Source of the DNA: Bacteroidales bacterium
Lineage (GTDB): Bacteria; Bacteroidota; Bacteroidia; Bacteroidales; F082
Direction of reading: 5' to 3'
DNA length: 58,302 bases
NCBI GenBank assembly: GCA_017632935.1
Contig: JAGBQJ010000005.1
Coordinates: 1 to 58,302 of the forward strand
The position numbers and the translations under genes were made by a program. This document shows, one piece after another, positions 1 to 58,302 of this stretch. The notes under the pieces were generated by a model that made no database searches, was not told the origin of the DNA, and saw only the letters and a program-made list of their open reading frames with translations. Each line of letters begins with the position of its first letter. The stretch's first letter is position 1.

Positions 1-49
1 GGGAGAATCTACGAGGCCAAAAAATTAATAACATGAAACATAAAAATTG

Positions 50-123
50 CGCCCCCTTCAGGACTTGAACCTGAGACCCCCTGATTAACAGTCAGATGCT
101 CTAACCAACTGAGCTAAGGAGGC
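50..123 (-). tRNA. tRNA-Asn (anticodon GTT)
   Basis: Read on the minus strand this folds into a full cloverleaf. The 7-bp acceptor stem is GCCTCCT with AGGGGGC (one G-T pair), the D arm contains AGTTGGTTAGA, the anticodon loop reads CTGTTAA with anticodon GTT, and the T arm has the TTCAAGT loop. The discriminator base is G and no CCA is encoded. Confidence 0.97.
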
Positions 124-276
124 TGCACAATGTCACAGAACGTTTCTGTTTTGCGGCTGCAAAAATACGGCTTTTTTTCTTACCCGCAAGAAAATAATGG
201 ACAATTTTTTTCGAAAATATACTATCTTATTGATTTTCAATAAAAAATTTTTCTAAAAACAAAGCGTTTTTCTTCG

Positions 277-284
277 TATCTTTG
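277..284 (+). promoter_or_regulatory. Bacteroidota -7 element for the PfkB kinase gene
   Basis: TATCTTTG fits the TAnnTTTG consensus of the Bacteroidota primary sigma factor and lies 22 bases before the ATG at 306. No clear -33 TTTG is visible. Confidence 0.6.
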
Positions 285-305
285 CCGCACTAAAAGCAAA
301 ACACC

Positions 306-1286
306 ATGCAACAGAAAAAAATACTCGGAATAGGGAGCGCATTGGTAGACATACTGACTCGAATTCCCAATGGACAAATCCTTCAAGAACTCAACCTCCC
401 AAAAGGAAGCATGACCTATGTGGATGCCTTAACCTCGGTAGCTATAGGCGACAAACTGGCTCATCTCGGTAACCAAATGGCCTCGGGCGGCTCAGCAGCC
501 AACACCATGAGCGGCTTGGCCCAACTTGGTGTCGAAGCCGGATTTCTCAGTAAAGTCGGAAAAGATGAAGTGGGACGTTTCTTCGAAAAACAAATGATTG
601 AAACCCATGTCAAGCCACTGATGCTAAAGAGTGACACACCTTCAGGTCGCGTGCAGGCTTTGGTCACTACTGACGGGGAACGTACTTTCGCCACCTGCCT
701 CGGTGCCGCTGCTGAGCTATGTGCCGACGACATTATGCCGGAACTCTTTGAAGGCTGGGATATCTTCTATGTGGAAGGTTACCTCGTGGCCAATCCAACC
801 ATGCTGCGTAAAGCCATCGAAACGGCCAAAGCCAAAGGCATGACCATCGCCATTGACTTAGCCAGTTACAACGTGGTGGAAGAAAGCCGCGACTTCTTGC
901 TTGAACTCGTCAACGATTATGTTGACATTGTGTTCGCCAACGAAAAGGAAGCATTTGCCCTAACAAGCATGGAGCCCGAAGCTGCCTTGCACTTCATCGC
1001 TGATCGTTGCGACATCGCTGTGGTAAAAGTGGGTCCAAAAGGTGCTTTTGTTCAACGTGGCAACGAAATCGTCACCATCCCTCCGATGAAAGCAGAGGTA
1101 GTCGATACAACCGGTGCCGGCGACATGTGGGCTGCAGGTTTCCTTGCTGGTCTCGTCAAAGGCGAAAGCTTGCAGAAATGTGGTATGATGGGGGCCGTCG
1201 TGGCGAAGAACATTATTGAGGTGATGGGGGCCAAGATGGATGAGGCGCGTTGGGAGAAAATACACGCTTCTATTGCAAATTTGTAA
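306..1286 (+). CDS. PfkB-family sugar/nucleoside kinase (adenosine kinase-like)
   Basis: The 326-residue length is normal for ribokinase/PfkB enzymes, which phosphorylate a sugar or nucleoside with ATP in the cytoplasm. The first PfkB signature appears near residues 60-66 (GGSAANT). The second, near residues 263-275 (DTTGAGDMWAAGF), contains the catalytic-base Asp of the GAGD motif. The overall look is closest to the adenosine/inosine kinase branch common in Bacteroidales, but the substrate cannot be fixed by reading. The ATG at 306 follows a TATCTTTG promoter closely. It is followed by a separate promoter for the EF-G-like gene, so it appears to be transcribed alone. Confidence 0.88.
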   Translation: MQQKKILGIGSALVDILTRIPNGQILQELNLPKGSMTYVDALTSVAIGDKLAHLGNQMASGGSAANTMSGLAQLGVEAGFLSKVGKDEVGRFFEKQMIETHVKPLMLKSDTPSGRVQALVTTDGERTFATCLGAAAELCADDIMPELFEGWDIFYVEGYLVANPTMLRKAIETAKAKGMTIAIDLASYNVVEESRDFLLELVNDYVDIVFANEKEAFALTSMEPEAALHFIADRCDIAVVKVGPKGAFVQRGNEIVTIPPMKAEVVDTTGAGDMWAAGFLAGLVKGESLQKCGMMGAVVAKNIIEVMGAKMDEARWEKIHASIANL

Positions 1287-1316
1287 TTAATTAGGTAGGG
1301 CTATCAGTATTTTTTG

Positions 1317-1324
1317 TACCTTTG
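1317..1324 (+). promoter_or_regulatory. Bacteroidota -7 element for the EF-G paralogue
   Basis: TACCTTTG matches TAnnTTTG 59 bases before the ATG at 1384. No well-spaced TTTG -33 box is present. Confidence 0.55.
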
Positions 1325-1383
1325 CGCCCACTTAAGTATTTTTCGCGAAAAGTAAATATTTAATAATTAGCTAGTTAGATAAA

Positions 1384-3519
1384 ATGAAGGAATTCCAAAC
1401 AAAAGACATCCGTAACGTTGCCCTTATCGGCGCAGCTAAATCGGGTAAGACCACGCTTGCCGAAAACATGCTTTTCGAAGGCAAGCTCATCAACAGAAAA
1501 GGTAGCACCGACGAGAAGAACACCGTCTCCGACTATCGTCCCATCGAGATGGAACGTCAGATTTCGGTGAACGCTTCCATGATGTACACGATCTATAACG
1601 ACAAGAAGATCAACATCCTGGACACCCCAGGTTTCAGCGACTTCTCTGGCGACATCGTCAGCTGCCTCGCCGCTACCGACATCGCCGTGTGCATGGTGAA
1701 TGCTCAGTCGGGCGTTGAAGCAACCACCGAGAACGCCTGGCGTCATGCTACCAACACCAACAAACCCGTTGTGTTCTTCATGAACCAACTCGACCACAGC
1801 AATGCCAACTTCGACAACACCATCCGTGAACTGAAGGAGTATTTCGGCGACAAGGTTACGCCTATCCAATATCCCGTCAACGCCGGTGAAGACTTCAACG
1901 CCGTCATCGACCTGATCATGATGAAGATGTTGGTTTTCAAAGATGGCAACGGTGCTCCTGAAATCCAGGACATCCCCGCCGCTGAGATGGCCAAGGCCGA
2001 AGAGCTGCATAACAACCTCATCGAGCACGCCGCCGAAGGTGAAGAGGCTCTGATGGAGAAGTTCTTCGAAGAGATGACCTTGAGCGAAGAAGACATGGAA
2101 CGCGGTATCCACCTTGGTATCGTCAACCGTGAGATGTTCCCCGTCATTTGCGGCGCTGCCAAACGTGGCGTGGGTGTCACCCGTCTGATGGATTTCCTCA
2201 TTAACGCCTGCCCGTCGCCTGCCGACATGCCGGCCATCAAAGCCAACAACGGCCAGGAGTTCCACAACAGCAACGACGACCCGACCGCCTTGTTCATCTT
2301 CAAGGTGACCACTGAGCAGAACCTCGGCGACGTGGCTTGGATGCGTGTCTACGGCGGCACCGTCGTAAAGAGCCAAGACCTCATCAACCCGCGTACGGGC
2401 AATAAGGAGCGTCTGTCTCAGCTGCTCGCTTTCCGTGGCAAGAACCGTGAGGAAGTGGAGAAAGTCAACGCTGGCGACATCATCTGCACTATCAAGCTGA
2501 AGGACGGCCGTATCGGTGATTCCTTGGTCGACGCCAAGGCCGCCGAAGCCACTTTCCCCGAAATCCCGTTCCCGACCCCGATCTTCTCGATTGCTGTCAA
2601 GGCCGTCAACTCACAAGAAGACGAAAAGCTCGGTAGCATCCTTAACGACATCCACAAGACCGACCCGACTGTTATCGCTGGTATGTCGCGCGAGTTGCGC
2701 CAGAACATCCTGCAGTGCCAGGGCGAATATCACTTCAACACCCTGAAGTGGTACTTCGACAACGTCTATAAGATCGCCATCGAGACGGCTTCGCCGAAGA
2801 TCCCGTATCGTGAGACCATCACCAAGAGCGCAAGCGCCAGTTACCGTCACAAGAAACAGTCCGGTGGTAGCGGTCAGTTCGGTGAGGTGCACATGCAGCT
2901 GGCTCCTTATTTCGAGGGTTACACTGACCCGAGCGAACTGCAGGTGCGCGACAAGCAAGAGTACGAACTGCCTTGGGGCGGTAAGCTCATCTTCGCCAAC
3001 TGCGTCGTTGGTGGTGCCATCGACGCCCGCTTCATGCCCGCCATCCTGAAGGGTGTGAACGAACGTCTGGAGCAGGGCCCGCTCACGGGTTCCTACGCCC
3101 GCGACATCATCGTCTACATTTACGACGGTAAGATGCACCCGGTCGACTCCAACGAAATGGCCTTTAAGATCGCTGGTCGTATGGCCTTCAGTGCCGCCTT
3201 TAAGAACGCTGGCCCGAAGATCATGGAACCCATCTACGACCTCGACGTGCGCATGCCCGCCGACCTCATGGGTGCCGTCATGACCGACCTCCAAGGCCGC
3301 CGCGCCATCGTCATGGGCATGGATAGCGACCATAACTACCAGACCATCCACGCCAAGGTGCCGTTGGCCGAGATGGACCGTTATTCGACCTCGCTGAGCT
3401 CGCTGACTTCGGGCCGTGGTACCTTCACCATGAAGTATGCTGAATACCAGCAAGTTCCTACCGACGTCCAGAACCGCCTCCTCAAGGAGTACGAAGAGAG
3501 CCAGAAGGAAGAAGAATAA
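1384..3519 (+). CDS. EF-G-like translation factor paralogue (EF-G2 type), catalytic His absent
   Basis: 711 residues with the EF-G domain order: G domain (about 1-270), beta-barrel domain II (about 300-385), then domains III-V. The P-loop is GAAKSGKTT (about 16-24). The G3 motif at residues 80-84 reads DTPGF instead of the DTPGH of canonical EF-G, so the His that activates water for GTP hydrolysis is Phe84. Switch I reads MERQISV where canonical EF-G has RGITI, and G4 reads NQLD instead of NKxD. Known context: Bacteroides EF-G2, needed for gut colonisation, is reported to support translocation without GTPase activity, and this protein fits that type. It is probably not the main fusA, which normally sits with rpsL, rpsG and tuf. 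Codon use is strongly biased, suggesting high expression. A hairpin terminator follows. Confidence 0.9.
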   Translation: MKEFQTKDIRNVALIGAAKSGKTTLAENMLFEGKLINRKGSTDEKNTVSDYRPIEMERQISVNASMMYTIYNDKKINILDTPGFSDFSGDIVSCLAATDIAVCMVNAQSGVEATTENAWRHATNTNKPVVFFMNQLDHSNANFDNTIRELKEYFGDKVTPIQYPVNAGEDFNAVIDLIMMKMLVFKDGNGAPEIQDIPAAEMAKAEELHNNLIEHAAEGEEALMEKFFEEMTLSEEDMERGIHLGIVNREMFPVICGAAKRGVGVTRLMDFLINACPSPADMPAIKANNGQEFHNSNDDPTALFIFKVTTEQNLGDVAWMRVYGGTVVKSQDLINPRTGNKERLSQLLAFRGKNREEVEKVNAGDIICTIKLKDGRIGDSLVDAKAAEATFPEIPFPTPIFSIAVKAVNSQEDEKLGSILNDIHKTDPTVIAGMSRELRQNILQCQGEYHFNTLKWYFDNVYKIAIETASPKIPYRETITKSASASYRHKKQSGGSGQFGEVHMQLAPYFEGYTDPSELQVRDKQEYELPWGGKLIFANCVVGGAIDARFMPAILKGVNERLEQGPLTGSYARDIIVYIYDGKMHPVDSNEMAFKIAGRMAFSAAFKNAGPKIMEPIYDLDVRMPADLMGAVMTDLQGRRAIVMGMDSDHNYQTIHAKVPLAEMDRYSTSLSSLTSGRGTFTMKYAEYQQVPTDVQNRLLKEYEESQKEEE

Positions 3520-3560
3520 AAATAGAACAAGAGTATTTTTTCATAAGTATTGCATTTTTT

Positions 3561-3591
3561 CCCCGCTGCGGTTGCCGTGGCGGGGTTTTTT
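3561..3591 (+). terminator. Rho-independent terminator after the EF-G paralogue
   Basis: CCCCGC (3561-3566) pairs with GCGGGG (3580-3585) and a T run follows at once. The next promoter begins within the T run. Confidence 0.8.
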
Positions 3592-3594
3592 ATT

Positions 3595-3602
3595 TACTTT
3601 TG
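3595..3602 (+). promoter_or_regulatory. Bacteroidota -7 element for the small gene at 3630
   Basis: TACTTTTG matches TAnnTTTG 28 bases before the ATG at 3630. It rules out the in-frame TTG at 3600 as a translation start. Confidence 0.55.
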
Positions 3603-3629
3603 CAGCAAACTAACTTAAAAACGAATACC

Positions 3630-4139
3630 ATGGACTTTGGAAAACTCTTCTCAAAAGTGGTGAAGACTGTAAAGGAAAACATAGAGGTTGAAACCAAACC
3701 TGCCTCACAGCCGACAGCACAACCTAAACCTGCATCACGACCCACTACTCCAGCCTTTGAAAGGGAAAGAACAGCTTTGGAATGGGTGGCTTATTTCAAG
3801 GAAATCCTTGCAACGGAATTTTCACAATATAGCGTCCGCGAAAACGTGGCCGTGACCGATGTGGCTGGTTACGCTAGCGATGAGTTCAAACTCTACAAGA
3901 GCCGTCCCACACAAGCCTACAAAGCCGAATGGGGCCAACCCTATACTTTCGTGCTCGAACAGGCTGGCAGCCTTAAAGGCGTTGTCATGCTGGGCAACGG
4001 CCATAGCCATGACAGCAACGTGAAGTACCTCATCGCCAGAATGTACGCCAAGAAAATGGGCATTCCCTACATCAACTTCTACACGCAGATGCCCAACGAA
4101 CGCGACTACGTCATCGGGCGCATACGTAAGTTCTTGTAA
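3630..4139 (+). CDS. Conserved hypothetical protein, function unknown
   Basis: 169 residues from the ATG at 3630. An in-frame TTG at 3600 lies inside the promoter and is not used. I do not recognise the family. There is no signal peptide or membrane segment, so it is probably cytoplasmic. The first 20 residues look helical (MDFGKLFSKVVKTV). A Pro/Ala/Thr/Gln-rich linker follows (about 25-48), then a compact alpha/beta domain (about 55-169) with a hydrophobic strand GVVMLG followed by NGHSHD and ending in a basic tail. The strand-turn-HxHD patch could bind metal or ligand, but that is speculation. The reverse transcriptase follows on the same strand about 160 bases downstream with no terminator between, so the two could share a transcript. 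Confidence 0.7.
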   Translation: MDFGKLFSKVVKTVKENIEVETKPASQPTAQPKPASRPTTPAFERERTALEWVAYFKEILATEFSQYSVRENVAVTDVAGYASDEFKLYKSRPTQAYKAEWGQPYTFVLEQAGSLKGVVMLGNGHSHDSNVKYLIARMYAKKMGIPYINFYTQMPNERDYVIGRIRKFL

Positions 4140-4150
4140 CCAATAAAGAC

Positions 4151-4288
4151 AGAAAAAGGGGATGCGGCATAGCCGCGCCTGCCGAAGGAGGCAGCCTTGT
4201 TGTTCATTTCTCGGTTTTGCAGGCAACCCGACAAGGTACCCTCTCGTGATCCGCAAGTTTGCGGATTCAAAATCCTTCCCCTTTTTCT
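4151..4288 (+). ncRNA. Structured element upstream of the reverse transcriptase (candidate ncRNA, or a short interspersed repeat)
   Basis: AGAAAAAGGGG (4151-4161) is perfectly complementary to CCCCTTTTTCT (4278-4288), so an 11-bp stem could close a 138-base unit that ends 9 bases before the RT start. Inside are further hairpins: GCGGC/GCCGC with an ATA loop (about 4164-4176), CTGCC/GGCAG (about 4178-4193) and ATCCGCAA/TTGCGGAT with a GT loop (about 4249-4266). The layout recalls the a1/a2 repeats that bracket retron RNAs. Terminal inverted repeats around a small hairpin-rich unit also fit a MITE- or REP-like dispersed repeat. Only a copy-number search of the genome or RNA data would tell the two apart. 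Confidence 0.45.
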
Positions 4289-4297
4289 TTTTTTACC

Positions 4298-5518
4298 ATG
4301 GAAAGCATCATCAGCCAACTGACTCGTCAAGAGACCTGGGAGAAGTTTCTCGCTTACCGCCTGATGAAAGGCCGCTTCAACTGGCATGAGTTTGATGAAG
4401 CCGATGCCTTCGTGGAAAGGGAAGACTACTTGCCATTGGCCAACAAAATCGCTGAAGGCGAAAATCTAGGCATCCCTACAAAGAAACTAGTCAATAAGAT
4501 GGGTTCGGGCAAGAAACGTGTGGTCTACAGCTTCGCACCAGACGAGATGCTCATCCTCAAACTCATTGCCTTCTTACTCTATAAATACGACGACCAATTT
4601 GTCCCCAATTGCTTTGCCTTCCGCCGTGGCTTGAAAGCCTCTGATGCCGTCTTCAAGATCAACAAGGCCATTCGCAATCAAAAGATGTGGGCCTACAAAC
4701 TCGATATCCACGACTATTTCAATTCCATCGACATCGATATCCTGCTGCCTATACTGACCGACATACTCAAAGACGACAAGCCTTTATACTTTTTCTTTGA
4801 AAAGCTGCTGACACAGAATCTCGCTATTTATAATGGCCAAGTCATTGAGGAAAAACAAGGTGTCATGGCCGGTACACCTACTGCACCCTTCATCGCTGAT
4901 GTCTATCTGAAAGATGTGGACCGCTATTATTATAATAAAGGTGTAGTTTATGCTCGCTATTCCGATGATATTATAATGTTTGCTCCTGATTTTGAGACTC
5001 TTGAGCAATACAAAAATCAAATGGCGCAGTTTTTGGCACAATATCATTTGGAAGTCAATTCCGAAAAGGAGAAAATTTATTCGCCCGATGAGGCTTACGA
5101 GTTCTTGGGCTTCAAATGCCACGGCCATGATATTGATATCTCGGAAGCGACCAAGAAAAAGATGAAAGGCAAAATTTGCCGCAAAGCCCGTGCTTTATGG
5201 CGTTGGAGCAGTAAAAACCACATAGAACCCGAGAAGGCGATGAAAGGCCTCATCAACTATTTCAATCGCAAGTTTTTCGAGAGCGATGACCCCGAAACCC
5301 TTACCTGGTCAAGATGGTTTTTTCCGGTTATCAACCAAACTGAAGGTCTGAAAGAAATCGACCATTATCTGCAACAGAACATTCGCTTTCTTAGCACGGG
5401 TAAGCATAATAAAGCCAACTATCGAGTTGACTATGAAAAGCTTAAAAAACTAGGTTACAAGAGTTTGGTGAACGAATATTATAAGTTTAAAGATTCCGCT
5501 CCCGCCACTGTTGGCTAA
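4298..5518 (+). CDS. Stand-alone reverse transcriptase (YSDD type), class unassigned
   Basis: 406 residues from the ATG at 4298. RT motifs occur in order: motif A KLDIHDYFNSID with Asp136, motif B region QGVMAGTPTAPFIADVYL, and motif C YARYSDD with catalytic Asp223/Asp224 (Ser in place of the common Ala of YADD). The downstream FLGFKCHG resembles motif D/E of group II intron-like and DGR RTs. The C-terminal third (WFFPVINQ..., then LGYKSLVNEYYKF) looks like a helical thumb and is followed by no maturase, HNH or protease domain. The retron VTG motif is absent, no intron domain V was seen, and no template/variable repeat pair for a DGR was seen nearby. RTs of similar build occur singly in gut Bacillota and Bacteroidota. 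Many such 'unknown group' RTs turned out to be antiphage, so defence is a reasonable but unproven guess. The last 32 bases overlap the convergent lutB gene. Confidence 0.9.
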   Translation: MESIISQLTRQETWEKFLAYRLMKGRFNWHEFDEADAFVEREDYLPLANKIAEGENLGIPTKKLVNKMGSGKKRVVYSFAPDEMLILKLIAFLLYKYDDQFVPNCFAFRRGLKASDAVFKINKAIRNQKMWAYKLDIHDYFNSIDIDILLPILTDILKDDKPLYFFFEKLLTQNLAIYNGQVIEEKQGVMAGTPTAPFIADVYLKDVDRYYYNKGVVYARYSDDIIMFAPDFETLEQYKNQMAQFLAQYHLEVNSEKEKIYSPDEAYEFLGFKCHGHDIDISEATKKKMKGKICRKARALWRWSSKNHIEPEKAMKGLINYFNRKFFESDDPETLTWSRWFFPVINQTEGLKEIDHYLQQNIRFLSTGKHNKANYRVDYEKLKKLGYKSLVNEYYKFKDSAPATVG

Positions 5519-6851
5519 ACGACTTGGCGGCAAACTCTGGCATGGGTCTTTCCTCGCCCCAAAGCGGTCCCAACAAACGTTTTAATTCCAACTTCTTGAA
5601 AAACAACGGACTGTCCATCTTTTTCCGTGTCTTACAATGCCAAATCATGGCTTTCAGTAGGGCATCGTATTTGGTATTACCCGTTTTTTCGTCTATGGCC
5701 AAATGACGGTTTTCAATGATCAAGTCGTCCAATGGAATCTTCACGGGACAGATTTCTACACACTTGCCGCACAGAGAACAGGCGGAATTGAGGTAATTGA
5801 AATCCTCCAAACCTTCCATCAAAGGTGCCATCACGGTGCCCACTGGACCGATATGTTTAGTGCCGTATGAATAACCACCGATGTTTTTGTAAACCGGACA
5901 CACACTGATGCAAGCCCCACAATGAATGCACGACATCACCTTGCGCTGCGTTTCATGCGCCAACAACCCAGAGCGGTTGTTGTCCAAAAGAATGACATAC
6001 ATCTGCTCGGGACCATTGCCCGTAGTGGAAGGACCAAAGGTAATGCTGTTGCAAGCCGCCATGCTTTGTCCGTTGGAATGCAGCGACAGCAAAGGTAACA
6101 ACACACTTAAGTCGTCCATATTAGGAATCACTTTGGCAATGCCAGCCACAACGATGTGTATCTTTGACAATGAGCTGGATTTCAAAATATTGCCTTCGTT
6201 TTCAGTAAATACCACACCTCCAGAATCGGAAAGCAGGAAGTTGGCACCTGTGACACAAATGGACACATCTTGCGTTTCAACACCTACCTCATGCCGTACA
6301 AAATTGACCATCTGCTTGGCTGAGCTGTCGGGCTTCAATTTGAAAGCAGAAGTCAAGATGGCATTGTTTTCCTCCTTTGAAAGATGAATGGAAGGCGCAA
6401 GGGGATGATAAGGCTTTTGTTGACCTTTTTGAAGTACAAAACGAGCCACTTCTGTTTCGACTACGCGGATGTTTTTGCGCTCCAAGAAACCATTGAGTTC
6501 AATCTCATCAAGCACAACAGAGTTGGAACGCATGATGGCGTTGGCTTTTTCTTTGCGGATGAGGTCGAAAATCATAGTCAGGGCATCATCTGCATTGCGC
6601 GCCCAGAGTACTTTTCCGCCGTTTTCGGTGAAGTGGGTCTCAAAGTCGACCAACAATTTCTCTAAAGTCAATAATGACTTGTTGCGCAAAGTATAGGCAC
6701 GTTGTTTTTCCAAGTCGAGGTTGCGGTAATTCTCCTTTCCTTTGACAAAGTTATTTTCGAAACAGCCTGTGCTGTAGTTGATCTTCTGCCAATGTTCCTC
6801 ATCGAAAGCGATGGCAGAGCCGTTTTTGAATATGGTCTTAGGGTCACTCAT
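5487..6851 (-). CDS. lutB: LutB-like lactate utilisation iron-sulfur protein
   Basis: 454 residues from the ATG at 6851. That codon overlaps the rpiB stop (ATGAGTGA), which suggests translational coupling; an ATG at 6857 is also possible. The N-terminal half is the LUD domain, which in the LutABC/LldEFG system takes part in oxidising L-lactate to pyruvate. Two ferredoxin-type clusters follow: CIHCGACISVCP and CSLCGKCVEICP, each CxxCxxCxxxCP. The length and domain order match LutB. The partners LutA and LutC are not beside it here; instead it pairs with rpiB. It is cytoplasmic or membrane-associated through electron-transfer partners. Confidence is high for the family and moderate for lactate as substrate. 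Confidence 0.88.
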   Translation of the reverse strand: MSDPKTIFKNGSAIAFDEEHWQKINYSTGCFENNFVKGKENYRNLDLEKQRAYTLRNKSLLTLEKLLVDFETHFTENGGKVLWARNADDALTMIFDLIRKEKANAIMRSNSVVLDEIELNGFLERKNIRVVETEVARFVLQKGQQKPYHPLAPSIHLSKEENNAILTSAFKLKPDSSAKQMVNFVRHEVGVETQDVSICVTGANFLLSDSGGVVFTENEGNILKSSSLSKIHIVVAGIAKVIPNMDDLSVLLPLLSLHSNGQSMAACNSITFGPSTTGNGPEQMYVILLDNNRSGLLAHETQRKVMSCIHCGACISVCPVYKNIGGYSYGTKHIGPVGTVMAPLMEGLEDFNYLNSACSLCGKCVEICPVKIPLDDLIIENRHLAIDEKTGNTKYDALLKAMIWHCKTRKKMDSPLFFKKLELKRLLGPLWGEERPMPEFAAKSFSQQWRERNL

Positions 6852-7299
6852 CGTCATGGCTTTCAACGGATTCTATTTTTTCAACTCTTCTGGCGTGACG
6901 GCCACCTTCAAAACCGGTATTCAAAAAAGCCTGCACCATTTCCCAAGCCAATTCGTTAGGAATAAAACGACCAGGCAAGGCGAGAATATTGGCATCGTTG
7001 TGCTGACGGGCCAGTTTGGCCAGTTCCACATTCCAACACAAAGCTGCACGGACATTATGGTGGTGGTTAGCCGTCATCTGGGCACCGTTGCCACTGCCAC
7101 AAAGGATGATACCCAAAGGATATTCTCCATGCTCAATGGCAGAAGCCAAAGGATGGATCATGTCGGGATAGTCGACGCTTTCGGTAGTATATGTACCATA
7201 ATCATTGACTTGATAGCCGGCTTCTTTCAGTTTTCCAATCAAAAATTGTTTCATCTCGAAGCCACCATGGTCGCTCGCTATGGGTATAATGTGTTCCAT
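6844..7299 (-). CDS. rpiB: Ribose-5-phosphate isomerase B
   Basis: 151 residues, the usual RpiB length. It would interconvert ribose 5-phosphate and ribulose 5-phosphate in the non-oxidative pentose phosphate pathway. The N-terminus carries the SDHGG phosphate-binding motif, and the active-site loop contains CGSGNG where many RpiB proteins have CGTGIG. The expected Cys is kept. HNDAN and the PGRFI region follow as in the LacAB/RpiB family. It heads a two-gene minus-strand unit with lutB, which it overlaps by 8 bases. A TAATTTTG promoter element lies 27 bases upstream of the start. Confidence 0.93.
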   Translation of the reverse strand: MEHIIPIASDHGGFEMKQFLIGKLKEAGYQVNDYGTYTTESVDYPDMIHPLASAIEHGEYPLGIILCGSGNGAQMTANHHHNVRAALCWNVELAKLARQHNDANILALPGRFIPNELAWEMVQAFLNTGFEGGRHARRVEKIESVESHDDE

Positions 7300-7825
7300 T
7301 TTTACACTGTTGATAATTCAACTTGCAAAATTACATATTTTCATTGTTTACCATAGTCATATAGCACTATTTCTGAAAGACTTATCCGCTTTAAAACATT
7401 CATCGTTTTTGATTTAATAAATTGGTATTCAAGAAAATATTAAGTTATCAACAGGTTTTTTGTTGATAACTTTTTAAATCAAGTGGACAAAAAACAAGGG
7501 CTGTTGATTCAACAATTTTTCAACCCAAAACTAGTCAAAAATGAACATGATTTCAAAAAATTGAACTCAATTTTACCCGTTTTTTTGGTTTTCATCGAAT
7601 AACCGAAAAAGTATTGATAAGACTGAAAAATAATCTTTTGTAATTTTCATCTTTTTCTGTCTCAAACCAAAAATCATTAATGCAAGAAATTTATTGAAAA
7701 GTTATCAACCAATTCACAGGCTTATTAACAGCAGTAACAAATTTTTAATTAACCAAAAAAATAAAAAATATGATTTTAATAATGATGTTTTGGGTGTTGA
7801 TAACCATTCAGGCATTTTTTACAGA
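7300..7825. other. AT-rich gap with clustered DnaA-box-like sites (candidate replication origin)
   Basis: The 580-base gap between rpiB and the MORN-repeat gene is very AT-rich and holds no convincing gene. TTATCAACA, one base from the DnaA consensus TTATCCACA, occurs exactly at 7445-7453 (+) and as its complement at 7308-7316, 7461-7469 and 7795-7803. TTATCAACC is at 7702-7710 (+), and weaker matches lie at 7382, 7482 and 7722. The sites at 7445 and 7461 form a palindrome with an 8-base spacer. Long A/T tracts between 7540 and 7680 could serve as an unwinding element. The right 50 bases hold the promoter of the next gene. Confidence 0.45.
7326..7333 (-). promoter_or_regulatory. Bacteroidota -7 element for rpiB-lutB
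   Basis: Read on the minus strand, TAATTTTG matches TAnnTTTG. No clear -33 TTTG is present. Confidence 0.5.
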
Positions 7826-7859
7826 TTTGCTGCTAATCCAATTAAATTGTCTAATTTTG
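7826..7859 (+). promoter_or_regulatory. Bacteroidota promoter for the MORN-repeat gene
   Basis: TTTG at 7826-7829 and TAATTTTG at 7852-7859 are separated by 22 bases, close to the preferred spacing. The start codon follows 19 bases later. Confidence 0.65.
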
Positions 7860-7878
7860 ACCCGTTTTTAACGAGCAG

Positions 7879-9393
7879 ATGAAAAGCGAAAAGACCATAT
7901 TTTTGTTTGTGATAATGTCTTTGATGTTTGGTTTGGATGCATTCTCCCAGACTGAATATCAAACTTATAACTATCCAAACGGTGAGATTTCAAGTGAAGG
8001 TGTATTGCGCAATGGTCGACCTGATGGGCTTTGGAAGACCTATTATGAGAGCGGTCAACTGAAGTCGATAGGTAAGCGTACGGACTTCCTTTTGGATAGC
8101 ACCTGGGTGTTTCTTGCCGAGTCGGGCGATACCACATTGATTGTCAACTATAAGAAAGACCTGAAAAACGGACCTCGCTTTACCTTCGGTAAAGACGATA
8201 TCTTGGAAGAGCCTTTTGTGAATGATGTGAAACAAGGTGAAGGTCGACGCTATGATCGAAAGCGTCATATTCTTCAGACAATGACTTTTAAAAATGGATT
8301 GGAAGAAGGCATTTCACCTGTTTTCGACACCACGGGACTGTTGCGTGAAATCATCACTTATCGAAAGGGTTTCGTTATGACCCGAGAGGCCTTGAACCGT
8401 TATGACCGAGAGGGCAAGAAACACGGCTATTGGAAGACTTTTTATGAGGATTGGTCGGTACACACCGAATGCTATTACAAACATGGTCTGCGCGATGGAT
8501 TCTATAAGGAATACGATGAGAAAGGCAATTTGAAGAAAATCACCAAGTATGTGAATGATGTGGAACAAGTGCTTGAGAGTGACCAAAAGCCACTCGTTGT
8601 GCAGCATGAGTATTATCCCAATGGCCGTGTGAAACGCGAGGCATCCTTCCGCGATGGCAAGCGTGAAGGTGTGTGGCGTGAGTTTGATGAGGAAGGCAAT
8701 GTCATTAATTCGCAGACCTATAAAAAAGGTGCCTTGGTGGGTCAGGGTATTGTTGATACCGATGGTAAGCGTCGAGGAGAATACAAGGAATTTTATCCCG
8801 ATAGTACCTTGCGTGCCGAAGGGCTATTCGTTGATGGTTTACGCTCAGGTGAATGGAAGTTTTATTACCACAACAGTAAACTTCAAGAGGTAGGCAACTA
8901 CAAAGAAGGTGAACCTGATGGTGCCTGGATCTGGTATCACGACAACGGACAAAAACAGATTGAGGAACAGTTTTATAAAGGTCAGCCCAACGGACCTTAC
9001 AAGGAATATGATGCCAAGGGTAATATGATCGTCTCAGGTACCTATTTCGATGGCATGAAAAACGGTAAATGGTCTGAACAAATCGGTGACATGCGCACCC
9101 AAGGCGAGTACCGCAACGACAAGCAAGTAGGTGAATGGGTGTCGTATTACGATAACGACAAGATGGCCTTCCGTGGCACCTTCAATGCTGGTTACCCTGA
9201 TGGCGAACACTTCTTCTACTACGAAAGCGGTAAGTTGCGTGAGATCCAAAGCTACAAAGTGGGTGTAAAGCATGGCGACTGGAAAAAATACTTGGACACA
9301 GGCGAGTTGTATTTCACGGTGACTTACGACCAAGGCAAGGAAGTGAAATATGACGGTGAGGCTTTGGATGACAACGAAATCATCAAAGAATGA
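7879..9393 (+). CDS. Secreted MORN-repeat (YwqK-like) protein
   Basis: 504 residues. A signal peptide is visible at residues 1-24 (hydrophobic FLFVIMSLMFGL, then AFSQ), so it should leave the cytoplasm. The rest is a run of about a dozen MORN_2 repeats of roughly 22-40 residues built on G-x-W-x-x-Y...G (for example DGLWKTYYESGQ, SGEWKFYYHNSK, HGDWKKYLDTGE). Such beta-hairpin arrays are common in Bacteroidota; automatic names such as 'YwqK family antitoxin' rest on the repeat alone and should not be taken as function. Its stop overlaps the start of the LD-carboxypeptidase (ATGA), so the two form an operon, and an envelope or peptidoglycan-related role is plausible by context only. Confidence 0.85.
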   Translation: MKSEKTIFLFVIMSLMFGLDAFSQTEYQTYNYPNGEISSEGVLRNGRPDGLWKTYYESGQLKSIGKRTDFLLDSTWVFLAESGDTTLIVNYKKDLKNGPRFTFGKDDILEEPFVNDVKQGEGRRYDRKRHILQTMTFKNGLEEGISPVFDTTGLLREIITYRKGFVMTREALNRYDREGKKHGYWKTFYEDWSVHTECYYKHGLRDGFYKEYDEKGNLKKITKYVNDVEQVLESDQKPLVVQHEYYPNGRVKREASFRDGKREGVWREFDEEGNVINSQTYKKGALVGQGIVDTDGKRRGEYKEFYPDSTLRAEGLFVDGLRSGEWKFYYHNSKLQEVGNYKEGEPDGAWIWYHDNGQKQIEEQFYKGQPNGPYKEYDAKGNMIVSGTYFDGMKNGKWSEQIGDMRTQGEYRNDKQVGEWVSYYDNDKMAFRGTFNAGYPDGEHFFYYESGKLREIQSYKVGVKHGDWKKYLDTGELYFTVTYDQGKEVKYDGEALDDNEIIKE

Positions 9394-10295
9394 AGCAGAT
9401 ATCTTATCTACATAAAGGGTCGAAAGTGGCCATTGCCGCTCCGGCACGCAAAATGAGCCGCGAGCAGATGCAACCTGCGATTCAGTGGTTGGAAGAGATG
9501 GGATTTGTACCTGTTTATGATGACAGTCTTTTTGCTGAACATTTCATCTTTGCCGGTGATGATGATTTTCGCGCTGCTGTCCTGCAAGAATACCTTGACA
9601 ATGAACAAATTGATGCCATTTGGCTCTCGAAAGGAGGCTACGGCAGCATCCGCATCATCGACAAACTGGATTTCACGAAGTTTCTGCAGCATCCGAGATG
9701 GATTATCGGCTTCAGCGACACGACTGTGTTTCATGGAAAACTGAGTCGATTGGAAGTGCCTAGTATTCATGCTTGTATGCCCTTCAATTTTATTGTCAAG
9801 ACAGCTGAAGCTAAACAGTCTTTGTTTGATGTCCTTACAGGCCAGACTTTGCATTATGACTTACCTGCGAATCCTTTGAATCGGATAGGAACGATGGAAA
9901 GCGAAATCGTTGGCGGCAATTTGTCGGTTTTGTATGGTATGATAGGCTCCAATTCCTTCCCCGAAACGGACGGAAAAATCTTTTTCATTGAAGATGTTGA
10001 CGAATATATCTATCACATTGACCGTATGATGCACGGATTGAAGCGCGCAGGAAAACTAGAGCATCTGAAAGGACTCGTTGTTGGCGGTCTAACCAAGATA
10101 CACGACAACGAAGAACCCTTCGGGATGTCGGTAGAGGAAGTCATCGCTGAAGCGGTGTCAGACTATGATTATCCAGTATGTTTCGGTTTTCCGGCAGGAC
10201 ATTTTGAAAATAACTGCGCCGTTGTTTTTAACCAGCAATCAAGGATAGAAGTCACTGCTCAAGGTTCAGTTTTCCTTGGCAATTTTATCCATTGA
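9390..10295 (+). CDS. LD-carboxypeptidase (muramoyltetrapeptide carboxypeptidase, peptidase S66)
   Basis: 301 residues, typical of LdcA. It would remove the terminal D-Ala from murein tetrapeptides during cell-wall recycling in the cytoplasm; no signal peptide is seen. The nucleophile is Ser109 in GFSDTT, set after the conserved GGYGS loop. The Glu of the catalytic triad lies in FIEDVDEYIYHIDRM, and the His in GFPAGH near the C-terminus. The start overlaps the MORN gene's stop (ATGA). The 3' end overlaps the convergent CARF nuclease gene by 30 bases. Confidence 0.93.
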   Translation: MKQISYLHKGSKVAIAAPARKMSREQMQPAIQWLEEMGFVPVYDDSLFAEHFIFAGDDDFRAAVLQEYLDNEQIDAIWLSKGGYGSIRIIDKLDFTKFLQHPRWIIGFSDTTVFHGKLSRLEVPSIHACMPFNFIVKTAEAKQSLFDVLTGQTLHYDLPANPLNRIGTMESEIVGGNLSVLYGMIGSNSFPETDGKIFFIEDVDEYIYHIDRMMHGLKRAGKLEHLKGLVVGGLTKIHDNEEPFGMSVEEVIAEAVSDYDYPVCFGFPAGHFENNCAVVFNQQSRIEVTAQGSVFLGNFIH

Positions 10296-11426
10296 TCTAA
10301 GGATATCTTTCAACATCTCAGGCTTGGTCAGGTTAAGCCAGTCGCAGAAGGTGATGCCCATGTATTTTGCCGTCTTTTTCCAGCTTCCCTTGTGATCTTT
10401 TTTCAGTGAAAAGATGTAGGAATTACTAGTGCCGAGCAGCACTTCCTTTAACGCACAGACCTTATAGACAATCTCATTGAAATAGCTCTCACTGCTGACG
10501 CCTGTCTTACATTCGATGACAAACAGTTTGTTGGCTTTGATGAAACACACGTCCAATTCATTGTTATGCTTGATGATGCCATTGGAGATATGTACGCCCA
10601 TGGCAATATCATCAGGTTGCAGCACGCCTTTGATCAACGCATAGACATATTCCTCAAACCAACCGCCTGTAAGATATTCAATTTCATAGCTTTGTAATGC
10701 GCCTTTGCGCTCTGGGACAAAGCCAATATAATTCAAGAATTTGCTTAGGTTGGGAATGGGAGTCATAAACTCCTTGTGCGGATTTTCCACTTCCGAGATG
10801 ATGAGGAACTTCCAGTTGCGGTATTTTTCGCGTAGGATGTCCATCACCTGATAGTCGCCTTGTCCGAACAGACCTTGCGAGAACATCGTGAAAAGATGTT
10901 GTGAGAATGCCGTTTCTCGCACCTGTTGACGGGATTGGTTTACATCACTTTGCAGTCCGTAGAGGCCGAAATACTCCTTCAAACTCATACGGTGCTTGAT
11001 GGGGAACACTTCATCGTCGTCGTCATAGATGCTATGGTCGAAGATGGTCTTGACAATCAGGTTTTCACGGGTTTGCGTGTAGAAAAACAAGGTATTGAAT
11101 TCTTCAAAAACATGCTGTACCGACAAAGTCATATAACGGTTACCGCCCGCTAAATTAAGGTAGTACTGCTTGTCATGATTCAACTCACTTTTGATAGTGC
11201 GGCAGATATATTCATAAAGCATTTTATCCTCGTGCCGTTTTACTATGATGCTTTTCACCAAAGCTTCGTTGATTTCCAATTGCTGAGCCAAGAGTTGTAT
11301 GCATCCAGCTTCCTCCTCGGTGGAGATGAACAACAATTCGTCACCCTCTTCATAGTATTCCTTGGTAAACAGATAAGCTGGCAACGGATTACTTTTGTCT
11401 ATGATATTGACGATGGTTTTTGACAT
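10266..11426 (-). CDS. CARF-domain nuclease of the Card1/Can2 type (DUF1887), orphan
   Basis: 386 residues in two parts. The N-terminal half (about 1-150) has the look of a CARF sensor, with the ligand-loop motif NLAGGNRYMTL near residues 91-101. The C-terminal half carries a PD-(D/E)XK nuclease: GGWFEEYVYALI, then NELDVCFI and FVIECKTG, giving the E...D...ExK set. Known family: Card1 and Can2 bind cyclic tetra-adenylate made by type III CRISPR Cas10 and cut nucleic acids. No cas gene or CRISPR array lies in this window, so the activator would have to come from elsewhere. No membrane segment is seen. It lies convergent with ldcA; the T9SS gene lies just upstream on the same strand (2-base gap), so it may be the last gene of a pgk-led unit. 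Confidence 0.82.
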   Translation of the reverse strand: MSKTIVNIIDKSNPLPAYLFTKEYYEEGDELLFISTEEEAGCIQLLAQQLEINEALVKSIIVKRHEDKMLYEYICRTIKSELNHDKQYYLNLAGGNRYMTLSVQHVFEEFNTLFFYTQTRENLIVKTIFDHSIYDDDDEVFPIKHRMSLKEYFGLYGLQSDVNQSRQQVRETAFSQHLFTMFSQGLFGQGDYQVMDILREKYRNWKFLIISEVENPHKEFMTPIPNLSKFLNYIGFVPERKGALQSYEIEYLTGGWFEEYVYALIKGVLQPDDIAMGVHISNGIIKHNNELDVCFIKANKLFVIECKTGVSSESYFNEIVYKVCALKEVLLGTSNSYIFSLKKDHKGSWKKTAKYMGITFCDWLNLTKPEMLKDILRSMDKIAKEN

Positions 11427-11428
11427 AA

Positions 11429-12904
11429 CTATTTGATTATGATTTTCTTTACTATTCTTTCTTCGTTGTTTCTTACTTCAATAAAATAAACTCCACTTTC
11501 CAATGTTTCAACGTTTATTGTATTTACTGAATTATCAATCTTTTGCGATTTGATGAGTTGTCCATTAAGGTTGTATATCACCATTTCTGAAGGCTGTGCA
11601 TTTTCAACTGTGAGGGTGAAACTGCCGTTTGAAATAGGATTGGGCGCAACTGCAAAAGCGATGTTTTCTGATTCCTCAATGGCATCGTCGTCAAGGAATG
11701 GAATATATGTGACTAATCCCAAACTCGGGTCGTCGTATTGATGTGTGATGTGTTCTTCTATCACTTGTTCATCTATGGTGCCCCAGTAGTTGCCCACAGC
11801 CATGATGTCGCAGGCGGTGTTGTTATAGAGGTCGAAATAGAGGTAGTCCATTCCATAGTTGGCTAAATGGCCGTTGTCGTGAATCACGTTGTGGCCCCAA
11901 TCGTCTTCGGTTCCAAGGTCGACATCAGCGGCATTGATGATAGTAATACCCCACAGATTTTTGGTGATGGTATTATTGCGGATATAAGCCTTGTTGTTCC
12001 CGTCCATGCCGTAGATGCTGATACCGCTGCCTCCGTTCATCGGGTTGGTTTCGAGGTTGTTTTGGTCAAAAGTGTTTCCGATGATGGTCGAGCTGAGATG
12101 ATAGCCCTGTTGGTTATAGCCGTAGCGGTTGTGGTTGATGTTATTGTTTTTCAACAGGATTTTGGTGTCGCCTGTCCCCATAAGGTCGGAAATGCTGATG
12201 CCGCCTGCCATTTCGTCTCCTGCGTGGATAGTGCAGTTCACGATGCGGATGCTGTCTTGTGAACCTGGTCCAAGGTTGATATGCGGGTTGTTACTCATAC
12301 TCACATTCCAAAAGAATATGCAGTCGGTAATTTGCGGCGAGGTTTGCCCATTGGCAGGCGAACTGATGGCCGAACCATTGTTATTGTCAAATTCGCAACT
12401 CGTGAACACGGGGTCGCAGTTCATGCAATTGACAGCGGCACTTTGTTGTTCACAACGGAAATTCTGGAAATGGCAGTCTGTAAAAACAGCTTCGCTTTCA
12501 ATAATTTGGATGCCGTCCAATTCTGTAATATTGCATCTTCTGAACACGCACGGACCTGTGGCATCCTCAAGACGAATACGACCACCCACACCTGAATTGC
12601 CAGAGAAAGCCAACCAGTAGTAATTATCCGTGTTGATGGCCTCAATCGAGCCTTTGATGGTCAGGGTGACGTTGTTGTTAAAGTACAAGGAATGGTTGAC
12701 ATCAAGTTTGTCGTTGGCTGAAATGGTGATGTCGTTTTCGATTCTATACTGCTGGTTGCCATCAATCCACATGACGCAGCCGTTGCTCACTTCCACAAGG
12801 TCTTCAATGGTGTAAGTTGTTCCGTTGCCGGGACTCACCCATTGAGCGTTCAGCATCGACCAAAGGCCGATGCTGAACACGAACATTAACGCTATTTTTT
12901 TCAT
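11429..12904 (-). CDS. Secreted beta-helix protein with T9SS C-terminal sorting domain
   Basis: 491 residues from the ATG at 12904; the in-frame GTG at 12913 overlaps the pgk stop and is less likely. A signal peptide is at 1-20 (MKKIALMFVF...LNAQ). The body (about 60-390) consists of short N- and I-rich turns of the right-handed parallel beta-helix type (NNNINHNRYGYNQ, IRNNTITKN). The C-terminal 75 residues form a type A sorting domain: APNPISNG, YNLNGQLI, ESGVYFIEV, and a basic end VKKIIIK. The protein should pass Sec and then T9SS to the cell surface. The substrate or partner is unknown. It starts 5 bases after pgk, so it may be co-transcribed with it. Confidence 0.85.
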   Translation of the reverse strand: MKKIALMFVFSIGLWSMLNAQWVSPGNGTTYTIEDLVEVSNGCVMWIDGNQQYRIENDITISANDKLDVNHSLYFNNNVTLTIKGSIEAINTDNYYWLAFSGNSGVGGRIRLEDATGPCVFRRCNITELDGIQIIESEAVFTDCHFQNFRCEQQSAAVNCMNCDPVFTSCEFDNNNGSAISSPANGQTSPQITDCIFFWNVSMSNNPHINLGPGSQDSIRIVNCTIHAGDEMAGGISISDLMGTGDTKILLKNNNINHNRYGYNQQGYHLSSTIIGNTFDQNNLETNPMNGGSGISIYGMDGNNKAYIRNNTITKNLWGITIINAADVDLGTEDDWGHNVIHDNGHLANYGMDYLYFDLYNNTACDIMAVGNYWGTIDEQVIEEHITHQYDDPSLGLVTYIPFLDDDAIEESENIAFAVAPNPISNGSFTLTVENAQPSEMVIYNLNGQLIKSQKIDNSVNTINVETLESGVYFIEVRNNEERIVKKIIIK

Positions 12905-12909
12905 GACGA

Positions 12910-14160
12910 TCACTTCTTAATCGCCGCAATGCCAGGAAGTTCCTTGCCTTCGATGGCTTCAAGCAGAGCACCGCCACCAGTGGAAACGTATGACACTTGG
13001 TCGGCGAGACCAAACTTGTTGATGCAGGCCACACTGTCGCCACCACCGATGAGCGAGAAAGCGCCGTCCTTGGTAGCAGCCGCAATAGCCTCAGCGATAG
13101 CTTTTGAACCTACAGCAAAGGTGTCGAACTCAAACACGCCGCAGGGACCGTTCCACAAAATAGTCTTTGAGCCTTTGATAACGTTGGCAAACAGCTCGCG
13201 AGTCTTGGGACCGATGTCCATACCTTCCCAACCATCGGGAATGTTCATCGGATCAACCACCTGAGTGTCTGCATCGTTGGCAAACTTGTTGCCCACCACG
13301 CAGTCCTCAGCCAGTACGAGTTTGACGCCCTTTTCTTTTGCTTTGGCCAAGATGTCGAGAGCGAGATCGAGTTTGTCTTCTTCGCAGATGGAGTTGCCAA
13401 TCTTGCCACCCAAAGCGCGTTTGAAAGTGTAGGTCATGCCACCACAGAGGATGAGGTTATCTACTTTAGTGAGTAGATTTTCAATAATTTCAATCTTAGT
13501 GGAGACTTTCGAACCACCCATAATAGCGGTGAAGGGACGTTGGATGTCTTCCATCACTTTGTTGACAGCAGCCACTTCCTTGCCCATCAGGTAGCCGAAC
13601 ATCTTATGGTCGGCATCGAAATAGTCGGCAATCAAAGCCGTGGAAGCATGGGCACGGTGGGCGGTGCCGAAGGCATCGTTGATGTAGTATTCGCCATAGC
13701 TGGCCAAGGTCTTGGTGAATTCTTTCTGAGAGGCTTTGACGGCCTTTTTGGCTTCGTCGTAACCTTCCTCACCCTTTTCGATGCCGCGCGGCTTGCCTTC
13801 CTCTTCAGCATAGAAGCGGAGGTTTTCGAGTACTAAAACTTCACCAGGCTTCAGAGCATTCACTTGTTCGGTGGCTTTCATACAGTCCTCAGCGAATTGC
13901 ACAGGACGGCCCAATAATTCTTCCAAGTGCTTGATAATAGGCTTGATGGAGAACTTCGGATCGGGGTTTTTCTTCGGGCGACCGAGGTGCGACATGAGCA
14001 CAACCATGCCTTTGTCGTTCAAGACCTTGTTGATGGTCGGCAAAGCGGCACGCATACGAGTGTCGTCGGTGATGTTGAAGTTATCGTCCAACGGGACATT
14101 GAAATCGACGCGAATGACCACGCGTTTGTTTTCAAAATTGATTTGATCGATGTTTACCAT
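12910..14160 (-). CDS. pgk: Phosphoglycerate kinase
   Basis: 416 residues. It would transfer the acyl phosphate of 1,3-bisphosphoglycerate to ADP in glycolysis, in the cytoplasm. Visible signatures are RVDFNVPL near residue 20, SHLGRPK near residue 59, the AHAS substrate loop, the GGSKVSTK region, and the C-terminal GGGDS nucleotide loop. The length is normal for the bacterial enzyme. An AT-rich spacer containing TAATTTTG (14189-14196, minus strand) lies between it and the upstream lipid kinase and could supply its own promoter. Confidence 0.97.
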
Positions 14161-14200
14161 GGTATTTTTATTTAAAGATTCAAAGATTCAAAATTAAGAT
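14161..14200 (-). repeat. AT-rich spacer repeat (AATCTTTGAATC family)
   Basis: Read on the minus strand, this spacer consists of overlapping units such as TTTGAATCTTTGAATCTTTA. Similar strings lie just before the start codons at 23889 and 48972, always 5' of a gene. Confidence 0.55.
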
Positions 14201-15163
14201 TTAAAATTTCACGTTTTCAGGAACTACCACATTGATAGCTAGACGCATGATTTCGAAGTCAAAGGGTGAGTTGGTCAAGGTCTCGCCTTCGGTCTCCACG
14301 TTGAGGGAGTGTGGCGGATCGGAAACCACCCTGACTTTTTTGCCTCTGAAAGTCGACACTTCATTGAGCTTGTCAATGAAGGTGCCATCATAGAGGTTTT
14401 TCACGTTCATGGCGAACTTCAAAATGGATAATTTTCGTACCGCTGTGATGTCTAACAAACCGTCATTCGGAATGGCGTCGCGCATCATCTTCATGCCGCC
14501 GCCCACATATTTACAATTACCGATGGAAAGGCTCAACACATCGTCTTCAATGACCATCTGGTCATCGATGGCGATTTTCACGTGTACGTAATGGTATTTC
14601 AGCAGGCATTTCACTGTGCTCAGCAAGTAGCGGACTGTGCCTTTTTTGCCTTGTTGTTTCATGATATTGGTCGAGCGGCAGATGTTCTCGTCCAAGCCCG
14701 ACCCAGCAGCGTTGAGGAAGTAACGCACTTTCGGATCGCCGTCGTTGAAATAAGTCAGTTTTCCAATGTCATGCACAAAAATGTTACCTGCCTTGATAAT
14801 CTTGATGATTTGTTCGTATTCTAAAGGAATATCAAAAGTACGACACCAATCATTGCCTGTCCCGATGGGGATGCAAGCCATGGTGATGTCGGTGGTGGGA
14901 ACGGAGTCCTGGGTAAAGATACCGTTGATGATTTCATTGTTGGTGCCGTCGCCGCCTACCGAAACGAACTTCCGATAGCCTTTTTCGGTGATGGCGTTGC
15001 GCACGATTTCGATGGCGTGTTGGGGATATTCTGTCAAAACATCATCAAATTCAAAACCTTCATTGATAAGGAGTTGCTTGATGGTTGGCCAGTCTTCTCC
15101 CGCCTTGCCCACCGAGGCTTTCGGGTTAACAACGACTAGCCATTTGTTATTTTTTTCTGTCAT
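14201..15163 (-). CDS. Diacylglycerol/lipid kinase family protein (YegS/BmrU-like)
   Basis: 320 residues from the ATG at 15163, which lies behind a TATCTTTG promoter; longer in-frame starts upstream would overlap that promoter. The DAGK catalytic fold is recognisable: WLVVVNPKASVGKAG at the N-terminus, VSVGGDGTNNEI (the GGDGT nucleotide motif) near residue 65, and PIGTGNDW near residue 95. Members phosphorylate diacylglycerol, sphingoid bases or related lipids at the inner membrane. It is divergent from the aryl-polyene-type cluster and separated from it only by the promoter region, so a role in handling lipid intermediates is possible but unproven. Confidence 0.88.
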   Translation of the reverse strand: MTEKNNKWLVVVNPKASVGKAGEDWPTIKQLLINEGFEFDDVLTEYPQHAIEIVRNAITEKGYRKFVSVGGDGTNNEIINGIFTQDSVPTTDITMACIPIGTGNDWCRTFDIPLEYEQIIKIIKAGNIFVHDIGKLTYFNDGDPKVRYFLNAAGSGLDENICRSTNIMKQQGKKGTVRYLLSTVKCLLKYHYVHVKIAIDDQMVIEDDVLSLSIGNCKYVGGGMKMMRDAIPNDGLLDITAVRKLSILKFAMNVKNLYDGTFIDKLNEVSTFRGKKVRVVSDPPHSLNVETEGETLTNSPFDFEIMRLAINVVVPENVKF

Positions 15164-15207
15164 AAAATGCGTATTATTAACTACGTTAATCTTTCGATTT
15201 CGCGGGT

Positions 15208-15215
15208 CAAAGATA
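15208..15215 (-). promoter_or_regulatory. Bacteroidota -7 element for the lipid kinase gene
   Basis: TATCTTTG on the minus strand, 45 bases before the ATG at 15163. It lies back to back with the promoter of the biosynthetic cluster. Confidence 0.55.
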
Positions 15216-15273
15216 GGAAATAAAACAATAAGACAAGCCAAATGTTTTGTATTTGGCGAAAAGATGGGGATGA

Positions 15274-15306
15274 TTTGGAATGGTATTGTTTTTTTTCATA
15301 CTTTTG
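15274..15306 (+). promoter_or_regulatory. Main promoter of the biosynthetic cluster
   Basis: TTTG at 15274-15277 and TACTTTTG at 15299-15306 are spaced by 21 bases, an excellent match to the Bacteroidota consensus. The ATG of the lyase gene follows 24 bases later. Confidence 0.8.
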
Positions 15307-15330
15307 CACCTCATTTAAAAAAAGAAAAAA

Positions 15331-16869
15331 ATGATTACATTCAATGACAGAATCACGCTGGAAGAAGTCGAAAAAGTGCTGTATTCCAACGAAAAGATAC
15401 AGGTTTCGCAGGCGTGGGTTGACCGTGTGGAGGCTTGCTACCGCTTTTTGGAGAAATTTGCTTCCGACAAAGTCATTTATGGCATCAATACGGGCTTTGG
15501 TCCCATGGCGCAATGGCGCGTCGACGACAAGTATCTCAACGACCTTCAATATAATATCATTCGCAGCCACTCCACGGGTGCTGGCGAGCCTTTGGACGAC
15601 ATCTATGTGAAGTCGGCCATGATAGCCCGTCTCGGCACGGTGCTGCAATGCCGCTCGGGCGTGCATACCGACGTGGTGAAGCTTCTTGTCGAGTTCATCA
15701 ACCGCGAGATATTTCCTTTCATCCCCATGCATGGTAGCGTGGGCGCCAGCGGTGACCTGGTTCAGCTGGCCCATATCGCCCTCTGCCTTATCGGTGAAGG
15801 TGAAGTCCACTACAAAGGTCAGTGGAGACCGACCGCCGAGGTGATGAAAGAAAACGGCCTTGAACCGCTCAAGATGCACATCCGCGAAGGTCTCTCCATC
15901 ACCAACGGTACCTCCGTGATGACGGGCATCAGCGTGGTCAACCAGCATAACGCCGAGACCCTGCTCGACTGGGCAACCTTGGCTGCCGTTTGGATGAATG
16001 AAATTGCTTCTTCTTTCGATGATTACATGTCGGAAGGTGAGAACAACTGCCGCCGCCACGAAGGACAGCAAGAGATTGCCCGTCGCTTGCGCGAACTGTC
16101 GGCAGGCTCGCAATGCCTCAAGAAACGCGCCCACGAGCTCTACGACTATGGTCACTCCGATGTGAAGGTGTTTGAGCATAAGGTGCAGGCTTATTATTCG
16201 CTGCGTTGCACGCCGCAAATCTTGGGTCCCATCGCCGACACGTTGAAATACACCCGCCAGATCCTTGAAGATGAACTTAACTCGGCTTGCGACAACCCCA
16301 TCGTCGACCCCGAGACAGAGTATGTCTATCACGGCGGTAACTTCCACGGCGACTATATCTCGTTGGAAGAAGACAAGGTGAAAATCGCCCTCGTGCGTCT
16401 CGCCATGACCTCTGAGCGTCAGCTCAACTACCTCTTCCACGACCGCATCAACGGCATCCTGCCGCCTTTCCTCAACCTCGGGACTTTGGGATTGAATTAC
16501 GGCATGCAAGCCTGCCAGTTCACGGCCACTTCGACGACTGCCGAGTGCCAAACACTGGCCATGCCCAACTACGTGCATAGCATCCCGAATAACAACGACA
16601 ACCAGGATATCGTCAGCATGGGCACCAACAGCGCCCTGCTCTGCAAACAAGTGGTGGAGAACTGCTTCCAGGTGCTGGCCATCCAATACATCGCCTTGGC
16701 ACAAGCCACCGACTGCCTGAAGATTGCTGATAAGTTGGCTCCCACTTCAAGGAAAGTTTACGACAAAGTGCGCGAAATTATCCCGCTGTTCATCGAGGAC
16801 ACGCCGTTCTACAAGGAACTTGCAGCTGTTGAGAACTATTTGAAAACGAATCCCCTGAAACTGAAGTAA
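15331..16869 (+). CDS. Aromatic amino acid ammonia-lyase, probably tyrosine ammonia-lyase
   Basis: 512 residues. The MIO prosthetic group would form from Ala139-Ser140-Gly141 in the motif GSVGASGDLVQ. Conserved family motifs follow: INTGFGPM, RSHSTG, SITNGTSVMTG, YHGGNFHGDYISLE and HSIPNNNDNQDIVSMG. From memory these are nearly the same strings as in the tyrosine ammonia-lyase of Flavobacterium johnsoniae, and unlike housekeeping histidine ammonia-lyase, which sits in hut operons. The enzyme would deaminate tyrosine to p-coumarate, the aryl starter of an aryl polyene or flexirubin-type pigment. It is the first gene of the cluster, directly behind a strong promoter, and its stop overlaps the next start (TAATG). 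Histidine as substrate cannot be fully excluded without assay. Confidence 0.85.
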   Translation: MITFNDRITLEEVEKVLYSNEKIQVSQAWVDRVEACYRFLEKFASDKVIYGINTGFGPMAQWRVDDKYLNDLQYNIIRSHSTGAGEPLDDIYVKSAMIARLGTVLQCRSGVHTDVVKLLVEFINREIFPFIPMHGSVGASGDLVQLAHIALCLIGEGEVHYKGQWRPTAEVMKENGLEPLKMHIREGLSITNGTSVMTGISVVNQHNAETLLDWATLAAVWMNEIASSFDDYMSEGENNCRRHEGQQEIARRLRELSAGSQCLKKRAHELYDYGHSDVKVFEHKVQAYYSLRCTPQILGPIADTLKYTRQILEDELNSACDNPIVDPETEYVYHGGNFHGDYISLEEDKVKIALVRLAMTSERQLNYLFHDRINGILPPFLNLGTLGLNYGMQACQFTATSTTAECQTLAMPNYVHSIPNNNDNQDIVSMGTNSALLCKQVVENCFQVLAIQYIALAQATDCLKIADKLAPTSRKVYDKVREIIPLFIEDTPFYKELAAVENYLKTNPLKLK

Positions 16870-17597
16870 TGAAATACGCCCTCATCACAGGCGCCTCACG
16901 CGGATTGGGAAAAGCCATCGCCTTGCGTTTGGCCCAGGACGGTTTTGCCGTCATCATCAACTACCAATCCAACAAGGAAGCCGCCGAAGACACGTTGAAA
17001 CAAGTGCAGGAAGCAGGTGGCACAGGTGAGCTGTTGCCTTTTAACGTCGCTGACCCACAAGCCATTGAAACGGCTTTGGAGTCATGGTCGGCCAGCCATC
17101 CCGATGATTTTATCTCTGTATTGGTCAACAATGCGGGCATCCGTCAGGACAACCTGATGATCTTCATGCAGGAAGAACAGTGGAACCGCGTGCTCGATAC
17201 CACCTTGAACGGCTTCTTCTACATTACGCGTCGCCTGCTGAAAGATATGATGACCCACCGCAACGGCCGTATCATCAACATGGCGTCGCTTTCGGGACTG
17301 AAAGGCCTGCCTGGACAGACCAACTACTCCGCTGCCAAAGCCGCCCTCATAGGCGCTACCAAGGCCTTGGCACAGGAAGTGGCTGCCCGCAAGGTGACCG
17401 TCAATGCCATCGCTCCAGGTTTCATTGCCACAGACATGACCAAAGAACTCGATGAAGCTGAGTTGAAGAAACTCATCCCGCTGGGACGTTTCGGCAAGCC
17501 CGAAGAAGTGGCAGCTTTGACCAGTTTCCTCGCCTCTGATGAGTCAGCTTACATCACAGGACAAGTAATCTCAATCAACGGAGGGCTTTATACATGA
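16869..17597 (+). CDS. 3-oxoacyl-ACP reductase (FabG-like, SDR family)
   Basis: 242 residues, the usual FabG length. The Rossmann motif GASRGLGKA is near residue 8, NNAG near residue 87, and the catalytic Ser-Tyr-Lys set is visible with Tyr and Lys in NYSAAK; the C-terminal ITGQVISINGG is typical. In an aryl polyene cluster it would reduce the 3-keto group formed at each extension round before dehydration. It is cytoplasmic. Translational coupling is indicated on both sides: TAATG with the lyase gene and ATGA with the ketosynthase gene. Confidence 0.92.
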   Translation: MKYALITGASRGLGKAIALRLAQDGFAVIINYQSNKEAAEDTLKQVQEAGGTGELLPFNVADPQAIETALESWSASHPDDFISVLVNNAGIRQDNLMIFMQEEQWNRVLDTTLNGFFYITRRLLKDMMTHRNGRIINMASLSGLKGLPGQTNYSAAKAALIGATKALAQEVAARKVTVNAIAPGFIATDMTKELDEAELKKLIPLGRFGKPEEVAALTSFLASDESAYITGQVISINGGLYT

Positions 17598-18817
17598 GAA
17601 GAGTCGTCATCACAGGCATGGGCATCTGGTCCTGCCTCGGAAAGAACAAGGAAGAAGTGGAAGCCGCCTTGCGCGAAGGCCGTTCTGGTATCGGCATCGA
17701 ACCACAGCGTTTGGAATACGGCTATCGTTCTCCGCTGACGGGTATCGTTGAAAAGCCGCAGTTGAAAGGCAAACTCGACCGTAAACTCCGCATGTATCTC
17801 GCCGAGGAAGGCGAATATGCCTATATGGCCACGTTGGAGGCTTTCGAACAGGCAGGCATTGATGATGCTTATCTAATGAACAATGAAGTCGGCGTGCTGT
17901 TTGGCAACGATTCATCGGCCAAGGCAGTCATCGAATCGCATGAGACCACTTTGGAAAAGCGAGACACTACCTTGGTGGGCTCTGCAGCCATCTTCCAGTC
18001 GATGAACTCTACCGTGACGATGAACCTCTCCACCATTTTCCACCTGAAAGGCATCAACATGACCGTCAGCGCGGCTTGTGCCAGTGGTTCCCACGCCATT
18101 GGTTTAGGTGCGCTACTTATCCGCAACGGTTTGCAGGACATGGTGCTTTGCGGTGGCGCCCAAGAGACCAATTACCTCTCCATGGGCAGCTTTGACGGTA
18201 TCAGCGCCTTCTCGACCCGCGTTGATGAGCCGACCAAGGCCTCGCGTCCTTTCGATAAAGACCGCGACGGTCTCGTACCCAGCGGTGGTGCGGCGGCTTT
18301 GGTTTTAGAAGATTACGATCATGCCGTGGCCCGTGGTGCCACCATTTTGGCCGAGGTATGCGGCTATGGTTTCTCATCGAATGGCGAGAGTCACATCTCC
18401 CAACCCAGTGAGGAAGGCTGCCAACGTGCCATGACCCGTGCCATGAACGAGGCAGGCGTGAAAGCCGAAGACATCGACTATGTAAACGCCCATGCCACAT
18501 CGACACCACAAGGTGATATGTTCGAAGCCATGGCCTTAAAGAATATGTTTGGCCCGACGCAAACGCCCATCTCCTCGACCAAGTCGATGACTGGTCACGA
18601 ATGCTGGATGGCCGGCGCCAGCGAAATTGTCTATTGCATCCTGATGATGCACGGCGGCTTCATCGCACCCAACATCAACTTCGAGCACCCCGATGAATAC
18701 TCGGAAGGACTCAATATCGTCAACGTGACGACCAACAAGAATTTAAATATCGTTCTTTCCAACTCCTTCGGTTTTGGCGGGACGAACAGTGCATTGGTAA
18801 TTAAAAAGATTAGATAA
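17594..18817 (+). CDS. Beta-ketoacyl-ACP synthase (KS1)
   Basis: 407 residues, FabF type. The Cys-His-His triad is complete: Cys162 in SAACASGSHA, His300 in NAHATSTP and His335 in MTGHECW. The C-terminal NSFGFGGTNSALV is standard. The protein would condense malonyl-ACP with the growing aryl-polyenoyl chain. Aryl polyene systems use KS heterodimers; this copy is intact and could be the elongating subunit or an initiating KS. It starts in an ATGA overlap with the reductase. A repeat-rich gap of about 115 bases separates it from the methyltransferase. Confidence 0.92.
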   Translation: MRRVVITGMGIWSCLGKNKEEVEAALREGRSGIGIEPQRLEYGYRSPLTGIVEKPQLKGKLDRKLRMYLAEEGEYAYMATLEAFEQAGIDDAYLMNNEVGVLFGNDSSAKAVIESHETTLEKRDTTLVGSAAIFQSMNSTVTMNLSTIFHLKGINMTVSAACASGSHAIGLGALLIRNGLQDMVLCGGAQETNYLSMGSFDGISAFSTRVDEPTKASRPFDKDRDGLVPSGGAAALVLEDYDHAVARGATILAEVCGYGFSSNGESHISQPSEEGCQRAMTRAMNEAGVKAEDIDYVNAHATSTPQGDMFEAMALKNMFGPTQTPISSTKSMTGHECWMAGASEIVYCILMMHGGFIAPNINFEHPDEYSEGLNIVNVTTNKNLNIVLSNSFGFGGTNSALVIKKIR

Positions 18818-18832
18818 AAAGATGATGTATAA

Positions 18833-18918
18833 GACACGAGACGGCGAGACGCGAGACACGAGACTTTTTATTCCTTGGAATTGAAAGTCCCGCGTCCCGA
18901 AGTCCCGCGTCCCGAGTC
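18833..18918. repeat. GC-rich tandem and inverted repeat block between KS1 and the methyltransferase
   Basis: The left arm (18833-18865) is built of GAGACACGAGAC/GAGACGCGAGAC units. The right arm contains two exact tandem copies of AGTCCCGCGTCCCGA (18886-18900 and 18901-18915). The arms are near-complementary, with several A-C mismatches. It is not coding: the downstream ATG lies at 18935. Confidence 0.7.
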
Positions 18919-18934
18919 AAAAAAAATAGATTTT

Positions 18935-20029
18935 ATGGAATTATTTCCCGCCCTTGAAAAGGCTTATACCAAAGAACATAAAAGAGCTGGCGAAGCCCAG
19001 GAATTAGCCTATTTCATCGCCTTTGGCCCCATCATCTTCCAGGTGGGTAGGCTGATGATCAAGTTCGGCATCTTGGACATGCTGCGCGATAACGAACAAG
19101 GCTTAACACAGGCCGAAATCGTCGAAAAGACAGGTCTCTCACCCTATGCGGTGAAGGTGCTGATGGAAGGCTCGCTCTGCATCGGTCTCGTTTTGGTGAA
19201 TGCCGAGACCGACCGTTTCACTTTGTCGAAGACAGGTTGGTTCCTGCTGACTGACCCTGCCATCCGTGTCAACATCGACTTCAACCACGACGTCAACTAC
19301 GAAGGCTGGTTCCGTCTTGAGGAAGCCTTGAAAGAGGGCCGTCCTGCAGGTTTGGAGCATTTCGGCAGCTGGCCGACCATCTACGAAGGTCTGTCGCAAT
19401 TGCCGCCTCAGGTGCAGAAGAGCTGGTTTGGCTTTGACCATTACTATTCCGACCATTCCTTCGACCAAGCCTTACAGCTGCTCTTTGGCGATCACCCCAA
19501 GACCGTCTTGGATGTGGGTGGCAATACAGGTCGCTGGGCCCTGCGCTGCGTCGATTATGACGACAACGTTAAGGTGACCATCATGGACCTGCCGCAGCAG
19601 CTGGAGATGATGCGCGAGTTCACCAAAGGCAAGAAAGGCGCCGACCGTATCGATGGCTATGGCATCAACCTGTTGGACGACAGCCAGCAGTTCCCCACCG
19701 ACAAGCACTACGACATCATTTGGATGAGCCAGTTCCTCGACTGCTTTGGCGAAGATGAAATCATGAGCATCGTGAGCCGTGCCGCCAAAATCATGGACAA
19801 AGACAGTCGCCTCTGCATCATGGAGACCTTCTGGGACCGTCAGAGATATTCTTCCGCGGCCTTCGCCCTCACCATGACGAGCCTGTATTTCACCGCCTTG
19901 GCCAATGGCAACAGCAAGATGTACCACAGCGATGACATGACCCGTTTGGTTGAAAAAGCCGGATTGCAAGTGGAAACGATTCATGATGGTCTTGGCCTCG
20001 GCCACAGCATTATGGTTTGCAAAAAGTGA
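18935..20029 (+). CDS. SAM-dependent methyltransferase (O-methyltransferase family 2-like)
   Basis: 364 residues from the ATG at 18935; the frame stays open further upstream but only through the repeat block and a TTG. The N-terminal part (about 25-110) resembles the winged-helix dimerisation domain of plant-type O-methyltransferases (EIVEKTGLSPYAVKVLMEG). The SAM site is VLDVGGNTGRWAL near residue 192, followed by MDLPQQ. The C-terminal region has the WMSQFLDCF and MYHSDDM patterns of the family. In an aryl polyene pathway it could methylate the aryl head group or a ring hydroxyl; which one is not evident. It is cytoplasmic and lies in the main cluster transcript. Confidence 0.85.
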   Translation: MELFPALEKAYTKEHKRAGEAQELAYFIAFGPIIFQVGRLMIKFGILDMLRDNEQGLTQAEIVEKTGLSPYAVKVLMEGSLCIGLVLVNAETDRFTLSKTGWFLLTDPAIRVNIDFNHDVNYEGWFRLEEALKEGRPAGLEHFGSWPTIYEGLSQLPPQVQKSWFGFDHYYSDHSFDQALQLLFGDHPKTVLDVGGNTGRWALRCVDYDDNVKVTIMDLPQQLEMMREFTKGKKGADRIDGYGINLLDDSQQFPTDKHYDIIWMSQFLDCFGEDEIMSIVSRAAKIMDKDSRLCIMETFWDRQRYSSAAFALTMTSLYFTALANGNSKMYHSDDMTRLVEKAGLQVETIHDGLGLGHSIMVCKK

Positions 20030-20093
20030 ATGCTGAATGTGGAATGCAACAGTTAAACAATTAAACAGTTAAACAATCAACAATTCAACATAA

Positions 20094-20336
20094 ATGGAAA
20101 GACAAGAAATAGAAGCAAAAGTCAAGGAGTTCCTCATCGACGACCTTGAAATTGACGAAGAAAAAATCCAGCCAGAAGCCCGCCTGAAAGAAGACATCGG
20201 CATTGACAGCCTTGATTTCGTCGACATCGTGGTCATCGTCGAGAAGAAGTTTGGCTTCAAGATCAAGACCGAAGAGATGGCGAATGTGAAGACATTCAAC
20301 GATTTCTGCGACTACATCGAGAAAAAGATCGCCTGA
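20094..20336 (+). CDS. Acyl carrier protein (ACP1)
   Basis: 80 residues, acidic and all-helical in appearance. The phosphopantetheine site is the Ser of GIDSLDFV near residue 41. It would hold the growing chain of the pathway as a thioester. The spacer upstream (20040-20093) is AT-rich with repeated AACAATTAAAC-like units and no promoter I can recognise. The acyltransferase follows 7 bases later. A second carrier is fused to a KS-like domain further downstream. Confidence 0.95.
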   Translation: MERQEIEAKVKEFLIDDLEIDEEKIQPEARLKEDIGIDSLDFVDIVVIVEKKFGFKIKTEEMANVKTFNDFCDYIEKKIA

Positions 20337-20343
20337 CCTGAGC

Positions 20344-21237
20344 ATGGCCGACACCTTGCAACATAACGAATGGTCGGGCAAGACCGACGGATTACCGTGG
20401 ATGCAGCGTGGGCTCATCCCGTTTTTCCGCGTGTCGCCGCTGTGGCTGCCCTACGGCATCATGGCCGGGGTGGTGCCTTTCTATATGCTGTTCAGCAGGA
20501 AAGGCTACCAAGCCATGTACCAATTCTTTCGCAAGCGTTTCGGATTCGGAGCTTGGAAATCGTTTTGGAAGGTCTATGCCAACCACTTCCGTTTCGGGCA
20601 GGTCATCTTGGACCGTTTTGGCGTGTATGCTGGCAAGAAATACCATTTCATCAAGGAAGGGCAGGAGCAGATGGACGCGTTGGAGACCCACCCCGAAGGC
20701 TTCATGATGTTGAGCAGTCATGTGGGCAACTACGAGATGGGAGGCTATTCGCTGCAACCCAAACAAAAGAAAATCAACGCTTTGGTGTTTGCTGGCGAAA
20801 CAGCTACGGTGATGGAAAATCGCCAACGTCTGCTGTCGCAAAACAACATGGGCATGATCCTTGTGAAAGAAGACCTCTCACATCTCTTTGCCTTGAATGC
20901 GGCACTCGACAATGGAGAAATTGTCAGCATGCCTGGCGACCGCATCTTCGGTTCGCAAAAAACCCTCGACTGCCAATTCTTTGGGGCAACGGCGCATTTT
21001 CCCATGGGTGGTTTTGCCTTGGCGGTGCAGAAGTCGGTGCAAGTGCTGGCTGTCTTTGTGATGAAGGAAGGAATGAGGACCTATCACGCTTATGTGCGAC
21101 TCATCCAATGCGACCGCGCCGCCAACAAACGCGAACAAATGCAGCAATTGGCACAGGCCTTCGCCGCACAGCTCGAAGACATCGTGCGCCGCTATCCTAC
21201 CCAATGGTTCAACTATTTCGATTTTTGGAAAGCATGA
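20344..21237 (+). CDS. Lysophospholipid acyltransferase of the LpxL/HtrB type
   Basis: 297 residues. The HX4E form of the acyltransferase motif is visible in LSSHVGNYEMGG, and the second block MPGDRIFG matches the LPLAT family used for lipid A late acylation. An N-terminal hydrophobic stretch (about 30-50, LPYGIMAGVVPFYMLFS) suggests inner-membrane attachment. In aryl polyene clusters such enzymes are thought to transfer the polyene or a fatty acyl group onto a lipid anchor. The stop overlaps the next start (ATGA). Confidence 0.85.
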   Translation: MADTLQHNEWSGKTDGLPWMQRGLIPFFRVSPLWLPYGIMAGVVPFYMLFSRKGYQAMYQFFRKRFGFGAWKSFWKVYANHFRFGQVILDRFGVYAGKKYHFIKEGQEQMDALETHPEGFMMLSSHVGNYEMGGYSLQPKQKKINALVFAGETATVMENRQRLLSQNNMGMILVKEDLSHLFALNAALDNGEIVSMPGDRIFGSQKTLDCQFFGATAHFPMGGFALAVQKSVQVLAVFVMKEGMRTYHAYVRLIQCDRAANKREQMQQLAQAFAAQLEDIVRRYPTQWFNYFDFWKA

Positions 21238-21671
21238 GAGCGATTGAAGACATAGCATTGAAGGAACTGATCCCGCAGCGCCCACCGTTCGTGATGATTG
21301 ACCGACTGGTGTCGAGCGACAAGGTGTATTCTGTGACGGAGCTTGAAGTGCGCTCCGATAACCTGTTTGTCGACAACGGACGCATGTCAGCGGCTGGCTT
21401 GGTGGAAAACATCGCACAGACCTGTGCTGCCCGTATCGGCTATATCAACCTCAACAGCGGTGAGACGGTCAAAATTGGCGTCATCGGCTCCATTAGTAAC
21501 TTGAACATCGCACGCACACCCAAGGTGGGCGAGCATCTTGTGACGACCATACAACTCCTCGAGGAAGTGTTTCAAGTGACCTTGGTGGAGGCTGTGGTCA
21601 GGAGCGGGGAAGAGGAATTGGCACGTTGCAACATGAAAATCGCTCTGACAGACATTGATTCAAAAGACTGA
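21234..21671 (+). CDS. Hotdog-fold 3-hydroxyacyl-ACP dehydratase-like protein (ApeP-like)
   Basis: 145 residues from the ATG at 21234, which overlaps the acyltransferase stop. A much longer open frame upstream is only a shadow of that acyltransferase gene. The start ELIPQRPPFVMIDRL is the classic N-terminus of the FabZ/ApeI-ApeP family, and LVENIAQTCAA matches the central helix, with Glu where the catalytic acidic residue is expected. It would dehydrate 3-hydroxyacyl-ACP intermediates, perhaps as a heterodimer with the second dehydratase at 27526. It is cytoplasmic. Confidence 0.85.
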   Translation: MRAIEDIALKELIPQRPPFVMIDRLVSSDKVYSVTELEVRSDNLFVDNGRMSAAGLVENIAQTCAARIGYINLNSGETVKIGVIGSISNLNIARTPKVGEHLVTTIQLLEEVFQVTLVEAVVRSGEEELARCNMKIALTDIDSKD

Positions 21672-21676
21672 AAATC

Positions 21677-22111
21677 ATGAAGAAAGATACAGTATTATCG
21701 GTCACCAAGAGTTTCGACATCCGCTTCAGTGAGGTGGATTCGATGGGCGTGGTCTGGCACGGCAACTATGCCAAGTACTTCGAAGACGCCCGCGAAGAAT
21801 TCGGCCGGAAATACGACTTAGAATACTTGATGATGTACGATAAAGGTTTCTTTGAGCCCATTGTCGAACTCACTTTCAAATACAAACACCCGATGATTTA
21901 TGGCATGAAACCCGAAGTGGAGATTATCTATCGTCCCACCGAAGCTGCCAAAATCATCTTCGACTACGAAATCCGTGATGCCAAAACGAAGGATGTCTTC
22001 GTGACTGGACATTCGGTGCAGGTATTTATGGACAAGGATACACATCAACTGGTGTTGACTAATCCTGCGTTTTATGAGGAATGGAAAAAGAGATGGGAGG
22101 TAAATGTATGA
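21677..22111 (+). CDS. Acyl-CoA/ACP thioesterase (4HBT, YbgC-like)
   Basis: 144 residues. The family signature VDSMGVVWHGNYAKYFEDARE contains the catalytic Asp of the 4-hydroxybenzoyl-CoA thioesterase type. It would hydrolyse the thioester of a finished or stalled chain from ACP or CoA. Its length is normal for the family. The final codons overlap the start of the next ketosynthase gene (ATGA at 22108). Confidence 0.9.
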   Translation: MKKDTVLSVTKSFDIRFSEVDSMGVVWHGNYAKYFEDAREEFGRKYDLEYLMMYDKGFFEPIVELTFKYKHPMIYGMKPEVEIIYRPTEAAKIIFDYEIRDAKTKDVFVTGHSVQVFMDKDTHQLVLTNPAFYEEWKKRWEVNV

Positions 22112-23250
22112 TTGTCAGTGTGGCCAACAATATCATCTCACCCTTGGGCATGAGCACTGCCGAGAACTATGCCGCTGTGAAGGCCGGTCGGTCGGAACTC
22201 AAGCGTTATGAAGGCAAGTGGAATTTGCCCGAGCCCTTTGTAGCCTCGCTGGTGGACCGCGACAAGGTGGAACGAGCTTTTGCCGCCTTGGCCGACAATG
22301 CAAAATACACCTTCTTCGAGAAGATGATCATCCTCTCGGCGAAAAAGGCTATAGAACAAACCGACATCGACCCGACTTCGGACAAAGTGCTGTTCATCCT
22401 TTCCACCACCAAGGGCAATGTGTTCCTTTTGGACAAGCGCGAGACCGGTTTTCCACCCGAGCGGGTGCGTTTGGGTATGTCTGCTCGTCAGATCACGGAG
22501 TTTTTCCATAATCCAAACACTCCGATAGTCGTTTCAAATGCTTGTATTTCAGGAGTGTGTGCTCAAATTCAAGCTTTGCGCGAGTTGGAAGTAGGCAACT
22601 TCGACTATGTTGTGACAGTAGGCTGTGACGTTCAGTCGGCCTTCATCGTGTCGGGCTTCCAGTCGTTCAAAGCCTTGTCGACCGAGCCTTGCAAGCCTTT
22701 CGATGCCAACCGCACAGGATTGAATCTTGGTGATGCGGCGGCGACCATCATCTACATGCGGAAAGACACGGCTTGCTCCGACGAATGGATAGCTTGCCGT
22801 GGTGCCATCCGCAATGATGCCAACCACATCAGCGGTCCGTCGCGCACAGGCGAAGGCAGCTACAGGGCGCTGAAAGTCGCCCTCGGCGATGTCAGTCCCG
22901 ACAAAGTCGCCTTCATCAACGCGCACGGTACCGCCACCTTATATAATGATGAAATGGAGTCGGTGGCTATCGAAAGGGCTGGTCTGTCGCAAGTGCCCGT
23001 CAACGGTTTGAAAGGCTATTATGGCCACACCATGGGAGCTGCCGGTATTCTTGAAACCATTCTCTCAATGCAAGCCATTGACGACCATAACATATTGGCT
23101 ACCAGAGGATATGAGACTTTAGGTGTCACGCATCCTTTGGTGCTTTCCAACCAAAACCAAGCGACCGACAAACAAGCTTTCATCAAGCTGCTCTCAGGCT
23201 TTGGTGGTTGCAATGCGGCTTTGCTAATGGCGAAAGGAGGTACGTTATGA
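22108..23250 (+). CDS. Beta-ketoacyl synthase (KS2)
   Basis: 380 residues from the ATG at 22108, chosen because it overlaps the thioesterase stop; an in-frame ATG at 22081 lies inside that gene. The triad is present: Cys146 in SNACISGVCA, His in INAHGTATLYND and His in YYGHTMGAAG. The C-terminal LLSGFGGCNAAL is KS-like. The protein is slightly shorter than FabF and the acyl-pocket region is diverged, so it may act as a specialised or initiating KS within the pathway. It ends in an ATGA overlap with the next gene. Confidence 0.88.
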   Translation: MIVSVANNIISPLGMSTAENYAAVKAGRSELKRYEGKWNLPEPFVASLVDRDKVERAFAALADNAKYTFFEKMIILSAKKAIEQTDIDPTSDKVLFILSTTKGNVFLLDKRETGFPPERVRLGMSARQITEFFHNPNTPIVVSNACISGVCAQIQALRELEVGNFDYVVTVGCDVQSAFIVSGFQSFKALSTEPCKPFDANRTGLNLGDAAATIIYMRKDTACSDEWIACRGAIRNDANHISGPSRTGEGSYRALKVALGDVSPDKVAFINAHGTATLYNDEMESVAIERAGLSQVPVNGLKGYYGHTMGAAGILETILSMQAIDDHNILATRGYETLGVTHPLVLSNQNQATDKQAFIKLLSGFGGCNAALLMAKGGTL

Positions 23251-24146
23251 CACACAGCGTTATCATCACTCCCGACAGCATTATAGTGGACAATAAGCCA
23301 TTGGCGCACAACGCGACAGGATCGGCTTTACTCACCGAATTGTATCGCAGCTATGTGGGCGATTACCCCAAGTTCTTCAAAATGGACACCTTGAGCAAGC
23401 TGGGTTTTGTGGCCTCTGAGATGCTGTTGAAGAACGAAGGACAGAAGCGTTTCGTGCCGCGCGAAGACCGTGCCGTGGTGCTGTTCAACAAGATGGCCTC
23501 TTTGCAGGCCGACACCAACTATCAGGCCACGATACAAGACCCCGAGAACTTCTTCCCCAGCCCGGCGGCTTTCGTTTACACCCTGCCCAACATTGTGACG
23601 GGCGAAATCGCCATCCGCAACAAATATTTTGGAGAGACTTCGTTCATCGTCATGGAGTCGTGCGAATCACACATTATGGCACGGCAATTGATGAATGCCT
23701 TCCAAGACCCGATGACGCAAAGCATCCTCGGTGGTTGGCTCGACTGTAGCGACGAAAACCACTTCGAGGCGCGTCTCTTTTTAGTTGAGAAACAACAATT
23801 TAACAATATAGAATCCTTAGAATCTGCCCTCGTAACAGATCTTGGAATCTTTAAATCTTTGAATTTTAAATCTTTAAATATCAATAAAATGGACGAACTG
23901 ATTTACACCTTAAAGCAACAAATCATCGAGGCTTTGAACCTTGAAGACATGAAACCCGAAGACATCGACGAGAACGCCTCTCTGTTTGGCGAAGGCCTCG
24001 GCCTCGATTCCATCGACGCCCTTGAGCTCATCGTGCTGATGGAGAAAAACTACGGCATCAAGCTGCAAGACCCCTCCATGGGCAAGGAAATCTTCAAGTC
24101 GGTGGCCGTGATGGCTGATTACATCTCGAAGAACAGAACGAAATAA
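23247..24146 (+). CDS. KS-like (Ketoacyl-synt_2 type) domain fused to an acyl carrier protein (ACP2)
   Basis: 299 residues from the ATG at 23247. Residues 1 to about 190 look like the N-terminal-only ketosynthase homologue found in aryl polyene clusters (SKLGFVASEMLL, FSxxFVYTLPNIV-like pattern, FIVMESCES) but lack a KS catalytic Cys setting. Residues about 215-299 are a full ACP with the phosphopantetheine Ser in GLGLDSIDALEL. The joining stretch (about 193-214) is encoded by an AT-rich spacer repeat of the kind seen in gaps elsewhere here. So two separate genes may have become one frame, or translation may restart at the ATG at 23889. The end abuts the next gene with no gap. Confidence 0.8.
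   Translation: MTHSVIITPDSIIVDNKPLAHNATGSALLTELYRSYVGDYPKFFKMDTLSKLGFVASEMLLKNEGQKRFVPREDRAVVLFNKMASLQADTNYQATIQDPENFFPSPAAFVYTLPNIVTGEIAIRNKYFGETSFIVMESCESHIMARQLMNAFQDPMTQSILGGWLDCSDENHFEARLFLVEKQQFNNIESLESALVTDLGIFKSLNFKSLNINKMDELIYTLKQQIIEALNLEDMKPEDIDENASLFGEGLGLDSIDALELIVLMEKNYGIKLQDPSMGKEIFKSVAVMADYISKNRTK
23840..23888 (+). repeat. AT-rich spacer repeat translated in frame between KS-like and ACP domains
   Basis: Units such as AATCTTTAAATCTTTGAATT and TTTAAATCTTTAAATAT match the spacer families at 14161-14200 and 48938-48970. Here the stretch has no stop and joins two domains. Confidence 0.6.
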
Positions 24147-26438
24147 ATGATAGCACCGATTTACATAACAGGCACCGGTGTAGTATCGGCTATCGGTATC
24201 GGCAAGGCCGCCACATTGGAGGCGTTGCTGAACAACCGCTCGGGCGTGGGTCCGCTGAAATACCTGAAGACGGAACACAAAGAGTTTCCTGTCGGCGAGG
24301 TAAAGCTGACCGATGCCGAGATGCGTGAGCGCTTGGGCATTGCGCCCGATGCCGTCACCACACGTACTGCCCTGATGGGTATGCTAGCCTTGGGCGAGGC
24401 CTTGGATGAGGCCCGCCTGACCCCCGACATGCTACCCAAAGTAGGTTTCATCTCGGGCACCACGGTGGGCGGCATGGATATGAGCGAACAGTTCTATCTC
24501 GACTATCTCAGTGGTGACGCACACAAGGAATACATTGCCGTTTATGATTGTGGCAGCTGTTCAGAGATGACGGCAGGCCATTTCGGCAAGTTCGCTTTTG
24601 CCACCACCTTGGCTACAGCCTGCTCATCGGCAGCCAACGCGGTCATACAAGGTGCCAATATGATTCGTTGCGGCAAGGCCGACATCGTCGTGGTGGGTGG
24701 CAGTGAGTGCATCACCAAGTTCCACCTCAACGGCTTCAACTCGTTGATGATTTTGGACACCAACCCATGTCGTCCCTTCGATGCCACCCGCAGTGGCTTG
24801 AATCTAGGCGAAGGCGCAGCCTATCTGGTGTTGGAATCGGCCGAGAGCGCCAAGCGGCGTGGTGTGAAGCCGCAAGCTTTGTTGTCGGGTTACGGCAACG
24901 CCTGTGATGCCTTCCATCAAACCGCATCCTCACCCGATGGCGAAGGTGCCTATCGTGCCATGAAAGAGGCATTGGCCTTGGCTGGCTTGCAGCCTACCTA
25001 CATCGACTATATCAATGCGCATGGCACGGGCACGCCCAACAACGACGTCAGCGAGAGCCAAGCCATGATGCGGCTCTTCGAAAAAGTGCCACCTGTGTCG
25101 TCGACCAAGCCTTTCACCGGACACACCACCAGTGCATCAGGCTCCATCGAGGCCGTGTTCTGTATCTTGGCCTTGCAGCAGGGCTTCTTGCCCGTCAACC
25201 TCAATTGGTCACAACCCATGGACAACGGCATAGTTCCCGTGGCGAAGCCCGAAAAGAAAACGCTGCAGCATGTGCTCTGCAACGCCTTCGGCTTTGGCGG
25301 GAATGACTCGTCACTGCTGCTTTCAAGTGCTAAGGTCCCTGAGCCCGTCGAAGGGCCGACCGATAGAATGACGGTGCTTCGACAGGCTCAGCAATCTGGT
25401 TCTATCTTCGTCCTCTCCGCCAAGCAAATCTCCATGCAACAGCCGCTGAGCGAGGAGTGGATGGAGAACCCCATCATGTATGATGTACCTTTCAGCCGTT
25501 CCATCGACCCGAGCTTCAAGGAATACGTTTCACCCATCGAGGCGCGACGCATGGGCCGCATCCTGAAACGTGCCTTGGCCACCTCGAAAGAGGCCTTGAA
25601 GACAGCAGGTTGCGATACCGTTGATGCCATCATGACGGGAACAGGTTTCGGTTGCATCGAAAACACAGAGTTCTTCCTTGACGCCCTCTCCAACGAAGGC
25701 GAACAACTGCTGAAACCCACCTATTTCATGCAGTCGACCCATAACACCATCAGCTCGTTGGTGGCCATACAGACGAAGAACTACAACTACAACGCCACCT
25801 ACGCGCACAAAGGCATATCGTTTGAGAGTGCCTTGCACGACGCTTGGATGCAGTTCTGCTTAGGCAAGATTCATTCTGCCTTGGTGGGCTGCCACGATGA
25901 GATGACAGAGACCTTCCACAGCATCATGAAAAAAGGTGGCGTGATGGGCAAAGACGACGAACGTTGCGGCGAAGTAGCCGTCTCGGTGGTTCTCACCAGT
26001 CATTGCGAGGAACGAAGCAATCCAGAGACAAAACCTTTATGTCGCCTCACTGGCCTCAAGATGCTGCACCAGCCTACCATGAACGACCTGATGGATGCCG
26101 TGACCACTATGTTGCAGTCGGCCGAGCGCAGCCTTGCTGATGTCGACTTCATCCTCACGGGTATTAGCGGCAATCATCAAAGCGACGAGGCTTATCTGGC
26201 CGAGACGAAGACCCTTTTCGGCGACAAGCCTTTATTGAAATACAAACATCTGTTCGGCGAAAACTTCACCGCATCGGGATTGGGCTTCTATGTGGCTGCA
26301 CAATGCCTCAACGCAGGCCGCGTGCCGTCGCATCTCTTTGTTAACGCAAATGAGGCCATCGACCAACAACCTGCTTGCATCCTGCTGTTCAACCGCTCTG
26401 ACGGAAAAGACTATACACTAACATTATTAGAATCATAA
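24147..26438 (+). CDS. Fused beta-ketoacyl synthase (KS3) and KS-like domain
   Basis: 763 residues. Residues 1 to about 392 are a complete KS with Cys159 in TACSSAANA, His in INAHGTGTPNND and His in FTGHTTSASG. Residues about 417-763 resemble the Ketoacyl-synt_2 type partner: the region that should carry TACSS reads TYAHKGISFESAL, so no catalytic Cys is present, as in chain-length-factor-type partners. The linker (about 397-416) is encoded by a palindromic repeat at 25335-25393. A second, different repeat at 26000-26030 encodes an 11-residue insert (SHCEERSNPET) in the C-terminal domain. In related clusters these two parts are expected as separate genes. The fusion would lock a KS/partner pair 1:1. 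It is cytoplasmic. Confidence 0.85.
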   Translation: MIAPIYITGTGVVSAIGIGKAATLEALLNNRSGVGPLKYLKTEHKEFPVGEVKLTDAEMRERLGIAPDAVTTRTALMGMLALGEALDEARLTPDMLPKVGFISGTTVGGMDMSEQFYLDYLSGDAHKEYIAVYDCGSCSEMTAGHFGKFAFATTLATACSSAANAVIQGANMIRCGKADIVVVGGSECITKFHLNGFNSLMILDTNPCRPFDATRSGLNLGEGAAYLVLESAESAKRRGVKPQALLSGYGNACDAFHQTASSPDGEGAYRAMKEALALAGLQPTYIDYINAHGTGTPNNDVSESQAMMRLFEKVPPVSSTKPFTGHTTSASGSIEAVFCILALQQGFLPVNLNWSQPMDNGIVPVAKPEKKTLQHVLCNAFGFGGNDSSLLLSSAKVPEPVEGPTDRMTVLRQAQQSGSIFVLSAKQISMQQPLSEEWMENPIMYDVPFSRSIDPSFKEYVSPIEARRMGRILKRALATSKEALKTAGCDTVDAIMTGTGFGCIENTEFFLDALSNEGEQLLKPTYFMQSTHNTISSLVAIQTKNYNYNATYAHKGISFESALHDAWMQFCLGKIHSALVGCHDEMTETFHSIMKKGGVMGKDDERCGEVAVSVVLTSHCEERSNPETKPLCRLTGLKMLHQPTMNDLMDAVTTMLQSAERSLADVDFILTGISGNHQSDEAYLAETKTLFGDKPLLKYKHLFGENFTASGLGFYVAAQCLNAGRVPSHLFVNANEAIDQQPACILLFNRSDGKDYTLTLLES
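25335..25393 (+). repeat. Palindromic REP-like repeat inside the KS fusion gene
   Basis: CTGAGCCCGTCGAAG (25339-25353) pairs with CTTCGACAGGCTCAG (25377-25391), 14 of 15 bases. The wording (CCTGAGC...GTCGAAGGG) is that of a widespread bacterial intergenic repeat. It is read in frame as the KS-KS linker. Confidence 0.8.
26000..26030 (+). repeat. Second REP-like repeat inside the KS fusion gene
   Basis: CATTGCGAGGAACGAAGC followed by AATCC is the core of a well-known dispersed repeat (ATTGC...GCAAT stem), read in frame as SHCEERSN. Confidence 0.7.
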
Positions 26439-26442
26439 AACT

Positions 26443-26805
26443 ATGTGGGAATACATCATATTTGTAGTGCTTCAAGCCTTATCGTTGGCAAGCGGGCAGG
26501 CGATGTTCAAGTTATTCGTCAACAAACTCGGAGAAGGAGGTTGGGCCTATCAGAATCTCAAGGCAACTTCCATTAGCAATTGGTGGGTGCTTACCTTGAT
26601 GGTTTTGTTCTTTGGCGCCTCTTTCACCCTTTGGGCATACGTACTGAAAAAGATGGATTTCAGTCAAGCATATCCTTTATCGAGCCTGAGTTTCATTTTT
26701 GGCATGTTTTTGGCATTCTTCATGTTCCAGGAGAGCATACCCTTCACCCGTTGGATAGGCGTGGTGCTCATCGTAGTAGGATGTGTATTGATAAGCATGA
26801 AATAA
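26443..26805 (+). CDS. Small membrane transporter of the EamA/SMR type
   Basis: 120 residues with four predicted membrane helices (about 3-22, 46-66, 76-94, 99-118) and an N-terminal Gln-Ala-Met-Phe-Lys pattern (SGQAMFKLF) typical of ArnE/ArnF- and SMR-like proteins. These form dimers in the inner membrane and move small amphipathic molecules or lipid-linked sugars. In this cluster it may flip a lipid-linked intermediate; this is inferred from position between the KS fusion and the LolA-like gene. Confidence 0.82.
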   Translation: MWEYIIFVVLQALSLASGQAMFKLFVNKLGEGGWAYQNLKATSISNWWVLTLMVLFFGASFTLWAYVLKKMDFSQAYPLSSLSFIFGMFLAFFMFQESIPFTRWIGVVLIVVGCVLISMK

Positions 26806-26807
26806 AA

Positions 26808-27446
26808 ATGAAAAAGAAATCCATCTTGATGCTGTTGCTCACGCTGCTTACAGTTAGCGTATGGGCACAAAACGAAAAACTCCTTACCGAGGCCGAAAGC
26901 CAAAAGGTGGTGGCTGAGTTGACTGAAGCTGCCGCTTCGATGCAGACCCTGCAATGCCGTTTTGTGCAGGAGAAGACCTCCACAATGTTGGCTGAGCCTA
27001 CGGTGGCAGAAGGCACGATGCATTATGCCGCGCCCGACAGAATGCGTTGGGAATACAGCAGCCCCTATGCTTTTGCTTTGGTCGTTAATGGCGAGCGTAT
27101 CGTGAAAGTGACGGAGGGTAAGGCCGAGGTGTTGGATGGCAAATCGAATCGCATATACCAAGGCATCGTGGGCATCATCATGGGCAGTGCCTCGGGCAAG
27201 AAGTTGTTCGACACTACGGTGTTTGATGTAGTGCTTTATGACGAAGGCGATACTTGGCGAGCCGAGATGACACCCAAGCGCCGCGACATGAAGCGCATGT
27301 TCAGTCAGCTGGTGTTCCGTTTCGATAAGAAGGCTAAGGGCATCAGCCGAGTGGAGTTCAAGGAAGCCGGCGGTGATGTCACCTCGATTCGGTTTGAAGA
27401 CATCAAATTGAATGAGGCGATAGGGAAGGAAGTTTTTGCTGAGTAA
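26808..27446 (+). CDS. LolA-like outer-membrane lipid/lipoprotein carrier
   Basis: 212 residues from the ATG at 26808; the open frame continues upstream only as a shadow of the transporter gene. The signal peptide is clear (MKKKSILMLLLTLLTVSVWAQ, cleaved after WAQ). The mature part has LolA features: LQCRFVQEKTS near residue 48, GTMHYAAPDRMRWEY near residue 70, and a periplasmic beta-sheet pattern. LolA proteins ferry hydrophobic cargo across the periplasm. A copy inside an aryl polyene cluster is thought to carry the pigment lipid to the outer membrane. Confidence 0.88.
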   Translation: MKKKSILMLLLTLLTVSVWAQNEKLLTEAESQKVVAELTEAAASMQTLQCRFVQEKTSTMLAEPTVAEGTMHYAAPDRMRWEYSSPYAFALVVNGERIVKVTEGKAEVLDGKSNRIYQGIVGIIMGSASGKKLFDTTVFDVVLYDEGDTWRAEMTPKRRDMKRMFSQLVFRFDKKAKGISRVEFKEAGGDVTSIRFEDIKLNEAIGKEVFAE

Positions 27447-27477
27447 GAATTAAGGGGCATAAAAACAACTCCTTATT

Positions 27478-27507
27478 TTTGAGAAAAGGAATTAATCCTT
27501 ATCTTTG
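27478..27507 (+). promoter_or_regulatory. Internal promoter of the biosynthetic cluster
   Basis: TTTG at 27478-27481 and TATCTTTG at 27500-27507, spacer 18 bases, lie in an 80-base gap after the LolA-like gene. They would drive the genes from 27526 onwards. Confidence 0.6.
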
Positions 27508-27525
27508 TCCTTTCCAAAATTAATA

Positions 27526-27906
27526 ATGATGAACTTTTTGGACCACCTTTTTATATTAGATTTTATTGACGAAACCGAAAACGGCTTCACAGCGCACCTG
27601 CGCTGTAATCCCGAACATTTGATTTATCAGGCTCATTTTCCGGGTAATCCCATCACACCAGGTGCTTGTTTGCTGCAAACTGCTGGAGAGCTGCTGCAAC
27701 GAAAACTGGGTCGACCGCTGTTTTTGAAGTCGTCCAAGAACGTCAAATACCTCAACGTGTTGATTCCAGCCGAGGACAAAGATGTGCGTTTCGTGTTTTC
27801 TAATCTCACCGAAACCGAGACCGAATGCAAAGCCCAAGTCGTCATCGCTGACGAAGCCTCCATTTACACCAAAATGTCGTTGACTTTCAGCTATGAAGCC
27901 CTCTGA
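27526..27906 (+). CDS. Hotdog-fold 3-hydroxyacyl-ACP dehydratase (FabZ/ApeI-like)
   Basis: 126 residues from the first of two adjacent ATGs (27526, 27529), 18 bases behind an internal promoter; upstream in-frame codons fall inside that promoter. The FabZ active-site string HFPGNPITPGACLLQTAGEL holds the catalytic His and Glu. It would remove water from 3-hydroxyacyl-ACP to give the trans double bonds of the polyene. It may pair with the hotdog protein at 21234, as ApeI pairs with ApeP. The 3' end overlaps the glycosyltransferase start. Confidence 0.88.
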   Translation: MMNFLDHLFILDFIDETENGFTAHLRCNPEHLIYQAHFPGNPITPGACLLQTAGELLQRKLGRPLFLKSSKNVKYLNVLIPAEDKDVRFVFSNLTETETECKAQVVIADEASIYTKMSLTFSYEAL

Positions 27907-28663
27907 TGCCATAACGACACAGACTCAAATGCAGCAACAAAAAGCCTGCGTGCTGATGCCGACCTATAACAACGGCGGCACCTTGCGTGATGTGGTGGAA
28001 CGTGTGCTGACCTATTGCAACGATGTCATCGTGGTCAACGACGGCTGCACTGACGGTTCCGCTGAGATTTTGGCATCGTTCGGCGAACGCATCACCGTAG
28101 TCGACTATGGCCGCAACCGAGGCAAGGGCTATGCCCTCAAACAAGGCTTTAAGAAAGCCAAACAACTGGGTTTCGACAATGCCATTACTATTGATAGCGA
28201 CGGACAACATTTTCCCGAAGACATCCCGCTATTTGTCGAGGCTCTGGAACAACACCCCGGTGCCTTGATCGTGGGCAGCCGCAACTTGAAGCAGGAAAAT
28301 ATGCCGGGCAAGAACAGCTTCGCCAACAAGTTCTCGAACTTCTGGTTCAAGCTTCAAACTTGGATCAATTTGCCCGATACACAAACGGGTTATCGTTTGT
28401 ATCCTTTAAAAAAACTGCCTCATATTTTCAGCGCACGCTACGAGGCCGAACTTTCGCTGTTGGTCTTCTCCGCTTGGCGTGGCACCGACTTGGTACCCAT
28501 TAAGGTCAATGTTTTATATCCCGAGGACCGCGTCACGCACTTCCGCCCGTTTTGGGACTTCTTCCGCATCAGCGTGTTGAATACGATCTTATGCCTCATA
28601 GCTATCGTTTACGGCTGGCCTTCCATCTTGATTCACAAACTATTTAGGAGGAAAAAGGCATGA
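27893..28663 (+). CDS. Glycosyltransferase family 2 (dolichyl-phosphate mannosyltransferase-like)
   Basis: 256 residues from the ATG at 27893 (14-base overlap with the dehydratase); the ATG at 27929 gives a 244-residue form starting just before the catalytic domain. The GT-A fold is clear: VLMPTYNNGGTL, VVNDGCTDGS and the metal-binding DSDGQH motif. A C-terminal hydrophobic segment (about 222-244) would anchor it in the inner membrane. Members transfer a sugar from a nucleotide donor to a lipid. In this cluster it probably adds a sugar to the polyene lipid. It ends in an ATGA overlap with the exporter gene. Confidence 0.88.
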   Translation: MKPSDAITTQTQMQQQKACVLMPTYNNGGTLRDVVERVLTYCNDVIVVNDGCTDGSAEILASFGERITVVDYGRNRGKGYALKQGFKKAKQLGFDNAITIDSDGQHFPEDIPLFVEALEQHPGALIVGSRNLKQENMPGKNSFANKFSNFWFKLQTWINLPDTQTGYRLYPLKKLPHIFSARYEAELSLLVFSAWRGTDLVPIKVNVLYPEDRVTHFRPFWDFFRISVLNTILCLIAIVYGWPSILIHKLFRRKKA

Positions 28664-31600
28664 ACAAGTTCTTCCTTTCCATCTACGACTACTTGTCGAA
28701 ACACAAAGCCTTCTCGATAGCCTTACTGCTGGTGATCACGGCTTTATGTGTGTTTTCGGCATTGCGTCTGGACTATAAGGAGAACATCGCCGACTTCCTG
28801 CCCACCGATCCCGAGAAGGAACGCTATACTTCGGTCTACAACGACTTGGGCAACCAAGGCCAGATCACAGTCATCTTCGCCGTCGACACCACAAAACTCG
28901 TTGGCGACGAAGCCATCGATGCAGTGATGGACGCCATGGATGCTTTCGAGAGTCATTGGAAAGATTGTGATACCGCTCAGATTGTCAGCGACCTGCAGTG
29001 CCGCGTGGATGGCAGCCTGGTGTTTGATGCCATTGATTTCATTCGCGAAAACCAGGCATTGTTCTTTACCGAGAACGACTACCAACGCATGGACTCCTTG
29101 CTGGCCAATCCCGACCATGTGGCCAACAGCATGGCCAACATCAAGCGGACGCTCTCCATGCCCACGGCAGGTTTTGTGGTGGAAGGCATCAAGGCAGACC
29201 CGCTCAACCTCTATTCGCCCGCCTTACAACGGCTTAATGCGCTTAACCCCACACAGAACTATCGTCTGGAAGACGAATACCTCTTCAACGAGAGCGGTAA
29301 CAAGGGCTTTGCCTTCTTCTCGTCGCCTTTCTCGGGCAGCGATACCCAAGGCAACGCCAAAATCGTGGATTTGATCGATAAGGTGACTCAACTGACCGAG
29401 AGCGAGCATCCTGAGGTAAAAATTTCAGCCGTTGGAGCCCCCACCATCGCCGTCACCAATGCACGGCAAATCAAGCACGACAGCTATCTTTCCATCGCTT
29501 TGGCCTTGGTGCTGATCTTCGGCATCTTGATGTTCACTATGGCGCGCAAGCGCAACCTGCTTTGGCTGGGCATCGCCATCCTTTTCGGTTGGATCTTCGC
29601 CTTGGCGGTCATCGCCTTGTTCAAGACGAGCATCTCCATCATCGTGGTGGGCATCGGCTCGGTCATTGTGGGCATTGCGGTCAACTATCCCTTGCATTAC
29701 CTCGACCACATCAAACAAGAACCCAACAAACGCGAGGCCTTGAAAGACGTTATCCAGCCTTTGGTCATCGGCAACATCACCACGGTAGCCGCCTTTGCCT
29801 GCCTCATCTTTGTGAAGGCCGAAGCCATGCGCGACTTGGGACTCTTCGGTGCTTTGACCTTGGTCGGAACCATACTTTTCGTGATGGTCTTCCTGCCGCT
29901 GTTTGCCGTGGTACCGAAAAAGACCAAGAAACTCTTCGTCGATGACGGCAAGGCTCCATCGGAATGGTGGCGCAAGGTCAAGCTGTACGCTTTTTGGCCT
30001 TTGGTCATCATTACATTGATACTCAGTTACTTCGGTAAAGAAGCCGCTTTTGATGCCGACCTGCACAACATCAACTACATGACCCGTCAAGAGCAGGAAG
30101 ATTTGGCCTTGATGAGCGAGTCGCTGCAAAAAGAAGGGGAAACAGACCTGATTTATGTAGTTTCGGAAGCCGATGACTTCCAAGAAGCCATCAAGCAAAA
30201 CGAAACTATCATAGTCCAGCTGAAACAGTTAGTTTCTGATAGTTTGGAATACAGTATCTCTGGTATGGACGGATTGCTGCCTTCGTTGGAAAGGCAAGAG
30301 CAATCGTTAGCATTGTGGCAGGAGTTTTGGCAACGTCATGCAGGCTTGGCCGAACAGGTCAAAACAGAAGCCATGAAAGCAGGTTTCACAGAAAATGCCT
30401 TTGCCCCCTTCACCGATGGTATAACGAAGACCTACGAGCCTTTGACGGAAACCGAGATGGAGCCGTTGCTCCCTTTATGCGGCAATTATATGTTGCAACA
30501 CGACTCGGTGGCACGGGTGGTCAATTTTGTGCGGGTGCCGTTGGCGGATGCTGAGTCTATGAAACAACAAGTGCGCGGGTCACTTCCCAGCACTGGCTTC
30601 GCTTTCAGCATCAGCGACGTGGGCAACAATTTGGTCAGCGCACTCTCGTCAGATTTTGACTACATCCTTTATGTGTGCAGCATCGTGGTGTTCTTCTTCC
30701 TCTGCCTTTCGTTCGGACGCTTGGAACTTGCGCTGCTGGCCTTTTTGCCGCTAACGGTGGGTTGGGCCTGGATCTTGGGCATCATGAACCTTGTGGACAT
30801 CAAGTTCAATATCATCAATATCATCTTGGCCACCTTCATCTTTGGCCAGGGCGACGACTACACCATCTTCATCACCGAGGGATTACTCTACGAATATGCC
30901 TACGGCAAGCGCATGCTGAAAAACTACCGCAACAGCGTCATCCTTTCGGGTATTTTGATGTTCATCGGTATCGGCACGCTGATCTTCGCCAAGCATCCCG
31001 CCATGCGTTCCTTGGCGGAGGTGGCCATCATCGGTATGGCGACAGTGGTCTTGATGGCTTGCTACCTGCCGCCTATCGTCTTCGGCTGGCTGACCAAGAA
31101 AAAAGGCCAACTCCGTGAAGTGCCCTTGACCTTGAAACGACTCATTTATACCATCGTTTCCTTGCTGGTGTTTTTTGTGTTTGTCTTCGTATTGTTCACG
31201 CCCTTCACATTGATTTACATTATTTTAGGACCTAACAAGGAGAAGAAACGCTATCTTTATCATAAGATCATTGCCAGCATTATGCGTTTGGCTGTGAAGT
31301 TGCTGCCAGGGGTGAAATTCACCTTGGACAACAAATATGACGAGACCTTCGAGAAGCCCGCGGTCATCATTGCCAATCACCAGTCGCACCTCGACCTGCT
31401 TTGCACCATCATGCTGCATCCCAAGGTGGTGCTGTTGACGACCGATTGGGTATGGAAAAACCCGATCTATGGCCTGGTCATCCGTTACGCCGAATACTAT
31501 CCTGTTTCAGATGGTTACGATAAGAACTTGGAACGCCTGCAAAACCTGGTAGACCGCGGCTATTCAGTGGTGGTCTTTCCCGAAGGCACACGCTCCGAGA

Positions 31601-32208
31601 CGGGAGAGATCTTGCGTTTCCACAAGGGAGCCTTTCAATTGGCGCAGTCGCTTAAACTGGATATTCTGCCTGTTTTCATCCACGGTGCCAATCACGTGAT
31701 GCCTAAAAAGGATGTGGTATTACGTGAAGGCCAATTGCACGTAGTGATTGAGCAACGGATGCCCTACGAAGAACTGGCTACACAAAAAACGCGTGCCTTG
31801 ACCTCCCAGTTCCGCGCTTATTATACCCAGCATTATGCAGAACTCCGAGACCAACTTGAAAACACGGAATACGTGTTGCCATTTGTGCATTACAAATACA
31901 TTTACAAAGGTCCCGAAGTGGAAAGAGCAAGCCGTCATAACCTGAAGAAAATCAAAGCACGGGCTTCAAAAATTGATGCTTTGGAGGCAAAGACGATGAA
32001 AATCCGTAACAGCGGCTATGGTGAATTGGCTTGGACCTTAGCTTTGGTGCATCGTGATGCACAGGTGTATGCTATTGAGGCTGACGAGGACACATACTTA
32101 CTTGCCTCGCATTGCAGCTACATACCAGAAAACCTGCATTTTATGCAGAGCGAAGAGGGAGTTCCTCGGTGTGAATTTGAAATTGAAACCCAAGAGTTTT
32201 TGGAATGA
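28660..32208 (+). CDS. Large fusion: MMPL/RND exporter, lysophospholipid acyltransferase and a Rossmann-like tail
   Basis: 1182 residues. Residues 1 to about 800 form an MMPL-type exporter: TM1 at about 18-37, a periplasmic loop with ADFLPTDPEKE, a TM bundle at about 270-420, a second loop, and a TM bundle at about 665-800. Residues about 870-1070 are a PlsC-type acyltransferase with HX4D at His907-Asp912 (NHQSHLD) and FPEGTR at 973-978. The last ~110 residues (GYGELAWTLALVHRDAQVY, AIEADEDTY) look like the first half of a methyltransferase-type Rossmann fold without a full SAM site. It probably acylates and exports the pigment lipid. Related clusters carry similar fusions. It overlaps both neighbours by ATGA. 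Confidence 0.85.
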   Translation: MNKFFLSIYDYLSKHKAFSIALLLVITALCVFSALRLDYKENIADFLPTDPEKERYTSVYNDLGNQGQITVIFAVDTTKLVGDEAIDAVMDAMDAFESHWKDCDTAQIVSDLQCRVDGSLVFDAIDFIRENQALFFTENDYQRMDSLLANPDHVANSMANIKRTLSMPTAGFVVEGIKADPLNLYSPALQRLNALNPTQNYRLEDEYLFNESGNKGFAFFSSPFSGSDTQGNAKIVDLIDKVTQLTESEHPEVKISAVGAPTIAVTNARQIKHDSYLSIALALVLIFGILMFTMARKRNLLWLGIAILFGWIFALAVIALFKTSISIIVVGIGSVIVGIAVNYPLHYLDHIKQEPNKREALKDVIQPLVIGNITTVAAFACLIFVKAEAMRDLGLFGALTLVGTILFVMVFLPLFAVVPKKTKKLFVDDGKAPSEWWRKVKLYAFWPLVIITLILSYFGKEAAFDADLHNINYMTRQEQEDLALMSESLQKEGETDLIYVVSEADDFQEAIKQNETIIVQLKQLVSDSLEYSISGMDGLLPSLERQEQSLALWQEFWQRHAGLAEQVKTEAMKAGFTENAFAPFTDGITKTYEPLTETEMEPLLPLCGNYMLQHDSVARVVNFVRVPLADAESMKQQVRGSLPSTGFAFSISDVGNNLVSALSSDFDYILYVCSIVVFFFLCLSFGRLELALLAFLPLTVGWAWILGIMNLVDIKFNIINIILATFIFGQGDDYTIFITEGLLYEYAYGKRMLKNYRNSVILSGILMFIGIGTLIFAKHPAMRSLAEVAIIGMATVVLMACYLPPIVFGWLTKKKGQLREVPLTLKRLIYTIVSLLVFFVFVFVLFTPFTLIYIILGPNKEKKRYLYHKIIASIMRLAVKLLPGVKFTLDNKYDETFEKPAVIIANHQSHLDLLCTIMLHPKVVLLTTDWVWKNPIYGLVIRYAEYYPVSDGYDKNLERLQNLVDRGYSVVVFPEGTRSETGEILRFHKGAFQLAQSLKLDILPVFIHGANHVMPKKDVVLREGQLHVVIEQRMPYEELATQKTRALTSQFRAYYTQHYAELRDQLENTEYVLPFVHYKYIYKGPEVERASRHNLKKIKARASKIDALEAKTMKIRNSGYGELAWTLALVHRDAQVYAIEADEDTYLLASHCSYIPENLHFMQSEEGVPRCEFEIETQEFLE

Positions 32209-33704
32209 ATACATGTTTAATCATAGGGGGTGGCCTTGGTGGTTTGGTCTCGGGTGCTTTGTTGGCCAAAGAGGGCTATAAGGTGACGGTATTGGAGAAA
32301 AACGCCATCATCGGTGGCGGCCTGCAAAGCTTCACGCGGCATGGCGTCAGTTTTCCGACAGGCATGCATGTCTTCGGTGGCTTTACTGAAAATGGCCAAC
32401 TGCGTAAGATTTTCAGCTATCTCGGCATCATGGACCGCCTTTCCATTCAGGCTATGGATGCGGATGGACACGATGTGGTGAAAGTGCTTGAAGACGATGC
32501 CACTTTTAGCTTGCCAAAAGGTAAGGAACAATACATCAACTATTTAAGCGAAGCCTTCCCTGCCGAAAAAGACAACATCAAGGCGTACATCGAAAAAATG
32601 TATGCACTTTCGGAGGAAGAAGACCTTTTTTACTTGCGTGAACGTCCCTCACAAATGTTCATGTCGGTTTCGGAAGACGCCATTCTGCCCTACGATGAGT
32701 TGATGGACCGCTATATCAGCGACCCAAAACTGAAAGGTTTGTTGTCTTACCTAACCCCTCTGTTCGGTGGGGTGGCCGGCACAACGCCTGCTTTTATGCA
32801 TGCTTTGTTGGGCGTGCTTCATATCGGCGGCACCTTCCAGTTTGTCGGAAACAGCCAACAGATGGCCGATTTGTTGAAAGAGGTCATTGAAAAGGCTGGA
32901 GGACTGGTACTTGCCAACGAAGAAGTGGTCAGCATTGAAGTGGATGACCATGAGGTGAAACGGGTGGTCACAAAAAAAGGTCACACATACAGCGCTGATG
33001 GTTACATCTCTGACGTGCATCCCGACGTGTTGCTGCGCCTCGTTGGCGAAAAGGTTTTCCCCGCCTCTTTCAAAAACAGACTGCAATCCATCCCCGAGAC
33101 CTTCTCCAGCTTCTCGGTCTACGTGAAGTTCAAGGAGACCGCCTTCCCTTACCTCAATCATATCTGCTATTGTCTTTCAAAGTACGACTCCAAATTCGAC
33201 CTCAAGACGTTGCGTCAGGAAAACTGGCCGCATAACGTGATGTATTACACGCCGACCATTGAAAACCAAGGCCAATTTGCGGAGTCGATGGTCATCATCG
33301 GCGAGATGGACTACGAATGGGTCAAGCCATGGGAAAACACCAAAACGGGGCGTAGGGGAGAAGCTTACGAGCAGTGGAAACAGCAGATGACGGAACAAGC
33401 GTTGGACTATATGGAACGGCTTTATCCAGGTCTCCGCGACCAGATAGATTTTGTGATGGCTTCATCGCCACTCACCATCCGCGACTATTATGGCAACAAA
33501 AACGGCTCCAACTACGGCTTTTTGAGGGACAGCCACAATATCATGCTCTCGCAGATGTCGGTCTTCACGAAGGTGAAAAACCTCTTCCTGACCGGACAGA
33601 ATGTGAATATTCATGGTCTGTGCGGGGTTTCGCTCACGGCCATTCAGACGGCTGAGGCCTTTGTGGGCGACAACGCCATTGTTCGCAAAATCAACAAAAG
33701 TTAA
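32205..33704 (+). CDS. NAD(P)/FAD-dependent oxidoreductase (phytoene desaturase/retinol saturase-like)
   Basis: 499 residues. The N-terminal dinucleotide-binding motif is IIGGGLGGLVSGALLAKEG, followed by VLEKNAIIGGGLQSF. The middle and C-terminal parts match the CrtI-like amine-oxidase fold (GGVAGTTPAF, LTGQNVNIHGLCGV near the end, where FAD is usually closed in). Such enzymes add or remove double bonds in long conjugated chains, so it may adjust polyene saturation. It overlaps the exporter gene by ATGA. Confidence 0.88.
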   Translation: MNTCLIIGGGLGGLVSGALLAKEGYKVTVLEKNAIIGGGLQSFTRHGVSFPTGMHVFGGFTENGQLRKIFSYLGIMDRLSIQAMDADGHDVVKVLEDDATFSLPKGKEQYINYLSEAFPAEKDNIKAYIEKMYALSEEEDLFYLRERPSQMFMSVSEDAILPYDELMDRYISDPKLKGLLSYLTPLFGGVAGTTPAFMHALLGVLHIGGTFQFVGNSQQMADLLKEVIEKAGGLVLANEEVVSIEVDDHEVKRVVTKKGHTYSADGYISDVHPDVLLRLVGEKVFPASFKNRLQSIPETFSSFSVYVKFKETAFPYLNHICYCLSKYDSKFDLKTLRQENWPHNVMYYTPTIENQGQFAESMVIIGEMDYEWVKPWENTKTGRRGEAYEQWKQQMTEQALDYMERLYPGLRDQIDFVMASSPLTIRDYYGNKNGSNYGFLRDSHNIMLSQMSVFTKVKNLFLTGQNVNIHGLCGVSLTAIQTAEAFVGDNAIVRKINKS

Positions 33705-33724
33705 GATTAACTATATTTTTTTTG

Positions 33725-33732
33725 TATTTTTG
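33725..33732 (+). promoter_or_regulatory. Possible -7 element for the radical SAM gene
   Basis: TATTTTTG lies 19 bases before the ATG at 33751 in a short AT-rich gap. No well-spaced -33 box is seen. Confidence 0.45.
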
Positions 33733-33750
33733 CCGATTCAACAATATGAA

Positions 33751-35088
33751 ATGGAAACTATAAAACTGAAACTCATTTACCCGAAGTGGAACAAACTGCC
33801 AGGGCAGACGACGTTCAACTTGCCGCCTCATGGTCCTGTGGCTTTTGCCGCCACTTTGCCTGAATATGTCGACATCTCGTTTACTGACGAGAATGTGGAG
33901 CCCATTGATTTTGACGAGGAGTGCGACCTTGTGGCGCTTTCCATGATGCTCACCACGCAAGTGAAGCGTGGCTGGGCCATTGCTGATGAATACCACAAAC
34001 GTGGTAAAACCGTCCTCGCGGGCGGCATCTCCACGATGTTGCATGCCGAGGAGATGGTGAATCATGTCGACAGCGTGTTTTTGGGTGAGTCGGAAGGTCG
34101 TTCGGAGCAGGTCATCCAAGACTGGAAAAACGGCTGCTTGAAAAAGATATACAACTATATTGGCAACATGCCGGACATCGCTACGGTAGGTCCTTGCCGC
34201 CGCGACCTTTATAAGCGCGACTTATACAACCACAAGGGCGTGCAGATGGTCGACCTCTTCAACGCAAGCCGTGGTTGCCGTTTCAGCTGCTATCCTTGCG
34301 CCGTGTCATATCTGGGTGGCCGTAAGTTCCGTCCGCGCCCCGTCGACAAGGTGGTGGAAGACATGGCGGGCATTGAGAACAACCGCTTGTTTATCGTCGA
34401 CAACTCGTTGGCGCAGGACAAGCAATGGGAGATGGACCTCTTCCGTGCCATTGCGCCGTTGAAGAAGAAATGGATCAGCCACACCATCGAGGATGACCCT
34501 GAGGTACTTGACTTGGCCGCTAAAGCGGGTGCATGGTATGTGTATCAAGCCGTTTACGACACCTCTGACTACATCAAGGAACGTGTGAAACGCTATCACG
34601 ACTATGGTATCGGCGTGGAAGGTACCATCCTCTTTGGTCTTGACAACCAGACCGAAGACGACATCAAGCGTTTGATTGATTTCTTGGGCGAGATTGACCT
34701 CGACTTGGCCGAGTTCACTATTTTTGCGCCCTTCCCGCACACCAAAGGTCACGACGACCTGCTGCGCCAGGGTCGCATCTTCGACTTCGACTGGGACCAC
34801 TACAACGCCGGTCAGGTGGTGTATCAGCCCAAGCACATGTCGCCGGAGAAACTGCAAGACCTATACGAATACGCTTGGAAGAGTTTCTATGCCAGCGAGA
34901 GTCAAGAGGCGAAGATGTTCCGTTTGTTCTGTAATGTGGCCTTGCGCGAGATGGAGGACGGCACCTATCGTCCGCGCGACCGTCGCTTGGCCAACAAGTC
35001 GTTTGGCCGCGACGTGGACCGTTCTAAACGTAATGTCAATGTTAGAACTGAAAGCCAAATGTTAAATCTTGAAGCATTGAAACAATGA
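33751..35088 (+). CDS. B12-binding-domain radical SAM protein
   Basis: 445 residues from the ATG at 33751; an open frame reaching back to 33613 overlaps the FAD gene and the promoter. The N-terminal part (about 1-145) resembles the cobalamin-binding Rossmann domain of radical SAM enzymes (YPKWNKLPG, DLVALSMMLTTQ, VLAGGISTM), though a DxHxxG motif is not obvious. The radical SAM cluster motif CxxxCxxC is clear in GCRFSCYPC near residues 175-183. Substrates of this group include methylations and ring rearrangements at unactivated carbons. Its presence at the end of a polyene cluster suggests a rare tailoring step. The 120-residue gene follows in ATGA overlap. Confidence 0.87.
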   Translation: METIKLKLIYPKWNKLPGQTTFNLPPHGPVAFAATLPEYVDISFTDENVEPIDFDEECDLVALSMMLTTQVKRGWAIADEYHKRGKTVLAGGISTMLHAEEMVNHVDSVFLGESEGRSEQVIQDWKNGCLKKIYNYIGNMPDIATVGPCRRDLYKRDLYNHKGVQMVDLFNASRGCRFSCYPCAVSYLGGRKFRPRPVDKVVEDMAGIENNRLFIVDNSLAQDKQWEMDLFRAIAPLKKKWISHTIEDDPEVLDLAAKAGAWYVYQAVYDTSDYIKERVKRYHDYGIGVEGTILFGLDNQTEDDIKRLIDFLGEIDLDLAEFTIFAPFPHTKGHDDLLRQGRIFDFDWDHYNAGQVVYQPKHMSPEKLQDLYEYAWKSFYASESQEAKMFRLFCNVALREMEDGTYRPRDRRLANKSFGRDVDRSKRNVNVRTESQMLNLEALKQ

Positions 35089-35447
35089 AAGTATCACCAG
35101 AATATTACGACGAGATTTTCCCCTTCAAGGGCGAATGGGATTTGGAATCGACCTGCGGCCTGAAAATCAGGGAAGTGGAAGGTAAAACATATGTCATCGT
35201 GACCGAGTTGTACCAAGACAATCCAGGCACTTCCGTGACCTACGCTGGTCGCAAGCTGGCCGACCAGATTTGTGAGGCGAAAAACCTGAAGTTGGAAGAC
35301 ATCGTCTATTTGGAGTGCACGCCCAACACTAATTCGAAGCTGTCGTTTTACGACGAGGAGTATTTCCAAGTGGACTTTTTTGCCGACATGCAGCACAAAT
35401 ACCGTCAGCTCTCGAAGGAGGAAGTGATGAAAATCCTAAGTAGATGA
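35085..35447 (+). CDS. Small conserved hypothetical protein coupled to the radical SAM gene
   Basis: 120 residues, no signal peptide or membrane segment, acidic, with a mixed alpha/beta pattern (TYVIVTELYQD, VYLECTPN, YFQVDFFAD). I do not recognise a family. It overlaps both the radical SAM gene and the following hydrolase gene by ATGA, so it belongs to the same transcript and may be a partner or helper of one of them. A single Cys pair is not arranged as a metal site. Confidence 0.75.
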   Translation: MKVSPEYYDEIFPFKGEWDLESTCGLKIREVEGKTYVIVTELYQDNPGTSVTYAGRKLADQICEAKNLKLEDIVYLECTPNTNSKLSFYDEEYFQVDFFADMQHKYRQLSKEEVMKILSR

Positions 35448-36331
35448 AGAAAATAATACTCGTTTTAAGTCTATTATTGTTAACAGGGATGGCGAAGGCA
35501 CAAGTGAAGCTTTGGGAAGGAATGGATGTCTGTCATGGCAGGCGCGTCAAATTGACGTCTTACTTGGCCGACAACAATCCCACGGGTACGGCTGTCATCG
35601 TCTGTCCAGGTGGAAGCTATTATTGGCTTGACACGAAAAACGAGGGCGACACGGTGGCGATGTGGCTGCAAAGCCAAGGCATCACAGCTTTTGTGCTCGA
35701 ATACCGCGCCGCAGGCATTCCCGCGTTTGCCTTCCGACATAGAGCCATCTTCAGAGGACGTCAATATCCCGACATGATTACCGATGCGCAACGCGCCCTG
35801 CAATGGGTGCGTACCCATGCTGACGAATACCATATAGATCCCAACAAGGTGGGGATGGTGGGCTTTTCGGCAGGTGGTCATCTGGTGCTGTCGGCGGCTT
35901 GTTTCCACGAGCATGACTACCTGAAAGACGCTGGCATCGACAACGAGACCAATCTGCGTCCGGCTTTTGTGGGCGCCATCTATCCTGTAGTAACCATGGT
36001 GAAACCCTACGTCCACAAGCGTTCGCGCCGTGGACTGCTGAGCGAGCAACACCATCGTGACCCGGAATTATGTGACGCTCTTTCCATTGAGCGCCATCTT
36101 CCTGCCGACTGTCCGCCAATCTTCCTAGCCAATTGCATCGACGACCCCGTTGTGGATTACCGTAATTCGGTGGTCCTCGACTCTGCCTTGACCGCTGCCC
36201 ACATCGACCATCGTTATATCCAATATAAAACCGGTGGCCATAGCTTTGGCGCGAGCGAGAAAAGAGGCAGCGCCGAATGTCGCGAATGGAAAACGGAATT
36301 CCTCAAATGGCTTGCCGAAATCAAGTTTTAA
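35444..36331 (+). CDS. Secreted alpha/beta hydrolase (esterase/lipase, BD-FAE-like)
   Basis: 295 residues. The signal peptide is visible (MKKIILVLSLLLLTGMAKAQ). The fold is that of acetyl-xylan-esterase-like and carboxylesterase proteins: VIVCPGGSYYWL with the oxyanion Gly-Gly near residue 51, nucleophile Ser in GFSAGGH near residue 144, an acidic residue in IDDPVVDY and the late His in GGHSFG. It would act in the periplasm or be exported. In the cluster it could trim or move an acyl group on the pigment lipid; a sugar esterase role unrelated to the cluster is also possible. Confidence 0.85.
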   Translation: MKKIILVLSLLLLTGMAKAQVKLWEGMDVCHGRRVKLTSYLADNNPTGTAVIVCPGGSYYWLDTKNEGDTVAMWLQSQGITAFVLEYRAAGIPAFAFRHRAIFRGRQYPDMITDAQRALQWVRTHADEYHIDPNKVGMVGFSAGGHLVLSAACFHEHDYLKDAGIDNETNLRPAFVGAIYPVVTMVKPYVHKRSRRGLLSEQHHRDPELCDALSIERHLPADCPPIFLANCIDDPVVDYRNSVVLDSALTAAHIDHRYIQYKTGGHSFGASEKRGSAECREWKTEFLKWLAEIKF

Positions 36332-36348
36332 TTCAACACTCTGCAATA

Positions 36349-37650
36349 ATGATTAACAACGACATAGAATTTCAGTCCGTCGAACAGATCAAAGCCTATC
36401 AGGAAGGCTTGCTGCATGAAGCATTAACCTATTTGAAAGCCCATTCGCCTTACTACCAGCGGATGTTCAAGAGCTATGGCATTCAAATCGACAAGATCAA
36501 GCATATCGAGGACTTGGTGAAGATTCCTTTCACGGAAAAGAAAGACCTTCAGCTCTTCAATGAGGAGTTTCTGTGCTGTCCCAAGGACAAAATCATCGAC
36601 TATATCACCACTTCGGGTACGCTCGGCGACCCCGTCACCTTCGGTTGCTCAGAGAAGGACCTGCAACGTTTGGCCTTCAATGAGAAGAAATCATTTGAAT
36701 GCGCCGGTGTGCATGCGGGCAATGTGGTGCAACTGATGACCACCTTGGACAAGCGTTTCATGGCGGGTTTGGCTTATTTCTTGGGTCTGCGCGAGCTAGG
36801 TGCGGGTGTCATCCGCGTGGGCAACGGCATTCCCGAGTTGCAATGGGACACCATCCGTCGCATCAAGCCCGACACGATTATGTGCGTGCCGTCGTTCATC
36901 CTCAAGTTGATACAATATGCCGAAGAACACGGCATCGACTATAAGAACAGCAGCATCCGCCGCATCATCGGCATCGGCGAAGGTCTGCGCGACCAGGACT
37001 TCAACCTCAACTTGTTGGGCAAGAAGATCAAGGAGAAATGGGATGTGCAACTCTTTGCCACCTATTCTTCAACGGAGATGGGTGCCACCTTCTCGGAATG
37101 CGAATATGGCCTTGGCGGTCACGTGCATCCTGAGTTGATTATCGTGGAGATTATTGGCGAGGATGGTCTGCCCGTTCCCGATGGTCAGCCTGGTGAAATC
37201 GTGGTCACCACCTTGGGCGTGGAAGCTATGCCGCTGTTGCGTTTCCGCACAGGCGACATCGCCGCCAAGATTGTTGAGCAATGCAAGTGCGGCCGCAACT
37301 CCTATCGCCTTACGCCGCTGGTGGGGCGCAAGAACAACATGATTAAGCTGAAAGGCACAACGCTCTATCCGCCTGCGATTAACGACGTTTTGGACAACAC
37401 CGACTATGTGGAGAACTATGTCATCGAGGTGCGCCAAAGCGAGGCCGGCACTGACGATGTGGTGGTGAAAATCGGTTTGAAATATCAGCCCGACTTTGAT
37501 GTTGTCAAGGTGCTGAAAGACAGTTTCCGTTCGCGCATCCGCGTGGCTCCCACTATCGAGATCCAACCTGTCGAGGTGATTCAAAAAATCAACTACCCTG
37601 CCAAAAGCCGCAAGCCCATCAAATTCATCGACTTAAGGAACAGACAATGA
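36349..37650 (+). CDS. Phenylacetate-CoA ligase-like adenylate-forming enzyme
   Basis: 433 residues from the ATG at 36349; an open frame from 36277 overlaps the hydrolase gene. ANL superfamily features are present: phosphate loop TTSGTLGDPV near residue 87, YSSTEMGAT near residue 240, and FRTGDI near residue 300. PaaK-like enzymes activate aromatic acids as CoA thioesters through an acyl-AMP. Here it may activate an aryl acid (p-coumarate or a hydroxybenzoate) for loading or for the final ester. It overlaps the next gene by ATGA. Confidence 0.86.
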   Translation: MINNDIEFQSVEQIKAYQEGLLHEALTYLKAHSPYYQRMFKSYGIQIDKIKHIEDLVKIPFTEKKDLQLFNEEFLCCPKDKIIDYITTSGTLGDPVTFGCSEKDLQRLAFNEKKSFECAGVHAGNVVQLMTTLDKRFMAGLAYFLGLRELGAGVIRVGNGIPELQWDTIRRIKPDTIMCVPSFILKLIQYAEEHGIDYKNSSIRRIIGIGEGLRDQDFNLNLLGKKIKEKWDVQLFATYSSTEMGATFSECEYGLGGHVHPELIIVEIIGEDGLPVPDGQPGEIVVTTLGVEAMPLLRFRTGDIAAKIVEQCKCGRNSYRLTPLVGRKNNMIKLKGTTLYPPAINDVLDNTDYVENYVIEVRQSEAGTDDVVVKIGLKYQPDFDVVKVLKDSFRSRIRVAPTIEIQPVEVIQKINYPAKSRKPIKFIDLRNRQ

Positions 37651-38762
37651 GCAATTTCGACGATATCAGACCCTACAATGCGGACGAGATCCCTGCCGCA
37701 ATGCAGCGCATGGCCGACAGCGAGGTGATTCCTGCTATCGCCGATTTTCTCATGCCGGGCATGCCGCCAGAGGTGTTGCGCGACCGTCTCAGAAGCATCA
37801 AGACCCTTCGGGAATTCCAGTTGGGACTGCTGAAAGAGGTGTTGGAAACCCTATTTGCAAAGACCACCACAAAATTTGATTGGTCGGGCGTGGAAAACAT
37901 CGACGAGAAGAAGCCGTATCTGTTTGTTTCCAACCATCGCGACATCGTGCTCGATGCCATGTTTCTTCAGTATATCCTGAACGAAGCCGGACAAAACACC
38001 TGCCAAATCACCTTCGGCAGCAACCTTATGTCGCATCCTTTTGTGGTCGACTTCGGTAAGGTGAACAAGATGTTCCGTACCGAGCGTGGCGGAACACCTA
38101 AGGAGTTTTATAACAGCATGTTGCACATGTCTGAGTATATGCGTCATGTCATCACCGAGGTGGGAGAGTCGGTGTGGATTGCTCAGCGCAACGGCCGCAC
38201 CAAAAACGGCATTGATGCCACCGACCCAGCCATCATCAAGATGTTCGGCATGAGCCGAAGAGACGACCGCGTGATTTCGTTGGCTGAGTTAAACATCGTG
38301 CCTGTGGCGGTTTCCTACGAATGGGAGTCGTGCGACAAGCTGAAGACCTTGGAGCTCTATCTGACCAAGAAGAATGGCCATTATGAGAAGAAGCCTAACG
38401 AAGACCTCAACAGCATTCTGACGGGTATTATGCAGCCCAAGGGCCATGTGCATTTTCATATCTGCCCGATGGTTTCAGAAGACGATTTGAAGGCTTTGAA
38501 CGATTGTCCCTCGGGCGAGTTCTACAAGCGCGTGGCCGAGCTGATGGACAGCCGTATCAATCCGCATTTCTATCTCCACCCCAATAACTACATTGCCCAC
38601 GATCTGCAGAGCGGCAGCGAAACATACGCTGAGCATTATACAGCTGAGCAAAAGGCCACGTTCATCAAATACATGGATTGGATGAACGATTATCCCGATT
38701 TTGACCGCTCAGAACTGGAGGAGATTTTCTTGGGGATTTATGCAAATCCAATAGACCGTTAG
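37647..38762 (+). CDS. Glycerol/lysophospholipid acyltransferase-like protein
   Basis: 371 residues, PlsC/PlsB superfamily. The motif region reads VSNHRDIVLDAMFL, where the Asp lies six positions after the His (HX5D) rather than five; I recall the same NHRDIVLD string in Bacteroidota relatives, so it is probably a family trait rather than damage. Later blocks include GGTPKEFYNSM and WIAQRNGRTKNG, which resemble the glycerophosphate-binding block. It would esterify a glycerol phosphate or similar acceptor at the inner membrane. It follows the PaaK-like ligase in ATGA overlap. Confidence 0.8.
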   Translation: MSNFDDIRPYNADEIPAAMQRMADSEVIPAIADFLMPGMPPEVLRDRLRSIKTLREFQLGLLKEVLETLFAKTTTKFDWSGVENIDEKKPYLFVSNHRDIVLDAMFLQYILNEAGQNTCQITFGSNLMSHPFVVDFGKVNKMFRTERGGTPKEFYNSMLHMSEYMRHVITEVGESVWIAQRNGRTKNGIDATDPAIIKMFGMSRRDDRVISLAELNIVPVAVSYEWESCDKLKTLELYLTKKNGHYEKKPNEDLNSILTGIMQPKGHVHFHICPMVSEDDLKALNDCPSGEFYKRVAELMDSRINPHFYLHPNNYIAHDLQSGSETYAEHYTAEQKATFIKYMDWMNDYPDFDRSELEEIFLGIYANPIDR

Positions 38763-38770
38763 TTATCAGT

Positions 38771-40381
38771 TTATTTGGAAATCAATTTTTGATAATCCAC
38801 CTTGCCGTTAGTATTCATCGGCAAGGCGTCAATAAACTCGATGGCCGAAGGAATAAGATGTTCGGGCAAATTAGCCTTGCAGTGGGCTATCAGCTCCTCA
38901 ACGGAGGCTTTATCTTTCAGCACCACAAATGCCTTGGGCAGATGGCTCTCCGAATGGTCGGGGTCCAACATGGGCACCACGGCGCAAGCCGCCACTGAAG
39001 GATGTTGCACAAGGCAGTCCTCAATCTCGACAGGAAACACCTTGGAGCCGTCGTGTCGGACAATCATGCGCTTTTTTCGGCCAATCACAAAGATGTTGCC
39101 ACCTTCGTCCACATAGCCCATGTCTCCCGTGTGCAGCCATTGGCTGCCGTCGGGGTGGGTCTGAATGAGGTTTTTGGTGGCTTCTTCGTTTTTATAATAA
39201 CCGAGGAACTTCAGCTCCGAACGGACGCAAATCTCATCGTCGATGGTCTTGACTTCATAGCATGTCACAGGTTTTCCGGAGAAGCCTTGTACGTATTGTT
39301 TTTCGCTGCCTTGCGGGGTGAACGAGATGACGCCTGCCGTCTCGGTCATGCCGTAGGCTTTCGTTACGTCGTAGCGGCAGCCACCTTGGTGCAGGCATTC
39401 GTTGATGCGTTTCTCGAAAGCCGTGTTCAGTATGTCGCCTGCCACGTTGATGGATTTCAGGTAGGAGAAGTCTTCCTTGACGTCTTTTTCTGTGTTGACG
39501 AAATCCCAATAGGCAGGCACCGAGAAAACGTGCTGCGGCTTGTATTGGGTTAGGAGTTTGAGGAATTCCTCGCGGGGCGCGATGGGAATGACCACGCTGC
39601 GCATGCCATGGAACAAAGGAAGCATCAAGGTGTTGGCCCCAAAGAAGGCGAAGATGGGCAGGATGCAGAGCGCGGTGTCGTCGCTCGAAATGTTGTTGAG
39701 GACGGGTGGGTCGGGAAACACGGAGTGCATGATGTTTTCGGTGGAGAGCATCACGCTTTTCACTGTTCCCGTCGTGCCGCTGGTCTGGAACAAGGCCGCC
39801 ATCTCGTCGGGAAGCCAATGGTAAGGCTCGGCTTCGTCCTTGCCTTGCGTCGGCTTGATGAAGTCTTTCCAATGGCAGAATTTTTTGTGCTTGAGAAACA
39901 CCTTTTTCCGTCCGTTAAACCACTCGCCCACACCATACCAAAACGCGACCGGCGCGATGGAATCGGCACCCGAACACACCACGACCTTTTCGACATGGAG
40001 TTGGGCATCGGCTGTGGCCAGATGAGCCGCGTAACGACCCAAGACGAAAAGCATCTTCGAGTGGGTCCTGTCGACGATTTTACAAAACTCTTCGGGTGTG
40101 TATCTGACATCGATCATGCAAGGAATAGCGCCGATTTTGTTCAGCGCGAGGAAACACATCAGAGACTCAGGCATCGAAGGGAGCGAGAGGCAGATGATGT
40201 CGCCACGCCCAACGCCATGTTTTCTGAAGGCTAAGGCCGTTGTATCAACGCGTTCCAACAACTGCCTGAACGTTGTCTCCACCCCAAAGTAACACACAGC
40301 CACCTTGTCGGAAAACTTTGCTACGGCCTCCCTGAATGTTTCGTACAAACCTAAACAAGTGTCTTTCATATTGTCGGACAT
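38771..40381 (-). CDS. Acyl-CoA/acyl-ACP synthetase (AMP-binding, ANL family)
   Basis: 536 residues from the ATG at 40381; the ATG at 40393 is equally possible since the promoter -7 box lies at 40409-40416. The AMP-binding signature FQTSGTTGTVKSV is near residue 205, YGMTETAG near residue 345, and TGDMGYVDEGG near residue 420. The C-terminal Lys for adenylation is in NGKVDYQKL. It could activate p-coumarate for transfer to ACP as the aryl starter. It is the only minus-strand gene in the cluster and is convergent with the upstream operon (8 bases apart), which suggests separate control. Confidence 0.85.
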   Translation of the reverse strand: MSDNMKDTCLGLYETFREAVAKFSDKVAVCYFGVETTFRQLLERVDTTALAFRKHGVGRGDIICLSLPSMPESLMCFLALNKIGAIPCMIDVRYTPEEFCKIVDRTHSKMLFVLGRYAAHLATADAQLHVEKVVVCSGADSIAPVAFWYGVGEWFNGRKKVFLKHKKFCHWKDFIKPTQGKDEAEPYHWLPDEMAALFQTSGTTGTVKSVMLSTENIMHSVFPDPPVLNNISSDDTALCILPIFAFFGANTLMLPLFHGMRSVVIPIAPREEFLKLLTQYKPQHVFSVPAYWDFVNTEKDVKEDFSYLKSINVAGDILNTAFEKRINECLHQGGCRYDVTKAYGMTETAGVISFTPQGSEKQYVQGFSGKPVTCYEVKTIDDEICVRSELKFLGYYKNEEATKNLIQTHPDGSQWLHTGDMGYVDEGGNIFVIGRKKRMIVRHDGSKVFPVEIEDCLVQHPSVAACAVVPMLDPDHSESHLPKAFVVLKDKASVEELIAHCKANLPEHLIPSAIEFIDALPMNTNGKVDYQKLISK

Positions 40382-40408
40382 GAGCAATGTCATATCAAAA
40401 TCGAGCGG

Positions 40409-40416
40409 CAAAGATA
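40409..40416 (-). promoter_or_regulatory. Bacteroidota -7 element for the acyl synthetase gene
   Basis: TATCTTTG on the minus strand, upstream of the ATGs at 40393 and 40381. It is divergent from the promoter at 40497. Confidence 0.55.
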
Positions 40417-40496
40417 CAAAAACTTCTTAAAAAGTTAGAAAAGAACGCGTTTCGTTGGAAAAAACCACGGATTGAAACTATAAAAGGAAAAAGTCG

Positions 40497-40504
40497 TATT
40501 TTTG
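40497..40504 (+). promoter_or_regulatory. Bacteroidota -7 element for the BtrH-like gene
   Basis: TATTTTTG, 32 bases before the ATG at 40537. It argues against the in-frame ATG at 40387 as the start. Confidence 0.55.
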
Positions 40505-40536
40505 CACGCGCAAAATTTCGAAGTCAAAAAAACGCG

Positions 40537-41589
40537 ATGATAGAGAATTATCCCAATCCGAGAAGAAAGCATTGTGAGACAGGCACTTTTCTGAACATGC
40601 TGGACTACTATGGGTATCCGGAAATCAGTGAGCCTATGGCTTTTGGTATCGGGTCGGGCATTTATTTTCTGTATTCGCCGTTTTTGCGGATGCGCGGCGT
40701 CATCCTGCCCATGCTCCGTATCAAGCCCGCTTGCATCGTGAAGAACTTCGCCGAAAGGATGCACGTCGGCTATCATGGCACAAGATATGGTTGCAAGGTG
40801 AAAAAGTCGATGCGCGACCTCGACGAGCTGGTGGAAAAGAAGATTCCCGTCGGCGTGGTAGTCAGCGTGAGCGGCTTGAACTATTTCGGGAAGATTGTCA
40901 ACGAGTCGCATTTCAACGGGCATGTGCTTACGGTCATCGGCAAGGAAGGCTCCAATTATGTCATCGCCGACTCCGACAGCCGCTTGTTCACCGACGACTA
41001 CGTCTACGTCGACGAGGAAGTCATGCGCAAAATCCGTTTTGCCAAAGGGCTGGCCGCTCCCAAAGGCCGCATGTTCTATCTCGACCCGCCGACTCCTGGC
41101 TATGCTAAGGAGATTGAACTGAAACCCGCCATCGTGCAAGGCTTGGAGGAGTCGTGCTACCGCATGTTGCGCATGCCGCTGTCTTTTTATGGTTACACGG
41201 GTCTGCATGTCTTCGCCAAGAACTTGAAACGCTGGAAAGCCTATTTCTCGAACGAATTGCGTGGCTATATCCTCTTGTGGTTCTACAGGCTCATTGAGAC
41301 GGCCGGCACAGGTGGCGCGGGCTATCGCTACATCTATTCCGACTTCCTGAAAGAAGCCGCCACGGTGTTCCAAAACGAGGTGCTCGACGACTGCTCGACC
41401 TTGATGGACAAAGATGCCGACACCTGGCGCCAGTTCTCCTTGGACTGCCGTCGCTACATGAAGAGCGAGAATGTGACTTTGAACGAAATGGCCGATATTT
41501 TGGAGACCATCGGACAGCAGGAAAAGGAGATTTTCACCCGAATCGACACGGAGTTCCTCAAATCCGATCCGGTGCGAAAATATGCTTAA
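40537..41589 (+). CDS. BtrH-like protein (butirosin biosynthesis protein H N-terminal domain)
   Basis: 350 residues from the ATG at 40537. The N-terminal region matches the BtrH_N family, with HCETGTFLNMLDYYG (Cys near residue 12), EPMAFGIGSGIYF and a later GHVLTVIG. BtrH itself moves an acyl group from an ACP to an aminoglycoside using a Cys/His papain-like arrangement. The C-terminal half (about 190-350) is helical and fits the companion domain usually attached. In this cluster the obvious reading is transfer of an ACP-bound polyene to an acceptor, possibly a glycerolipid. No membrane segment is seen. gpsA follows 20 bases later. Confidence 0.82.
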   Translation: MIENYPNPRRKHCETGTFLNMLDYYGYPEISEPMAFGIGSGIYFLYSPFLRMRGVILPMLRIKPACIVKNFAERMHVGYHGTRYGCKVKKSMRDLDELVEKKIPVGVVVSVSGLNYFGKIVNESHFNGHVLTVIGKEGSNYVIADSDSRLFTDDYVYVDEEVMRKIRFAKGLAAPKGRMFYLDPPTPGYAKEIELKPAIVQGLEESCYRMLRMPLSFYGYTGLHVFAKNLKRWKAYFSNELRGYILLWFYRLIETAGTGGAGYRYIYSDFLKEAATVFQNEVLDDCSTLMDKDADTWRQFSLDCRRYMKSENVTLNEMADILETIGQQEKEIFTRIDTEFLKSDPVRKYA

Positions 41590-41609
41590 TCAAAACAGAT
41601 AAGGACGTC

Positions 41610-42620
41610 ATGGGTACGCTCATTCAGAAAACCTCACGTTGCGCCGTCATCGGCCATGGCAGTTGGGCTACGGCCATCACCAAAGTGTTGATTACGAACG
41701 AGTCATCGGTCTGCTGGTATGTCCGCAGCCAGGAAGTGCTGGAGTCGCTGCGCGTGGAAGGGCATAACTGCCGCTATCTCCCCGACATCGAGTTCGACAT
41801 GAGCCGCATCCACCTCACCAACGACGTGAACGAAACGGTCGAAAATGCCGACATCATCTTTTTGGTGACCCCTGCACCTTATTTAAAATGTTATCTCTCC
41901 GACTTGACGGTCGCCTTAAAAGACAAGATGGTGGTCTCGGCCATCAAGGGCATCATTCCCGACGACAACCTGTTTGTCACGGATTATCTGAAGCAAAACT
42001 ATGGCCTTTCGGACGAGCAGTTGTGTTGCATCAGCGGCCCGACCCACGCTGAGGAAGTGGGTCATGGAAGGCTCACCTATATGACCTTCGCCTGTTCCGA
42101 CATCGGCAACGCCCGCGTTGTGGGCGAGAAGCTGAAGACCCCTTTCATCAAGGTGAACTGTCTCCGTGACATGCGCTATCTTGAGCATGCCTCGGTGTTG
42201 AAAAACATCTATTCCGTGATGGTCGGCATGGCGATGGGCTTGGGCTATGGCGATAACTTCATTGCTGTCTTGGTGTCGAACTGCATCAAGGAGATGTATT
42301 TCTTGCTGGATCCGCAGAGCGTCAACGACCTCACCAAGTTCAACCCGTCCAATTTCTTCGGCGACCTGTTGGTGTCGTGCTATTCGAGCCACAGCCGCAA
42401 CCGCCAGTTAGGCATGTTGATAGGCAGGGGCAACACGGTGAAGACCGCCCTCAACGAGATGACCATGGTGGCCGAGGGCTATTATTCCTCCGCGATGCTG
42501 CCTTTCCTGCCCGAGGAGCAACGCCGCCAGCTTCCTATTGCCGAGAAGGCCTATCAGGTGCTGCATCAGGGCATGTCGGCCCGCATGGCCATGAAGAAAT
42601 TGGAAGAAATGTTGGCGTAA
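41610..42620 (+). CDS. gpsA: NAD(P)-dependent glycerol-3-phosphate dehydrogenase
   Basis: 336 residues, the usual GpsA length. The Rossmann motif is VIGHGSWATAI near residue 14, followed by IIFLVTPAPYL and SGPTHAEEV. The catalytic Lys is expected in HASVLKNIYSV. It makes sn-glycerol 3-phosphate from dihydroxyacetone phosphate, the backbone of phospholipids. As the last gene of the cluster, behind the BtrH-like protein, it could supply the glycerol phosphate acceptor, or it could be the housekeeping copy that merely lies here. Confidence 0.93.
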   Translation: MGTLIQKTSRCAVIGHGSWATAITKVLITNESSVCWYVRSQEVLESLRVEGHNCRYLPDIEFDMSRIHLTNDVNETVENADIIFLVTPAPYLKCYLSDLTVALKDKMVVSAIKGIIPDDNLFVTDYLKQNYGLSDEQLCCISGPTHAEEVGHGRLTYMTFACSDIGNARVVGEKLKTPFIKVNCLRDMRYLEHASVLKNIYSVMVGMAMGLGYGDNFIAVLVSNCIKEMYFLLDPQSVNDLTKFNPSNFFGDLLVSCYSSHSRNRQLGMLIGRGNTVKTALNEMTMVAEGYYSSAMLPFLPEEQRRQLPIAEKAYQVLHQGMSARMAMKKLEEMLA

Positions 42621-42675
42621 GGTTTGTTAACCTTTTCAATGCATAGCAAATACCTTAGTTCAAAAGTTTGTATTA

Positions 42676-43779
42676 TCAGCCCAACAAGCAATACAACCCG
42701 GCAATCACGCCAATGCCAATCAAGATGGCCAAGATGACACGCCATGCCGAGACAGGGGCCTTGCCGCCTACCTTGCCCGTCTGGCCGTTCACGGCAAACT
42801 GATACACCTTGTCCTTGTATTTGAACGAGGAGATCCAGGTGGGGACGAGGAGGTATTTGTAGGTGATGTTGCTGTATAGCGTCGAGAAACGCACCGAGTC
42901 GGAGCGGTCGGCATTCCAATGACGGCGGATGTAGGACGAGATGTCGGAACTCAGCCGCGATTGTATGGTCCTCTGTGCCGAGGCCCAGCCGTCCTTCAGG
43001 CCGATGGAATAACGCTCGGCAACGAAACCAGCCACCACTTGCGGCGAATAGGGCACGAGCTTCGAGAAATCGAAAGGCTCACAGGCCCTCACGCCCGAGT
43101 CGGTCTGGCGTTTCGAGGCCATGACGGTCACGTCGTCGAAGAACTCCTGATATACACCACTGACATACCTCCAATCGGTCTCGGTACGCATGTTGCCGTC
43201 TTTGTCTTTCACTCTCTTGTCATAACCGGCGCGGCCTGTGAAGTTGGATGTGGTCTGTGCGTCGTAGGTCCAATAGGGGAGATACACGCCTTGGAAGGCA
43301 TCGGGGCGGGCGTTCTGTTTGGCTTTCTTGGGCGTAAACAGCTTGCCTTTAAGCCATTTGGTGAAGCGTTCGCCAGCCTGGTCCTTGGTGATGGCGAAAG
43401 GACAGACTGCTCCAGGAGCGATGGTGTTGTCGGTGGCGGCGGGCATCACGCTGGTGGAGCCGCAGAAGGGGCACACGGCGGCCGTTTCCAAGGCGTCATA
43501 GATAGTGACGGCACCGCATTGCTTGCATTGCACTTCCTTCTTCTGCTCGCCCCAGTTGAAACTCTCGGTGTGCAGGGCCGATTCAAAGTCCATCTCGCAG
43601 ATTTCGTGGCCTTCTTCGGGTTTGGGCAGCTCGCAGGTGTAGCCGCAATAGTCGCAATGCATCCCGCCCGTGGCAGGGTCGAAGACGACGGTGGCGCCGC
43701 AGTTGGGGCATTTCTTATCGGTTTCTTTTTCGGTTCTTTCCGAATAGATTTGTTCTTCAGGGTTATTATATTCTGACAT
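42676..43779 (-). CDS. Zinc-ribbon protein with a C-terminal membrane anchor
   Basis: 367 residues. Two zinc ribbons are visible: CPNCG...CDYCG near residues 24-43 and CKQCG...CPFCG near residues 85-105. The middle part (about 150-330) has no family I can name beyond the 'TFIIB-type zinc ribbon-containing' proteins common in bacteria. One hydrophobic helix ends the protein (VILAILIGIGVIAGLYCLL), placing the body in the cytoplasm. Its function is unknown. A TAATTTTG element (43803-43810, minus) lies just upstream. Confidence 0.85.
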   Translation of the reverse strand: MSEYNNPEEQIYSERTEKETDKKCPNCGATVVFDPATGGMHCDYCGYTCELPKPEEGHEICEMDFESALHTESFNWGEQKKEVQCKQCGAVTIYDALETAAVCPFCGSTSVMPAATDNTIAPGAVCPFAITKDQAGERFTKWLKGKLFTPKKAKQNARPDAFQGVYLPYWTYDAQTTSNFTGRAGYDKRVKDKDGNMRTETDWRYVSGVYQEFFDDVTVMASKRQTDSGVRACEPFDFSKLVPYSPQVVAGFVAERYSIGLKDGWASAQRTIQSRLSSDISSYIRRHWNADRSDSVRFSTLYSNITYKYLLVPTWISSFKYKDKVYQFAVNGQTGKVGGKAPVSAWRVILAILIGIGVIAGLYCLLG

Positions 43780-43802
43780 AAGCTTGTTACTTTTATGAAC
43801 TG

Positions 43803-43810
43803 CAAAATTA
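43803..43810 (-). promoter_or_regulatory. Bacteroidota -7 element for the zinc-ribbon gene
   Basis: TAATTTTG on the minus strand, 24 bases before the ATG at 43779. Confidence 0.55.
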
Positions 43811-43826
43811 AGGTTTATTTTATACT

Positions 43827-43860
43827 TTTGAAGAATTAATGAGAATTATTTCTATTTTTG
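43827..43860 (+). promoter_or_regulatory. Promoter of the susC-susD locus
   Basis: TTTG at 43827-43830 and TATTTTTG at 43853-43860 with a 22-base spacer; the ATG follows at 43887. No anti-sigma/ECF or hybrid two-component regulator is adjacent. Confidence 0.65.
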
Positions 43861-43886
43861 TCCCCAAAGTCACAAATAATTAGTGT

Positions 43887-46800
43887 ATGAACAGAAAAAC
43901 TCTACTCTTTCTCTTTCTCGCCCTGATGGTTTCGCCTTTTGCCAGCCTTGCGCAAAGCCTTTTGGTGAGCGGTAAAGTTATCGCGAGCGACGATGGCTAC
44001 GGCCTTCCGGGCGTCACCATTCAGGTGAAAGGCACCTCTAACGGCACCGTGACCGATATGGACGGCAACTACAGCCTCACGGCCGACAGCAAAGATGTGC
44101 TGGTGTTCAGCTTTGTGGGCTACAAGACTAAGGAAGTGGCTATCAAAGGCAAAAACAAAATCACGGTCACATTAGAGGTTGATTCCCAGACACTGGATGA
44201 CGTGGTGGTCACGGCTCTCGGCATCAAGCGTCAGAAACGCGAATTGGGCTATGCCACCGAGGAAATCGGCGGGGATCTGATTGCCAAATCAGCTACAGGC
44301 AATGTTATCAGTGCCTTGAGCGGTCGCTCGGCAGGTGTGCAGATCATCAACCCCAACGGTGTCGACGGCAGCTCGTCGCGTATCACCATCCGTGGTAACA
44401 ACAGCATCTTCGGCGACAACCAGCCGCTCATCGTGGTGGATGGTGTGCCCATGTCGAACGAAGGCGGCGTCACCGACTGGAGCGGCGGCCGCGACTGGGG
44501 TACGGCTTTGAACAACATCAACCAAGAGGACATCGAGAGCCTCGACATCCTGAAAGGCCCCACGGCGGCGGCCCTTTACGGCTCGCGTGGCGGCAACGGC
44601 GTGGTGCTCATCACCACCAAGAAAGGCTCGAAACAGCGAGGTCTCGGCATCAGCTACTCGGCTGGTTTCAAGATCACTACGCCTTATCTTTACCGCTCGG
44701 TGCAGAACAAATACGGCGCTGGCGGTCCCATCACTTTCCACACTCCGACTTTGACGCCTATCGAGGGTATGACAGACGAGAATGGCAACCAGGTCTATGA
44801 ATATCCGGGTATCTACAGCGTCGACAACGGCCCTGCAGGTGAGCCTACCAACACCACCTTCGGCTATTATGGTGGTGCCCAAAGCTGGGGTCCCGAGATG
44901 AATGGTGAGAGCGTCCTCTGGTGGGATGGTGTGGTGCGTAAATACGACCCTCAGCCCGACAACTTGAAGATGCTCTTTAAGAACGGCCACACGATGAATC
45001 ACAATATCGCCTTCCAGAATGCCGGCGACTTCGGCAGCGTCCGCGTCTCCTTCACCGACTCGCGCACCGACGCCATCATCGACAACTGCAACCTGCGACA
45101 GACTACGGTCAACGTGGGTACTTTGCTTAACGTGTCGGAGAAAATCAAGGTCGATGTGTCGTTCAACTACTTGGATTACTACCGCCTGAATTCTCCCGAA
45201 ATCGGCGAGTCGAACAGCAATTTCAACAAAGGTCTGCTTTACAGCTGGCCCCGTAGTTGGAAAGGTCTTGAGGTCACTTCCTACGAGAACGAAGACGGCA
45301 CGATGAACCAGTTTGACGGCTATCCTTACATGTATATTTACAACAGCACCTTCTGGACGTTCTACAACAACAACACGACCCTCGACCGCAACAAGATGTA
45401 CGGCTCCGTCCGTCTGTTCTACGACATCACACCTTGGCTGATGGCCAGCGCTAAGGTGGCCCTCGACTGGACTGACGACGACTACATCACCACCCACAAA
45501 CCCACCACCATTGACCACATGGCGGGTGGCTACTACTCGAAGAGCAAATCAAGCTCAATGACGCGCGACATGGACTTCTTGATTACGGCCCATAAGGAAA
45601 AGATCTTCGGCTCGAAGTTCAACGTGCGATTCTCAGCTGGCGGCGAGCAATACTATGGCTACCGCGACGGCATCAACGGCACATCAGGCAAGTGGGCCTA
45701 TTCCGACCTTTATACTATCTACAACTACTCCAACGCCACCGAGCGCACCTTCGGCGAGTCGAAATGGGAAAAGCAAGTCAACTCGCTTTATGCCTTCTTC
45801 AATATGAGCTACAGCGACTGGCTCTTCCTCGATGTGACAGGCCGCAACGACTGGTCGTCAACCTTGCCCATCAACAACAACTCGTATTTCTATCCTTCGG
45901 CCACGTTGAGTTTCATCCCGACCTCGGCTTTCAAGAACATTAATTGGGGTCCGGTGAATTACTTGAAACTGAGAGGCTCATGGGCCCAGACTGCCAGCGA
46001 CACCGAGCCCTATCAGCTGACTTACACCTACAATACCGGTTCCTTCGGTCATCAGCTGTCGGCTGCGCTACCCACCGTCGTGCCGCCTTTGGAGTTGAAG
46101 CCTCAGCGTCAGCGCAGCTATGAACTTGGTTTCGACCTCGGCTTGGGCGCCCGTTTCAACTTGGACTTCACCTACTACAACATCTATTCTTGGGATCAGA
46201 TTCTTTCCTCGCCGCTTGCTCCTTCGTCGGGCGCCAACAATGTGACCATCAACACAGGCGTGGTGACCAACAAAGGTATTGAAGCCATCATGACCTACGA
46301 CATCACGCAAGGCAAAGACTATGGCGTTCAGGTGGGCTTGAACTTTGCCCGCAACAAGAACCGCATCGTCGATCTGGCAGGCTCCAATATGTACCTGCTC
46401 TCCGAGATTTGGGGCTCCAACGGCCCGGCCATCGCCGTGGAGGAAGGCGATGAATACGGAACCATCTACGGTTGGGATTATCTCTATGAATACACGATGA
46501 GCGACGGCACGGTCGTTGGGCCGTTCTACGATGAAGACGGCAACCCAATGCCTTTGCTCAACGAGACAGGGACCACCTATTTGAAAACCGCCAACCGCGT
46601 GCCGATAGGCAACTGCGCACCTTTGTTGACGGGTGGTGTCAACCTGAGGGCTTCCTATAAGAACTGGTCGCTCTATGCCTTGGTCGATGCCAAGATAGGC
46701 GGTCAGATCTATTGCGCTTCATACGTGGTGGGCATGCAGACGGGACAGAGCCCTGAGACGCTCTATGAACGCGAGGGCAACGGCTTGCCGTATGAAGAAA

Positions 46801-47213
46801 ACGGCGAGTTCTTGGGTAACTACGGCGTCATTTTGCCTGGCTACTGCATCAACACCGAGACCGGCGAAGCCGTGGAAAACGACCACGTTGTGCATTACCT
46901 CTATAAATACATGCCCAACTATGGCGGCTGGGGCAACATCCTCAGCACCCCGGGCATTGTGGAAAACACTTGGATCAAGATGCGCGAGCTCTCGCTTACC
47001 TACGACTTTCCGCGCAAGTGGCTCGACAAACAGAATCTCTTCAAGCAGGCTTCCATCTCCTTGGTGGGCCGCGACTTGTTCTATTTCTACAAGACCCTGC
47101 CCGACAACATCAATCCTGAAGGCACCCAAGGCTCAGGCAACGCCCAAGGCCTCGAGTATGCCTCTTATCCTGGCTCACGCTCGTATATGGTTACGCTAAA
47201 AGTCAATCTCTAA
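43887..47213 (+). CDS. SusC/RagA-like TonB-dependent outer-membrane transporter
   Basis: 1108 residues. A signal peptide is present (MNRKTLLFLFLALMVSPFASLAQ). A carboxypeptidase-like domain follows (about 25-100, GYGLPGVTIQVKGTSNGTVTDMDGNYSL), then a TonB-box-like stretch (DDVVVTALG) and the plug (about 115-235), where the SusC signature appears as GSRGGNGVVLITTKKG. The remaining ~870 residues are the beta-barrel, ending in an aromatic-rich strand (SYMVTLKVNL). With SusD it imports oligosaccharides or glycopeptides. The neighbouring PNGase F-like enzyme suggests N-glycan-derived material. Confidence 0.95.
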   Translation: MNRKTLLFLFLALMVSPFASLAQSLLVSGKVIASDDGYGLPGVTIQVKGTSNGTVTDMDGNYSLTADSKDVLVFSFVGYKTKEVAIKGKNKITVTLEVDSQTLDDVVVTALGIKRQKRELGYATEEIGGDLIAKSATGNVISALSGRSAGVQIINPNGVDGSSSRITIRGNNSIFGDNQPLIVVDGVPMSNEGGVTDWSGGRDWGTALNNINQEDIESLDILKGPTAAALYGSRGGNGVVLITTKKGSKQRGLGISYSAGFKITTPYLYRSVQNKYGAGGPITFHTPTLTPIEGMTDENGNQVYEYPGIYSVDNGPAGEPTNTTFGYYGGAQSWGPEMNGESVLWWDGVVRKYDPQPDNLKMLFKNGHTMNHNIAFQNAGDFGSVRVSFTDSRTDAIIDNCNLRQTTVNVGTLLNVSEKIKVDVSFNYLDYYRLNSPEIGESNSNFNKGLLYSWPRSWKGLEVTSYENEDGTMNQFDGYPYMYIYNSTFWTFYNNNTTLDRNKMYGSVRLFYDITPWLMASAKVALDWTDDDYITTHKPTTIDHMAGGYYSKSKSSSMTRDMDFLITAHKEKIFGSKFNVRFSAGGEQYYGYRDGINGTSGKWAYSDLYTIYNYSNATERTFGESKWEKQVNSLYAFFNMSYSDWLFLDVTGRNDWSSTLPINNNSYFYPSATLSFIPTSAFKNINWGPVNYLKLRGSWAQTASDTEPYQLTYTYNTGSFGHQLSAALPTVVPPLELKPQRQRSYELGFDLGLGARFNLDFTYYNIYSWDQILSSPLAPSSGANNVTINTGVVTNKGIEAIMTYDITQGKDYGVQVGLNFARNKNRIVDLAGSNMYLLSEIWGSNGPAIAVEEGDEYGTIYGWDYLYEYTMSDGTVVGPFYDEDGNPMPLLNETGTTYLKTANRVPIGNCAPLLTGGVNLRASYKNWSLYALVDAKIGGQIYCASYVVGMQTGQSPETLYEREGNGLPYEENGEFLGNYGVILPGYCINTETGEAVENDHVVHYLYKYMPNYGGWGNILSTPGIVENTWIKMRELSLTYDFPRKWLDKQNLFKQASISLVGRDLFYFYKTLPDNINPEGTQGSGNAQGLEYASYPGSRSYMVTLKVNL

Positions 47214-47225
47214 AACCGAAACATC

Positions 47226-48914
47226 ATGAAAAAAAATATCCTCATCATTTGTGCGGCAACCTTGGCTTTCGCCTCCTGCACCAAAGGCTTCGAAGAGATG
47301 AACCAAGACCCGTTCTCACCTACGGGAACGACCATCGAGGCCTTGTTTAACGGCGTGGTGAAATCGATGCAGCAGAACATGAACGAGCAGTTCTATCTGC
47401 AAAACGAGATCTGGTATCCCGAGACGGAACTCGGTGCCTTGACTTCCGAGGCTTGGGGCAACTCCCAAATCGGTACTTCGAGCGTATGGTCCGACTACTA
47501 TCTCATGCTGTCCAACATTCGCGAGTTGGAAAAGCGTTTCGATGTTTACAACGAGGAACAGGGTGACACAGCCGTTTGCGACAAAGTGCGTGCCCAGCTC
47601 AACATCCTGAAAGCTTATCAAACCTTTAAAGTCACCGATATTTTCGGCGATATGCCTTACACTCAGGCGGGTCGCATCTGGGACAACGCCTCTTCGCAGG
47701 CCACCATGAAGCCCGAATGGGACACCCAGGAGAGCATCTATAAGACGCTTTTGGAAGAGTTGATATGGTCGCGCGACCTGTTGCATGCCGACTCAGCAAC
47801 CACTGTGAGCGGCAATGAATACTACAAGCTGCCTTACGATGTGTTGCTCAACAACAACTACACGCAATGGGCGGAGTTTGCCAACTCGCTCATCCTGAGG
47901 CACGGCCTGCGTATGTACGACAAAGACCCGGAATTTGCCACGCCTGTCTTGGTGGATGCCTACAATTACATCTATTCCGTCATGAACACCTCGGGCGGCA
48001 TTGCCACGGGAGGAGCCATTGCCTTGTGGCCCAGCCTTTTGGGTACAAGTTGGGATGTCAACTGGTCGTTCCGCGAACACAAGCATCTTCGCATGGGTGA
48101 AACCGTTTGGAGCTGTCTGTCCTCGACCGACGACATGGACGGCAGCGGCATCTACGACTACCGCACCTTCCTCTTCTTCGACACGAGCCACAAAAAAGAC
48201 AGCCTTCCTGACGGCGCCTGGCGTCCCTATCCGCAAATCCGCACTACCGAGACGCCTACAGAAGGTGGCTCACCCTATGCCCAAAGCCGCGATGCCAACT
48301 ATACCTTCAAAGGCCCATCGTGCCTTTATTCTCCGTTCAACTATTACCTAACCCGCGATGAGAAATATGTGCCGCAAATTTTTGTCACCTACGCCGACGT
48401 ACTCTTCATGAAAGCCGAAATCGGGGCCCGTGGCATCGGTGGCATCACCCTCTCGGAGATGGAAATCGACCAAATGCTTTTCCAAGGCGTTTACCAATCG
48501 TGCATTTTCTGGGCACACATACCGCAAAACACGAGCCGTTGGACCTATTTCTATCCCCAGTACAACAGCTTTGTCGGCAACCTCGACATTTGGGCTTTGG
48601 GTCAAAAGATGGCTTCTAATGTGATGAACTATGCCGTGTATATGAATCCCGACTTCGATTATACAAGCGAGTCTTATCTCAAAATCATCTATCAACAACG
48701 GTGGCTCAACCTCTTCCGTCAGCCGTGGGAAGCCTGGGCTTTGGCGCGCCGCACCATGGCGACGCCCACCACCACCGACCATGCCAAGCTGACTTCATTC
48801 CGTATGGAATACCCACAGAAAGAAATAGAATACAATTATGAAAACTACACCAAACAACTGGAAAGAATGTTGCATGGTGACACGAGACTGACCAGAGTCT
48901 GGTGGAATGAGTAA
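47226..48914 (+). CDS. SusD/RagB-like surface lipoprotein
   Basis: 562 residues. The lipoprotein signal is plain: MKKNILIICAATLAFASC with the acylated Cys at 18, then acidic residues. The domain resembles the SusD-like_2 branch (GFEEMNQDPFSPTG at the start, TPR-like helices such as LNILKAYQTFKVTDIFGDMPYT). It caps the SusC barrel at the cell surface and binds the ligand. It lies 12 bases after susC. Confidence 0.94.
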   Translation: MKKNILIICAATLAFASCTKGFEEMNQDPFSPTGTTIEALFNGVVKSMQQNMNEQFYLQNEIWYPETELGALTSEAWGNSQIGTSSVWSDYYLMLSNIRELEKRFDVYNEEQGDTAVCDKVRAQLNILKAYQTFKVTDIFGDMPYTQAGRIWDNASSQATMKPEWDTQESIYKTLLEELIWSRDLLHADSATTVSGNEYYKLPYDVLLNNNYTQWAEFANSLILRHGLRMYDKDPEFATPVLVDAYNYIYSVMNTSGGIATGGAIALWPSLLGTSWDVNWSFREHKHLRMGETVWSCLSSTDDMDGSGIYDYRTFLFFDTSHKKDSLPDGAWRPYPQIRTTETPTEGGSPYAQSRDANYTFKGPSCLYSPFNYYLTRDEKYVPQIFVTYADVLFMKAEIGARGIGGITLSEMEIDQMLFQGVYQSCIFWAHIPQNTSRWTYFYPQYNSFVGNLDIWALGQKMASNVMNYAVYMNPDFDYTSESYLKIIYQQRWLNLFRQPWEAWALARRTMATPTTTDHAKLTSFRMEYPQKEIEYNYENYTKQLERMLHGDTRLTRVWWNE

Positions 48915-48915
48915 T

Positions 48916-48937
48916 AAGATTCCCCGAGGGGAATCTT
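48916..48937 (+). other. Perfect 10-bp hairpin after susD
   Basis: AAGATTCCCC and GGGGAATCTT are separated by GA. No T run follows, so it is more likely an mRNA stabiliser or processing site than a terminator. It merges at its 3' edge into an AATCTTTGAATC spacer repeat (48938-48970). Confidence 0.6.
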
Positions 48938-48971
48938 GAATCTTTGAATCTTGAATTTTAAATCTAATATT

Positions 48972-51656
48972 ATGAAAAAACTATCCTTAATTCTAATGCT
49001 TTTGGCGTTCTCTTTCGGGATGAATGCTCAAGTTGAAAAGACCTTCAACTTCAACGATTATGAATTTGGCGACCACCCGAATCATCTCCTCAACGGGCAG
49101 GATGGTTGGTATGTGCGTGTGCACCATGCTGGCAATGGCGACTATACTCCCGTGTACACCGACTACATGGGCCACTTTTGGGGCACCACACCGCCCATCC
49201 CCACTCCCGACGAGACCATCGGCGTGTTCTCCGATGCTTCCGGCACCGCCTTTGGCGACATTTCCACACACGACATCACCCAATATGGTTTCGACTTCTC
49301 TAACGGTGGTGTTATCGAGATTGAATGCGACATGCTGCGCGAGTGGTGGGGTACTATGTTCGGTATCGGCTGCGATGCCAATGGCGACGGCTCCGTTTTG
49401 CCTCCTTTTACCGTGGCTCCCGCGTGTCCTCCTCAAGACCATCGTCTCTGTGAGCCCCTCTATCCTGATGAGAATAGCACCGTCCCAGATGGCGGTGTGT
49501 ATATGCTCCTCACCGGGAAACACACCTTCGACCCGTATTTCCAATGTGGCGTGGTGCTACCCAGCAATGCAATGGCTTGTGACATCGATCCGTTGCCGTC
49601 AGACCAAAACTGGATGCGCTTTAAAATCTCCATTGACCTTGATGCCAACAATGGCGCAGGTGCCGTCACCCTTTATGTGATGTACGACCTGCCTGGCGGC
49701 GAATGGGATGCCGTGCCGGAATGCCAGGGTGTCAACGCAGGACTCACGCCCGGCAGTGGAGATAAACATGACCCTGCCATGTGGCACTACATCTATATGC
49801 TCAACAGTGGCTGGTGTGGCTTCGACAACCTTGTCGTGCGCCATTTCCCTGGTGGACTGGCGGCTCAGTTCATTGATTTTACGGAAATCCCTGACCAGTT
49901 GTCGTATAATGCGCCTATCACGTTGCAAGCCACTTCTACTTCAGGTCTGCCTGTGACCTTTGAAGTTGTTCAAGGCCCGGCTACCGTTGAAGGCAATGTT
50001 TTGACGCTTACCGGTGAGGAAGGACAAGTGAGAGTTCGTGCCATTCAGCCTGGTGACGGCACCCAATGGCAACCCGCTCCCGCGGTGACACGCACCTTCT
50101 ATGTGGTTGATCCTGAAAACTATGAGCCCGAAATCACCATCCGTCGTCCCTACGAAGGCACCAAAGTGTATATGCCTGATTTCGAAAACCCTGTAATGAT
50201 AGTGTTAAGCGCTTATATCGAACATGGCAACGTCCTCAAATTTGAGCAGGTGAAGTGCGATGTCGACGGCCAGTCGTTGTCTTTGAAGACCGACTATCCC
50301 GATGATCCCACTAACGGCTATTGGTACACCACTTGGACACCTTCAGGGTCGGGTACTTACAACATGACCGTGTCCATCACCCAAACAGGTGGCAAGGTCA
50401 CCACGGCATCCAACACCTTTGAAGTGACTACCGATTTTGATGACATAACGGTCACGGCTTTCAACGGTGATTTGGTGGTCACACCACTGGAGTTTACCTC
50501 CTATGGAGAGTTTCCTTTCCCGACCCACGTTAATGCTTTCGACTCCATCAGCATGCATTATCTCCACAACTGCGTGAACGAAGACTGCGACCCGTACGAC
50601 CGTGTGAGTTATTGCCGTGTGAAAAACTACCGAGGCGAGTGGGTGGAACTTTACCGTTATTGCACCCCCTTTGGCAGGGAATGTGAAGACCATCTCGACG
50701 TGACAGACTTTACCTCTTTGCTGCAAGGACTTGTTGAGTTTGAATTGAATTTGGAGAGCTATGATGGCTCTGGAATCGCCCCCGTTGCAATTTTTGAATA
50801 CAGAAAAGGAAGGCCGGAGTATCCCTATGTGGATATGCAGGAACTTTGGTTTGGCACATATTCCTTCGGCGATTATGCCGACCTTTGCCCCATCCCGACA
50901 CGCACGGTCGAATTCGACCCCTGTGTGGAGAAAGCCAACCTGCGTCTCGTGACCACCGGCCATAACTGGAGTAGTTATCCCGGCTATGGAAATTCCTATA
51001 ACACAGGTAATGCCGCTGAGTTCTACCCAGCTACCCATAACATCAAAGTTGACGGCGCCGTTGCCTACACCCAGTACCTCTGGCGTACATGCAGTCCCAA
51101 TCCGGCAGGTTGCCAACCCCAAAGCGGCACATGGCCTGGCAATCGTTCAGGTTGGTGCCCGGGAAGCCTTGCCCTGGTGTGGAACTATAGTTTGGATGAT
51201 TATCTCGCCAATGGCTCCGCCGACCTGCTCTATGAGTTCGACCCGACCTACGTCGATGAGTGCCACCCAAACTACCCTGGCTGCGTGAACGGACAAAACG
51301 GCTGCCCGTATTGTGAAAACACTGAAAACCCGATTCTTCGCGTTTCGGGCAAGCTTGTGACTTATAGCCACAACACGGATATCTTGACGGAAGTTCCGGA
51401 ACAGCCTAATGTTGACATCGAGCCCTTCAAGGTGACCGTCACTCCCAATCCTGTGAAAGGCCAAATGACCATCACCACGGATTACGAAAAGGGTAGGGCT
51501 GGCGTCGTCATCATCAACTCGCAGGGTATGAAAGTACGCAACTTCAGCATGAAAGGCTCAACCACCGTCGATGTGAGCGACCTGCCTTCGGGCTTGTACT
51601 TTGTGCATGTCATCGGTGGCAAGGTGGTGACGCGGAAAGTGATGATTCAACATTAA
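48972..51656 (+). CDS. Secreted PNGase F-like peptide-N-glycosidase with T9SS sorting domain
   Basis: 894 residues from the ATG at 48972, which starts a signal peptide (MKKLSLILMLLAFSFGMNAQ). Residues about 20-480 are not recognised with certainty and probably include binding or Ig-like domains. Residues about 500-800 align by eye with Elizabethkingia PNGase F: CVNEDCDPYDR against its CPNKTCDEWDR, then LDVTDFTSLL, NRSGWCPGSLAL against DRAGWCPG. The three catalytic residues have counterparts Asp543 (YDR), Glu595 (LES) and Glu683 (AEF). PNGase F removes whole N-glycans by cleaving the Asn side-chain amide. The C-terminus (about 815-894) is a type A sorting domain (VTPNPVKGQ, LPSGLYFVHV, VTRKVMIQH). 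It follows susD by 57 bases, so enzyme and importer form an N-glycan locus. Confidence 0.82.
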   Translation: MKKLSLILMLLAFSFGMNAQVEKTFNFNDYEFGDHPNHLLNGQDGWYVRVHHAGNGDYTPVYTDYMGHFWGTTPPIPTPDETIGVFSDASGTAFGDISTHDITQYGFDFSNGGVIEIECDMLREWWGTMFGIGCDANGDGSVLPPFTVAPACPPQDHRLCEPLYPDENSTVPDGGVYMLLTGKHTFDPYFQCGVVLPSNAMACDIDPLPSDQNWMRFKISIDLDANNGAGAVTLYVMYDLPGGEWDAVPECQGVNAGLTPGSGDKHDPAMWHYIYMLNSGWCGFDNLVVRHFPGGLAAQFIDFTEIPDQLSYNAPITLQATSTSGLPVTFEVVQGPATVEGNVLTLTGEEGQVRVRAIQPGDGTQWQPAPAVTRTFYVVDPENYEPEITIRRPYEGTKVYMPDFENPVMIVLSAYIEHGNVLKFEQVKCDVDGQSLSLKTDYPDDPTNGYWYTTWTPSGSGTYNMTVSITQTGGKVTTASNTFEVTTDFDDITVTAFNGDLVVTPLEFTSYGEFPFPTHVNAFDSISMHYLHNCVNEDCDPYDRVSYCRVKNYRGEWVELYRYCTPFGRECEDHLDVTDFTSLLQGLVEFELNLESYDGSGIAPVAIFEYRKGRPEYPYVDMQELWFGTYSFGDYADLCPIPTRTVEFDPCVEKANLRLVTTGHNWSSYPGYGNSYNTGNAAEFYPATHNIKVDGAVAYTQYLWRTCSPNPAGCQPQSGTWPGNRSGWCPGSLALVWNYSLDDYLANGSADLLYEFDPTYVDECHPNYPGCVNGQNGCPYCENTENPILRVSGKLVTYSHNTDILTEVPEQPNVDIEPFKVTVTPNPVKGQMTITTDYEKGRAGVVIINSQGMKVRNFSMKGSTTVDVSDLPSGLYFVHVIGGKVVTRKVMIQH

Positions 51657-51678
51657 GAACGCCAAAACCTTAAACCAC

Positions 51679-51712
51679 AAAACCTCCTGTTGGCAACGAC
51701 GGGAGGTTTTTT
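51679..51712 (+). terminator. Rho-independent terminator of the sus/PNGase locus
   Basis: AAAACCTCC (51679-51687) pairs with GGAGGTTTT (51702-51710), and the T run continues. It lies 22 bases after the stop. Confidence 0.85.
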
Positions 51713-51734
51713 ATTTACATACCAAAAAAAAACG

Positions 51735-51742
51735 TAATTTTG
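51735..51742 (+). promoter_or_regulatory. Bacteroidota -7 element for proS
   Basis: TAATTTTG, 31 bases before the ATG at 51774. Confidence 0.55.
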
Positions 51743-51773
51743 CGACTTCAATTGAGAACAAAAAAATACAGAT

Positions 51774-53501
51774 ATGAAAGTTGCAACATTATTAGGCGAA
51801 CGTTTCAAGAAAGCACCAGCCGACTGCGTATTCGATAGCCAAGCGCTGATGGTGCGTGGCGGTTATATCAAGTCAGTGGGAACAGGTTTGTTCTCCTTCT
51901 TCATGCCGGCCAAACGCATCGCAAAGAAGATAGAAAACATCATCCGCGAGGAGATGGACCGCATCGACGGACAGGAAGTCATGTTTCCCGTTGTGATGCC
52001 AGGCACGCTGTGGCAGGAGTCGGGGCGTTACACCAGCATCGGCTCGGAGCTGCTCCGCTTCAAGGACCGTAACGGCATCGACATGGTGCTGGGCATGACT
52101 CACGAAGAGGCCGCCGTGCAGCTGGCGCGCGACGCCGCGAAGAGCTACACGCAGTATCCTTTTATGATTTATCAGATCCAGACCAAGTTCCGCGATGAGC
52201 CTCGTTCACGTGGCGGCCTCATCCGCACCCGTGAGTTCACGATGAAGGACGCCTACAGCTTTCACACCTCGCAAGAGGACTTGGAGCAATACTACGCCAA
52301 GGCTTACCATGCCTACGACCGTATCTTCGCCAGAGCTGGCGTGCCTCAGGTCGTGGCTGTGAAGTCCGACTCAGGCATGATGGGTGGCCGCATCTCGCAT
52401 GAGTTTATGCTGCTCACCGACATCGGCGAGGATACCATCGTCATCTGCCCCGAGTGTGGTTACCGCTCCAACAGCGAAGCCGCCGACTGCATCGTCCACA
52501 ACGAGGAGTATCCCATCGAGCCGTTGGAAGAGGTCTTCACTCCCGACCAAAAGACTATCGAGGATGTTTGCAACTTCTTGCATAAGTCACCGCTGCAGTC
52601 ATGTAAGGCTGTGTTATATCAGCGTAACATGGATGACTCGCTGGTCATCGTCTTCCTGCGTGGCGACCTCGAGGTGAACGAAACCAAACTCCGTAACCTC
52701 CTTGGTGCCGAGGTGCATGCCGCCACCGTCACTCCTGAAATGGGCGTCTGTGCCGGCTTTATTGGGCCTAAGGGTCTGCCGGAAGGCATCACCGTGGTCT
52801 ACGACGAGTCGCTGAAGACCTTAAACAGCTTCGTGGCAGGCGCCAACAAGGAGAACTACCACTACCAGGGCATGAACATTGCCCGCGACCTCGGCGAGGT
52901 GAAGTACGACAGCGTGGCCAAGGCCACCGCTGGCGGCATTTGCCCCGTGTGCGGCAAGCACAGCATTACCATCAGCCGTGGTATCGAGGTGGGCAACATT
53001 TTCCAGCTCGGCACGAAATACACCGAGTCGATGAACATGCAGTATCTCGACAGCGACAACACATTGAAATACCCCATCATGGGCTGCTACGGCATCGGTG
53101 TGGGTCGCTTGATTGCCTCGGTTTGTGAGGTGAGCCACGACGACTACGGTCCCATCTGGCCCATCACCATCGCCCCATGGCAAGTGCAGGTCTGCGCCTT
53201 GCGCGTCGCTGACGAGAACGTGCGCCGCGTGGCCGACAAAATCTATGAAGACTTAAAGAAGGCAGGCGTGGAGGTCATCTATGACGACCGCAACATCAGC
53301 GCGGGCGTGATGTTCTCTGATGCCGACCTGCTCGGTGTGCCGCTGCGCATCGTGGTGAGCCCGAAGACCTTGGAACGCAATGCCATCGAGTTCGCCTCGC
53401 GCGACAAGAGCTTCAAGGCCGACCTCAACCCCGACAATTTCGTTGACGAGGTGCAGGCCAAGATTGCTGAGATGATTGCGGCGCTGACGCCTGTAGATTA
53501 A
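51774..53501 (+). CDS. proS: Prolyl-tRNA synthetase (bacterial type with INS editing domain)
   Basis: 575 residues. Class II synthetase motifs are visible: motif 1 near VMFPVVMPG, motif 2 around TKFRDEPRSRGGLIRTREFTMKD (split here as FRDEPRSRGG, then REFTMKDAYSF), and motif 3 GCYGIGVGRL near residue 445. About 180 residues between motifs 2 and 3 form the INS editing domain, which marks the E. coli-like ProRS class. The C-terminal anticodon-binding domain begins near residue 465 (WPITIAPWQVQV). It charges tRNA-Pro with proline. From memory, Bacteroides and relatives more often carry the shorter archaeal-like form, so this type is of some interest. Confidence 0.95.
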   Translation: MKVATLLGERFKKAPADCVFDSQALMVRGGYIKSVGTGLFSFFMPAKRIAKKIENIIREEMDRIDGQEVMFPVVMPGTLWQESGRYTSIGSELLRFKDRNGIDMVLGMTHEEAAVQLARDAAKSYTQYPFMIYQIQTKFRDEPRSRGGLIRTREFTMKDAYSFHTSQEDLEQYYAKAYHAYDRIFARAGVPQVVAVKSDSGMMGGRISHEFMLLTDIGEDTIVICPECGYRSNSEAADCIVHNEEYPIEPLEEVFTPDQKTIEDVCNFLHKSPLQSCKAVLYQRNMDDSLVIVFLRGDLEVNETKLRNLLGAEVHAATVTPEMGVCAGFIGPKGLPEGITVVYDESLKTLNSFVAGANKENYHYQGMNIARDLGEVKYDSVAKATAGGICPVCGKHSITISRGIEVGNIFQLGTKYTESMNMQYLDSDNTLKYPIMGCYGIGVGRLIASVCEVSHDDYGPIWPITIAPWQVQVCALRVADENVRRVADKIYEDLKKAGVEVIYDDRNISAGVMFSDADLLGVPLRIVVSPKTLERNAIEFASRDKSFKADLNPDNFVDEVQAKIAEMIAALTPVD

Positions 53502-53504
53502 TGC

Positions 53505-53538
53505 ATTGTAGAGACGCGCCATGGCACGTCTCTACAAT
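53505..53538. repeat. Palindromic REP-like repeat after proS
   Basis: ATTGTAGAGACG (53505-53516) pairs perfectly with CGTCTCTACAAT (53527-53538) around CGCCATGGCA. A shorter relative lies at 57391-57411. Confidence 0.85.
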
Positions 53539-53545
53539 AATTGAC

Positions 53546-53582
53546 AAAAAAAATCCGACAGATTATTCTGCCGGATTTTTTT
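53546..53582. terminator. Bidirectional terminator between proS and nrdG
   Basis: AAATCCGACAG pairs with CTGCCGGATTT (one mismatch), flanked by an A run on the left and a T run on the right. Thus it can end transcription both ways. Its right arm lies inside the last codons of nrdG. Confidence 0.75.
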
Positions 53583-54063
53583 CTACCTCAACCACCTTCT
53601 TGTTCTTTCGGAACCATTCCGTGATGTCTTTCACACGGCCATCGGCCAGACGTTTCATCATACGCTGGTTGGTGGTCGCGCTGTCCAAAGGACCCAAGGC
53701 GGCCACGTAACGCCCCAGTTTGATGTAGTCGAAATGGTCGGTGGAGACATTTTCAGGCAGGTCGTTCTTGCCGGAATACCATGCCACCTTCATGTTGTAG
53801 TCCTTTTTCACTTGGTTGGCTAACTGGGCCACGGTCTCAGGCTCGTTGTCGCCGCCCATGAAACACACACAAGTAATGCCCGTCTTGTATTGTTCGACAA
53901 GACGATACAACTCGTTGGTGTCCAGTTGTTTGCCTGTATTTTCCCACAAATACTTGCTGTGGCAACCTTCACACTGATTGGGACAGTTGGAGATATTAAT
54001 GGCAAGCGTCACCTCTTCAGGAACTTCCTGAAAGACAATATCAAAATTGGCGTACTTTAGCAT
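53563..54063 (-). CDS. nrdG: Anaerobic ribonucleotide reductase activating protein
   Basis: 166 residues from the ATG at 54063, which overlaps the nrdD stop by 7 bases; the longer open frame upstream is a shadow of nrdD. The radical SAM motif CxxxCxxC appears in CPNQCEGC near residue 27, followed by the SKYLWE string typical of NrdG. It uses SAM and a 4Fe-4S cluster to install the glycyl radical on NrdD. The C-terminus extends about 10 charged residues beyond many homologues (KNKKVVEVEKNPAE). Confidence 0.95.
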   Translation of the reverse strand: MLKYANFDIVFQEVPEEVTLAINISNCPNQCEGCHSKYLWENTGKQLDTNELYRLVEQYKTGITCVCFMGGDNEPETVAQLANQVKKDYNMKVAWYSGKNDLPENVSTDHFDYIKLGRYVAALGPLDSATTNQRMMKRLADGRVKDITEWFRKNKKVVEVEKNPAE

Positions 54064-56168
54064 CTGTCCATCTCCATTTTTCCATAGTGACGGCGGGCGG
54101 CTTCCTCTTGGCGCGGCTCGCTGAAGTTGCTGACGCGCTTCAGATAACCGATGATGCGGGTCAGGTAGTCGATGTTGTGGCTGTGGCACTCGGGGCATTC
54201 CTTCAGGTAACGCTTGTCGATGTGGCCGCAGTCGTTGCAAATCGTGTTCGGGATGTTGAAGGTGAAGTAGTTGCAGCCTTCGCGGGCAGCCACACGCAGC
54301 AGCTGGCGGTACTGCTCCTTGGTGAGGTGTTCCTCCAGGTTGCAGTGCAAGGCCGAGCCACCGGTGAGGTGCTTGATGTACTTCTCGCCGTGGAGGCGGA
54401 ACTTGTCCAACACGTTGGTGTTAGGGTCTTCCACGATGTAGAAATAGCTGTTGTAGCAGTCACGATGCACCTCGTAGCCGTCCTCCTTGTCCCACTTGGC
54501 ATGTTTCACGCCCACGTTCTCAGCGGGAATCATCTCGCAGTTGAACATGAGGCCGTCTTGCTTCGAGTAGTACTTCTTGTTGTACTTCTCGATGAGGCCC
54601 AACACATCCTGCACGAACTTCTCGTAGTCCGGATTATCGGAGATCTTGATCTTCAGGAACTCGGCGGCTTCCACGAGACCGTTCACGCCAATGGTGAGGT
54701 ACTGGCGGCTGAGGTTGATGTAGCCCGCATCGAAGAGCGGCAACATGCCTTTCTTTTGCAGTTCCTTTAGGTTCTCGTTGTAGCAAATCTGCACTTTATG
54801 GCAGAGGTCGACAATCTCCTCGAGGAAGGTGAGGTAGTGCATATTGTTGCGAGCGGCATACTGGATGCAACGGTTGAGGTTGATGGTGAGCACACTCTTG
54901 GAGCCTGTGGACACGCCACCGGCGCCGAGGGTGTAGCTAAAGCCGTTGTCCTGAATCTCGTTGCGCAGACGGCAGCACGACGAAAGAGAGTCGGCGTTGT
55001 CGCTGAGGTAGGTGAAGAAGGAGTGGCCTTCCGAATACATCTCAGCGGTGAAGTCACCCCATTCCTGGTCGATGACGTCGCCATCTTTCGAGAGCAACGC
55101 CATCGTTTCCACCGGGAAGGTGAGCACACTTCTCAAACGCTCGGCATTGAACCACTTCATGAAACGTTTCTGGAGCCAACTCAGCGACTCCCAGTCGGGC
55201 TGCGAGCCGTCAGGGAAGTAGAAGTTGCCAAACAACGACTCGAAATAATACTTGTCGTAGTAGGCGATGTTCCAGAACACCGACTGGTAATTCCTTGCAC
55301 CCGCAGGTTGGTTCAAGGAATACACAATCTGCTGGAAGCAGTCGGTGATGACCTTGTCGATGGTGCGCGGCTTCAGCGAGTGGTCGACGATTTCGTCGGC
55401 ACGTTTGTAGTAGTCCTTGCCGTAGTCGAGGCCGATGAAGTAGTTCATGTACATCAGGAATTCCGGCGTGGCGCAGGCACCCGACAGTTGCGAGGAGACC
55501 ATGAACACCATATTAATAAAGCCGCCGCAGAAGGAACGCAGCTTGGTGGGGGCGGTGCTGTTGCCGCCGATGGAAGCTGTGCCTTCGTTGAGCCAGGGAT
55601 ACATGGTGATGGAGGCGCAGTAGTTGGCCAACGAGGTCTCGTCGTTCTTGTAGATGAAGTGGTTGTTGAGCAAATAGAGGTAACGGTCGGCCAATTCCTT
55701 GCCGAATACCGACTTGATGCGGTCCGTCAGCAGGCGGCGGTTGATGCGGATGAAACTCGACTTGGGCAACTCGCCGATGAGCGTGGCGATATTTTTCTTC
55801 TCCACGTTGGCGTTGGCGTCGTACTTCGAGCCTGTAGCGGCGTTCGAGGCATTGACGTAGTTGCTCAAAAAGTCGATTTTCTCGCGGATCTCGCGGTCTT
55901 CGGTGTGCTTCTGGCGGTACAGGATGTAGTTTTTGGCTACAGTGTAGTACTGCTCCGCCATTAATGCGGTCTCCACCTGGTTTTGGATCTCTTCCACGGT
56001 GATGCCGTTGGTCACGCGGACACGGCTCAGGATGGCGTTCAAATCCTCGTCGGTGGCGTAAAATCCCGAAGCGAGAAAGGCTTTACTGATGGCTACTTTG
56101 ATCTTGTCAAGTGAGAAGGCTTCCTGCTTGCCGTCCCTTTTGGTAATGTACAATCCTCCGTTGCTCAT
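54057..56168 (-). CDS. nrdD: Anaerobic (class III) ribonucleoside-triphosphate reductase
   Basis: 703 residues. The N-terminal ATP-cone (about 1-95) starts with ITKRDGKQEAFSLDKI. The catalytic barrel follows with NSTAPTKLRSFCGGF near residue 204 and further conserved Cys residues. The C-terminal zinc site is CNDCG...CPEC, and the glycyl radical is the Gly of RIIGYLKRV near residue 680. It makes deoxyribonucleotides under anoxia, using formate as reductant, and needs NrdG. The gene sits behind a cobalamin riboswitch, which suggests it is turned down when B12 is plentiful. Confidence 0.97.
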   Translation of the reverse strand: MSNGGLYITKRDGKQEAFSLDKIKVAISKAFLASGFYATDEDLNAILSRVRVTNGITVEEIQNQVETALMAEQYYTVAKNYILYRQKHTEDREIREKIDFLSNYVNASNAATGSKYDANANVEKKNIATLIGELPKSSFIRINRRLLTDRIKSVFGKELADRYLYLLNNHFIYKNDETSLANYCASITMYPWLNEGTASIGGNSTAPTKLRSFCGGFINMVFMVSSQLSGACATPEFLMYMNYFIGLDYGKDYYKRADEIVDHSLKPRTIDKVITDCFQQIVYSLNQPAGARNYQSVFWNIAYYDKYYFESLFGNFYFPDGSQPDWESLSWLQKRFMKWFNAERLRSVLTFPVETMALLSKDGDVIDQEWGDFTAEMYSEGHSFFTYLSDNADSLSSCCRLRNEIQDNGFSYTLGAGGVSTGSKSVLTINLNRCIQYAARNNMHYLTFLEEIVDLCHKVQICYNENLKELQKKGMLPLFDAGYINLSRQYLTIGVNGLVEAAEFLKIKISDNPDYEKFVQDVLGLIEKYNKKYYSKQDGLMFNCEMIPAENVGVKHAKWDKEDGYEVHRDCYNSYFYIVEDPNTNVLDKFRLHGEKYIKHLTGGSALHCNLEEHLTKEQYRQLLRVAAREGCNYFTFNIPNTICNDCGHIDKRYLKECPECHSHNIDYLTRIIGYLKRVSNFSEPRQEEAARRHYGKMEMDRC

Positions 56169-56271
56169 ATAATGTGCTCGTTTTCAGTTTATTGCATTAT
56201 TGCTAATGCTTAGAATAATATCGTTTTCAATCATTCGGCATGTTTCCCTTATCACGAGGGATGGCATGCTT

Positions 56272-56430
56272 CCGTTTTCAAGGCAGGTCTTCTGACTTAC
56301 TCCCTTCCGAACGGCCTTCCCGTCCTCATGGGTTGGACAGTGGCATGGGGTGTTCGGCATGTTTCAGAGCTCACAGCTACGGGTATAGTCCCTGATTTTC
56401 ACGGGGTTCCCTATTAATCTCCTCCTAAGA
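56272..56430 (-). promoter_or_regulatory. Cobalamin (adenosylcobalamin-type) riboswitch controlling nrdD-nrdG
   Basis: On the minus strand the conserved parts appear in order: AGGGAA, GTGAAAATCAGGGAC, CCCGTAGCTGTGA, GCCACTG, GGGAAGGC and the B12 box AGTCAGAAGACCTGCC. About 100 bases separate it from the nrdD start and contain a possible expression-platform hairpin (TCCC/GGGA flanked by CATG, about 56238-56270). Class III reductase does not need B12, so repression by B12 makes sense if the cell also has a B12-dependent class II enzyme. Confidence 0.93.
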
Positions 56431-56441
56431 ACCTTGTTGTG

Positions 56442-56474
56442 CAAAGGTATAGCATTTTGGTTTCACCGACCAAA
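56442..56474 (-). promoter_or_regulatory. Promoter of the riboswitch-nrdDG transcript
   Basis: On the minus strand TTTG (56474-56471) and TACCTTTG (56449-56442) are separated by 21 bases, a near-ideal Bacteroidota promoter that starts transcription just before the riboswitch. Confidence 0.75.
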
Positions 56475-56825
56475 TTAATTCTTGAAAATTTTGTCAACAA
56501 AATTATCAACATGCTAAATTGGTGATTTGGTAGGGGTTGGCTATAATAGCGGAATTTTTTGGCCTCACAGTCCTTTTAAACTAACTAAACGTATGTTAAG
56601 TTTGTGGAAGGTGAAAATTCTGTCGGGCTGTAGGGTGGGGGTGTAGTATTCCGTAGTGTGAGGGGGAGGTTTGTTGTTTATGGTGCCTTCTTCCCGAACA
56701 TTGGCCAAATCCAACCCCATCATCTTCTGTGATACCCACGTATTCTGAACATGATGACAATATTATAAGTTGCAAAAACACAAAATTATTTTTAAATTAC
56801 CATAATGAGCATACCTGTAGCATTT
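56475..56825. other. Gap without a recognised gene
   Basis: AT-rich, 350 bases. Short open frames here (for example 56596-56781 on the minus strand) have no signal peptide, start context or recognisable motif. Nothing supported was seen besides the nrdD promoter at its left edge. Confidence 0.6.
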
Positions 56826-56826
56826 A

Positions 56827-57279
56827 TCCATCTTACTCCTCGCCTTTGGGCCGATGGCTTAGGCAAGTTGGAATAATGTCTACTCCGAAAGAGAACAGAT
56901 CAACCTCATCCAAGACTTCGCAGAAGTGCAAATCCATCTCGGTAACAACGTCACACTGTCAACGCACCTCACCATCCATGCCAACAGCAAAAACACCATC
57001 GACAACAACAAAGGCATTGACGGTGGCAGCATCATGAATGCCAGCAACGCCACACTCACCAACGAGACCTTCACCAACAACATTTGTTTTTACGTGAACG
57101 CAGGTAGCGACGAATACCATGCCACACTCAAACTTGCCATCCAAAAGAGAGACGCTTGCAGAAGCCGTTACGCCAGAATTGAACCCTGTGGCCACGAGAA
57201 CGCAGCAGTTTATATGGACAACGTTGAAGGTATTTACACCACCATGGACTGCCCTAACTCCGCCTCGATAGGCTCATAA
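56827..57279 (+). pseudogene. Remnant of a secreted beta-helix-type protein
   Basis: In one frame the translation reads LLLAFGPMA, then a TAG stop, then ASWNNVYSEREQINLIQ and on through NNVTLSTHLTIHANSKN and NATLTNETFTNN to a stop at 57279. The first part is a signal-peptide core, very like LLAFGPKAWAQ of the intact gene downstream. The stop sits where that gene has the Trp codon (TGG to TAG). No start codon precedes it in this frame. The repeats NNVTLS and TLTNETFTNN resemble adhesin/beta-helix turns. The end is also abrupt. Best read as a decayed, truncated surface-protein gene. Confidence 0.55.
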
Positions 57280-57304
57280 ACCGCACATCACACCTATGTT
57301 GCCG

Positions 57305-57382
57305 ATGGCAATTGTTGAGAAATTCCGCGAACTGTCGAAGGAAGACCGCGACGCTGTCGTGAAATTCATCGATGCGATTTGA
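57305..57382 (+). pseudogene. Short open frame, probable gene remnant
   Basis: A 25-residue frame (MAIVEKFRELSKEDRDAVV..., ending FIDAI) with no promoter. It looks like the C-terminal helix pair of a small protein and is probably a leftover from deletion. Confidence 0.3.
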
Positions 57383-57390
57383 TTATCATC

Positions 57391-57411
57391 GAGACGCAAG
57401 CATTGCGTCTC
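57391..57411. repeat. Short palindromic repeat of the GAGACGC family
   Basis: GAGACGCAA and TTGCGTCTC around GCA, 9-bp perfect stem. It shares the GAGACGC core with 53505-53538. Confidence 0.7.
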
Positions 57412-57429
57412 TACAGTGTAAAAATGAAC

Positions 57430-57459
57430 AATCCCGTCAGCAATGGCGGGATTTTTTTT
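57430..57459 (+). terminator. Hairpin terminator left over after the pseudogene region
   Basis: AATCCCG (57430-57436) pairs with CGGGATT (57447-57453), followed by a T run. Confidence 0.7.
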
Positions 57460-57509
57460 GTGTGTCCTACAAATCCACTTATTATCAAAAAACCTACAAC
57501 TTTTTTTCG

Positions 57510-57517
57510 TAATTTTG
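57510..57517 (+). promoter_or_regulatory. Bacteroidota -7 element for the last gene
   Basis: TAATTTTG, 68 bases before the ATG at 57586. No clear -33 TTTG. Confidence 0.5.
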
Positions 57518-57585
57518 CGCCCTCAATTTTGACCTTCGTCAAATTTCGATAATTTACAGATTTTGAGCACATAAGCAACGATAAG

Positions 57586-58302
57586 ATGAAGAAAACCTCT
57601 ATCCTCATTCTCTTCGCCCTCCTCGCCTTCGGGCCGAAGGCCTGGGCGCAATTCAGCGGCGGCACTGGCACCGCTAACGACCCATATCAAATCAGCACCG
57701 AGGCCGACTGGAGCACGCTGTGCAACAATGTGAACAACAACACCAGCACCTACAGCAACCAGTTCTTCAAAATGACGGCCGACATCACGGTGGCGGAAAC
57801 ATTCTCTACAGCCCCTACCAAGATGGTGGGCATTAGCGAAGACGTGAACTTCCGAGGCACCTTCGACGGCAACGGACACACGCTGACGGTCAACTATACG
57901 GACAACCACGACGATAGGGCTTGCGCCCCGTTCCGCTATATCAGGAACGCCACCATCAAGAACCTGCACGTGGCGGGAAGCATCACCAAGCAATATAATA
58001 AGAATGCCGGTGGCCTCGTGGGCGAGGCTTTCGGCACCTGCCACATCAGCAACTGCCAATCGAGCGTCGAAATCACTTGCCAGGCAGCCGACTGCTCCAG
58101 CGGCGGCTTCATAGGCAAACTCGGCACAAGCAGCTCCTCGGATGACACCTATATTGACAACTGCCTCTTCGATGGCAAGTTGGAGGGTTCAAGTTCCCAT
58201 GGTTGGGGCGGTTTCATCGGTTGGGTTGAAGATGAGCCAGATGCCTACATCAGCAACTGCCTGTTCAATCCAGCACATGTTTACGTTAACAGCGAAGGCG
58301 AC
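57586..58302 (+). CDS. Secreted GLUG/beta-helix-type surface protein (5' part, runs off the window)
   Basis: 239 codons from the ATG at 57586 with no stop before the window ends. The signal peptide is MKKTSILILFALLAFGPKAWAQ. The mature part opens with FSGGTGTANDPYQISTEADW, a frequent start for Bacteroidota surface proteins, then F-R-G-TFDGNGHTL and GLUG-like units (NAGGLVGEAFG, SGGFIGKLG, GWGGFIGWV). Such repeats build a beta-helix in adhesin-like proteins, often ended by a T9SS domain, which would lie beyond the window. Similar signal-peptide wording in the remnant upstream suggests they are paralogues. Confidence 0.8.
   Translation, partial: MKKTSILILFALLAFGPKAWAQFSGGTGTANDPYQISTEADWSTLCNNVNNNTSTYSNQFFKMTADITVAETFSTAPTKMVGISEDVNFRGTFDGNGHTLTVNYTDNHDDRACAPFRYIRNATIKNLHVAGSITKQYNKNAGGLVGEAFGTCHISNCQSSVEITCQAADCSSGGFIGKLGTSSSSDDTYIDNCLFDGKLEGSSSHGWGGFIGWVEDEPDAYISNCLFNPAHVYVNSEGD

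Follow-up and report, generated by a model that had tools for sequence, protein, structure and literature searches.

A small partner protein, an RT-5 RNA and a UG26 reverse transcriptase form one module in Bacteroidales, probably a defence-associated reverse transcriptase system

According to a published report, the Class 2 defence-associated reverse transcriptase (DRT) systems studied so far produce repeats that are templated by a noncoding RNA (ncRNA) (PMC13174585). The DRT10 (UG17) system, as described in its report, is tripartite and consists of a SLATT protein, an ncRNA of 137 nt and the reverse transcriptase (RT); the RNA has a central stem with small stem-loops, and the template loop sits just behind the last of them (PMC12632851). 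Repeat synthesis by DRT10 is microhomology-guided: the stretch A-B is copied, a downstream repeat of A, called A', resets the cDNA, and two to three bases of homology can suffice (PMC12632851). The conserved template motif of the DRT9 (UG28) ncRNA is given there as poly-U in an analogous loop (PMC12632851); that of DRT3a (UG3) is ACACAC, and the loop that holds it is described as the counterpart of the template loops in DRT9 and DRT10 (PMC13174585).

We analysed a contig of 58,302 nt (the window) from a Bacteroidales genome of 2.86 Mb in 62 contigs. An initial annotation had described a stand-alone RT behind a hairpin-rich element and had proposed an RT-ncRNA pair that should show covarying stems. 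As listed in Table 1, a -7-type motif, a gene for a small protein, the RNA and the RT gene follow one another on the forward strand. They are flanked by an EF-G gene (1384-3519, named by eye) and, on the opposite strand, by a gene with a LUD/ferredoxin domain (5487-6866). The small gene, directly upstream of the RNA, had been missed by the initial annotation and is part of the unit. The RNA ends 9 bases before the ATG of the RT, as annotated, and begins a median of 7 nt after the stop codon of the small gene (84 loci). The motif TACTTTTG matches TAnnTTTG, which we take to be the consensus of the Bacteroidota -7 promoter element. In the 100 nt preceding the small gene, this element was present at 56 of 81 loci, compared with 3.7 expected from shuffles. 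Just 5' of the RNA it occurred at none of 84 loci, where chance gives 0.6, a count that for the single motif sought amounts to no sign of a promoter belonging to the RNA. The RNA therefore probably derives from a shared transcript, although a promoter of another type is possible.

Table 1. Coordinates of the module and of the elements of its RNA in the window.
Feature	Position	Strand	Basis or remark
Match to the -7 promoter element, TACTTTTG	3595..3602	+	5' of the small gene
Small partner protein of 169 aa, counted from the ATG at 3630	3630..4139	+	Profile match, AlphaFold2, Foldseek
Full RT-5-type noncoding RNA, 138 nt	4151..4288	+	Rfam, own covariance model, covariation
Closing stem, 5' strand	4151..4162	+	Pairs with 4277-4288; outside the Rfam RT-5 match
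5' hairpin SL1	4164..4176	+	4/5 pairs changed on both sides; Rfam match includes the 3' arm only
Pseudoknot, 5' strand GCCUG	4177..4181	+	Pairs with 4220-4224
Main stem-loop SL2	4188..4243	+	RNAalifold and pair counts, helices 3-6
Pseudoknot, 3' strand CAGGC	4220..4224	+	Within the SL2 apical loop
Last hairpin SL3, proposed template boundary	4248..4267	+	6/7 pairs changed on both sides
Proposed template loop, CAAAAUCCU	4268..4276	+	A = U4267-C4268; A' = U4273-C4274
Closing stem, 3' strand	4277..4288	+	Pairs with 4151-4162
UG26 reverse transcriptase, 406 aa	4298..5518	+	PADLOC profile, AlphaFold2

Elsewhere in the window we found a 504-aa protein made of MORN_2 repeats (7879-9393, forward strand) and, on the reverse strand, a Card1-like protein (10266-11426) with a CARF domain (Pfam, 7.2e-12) and a Card1 endonuclease domain (3.8e-17), presumably kin of CRISPR ancillary nucleases; a tandem-repeat scan detected no CRISPR-type repeats. 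A cobalamin riboswitch (56265-56451, reverse strand, 95.4 bits) lies upstream of a 703-aa open frame on the same strand (54057-56168).

The element upstream of the RT is the RNA family RT-5 (RF03026). Positions 4173-4279 matched the Rfam model over all of its 104 positions with 81.2 bits (gathering threshold 45.7, E = 1.9e-14). The Rfam model includes neither the 5' strand of the closing stem nor the 5' arm of SL1, and no pseudoknot pairs stand in its consensus-structure line. The full RNA is longer than this model and has in addition a 12-bp closing stem and a pseudoknot, both covarying, as well as a further hairpin on the 5' side. Chance falls far short of explaining the structure: the single-strand fold reached -56.8 kcal/mol, compared with -40.2 +/- 4.1 for 200 dinucleotide shuffles, none of which folded as well (z = -4.0). 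The 11-bp inverted repeat that the initial annotation had placed around the element (4151-4161 with 4278-4288) is indeed perfect, belongs to a 19-nt inverted repeat of 89% and forms a real stem, but this stem is 12 bp long, its twelfth pair, A4162-U4277, being kept in all 84 sequences. The enclosed hairpins that had been reported were seen in the fold, and the pseudoknot comes in addition to them.

To compare RNAs across loci, we built a covariance model from 23 aligned RNA copies out of genomes of the family, on which the window RNA scores 154.1 bits by construction. The model was then run on 80 UG26 loci, the best 80 of at least 578 relatives, of which 16 were also in its training set and 64 were not. 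The RNA lay upstream of the RT at all 80 loci, whole at 77 and cut by a contig end at three, which together with strong covariation bears out the proposed RT-ncRNA pair; the model also gave scores to 27 of these RNAs on the opposite strand, with much lower values (at most 25.7 bits). Covariation was measured on 84 distinct RNAs in an alignment that was fitted to the model, and so leans towards structure, and against shuffles that do not keep relatedness. Under these terms, 96.7% of the pair cells were standard (85.1% in shuffles), 27 of 40 pairs had changed on both sides (16.0 in shuffles) and the covariation score was 0.350 (0.133 in shuffles). On each of the five measures the observed value was beyond all 500 shuffles, and slid versions of the pairing all remained far below. 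In the closing stem, 98.4% of the cells were paired and 8 of the 12 pairs had changed on both sides. All 415 cells of the pseudoknot were paired once one gapped sequence had been left out, and the pseudoknot has good support from covariation, on few changes: two of its five pairs had changed on both sides, in 8 cells compared with 0.4 expected (0/500 shuffles), the number of two such pairs itself being reached by 25 of 500 shuffles and the number of pair types by 180 of 500.

Behind SL3, at the place where the RNAs of DRT3, DRT9 and DRT10 carry their templates (PMC13174585), lies a short loop that we propose as template. Its start, UCAAA, with the U at the hairpin edge, is invariant in 84 of 84 sequences and is followed by 4 to 6 variable bases. 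The bases at the hairpin edge recur inside the loop, and this inner microhomology is at least 2 nt long in 72 of the 84 sequences and in 27 of 36 distinct loops, 63 of the 72 sequences showing a 6-nt spacing; in 12 of the 84 it is only 1 nt. Among 30 distinct full-length loops, 25 reached 2 nt, compared with 16.8 +/- 2.4 when the variable letters were pooled and redealt (p = 0.0005), and 10 reached 3 nt, compared with 4.3 (p = 0.004). Permutation of the letters within each loop is stricter and lowered the contrast: of 36 loops, 27 reached 2 nt (21.3 expected) and 10 reached 3 nt (5.6 expected). Both nulls are letter shuffles uncorrected for relatedness. The inner microhomology of 2 nt perhaps predicts UCAAAA as the unit in the window and (TTTTGA)n as its product. 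An outer repeat, UUC at both edges of the loop, is at least 3 nt long in 60 of the 84 sequences and would predict a 10-nt unit, giving (GGATTTTGAA)n. We keep it as an alternative only, because its copies do not covary (A' permuted among 54 distinct rows, p = 0.30) and because its A', which lies in the closing stem, would be base-paired.

The position of the RNA inside the operon, close to both genes, and the lack of a -7 motif in front of it, a lack close to the chance expectation, would also suit a leader acting in cis, that is, a structure for processing or translation control in the operon mRNA which releases or limits the RT and does not serve as template. Several observations make this rather improbable. 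In eight relatives an insert moves the conserved RT start well past the RNA (by about 90 nt at one locus), a weak argument, as some in-frame ATG may still lie close to the RNA. An invariant unpaired loop and a pseudoknot would exceed the needs of a processing hairpin, and the RNAs at related RTs act as templates according to the reports on them (PMC12632851, PMC13174585).

The RT belongs to the PADLOC class UG26. The RT_UG26 profile, for which PADLOC gives no curated cut-off, matched nearly end to end (residues 3-399) with 535.6 bits (1.6e-161). It was followed by the profiles for generic RT (117.9 bits), UG27 (110.6), UG17/DRT10 (101.5), UG4 (93), a Cas1-fusion model (92.9), DRT9 (90.8), and then UG34 and Drt3a (79.5), a ranking of scores that is not a phylogeny. 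With an RNA of the RT-5 family and an RT of UG26, the suggestion of an undescribed class falls. The description of the protein itself as an RT of 406 residues with Asp136 and YSDD proved right, D136 and Y221-S222-D223-D224 being identical in all 76 RT rows that a profile recovered from the 84 loci. RVT_1 was the only domain in a Pfam scan, with no HEAT-like repeat domain. The C-terminal residues Y357, Y379 and Y387 are conserved in all 75 rows without a gap at these positions, and S389 in 73 of 75; these residues could prime cDNA as the C-terminal Ser/Tyr of DRT10 does (PMC12632851), and equally could be structural. A search of 198 genomes of the class for UG17 and UG27 RTs gave no match at E 1e-60, a threshold at which no control matched either. 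At the eight loci with a short insert between RNA and RT, the insert is read into the N-terminus of the RT (MxLTRD...); in some of them inspection by eye shows arms resembling CCCCCTT/AAGGGGG, and the insert may be a dispersed repeat.

The AlphaFold2 model of the RT (pLDDT 89.2) was most similar in Foldseek to the group II intron RT GsI-IIC (TMq 0.76), followed by G2L4 (0.68), DRT9 (0.64) and, lower down, DRT2 (0.59). The first two matches, and 123 bits on the NCBIfam group II RT model TIGR04416, would be expected of a domesticated group II-like RT with a repair or housekeeping function, whose RNA is a scaffold and not a template. We hold this to be unlikely. The score on TIGR04416 is below its cut-off of 300, and the Pfam group II maturase domain GIIM, present in two RTs of the same family scanned alongside, had no match, as had been read from the sequence. 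In a tree of 39 rows, which has long branches elsewhere and holds no DRT2, DRT9 or DRT10 reference, UG26 formed a 100/100 clade on a long branch, apart from the group II RTs and the retron RT. Furthermore, the patchy presence and the empty sites described below argue against a housekeeping role. A group II intron RT proper was rejected on the missing GIIM domain and the low TIGR04416 score.

In retrons, the RT is immediately preceded by a structured RNA with a closing inverted repeat, and VTG is a motif of retron RTs. The locus shares this layout, and its closing stem could in principle be an a1/a2 pair, with an RT that makes branched or single-copy msDNA. This reading appears quite unlikely, given that, in the 25 PADLOC matches listed out of 76, the top retron-type profile reached 58.3 bits compared with 535.6 for UG26, that NCBIfam retron_St85 gave 62 bits (cut-off 235), and that the translated RT has no VTG string, an absence already pointed out before. 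The low retron-profile scores led us to reject a retron RT. A second RT in the same genome (contig C34, L175:209-1681) does match the profiles of retron types XI and XII, with 362 and 335 bits.

The small protein, the RNA and the RT are a real, ordered module that is present or absent as a unit. In 173 genomes of the family, the RT (E < 1e-150) and the RNA were each found in 24 and the small protein in 23, and these are the same genomes; in the UG26 genome without the small protein, the contig ends inside the RNA. None of the three parts was found in the other 149 genomes, the RNA having been searched with the stricter filters of Infernal. Each of the 24 RT-bearing genomes has one RNA copy; one genome has two RT genes, the second probably on a short contig with a contig-cut RNA. 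A dispersed MITE- or REP-type repeat lying by chance at the RT, the alternative named by the initial annotation and suggested at first sight by the perfect terminal inverted repeat, is refuted by the single copy in the own genome and in each RT-bearing genome, by its absence from the other 149 of 173 under these filters and by its position next to the RT at all 80 loci analysed.

The unit seems to have a narrow distribution, since RF03026 was found, with the same filters, in the own genome only among 395 genomes drawn over the phylum. The relatives among the matches listed are assigned to uncultured Bacteroidales, Bacteroidia, Salinivirgaceae, Bacteroidaceae, Prevotellaceae and Prevotella, and come mostly from the ruminant gut where a source is given. 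Searches of plasmids, phages and viral contigs with the RT returned, among the matches listed, only distant RTs of about 21-30% identity. We compared 30 loci with the LUD gene, including that of the window. The RT adjoins this gene at 11 of them, and in two genomes EF-G lies directly beside it with no module between. The remaining 17 had neither arrangement in the flank, up to 1.5 kb, and the 8 of these that were inspected hold other open frames. Comparison by eye shows agreement between the empty-site sequence and the window as far as about 3600 and from about 5490 onwards, so that the last codons of this RT copy derive from flanking DNA. The site beside the LUD gene may be a recurrent insertion point. 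At three loci without the module, the site holds an open frame of at least 473 aa that starts MLPMRLYTAGIADFE and that we take to be AAA-ATPase-like.

Other neighbours varied: 297 ORFs at 77 loci fell into 218 clusters, the largest of which was present at 9 loci, so no fourth gene is common to the loci. A PADLOC scan of 96 of the 218 clusters returned 27 families at 1e-15; the 25 listed had one member each, and 14 were DpdF models. The Pfam families listed for the 96 clusters were mainly housekeeping. Together, the few defence-profile matches and the housekeeping families lend no defence-island support, with no clear enrichment on counts read without a baseline.

The profile of the small protein matched at all 84 loci, two matches near contig ends being partial. 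All 22 aligned members matched the PADLOC profile RTasCOG2852 at E <= 1 (best 3.5e-7), which means that a related RT-associated protein is already known; Pfam gave no convincing family for it (best 0.0096, one member). In the AlphaFold2 model, 111 of 169 residues had a pLDDT of at least 90 and residues 1-43 were below 50. The protein is predicted to have a disordered N-terminus of 43 residues followed by a PD-(D/E)XK-like core. The top six Foldseek matches were TnsA (three rows), a Bax1 complex, a tRNA splicing endonuclease and RecU, with a best E of only 0.08. Invariant residues in the alignment include YxAEWGxPY and, by eye, do not obviously form the usual PD-(D/E)XK site: the presumed position of the catalytic D holds T, S or N, with D in one member, and no conserved (D/E)xK was seen.

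The module is thus tripartite, as is DRT10, with an RNA of similar length, a central stem carrying small stem-loops and a loop behind the last of them. Unlike DRT10, it has a small protein of predicted nuclease fold in place of SLATT and an RNA situated between partner and RT; its loop sequence is more conserved than that of DRT10 is said to be in the report on it (PMC12632851), and the UG17 profile score is low. It differs from DRT9 and DRT3a in its partner and in its motif, UCAAA followed by variable bases, and scores low on both of their profiles.

We consider it probable, at roughly 0.7, that the module is a tripartite DRT system of Class 2 type. The RT has intact catalytic residues, lacks a HEAT-like repeat domain and adjoins a conserved ncRNA, which are among the criteria for Class 2. 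The reading further rests on the UG26 class, the DRT profiles next in score and the Foldseek matches to DRT9 and DRT2, as well as on the place of the RNA beside the RT, its covariation, pseudoknot and DRT-like layout, the invariant UCAAA, the microhomology, the co-occurrence of the parts and the empty sites. Against it count the best Foldseek matches to group II intron RTs, the outer repeat without covariation, the lack of defence-island support, the 12 loops with an inner homology of 1 nt and the weaker contrast under the within-loop null.

From these comparisons we infer a possible route that leads from RNA binding through templated and primed cDNA synthesis to an effector role in phage defence. 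All three parts would be expressed from one promoter. Once folded, the RNA would bind the UG26 RT, whether released from the mRNA or still part of it, and the RT would copy the short loop that follows SL3, 5'-U-CAAAAUCC-U-3', stop at this hairpin, slip back onto the downstream microhomology and repeat. The predicted product is tandem-repeat single-stranded DNA, either with the 6-nt unit of the inner or with the 10-nt unit of the outer microhomology, and the small nuclease-fold protein might sense this repeat DNA or execute a response to it during phage infection. A more specific version, which we offer tentatively and think less likely to hold than to fail, is that UG26 is a telomerase-like immune enzyme that uses the 6-nt template UCAAAA to make (TTTTGA)n, which a catalytically altered nuclease-fold protein binds or senses.

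The RNA and the RT have been catalogued separately, and we did not find the whole module described in the literature searched. That literature yielded no experimental test of UG26, no test of RT-5 and no link between the two, and the only paper on bacterial RTs among those listed for UG26 is a survey of cold-seep viruses (PMC10504277). The present analysis adds the partner RT class and the small protein to RF03026, so that RT-5, until now an orphan RNA family, is joined with UG26 and a strictly linked protein in a single unit of three parts. The analysis also extends the boundaries of the RNA, adds a pseudoknot to its structure and names a few predicted DNA products. If the proposed DRT reading is true, the module would bring a new type of effector and probably a new repeat to the few ncRNA-templated, telomerase-like immune RTs of bacteria, and it would support the suggestion, made in the DRT10 report (PMC12632851), that these RTs, or some of them, have repeat addition in common.
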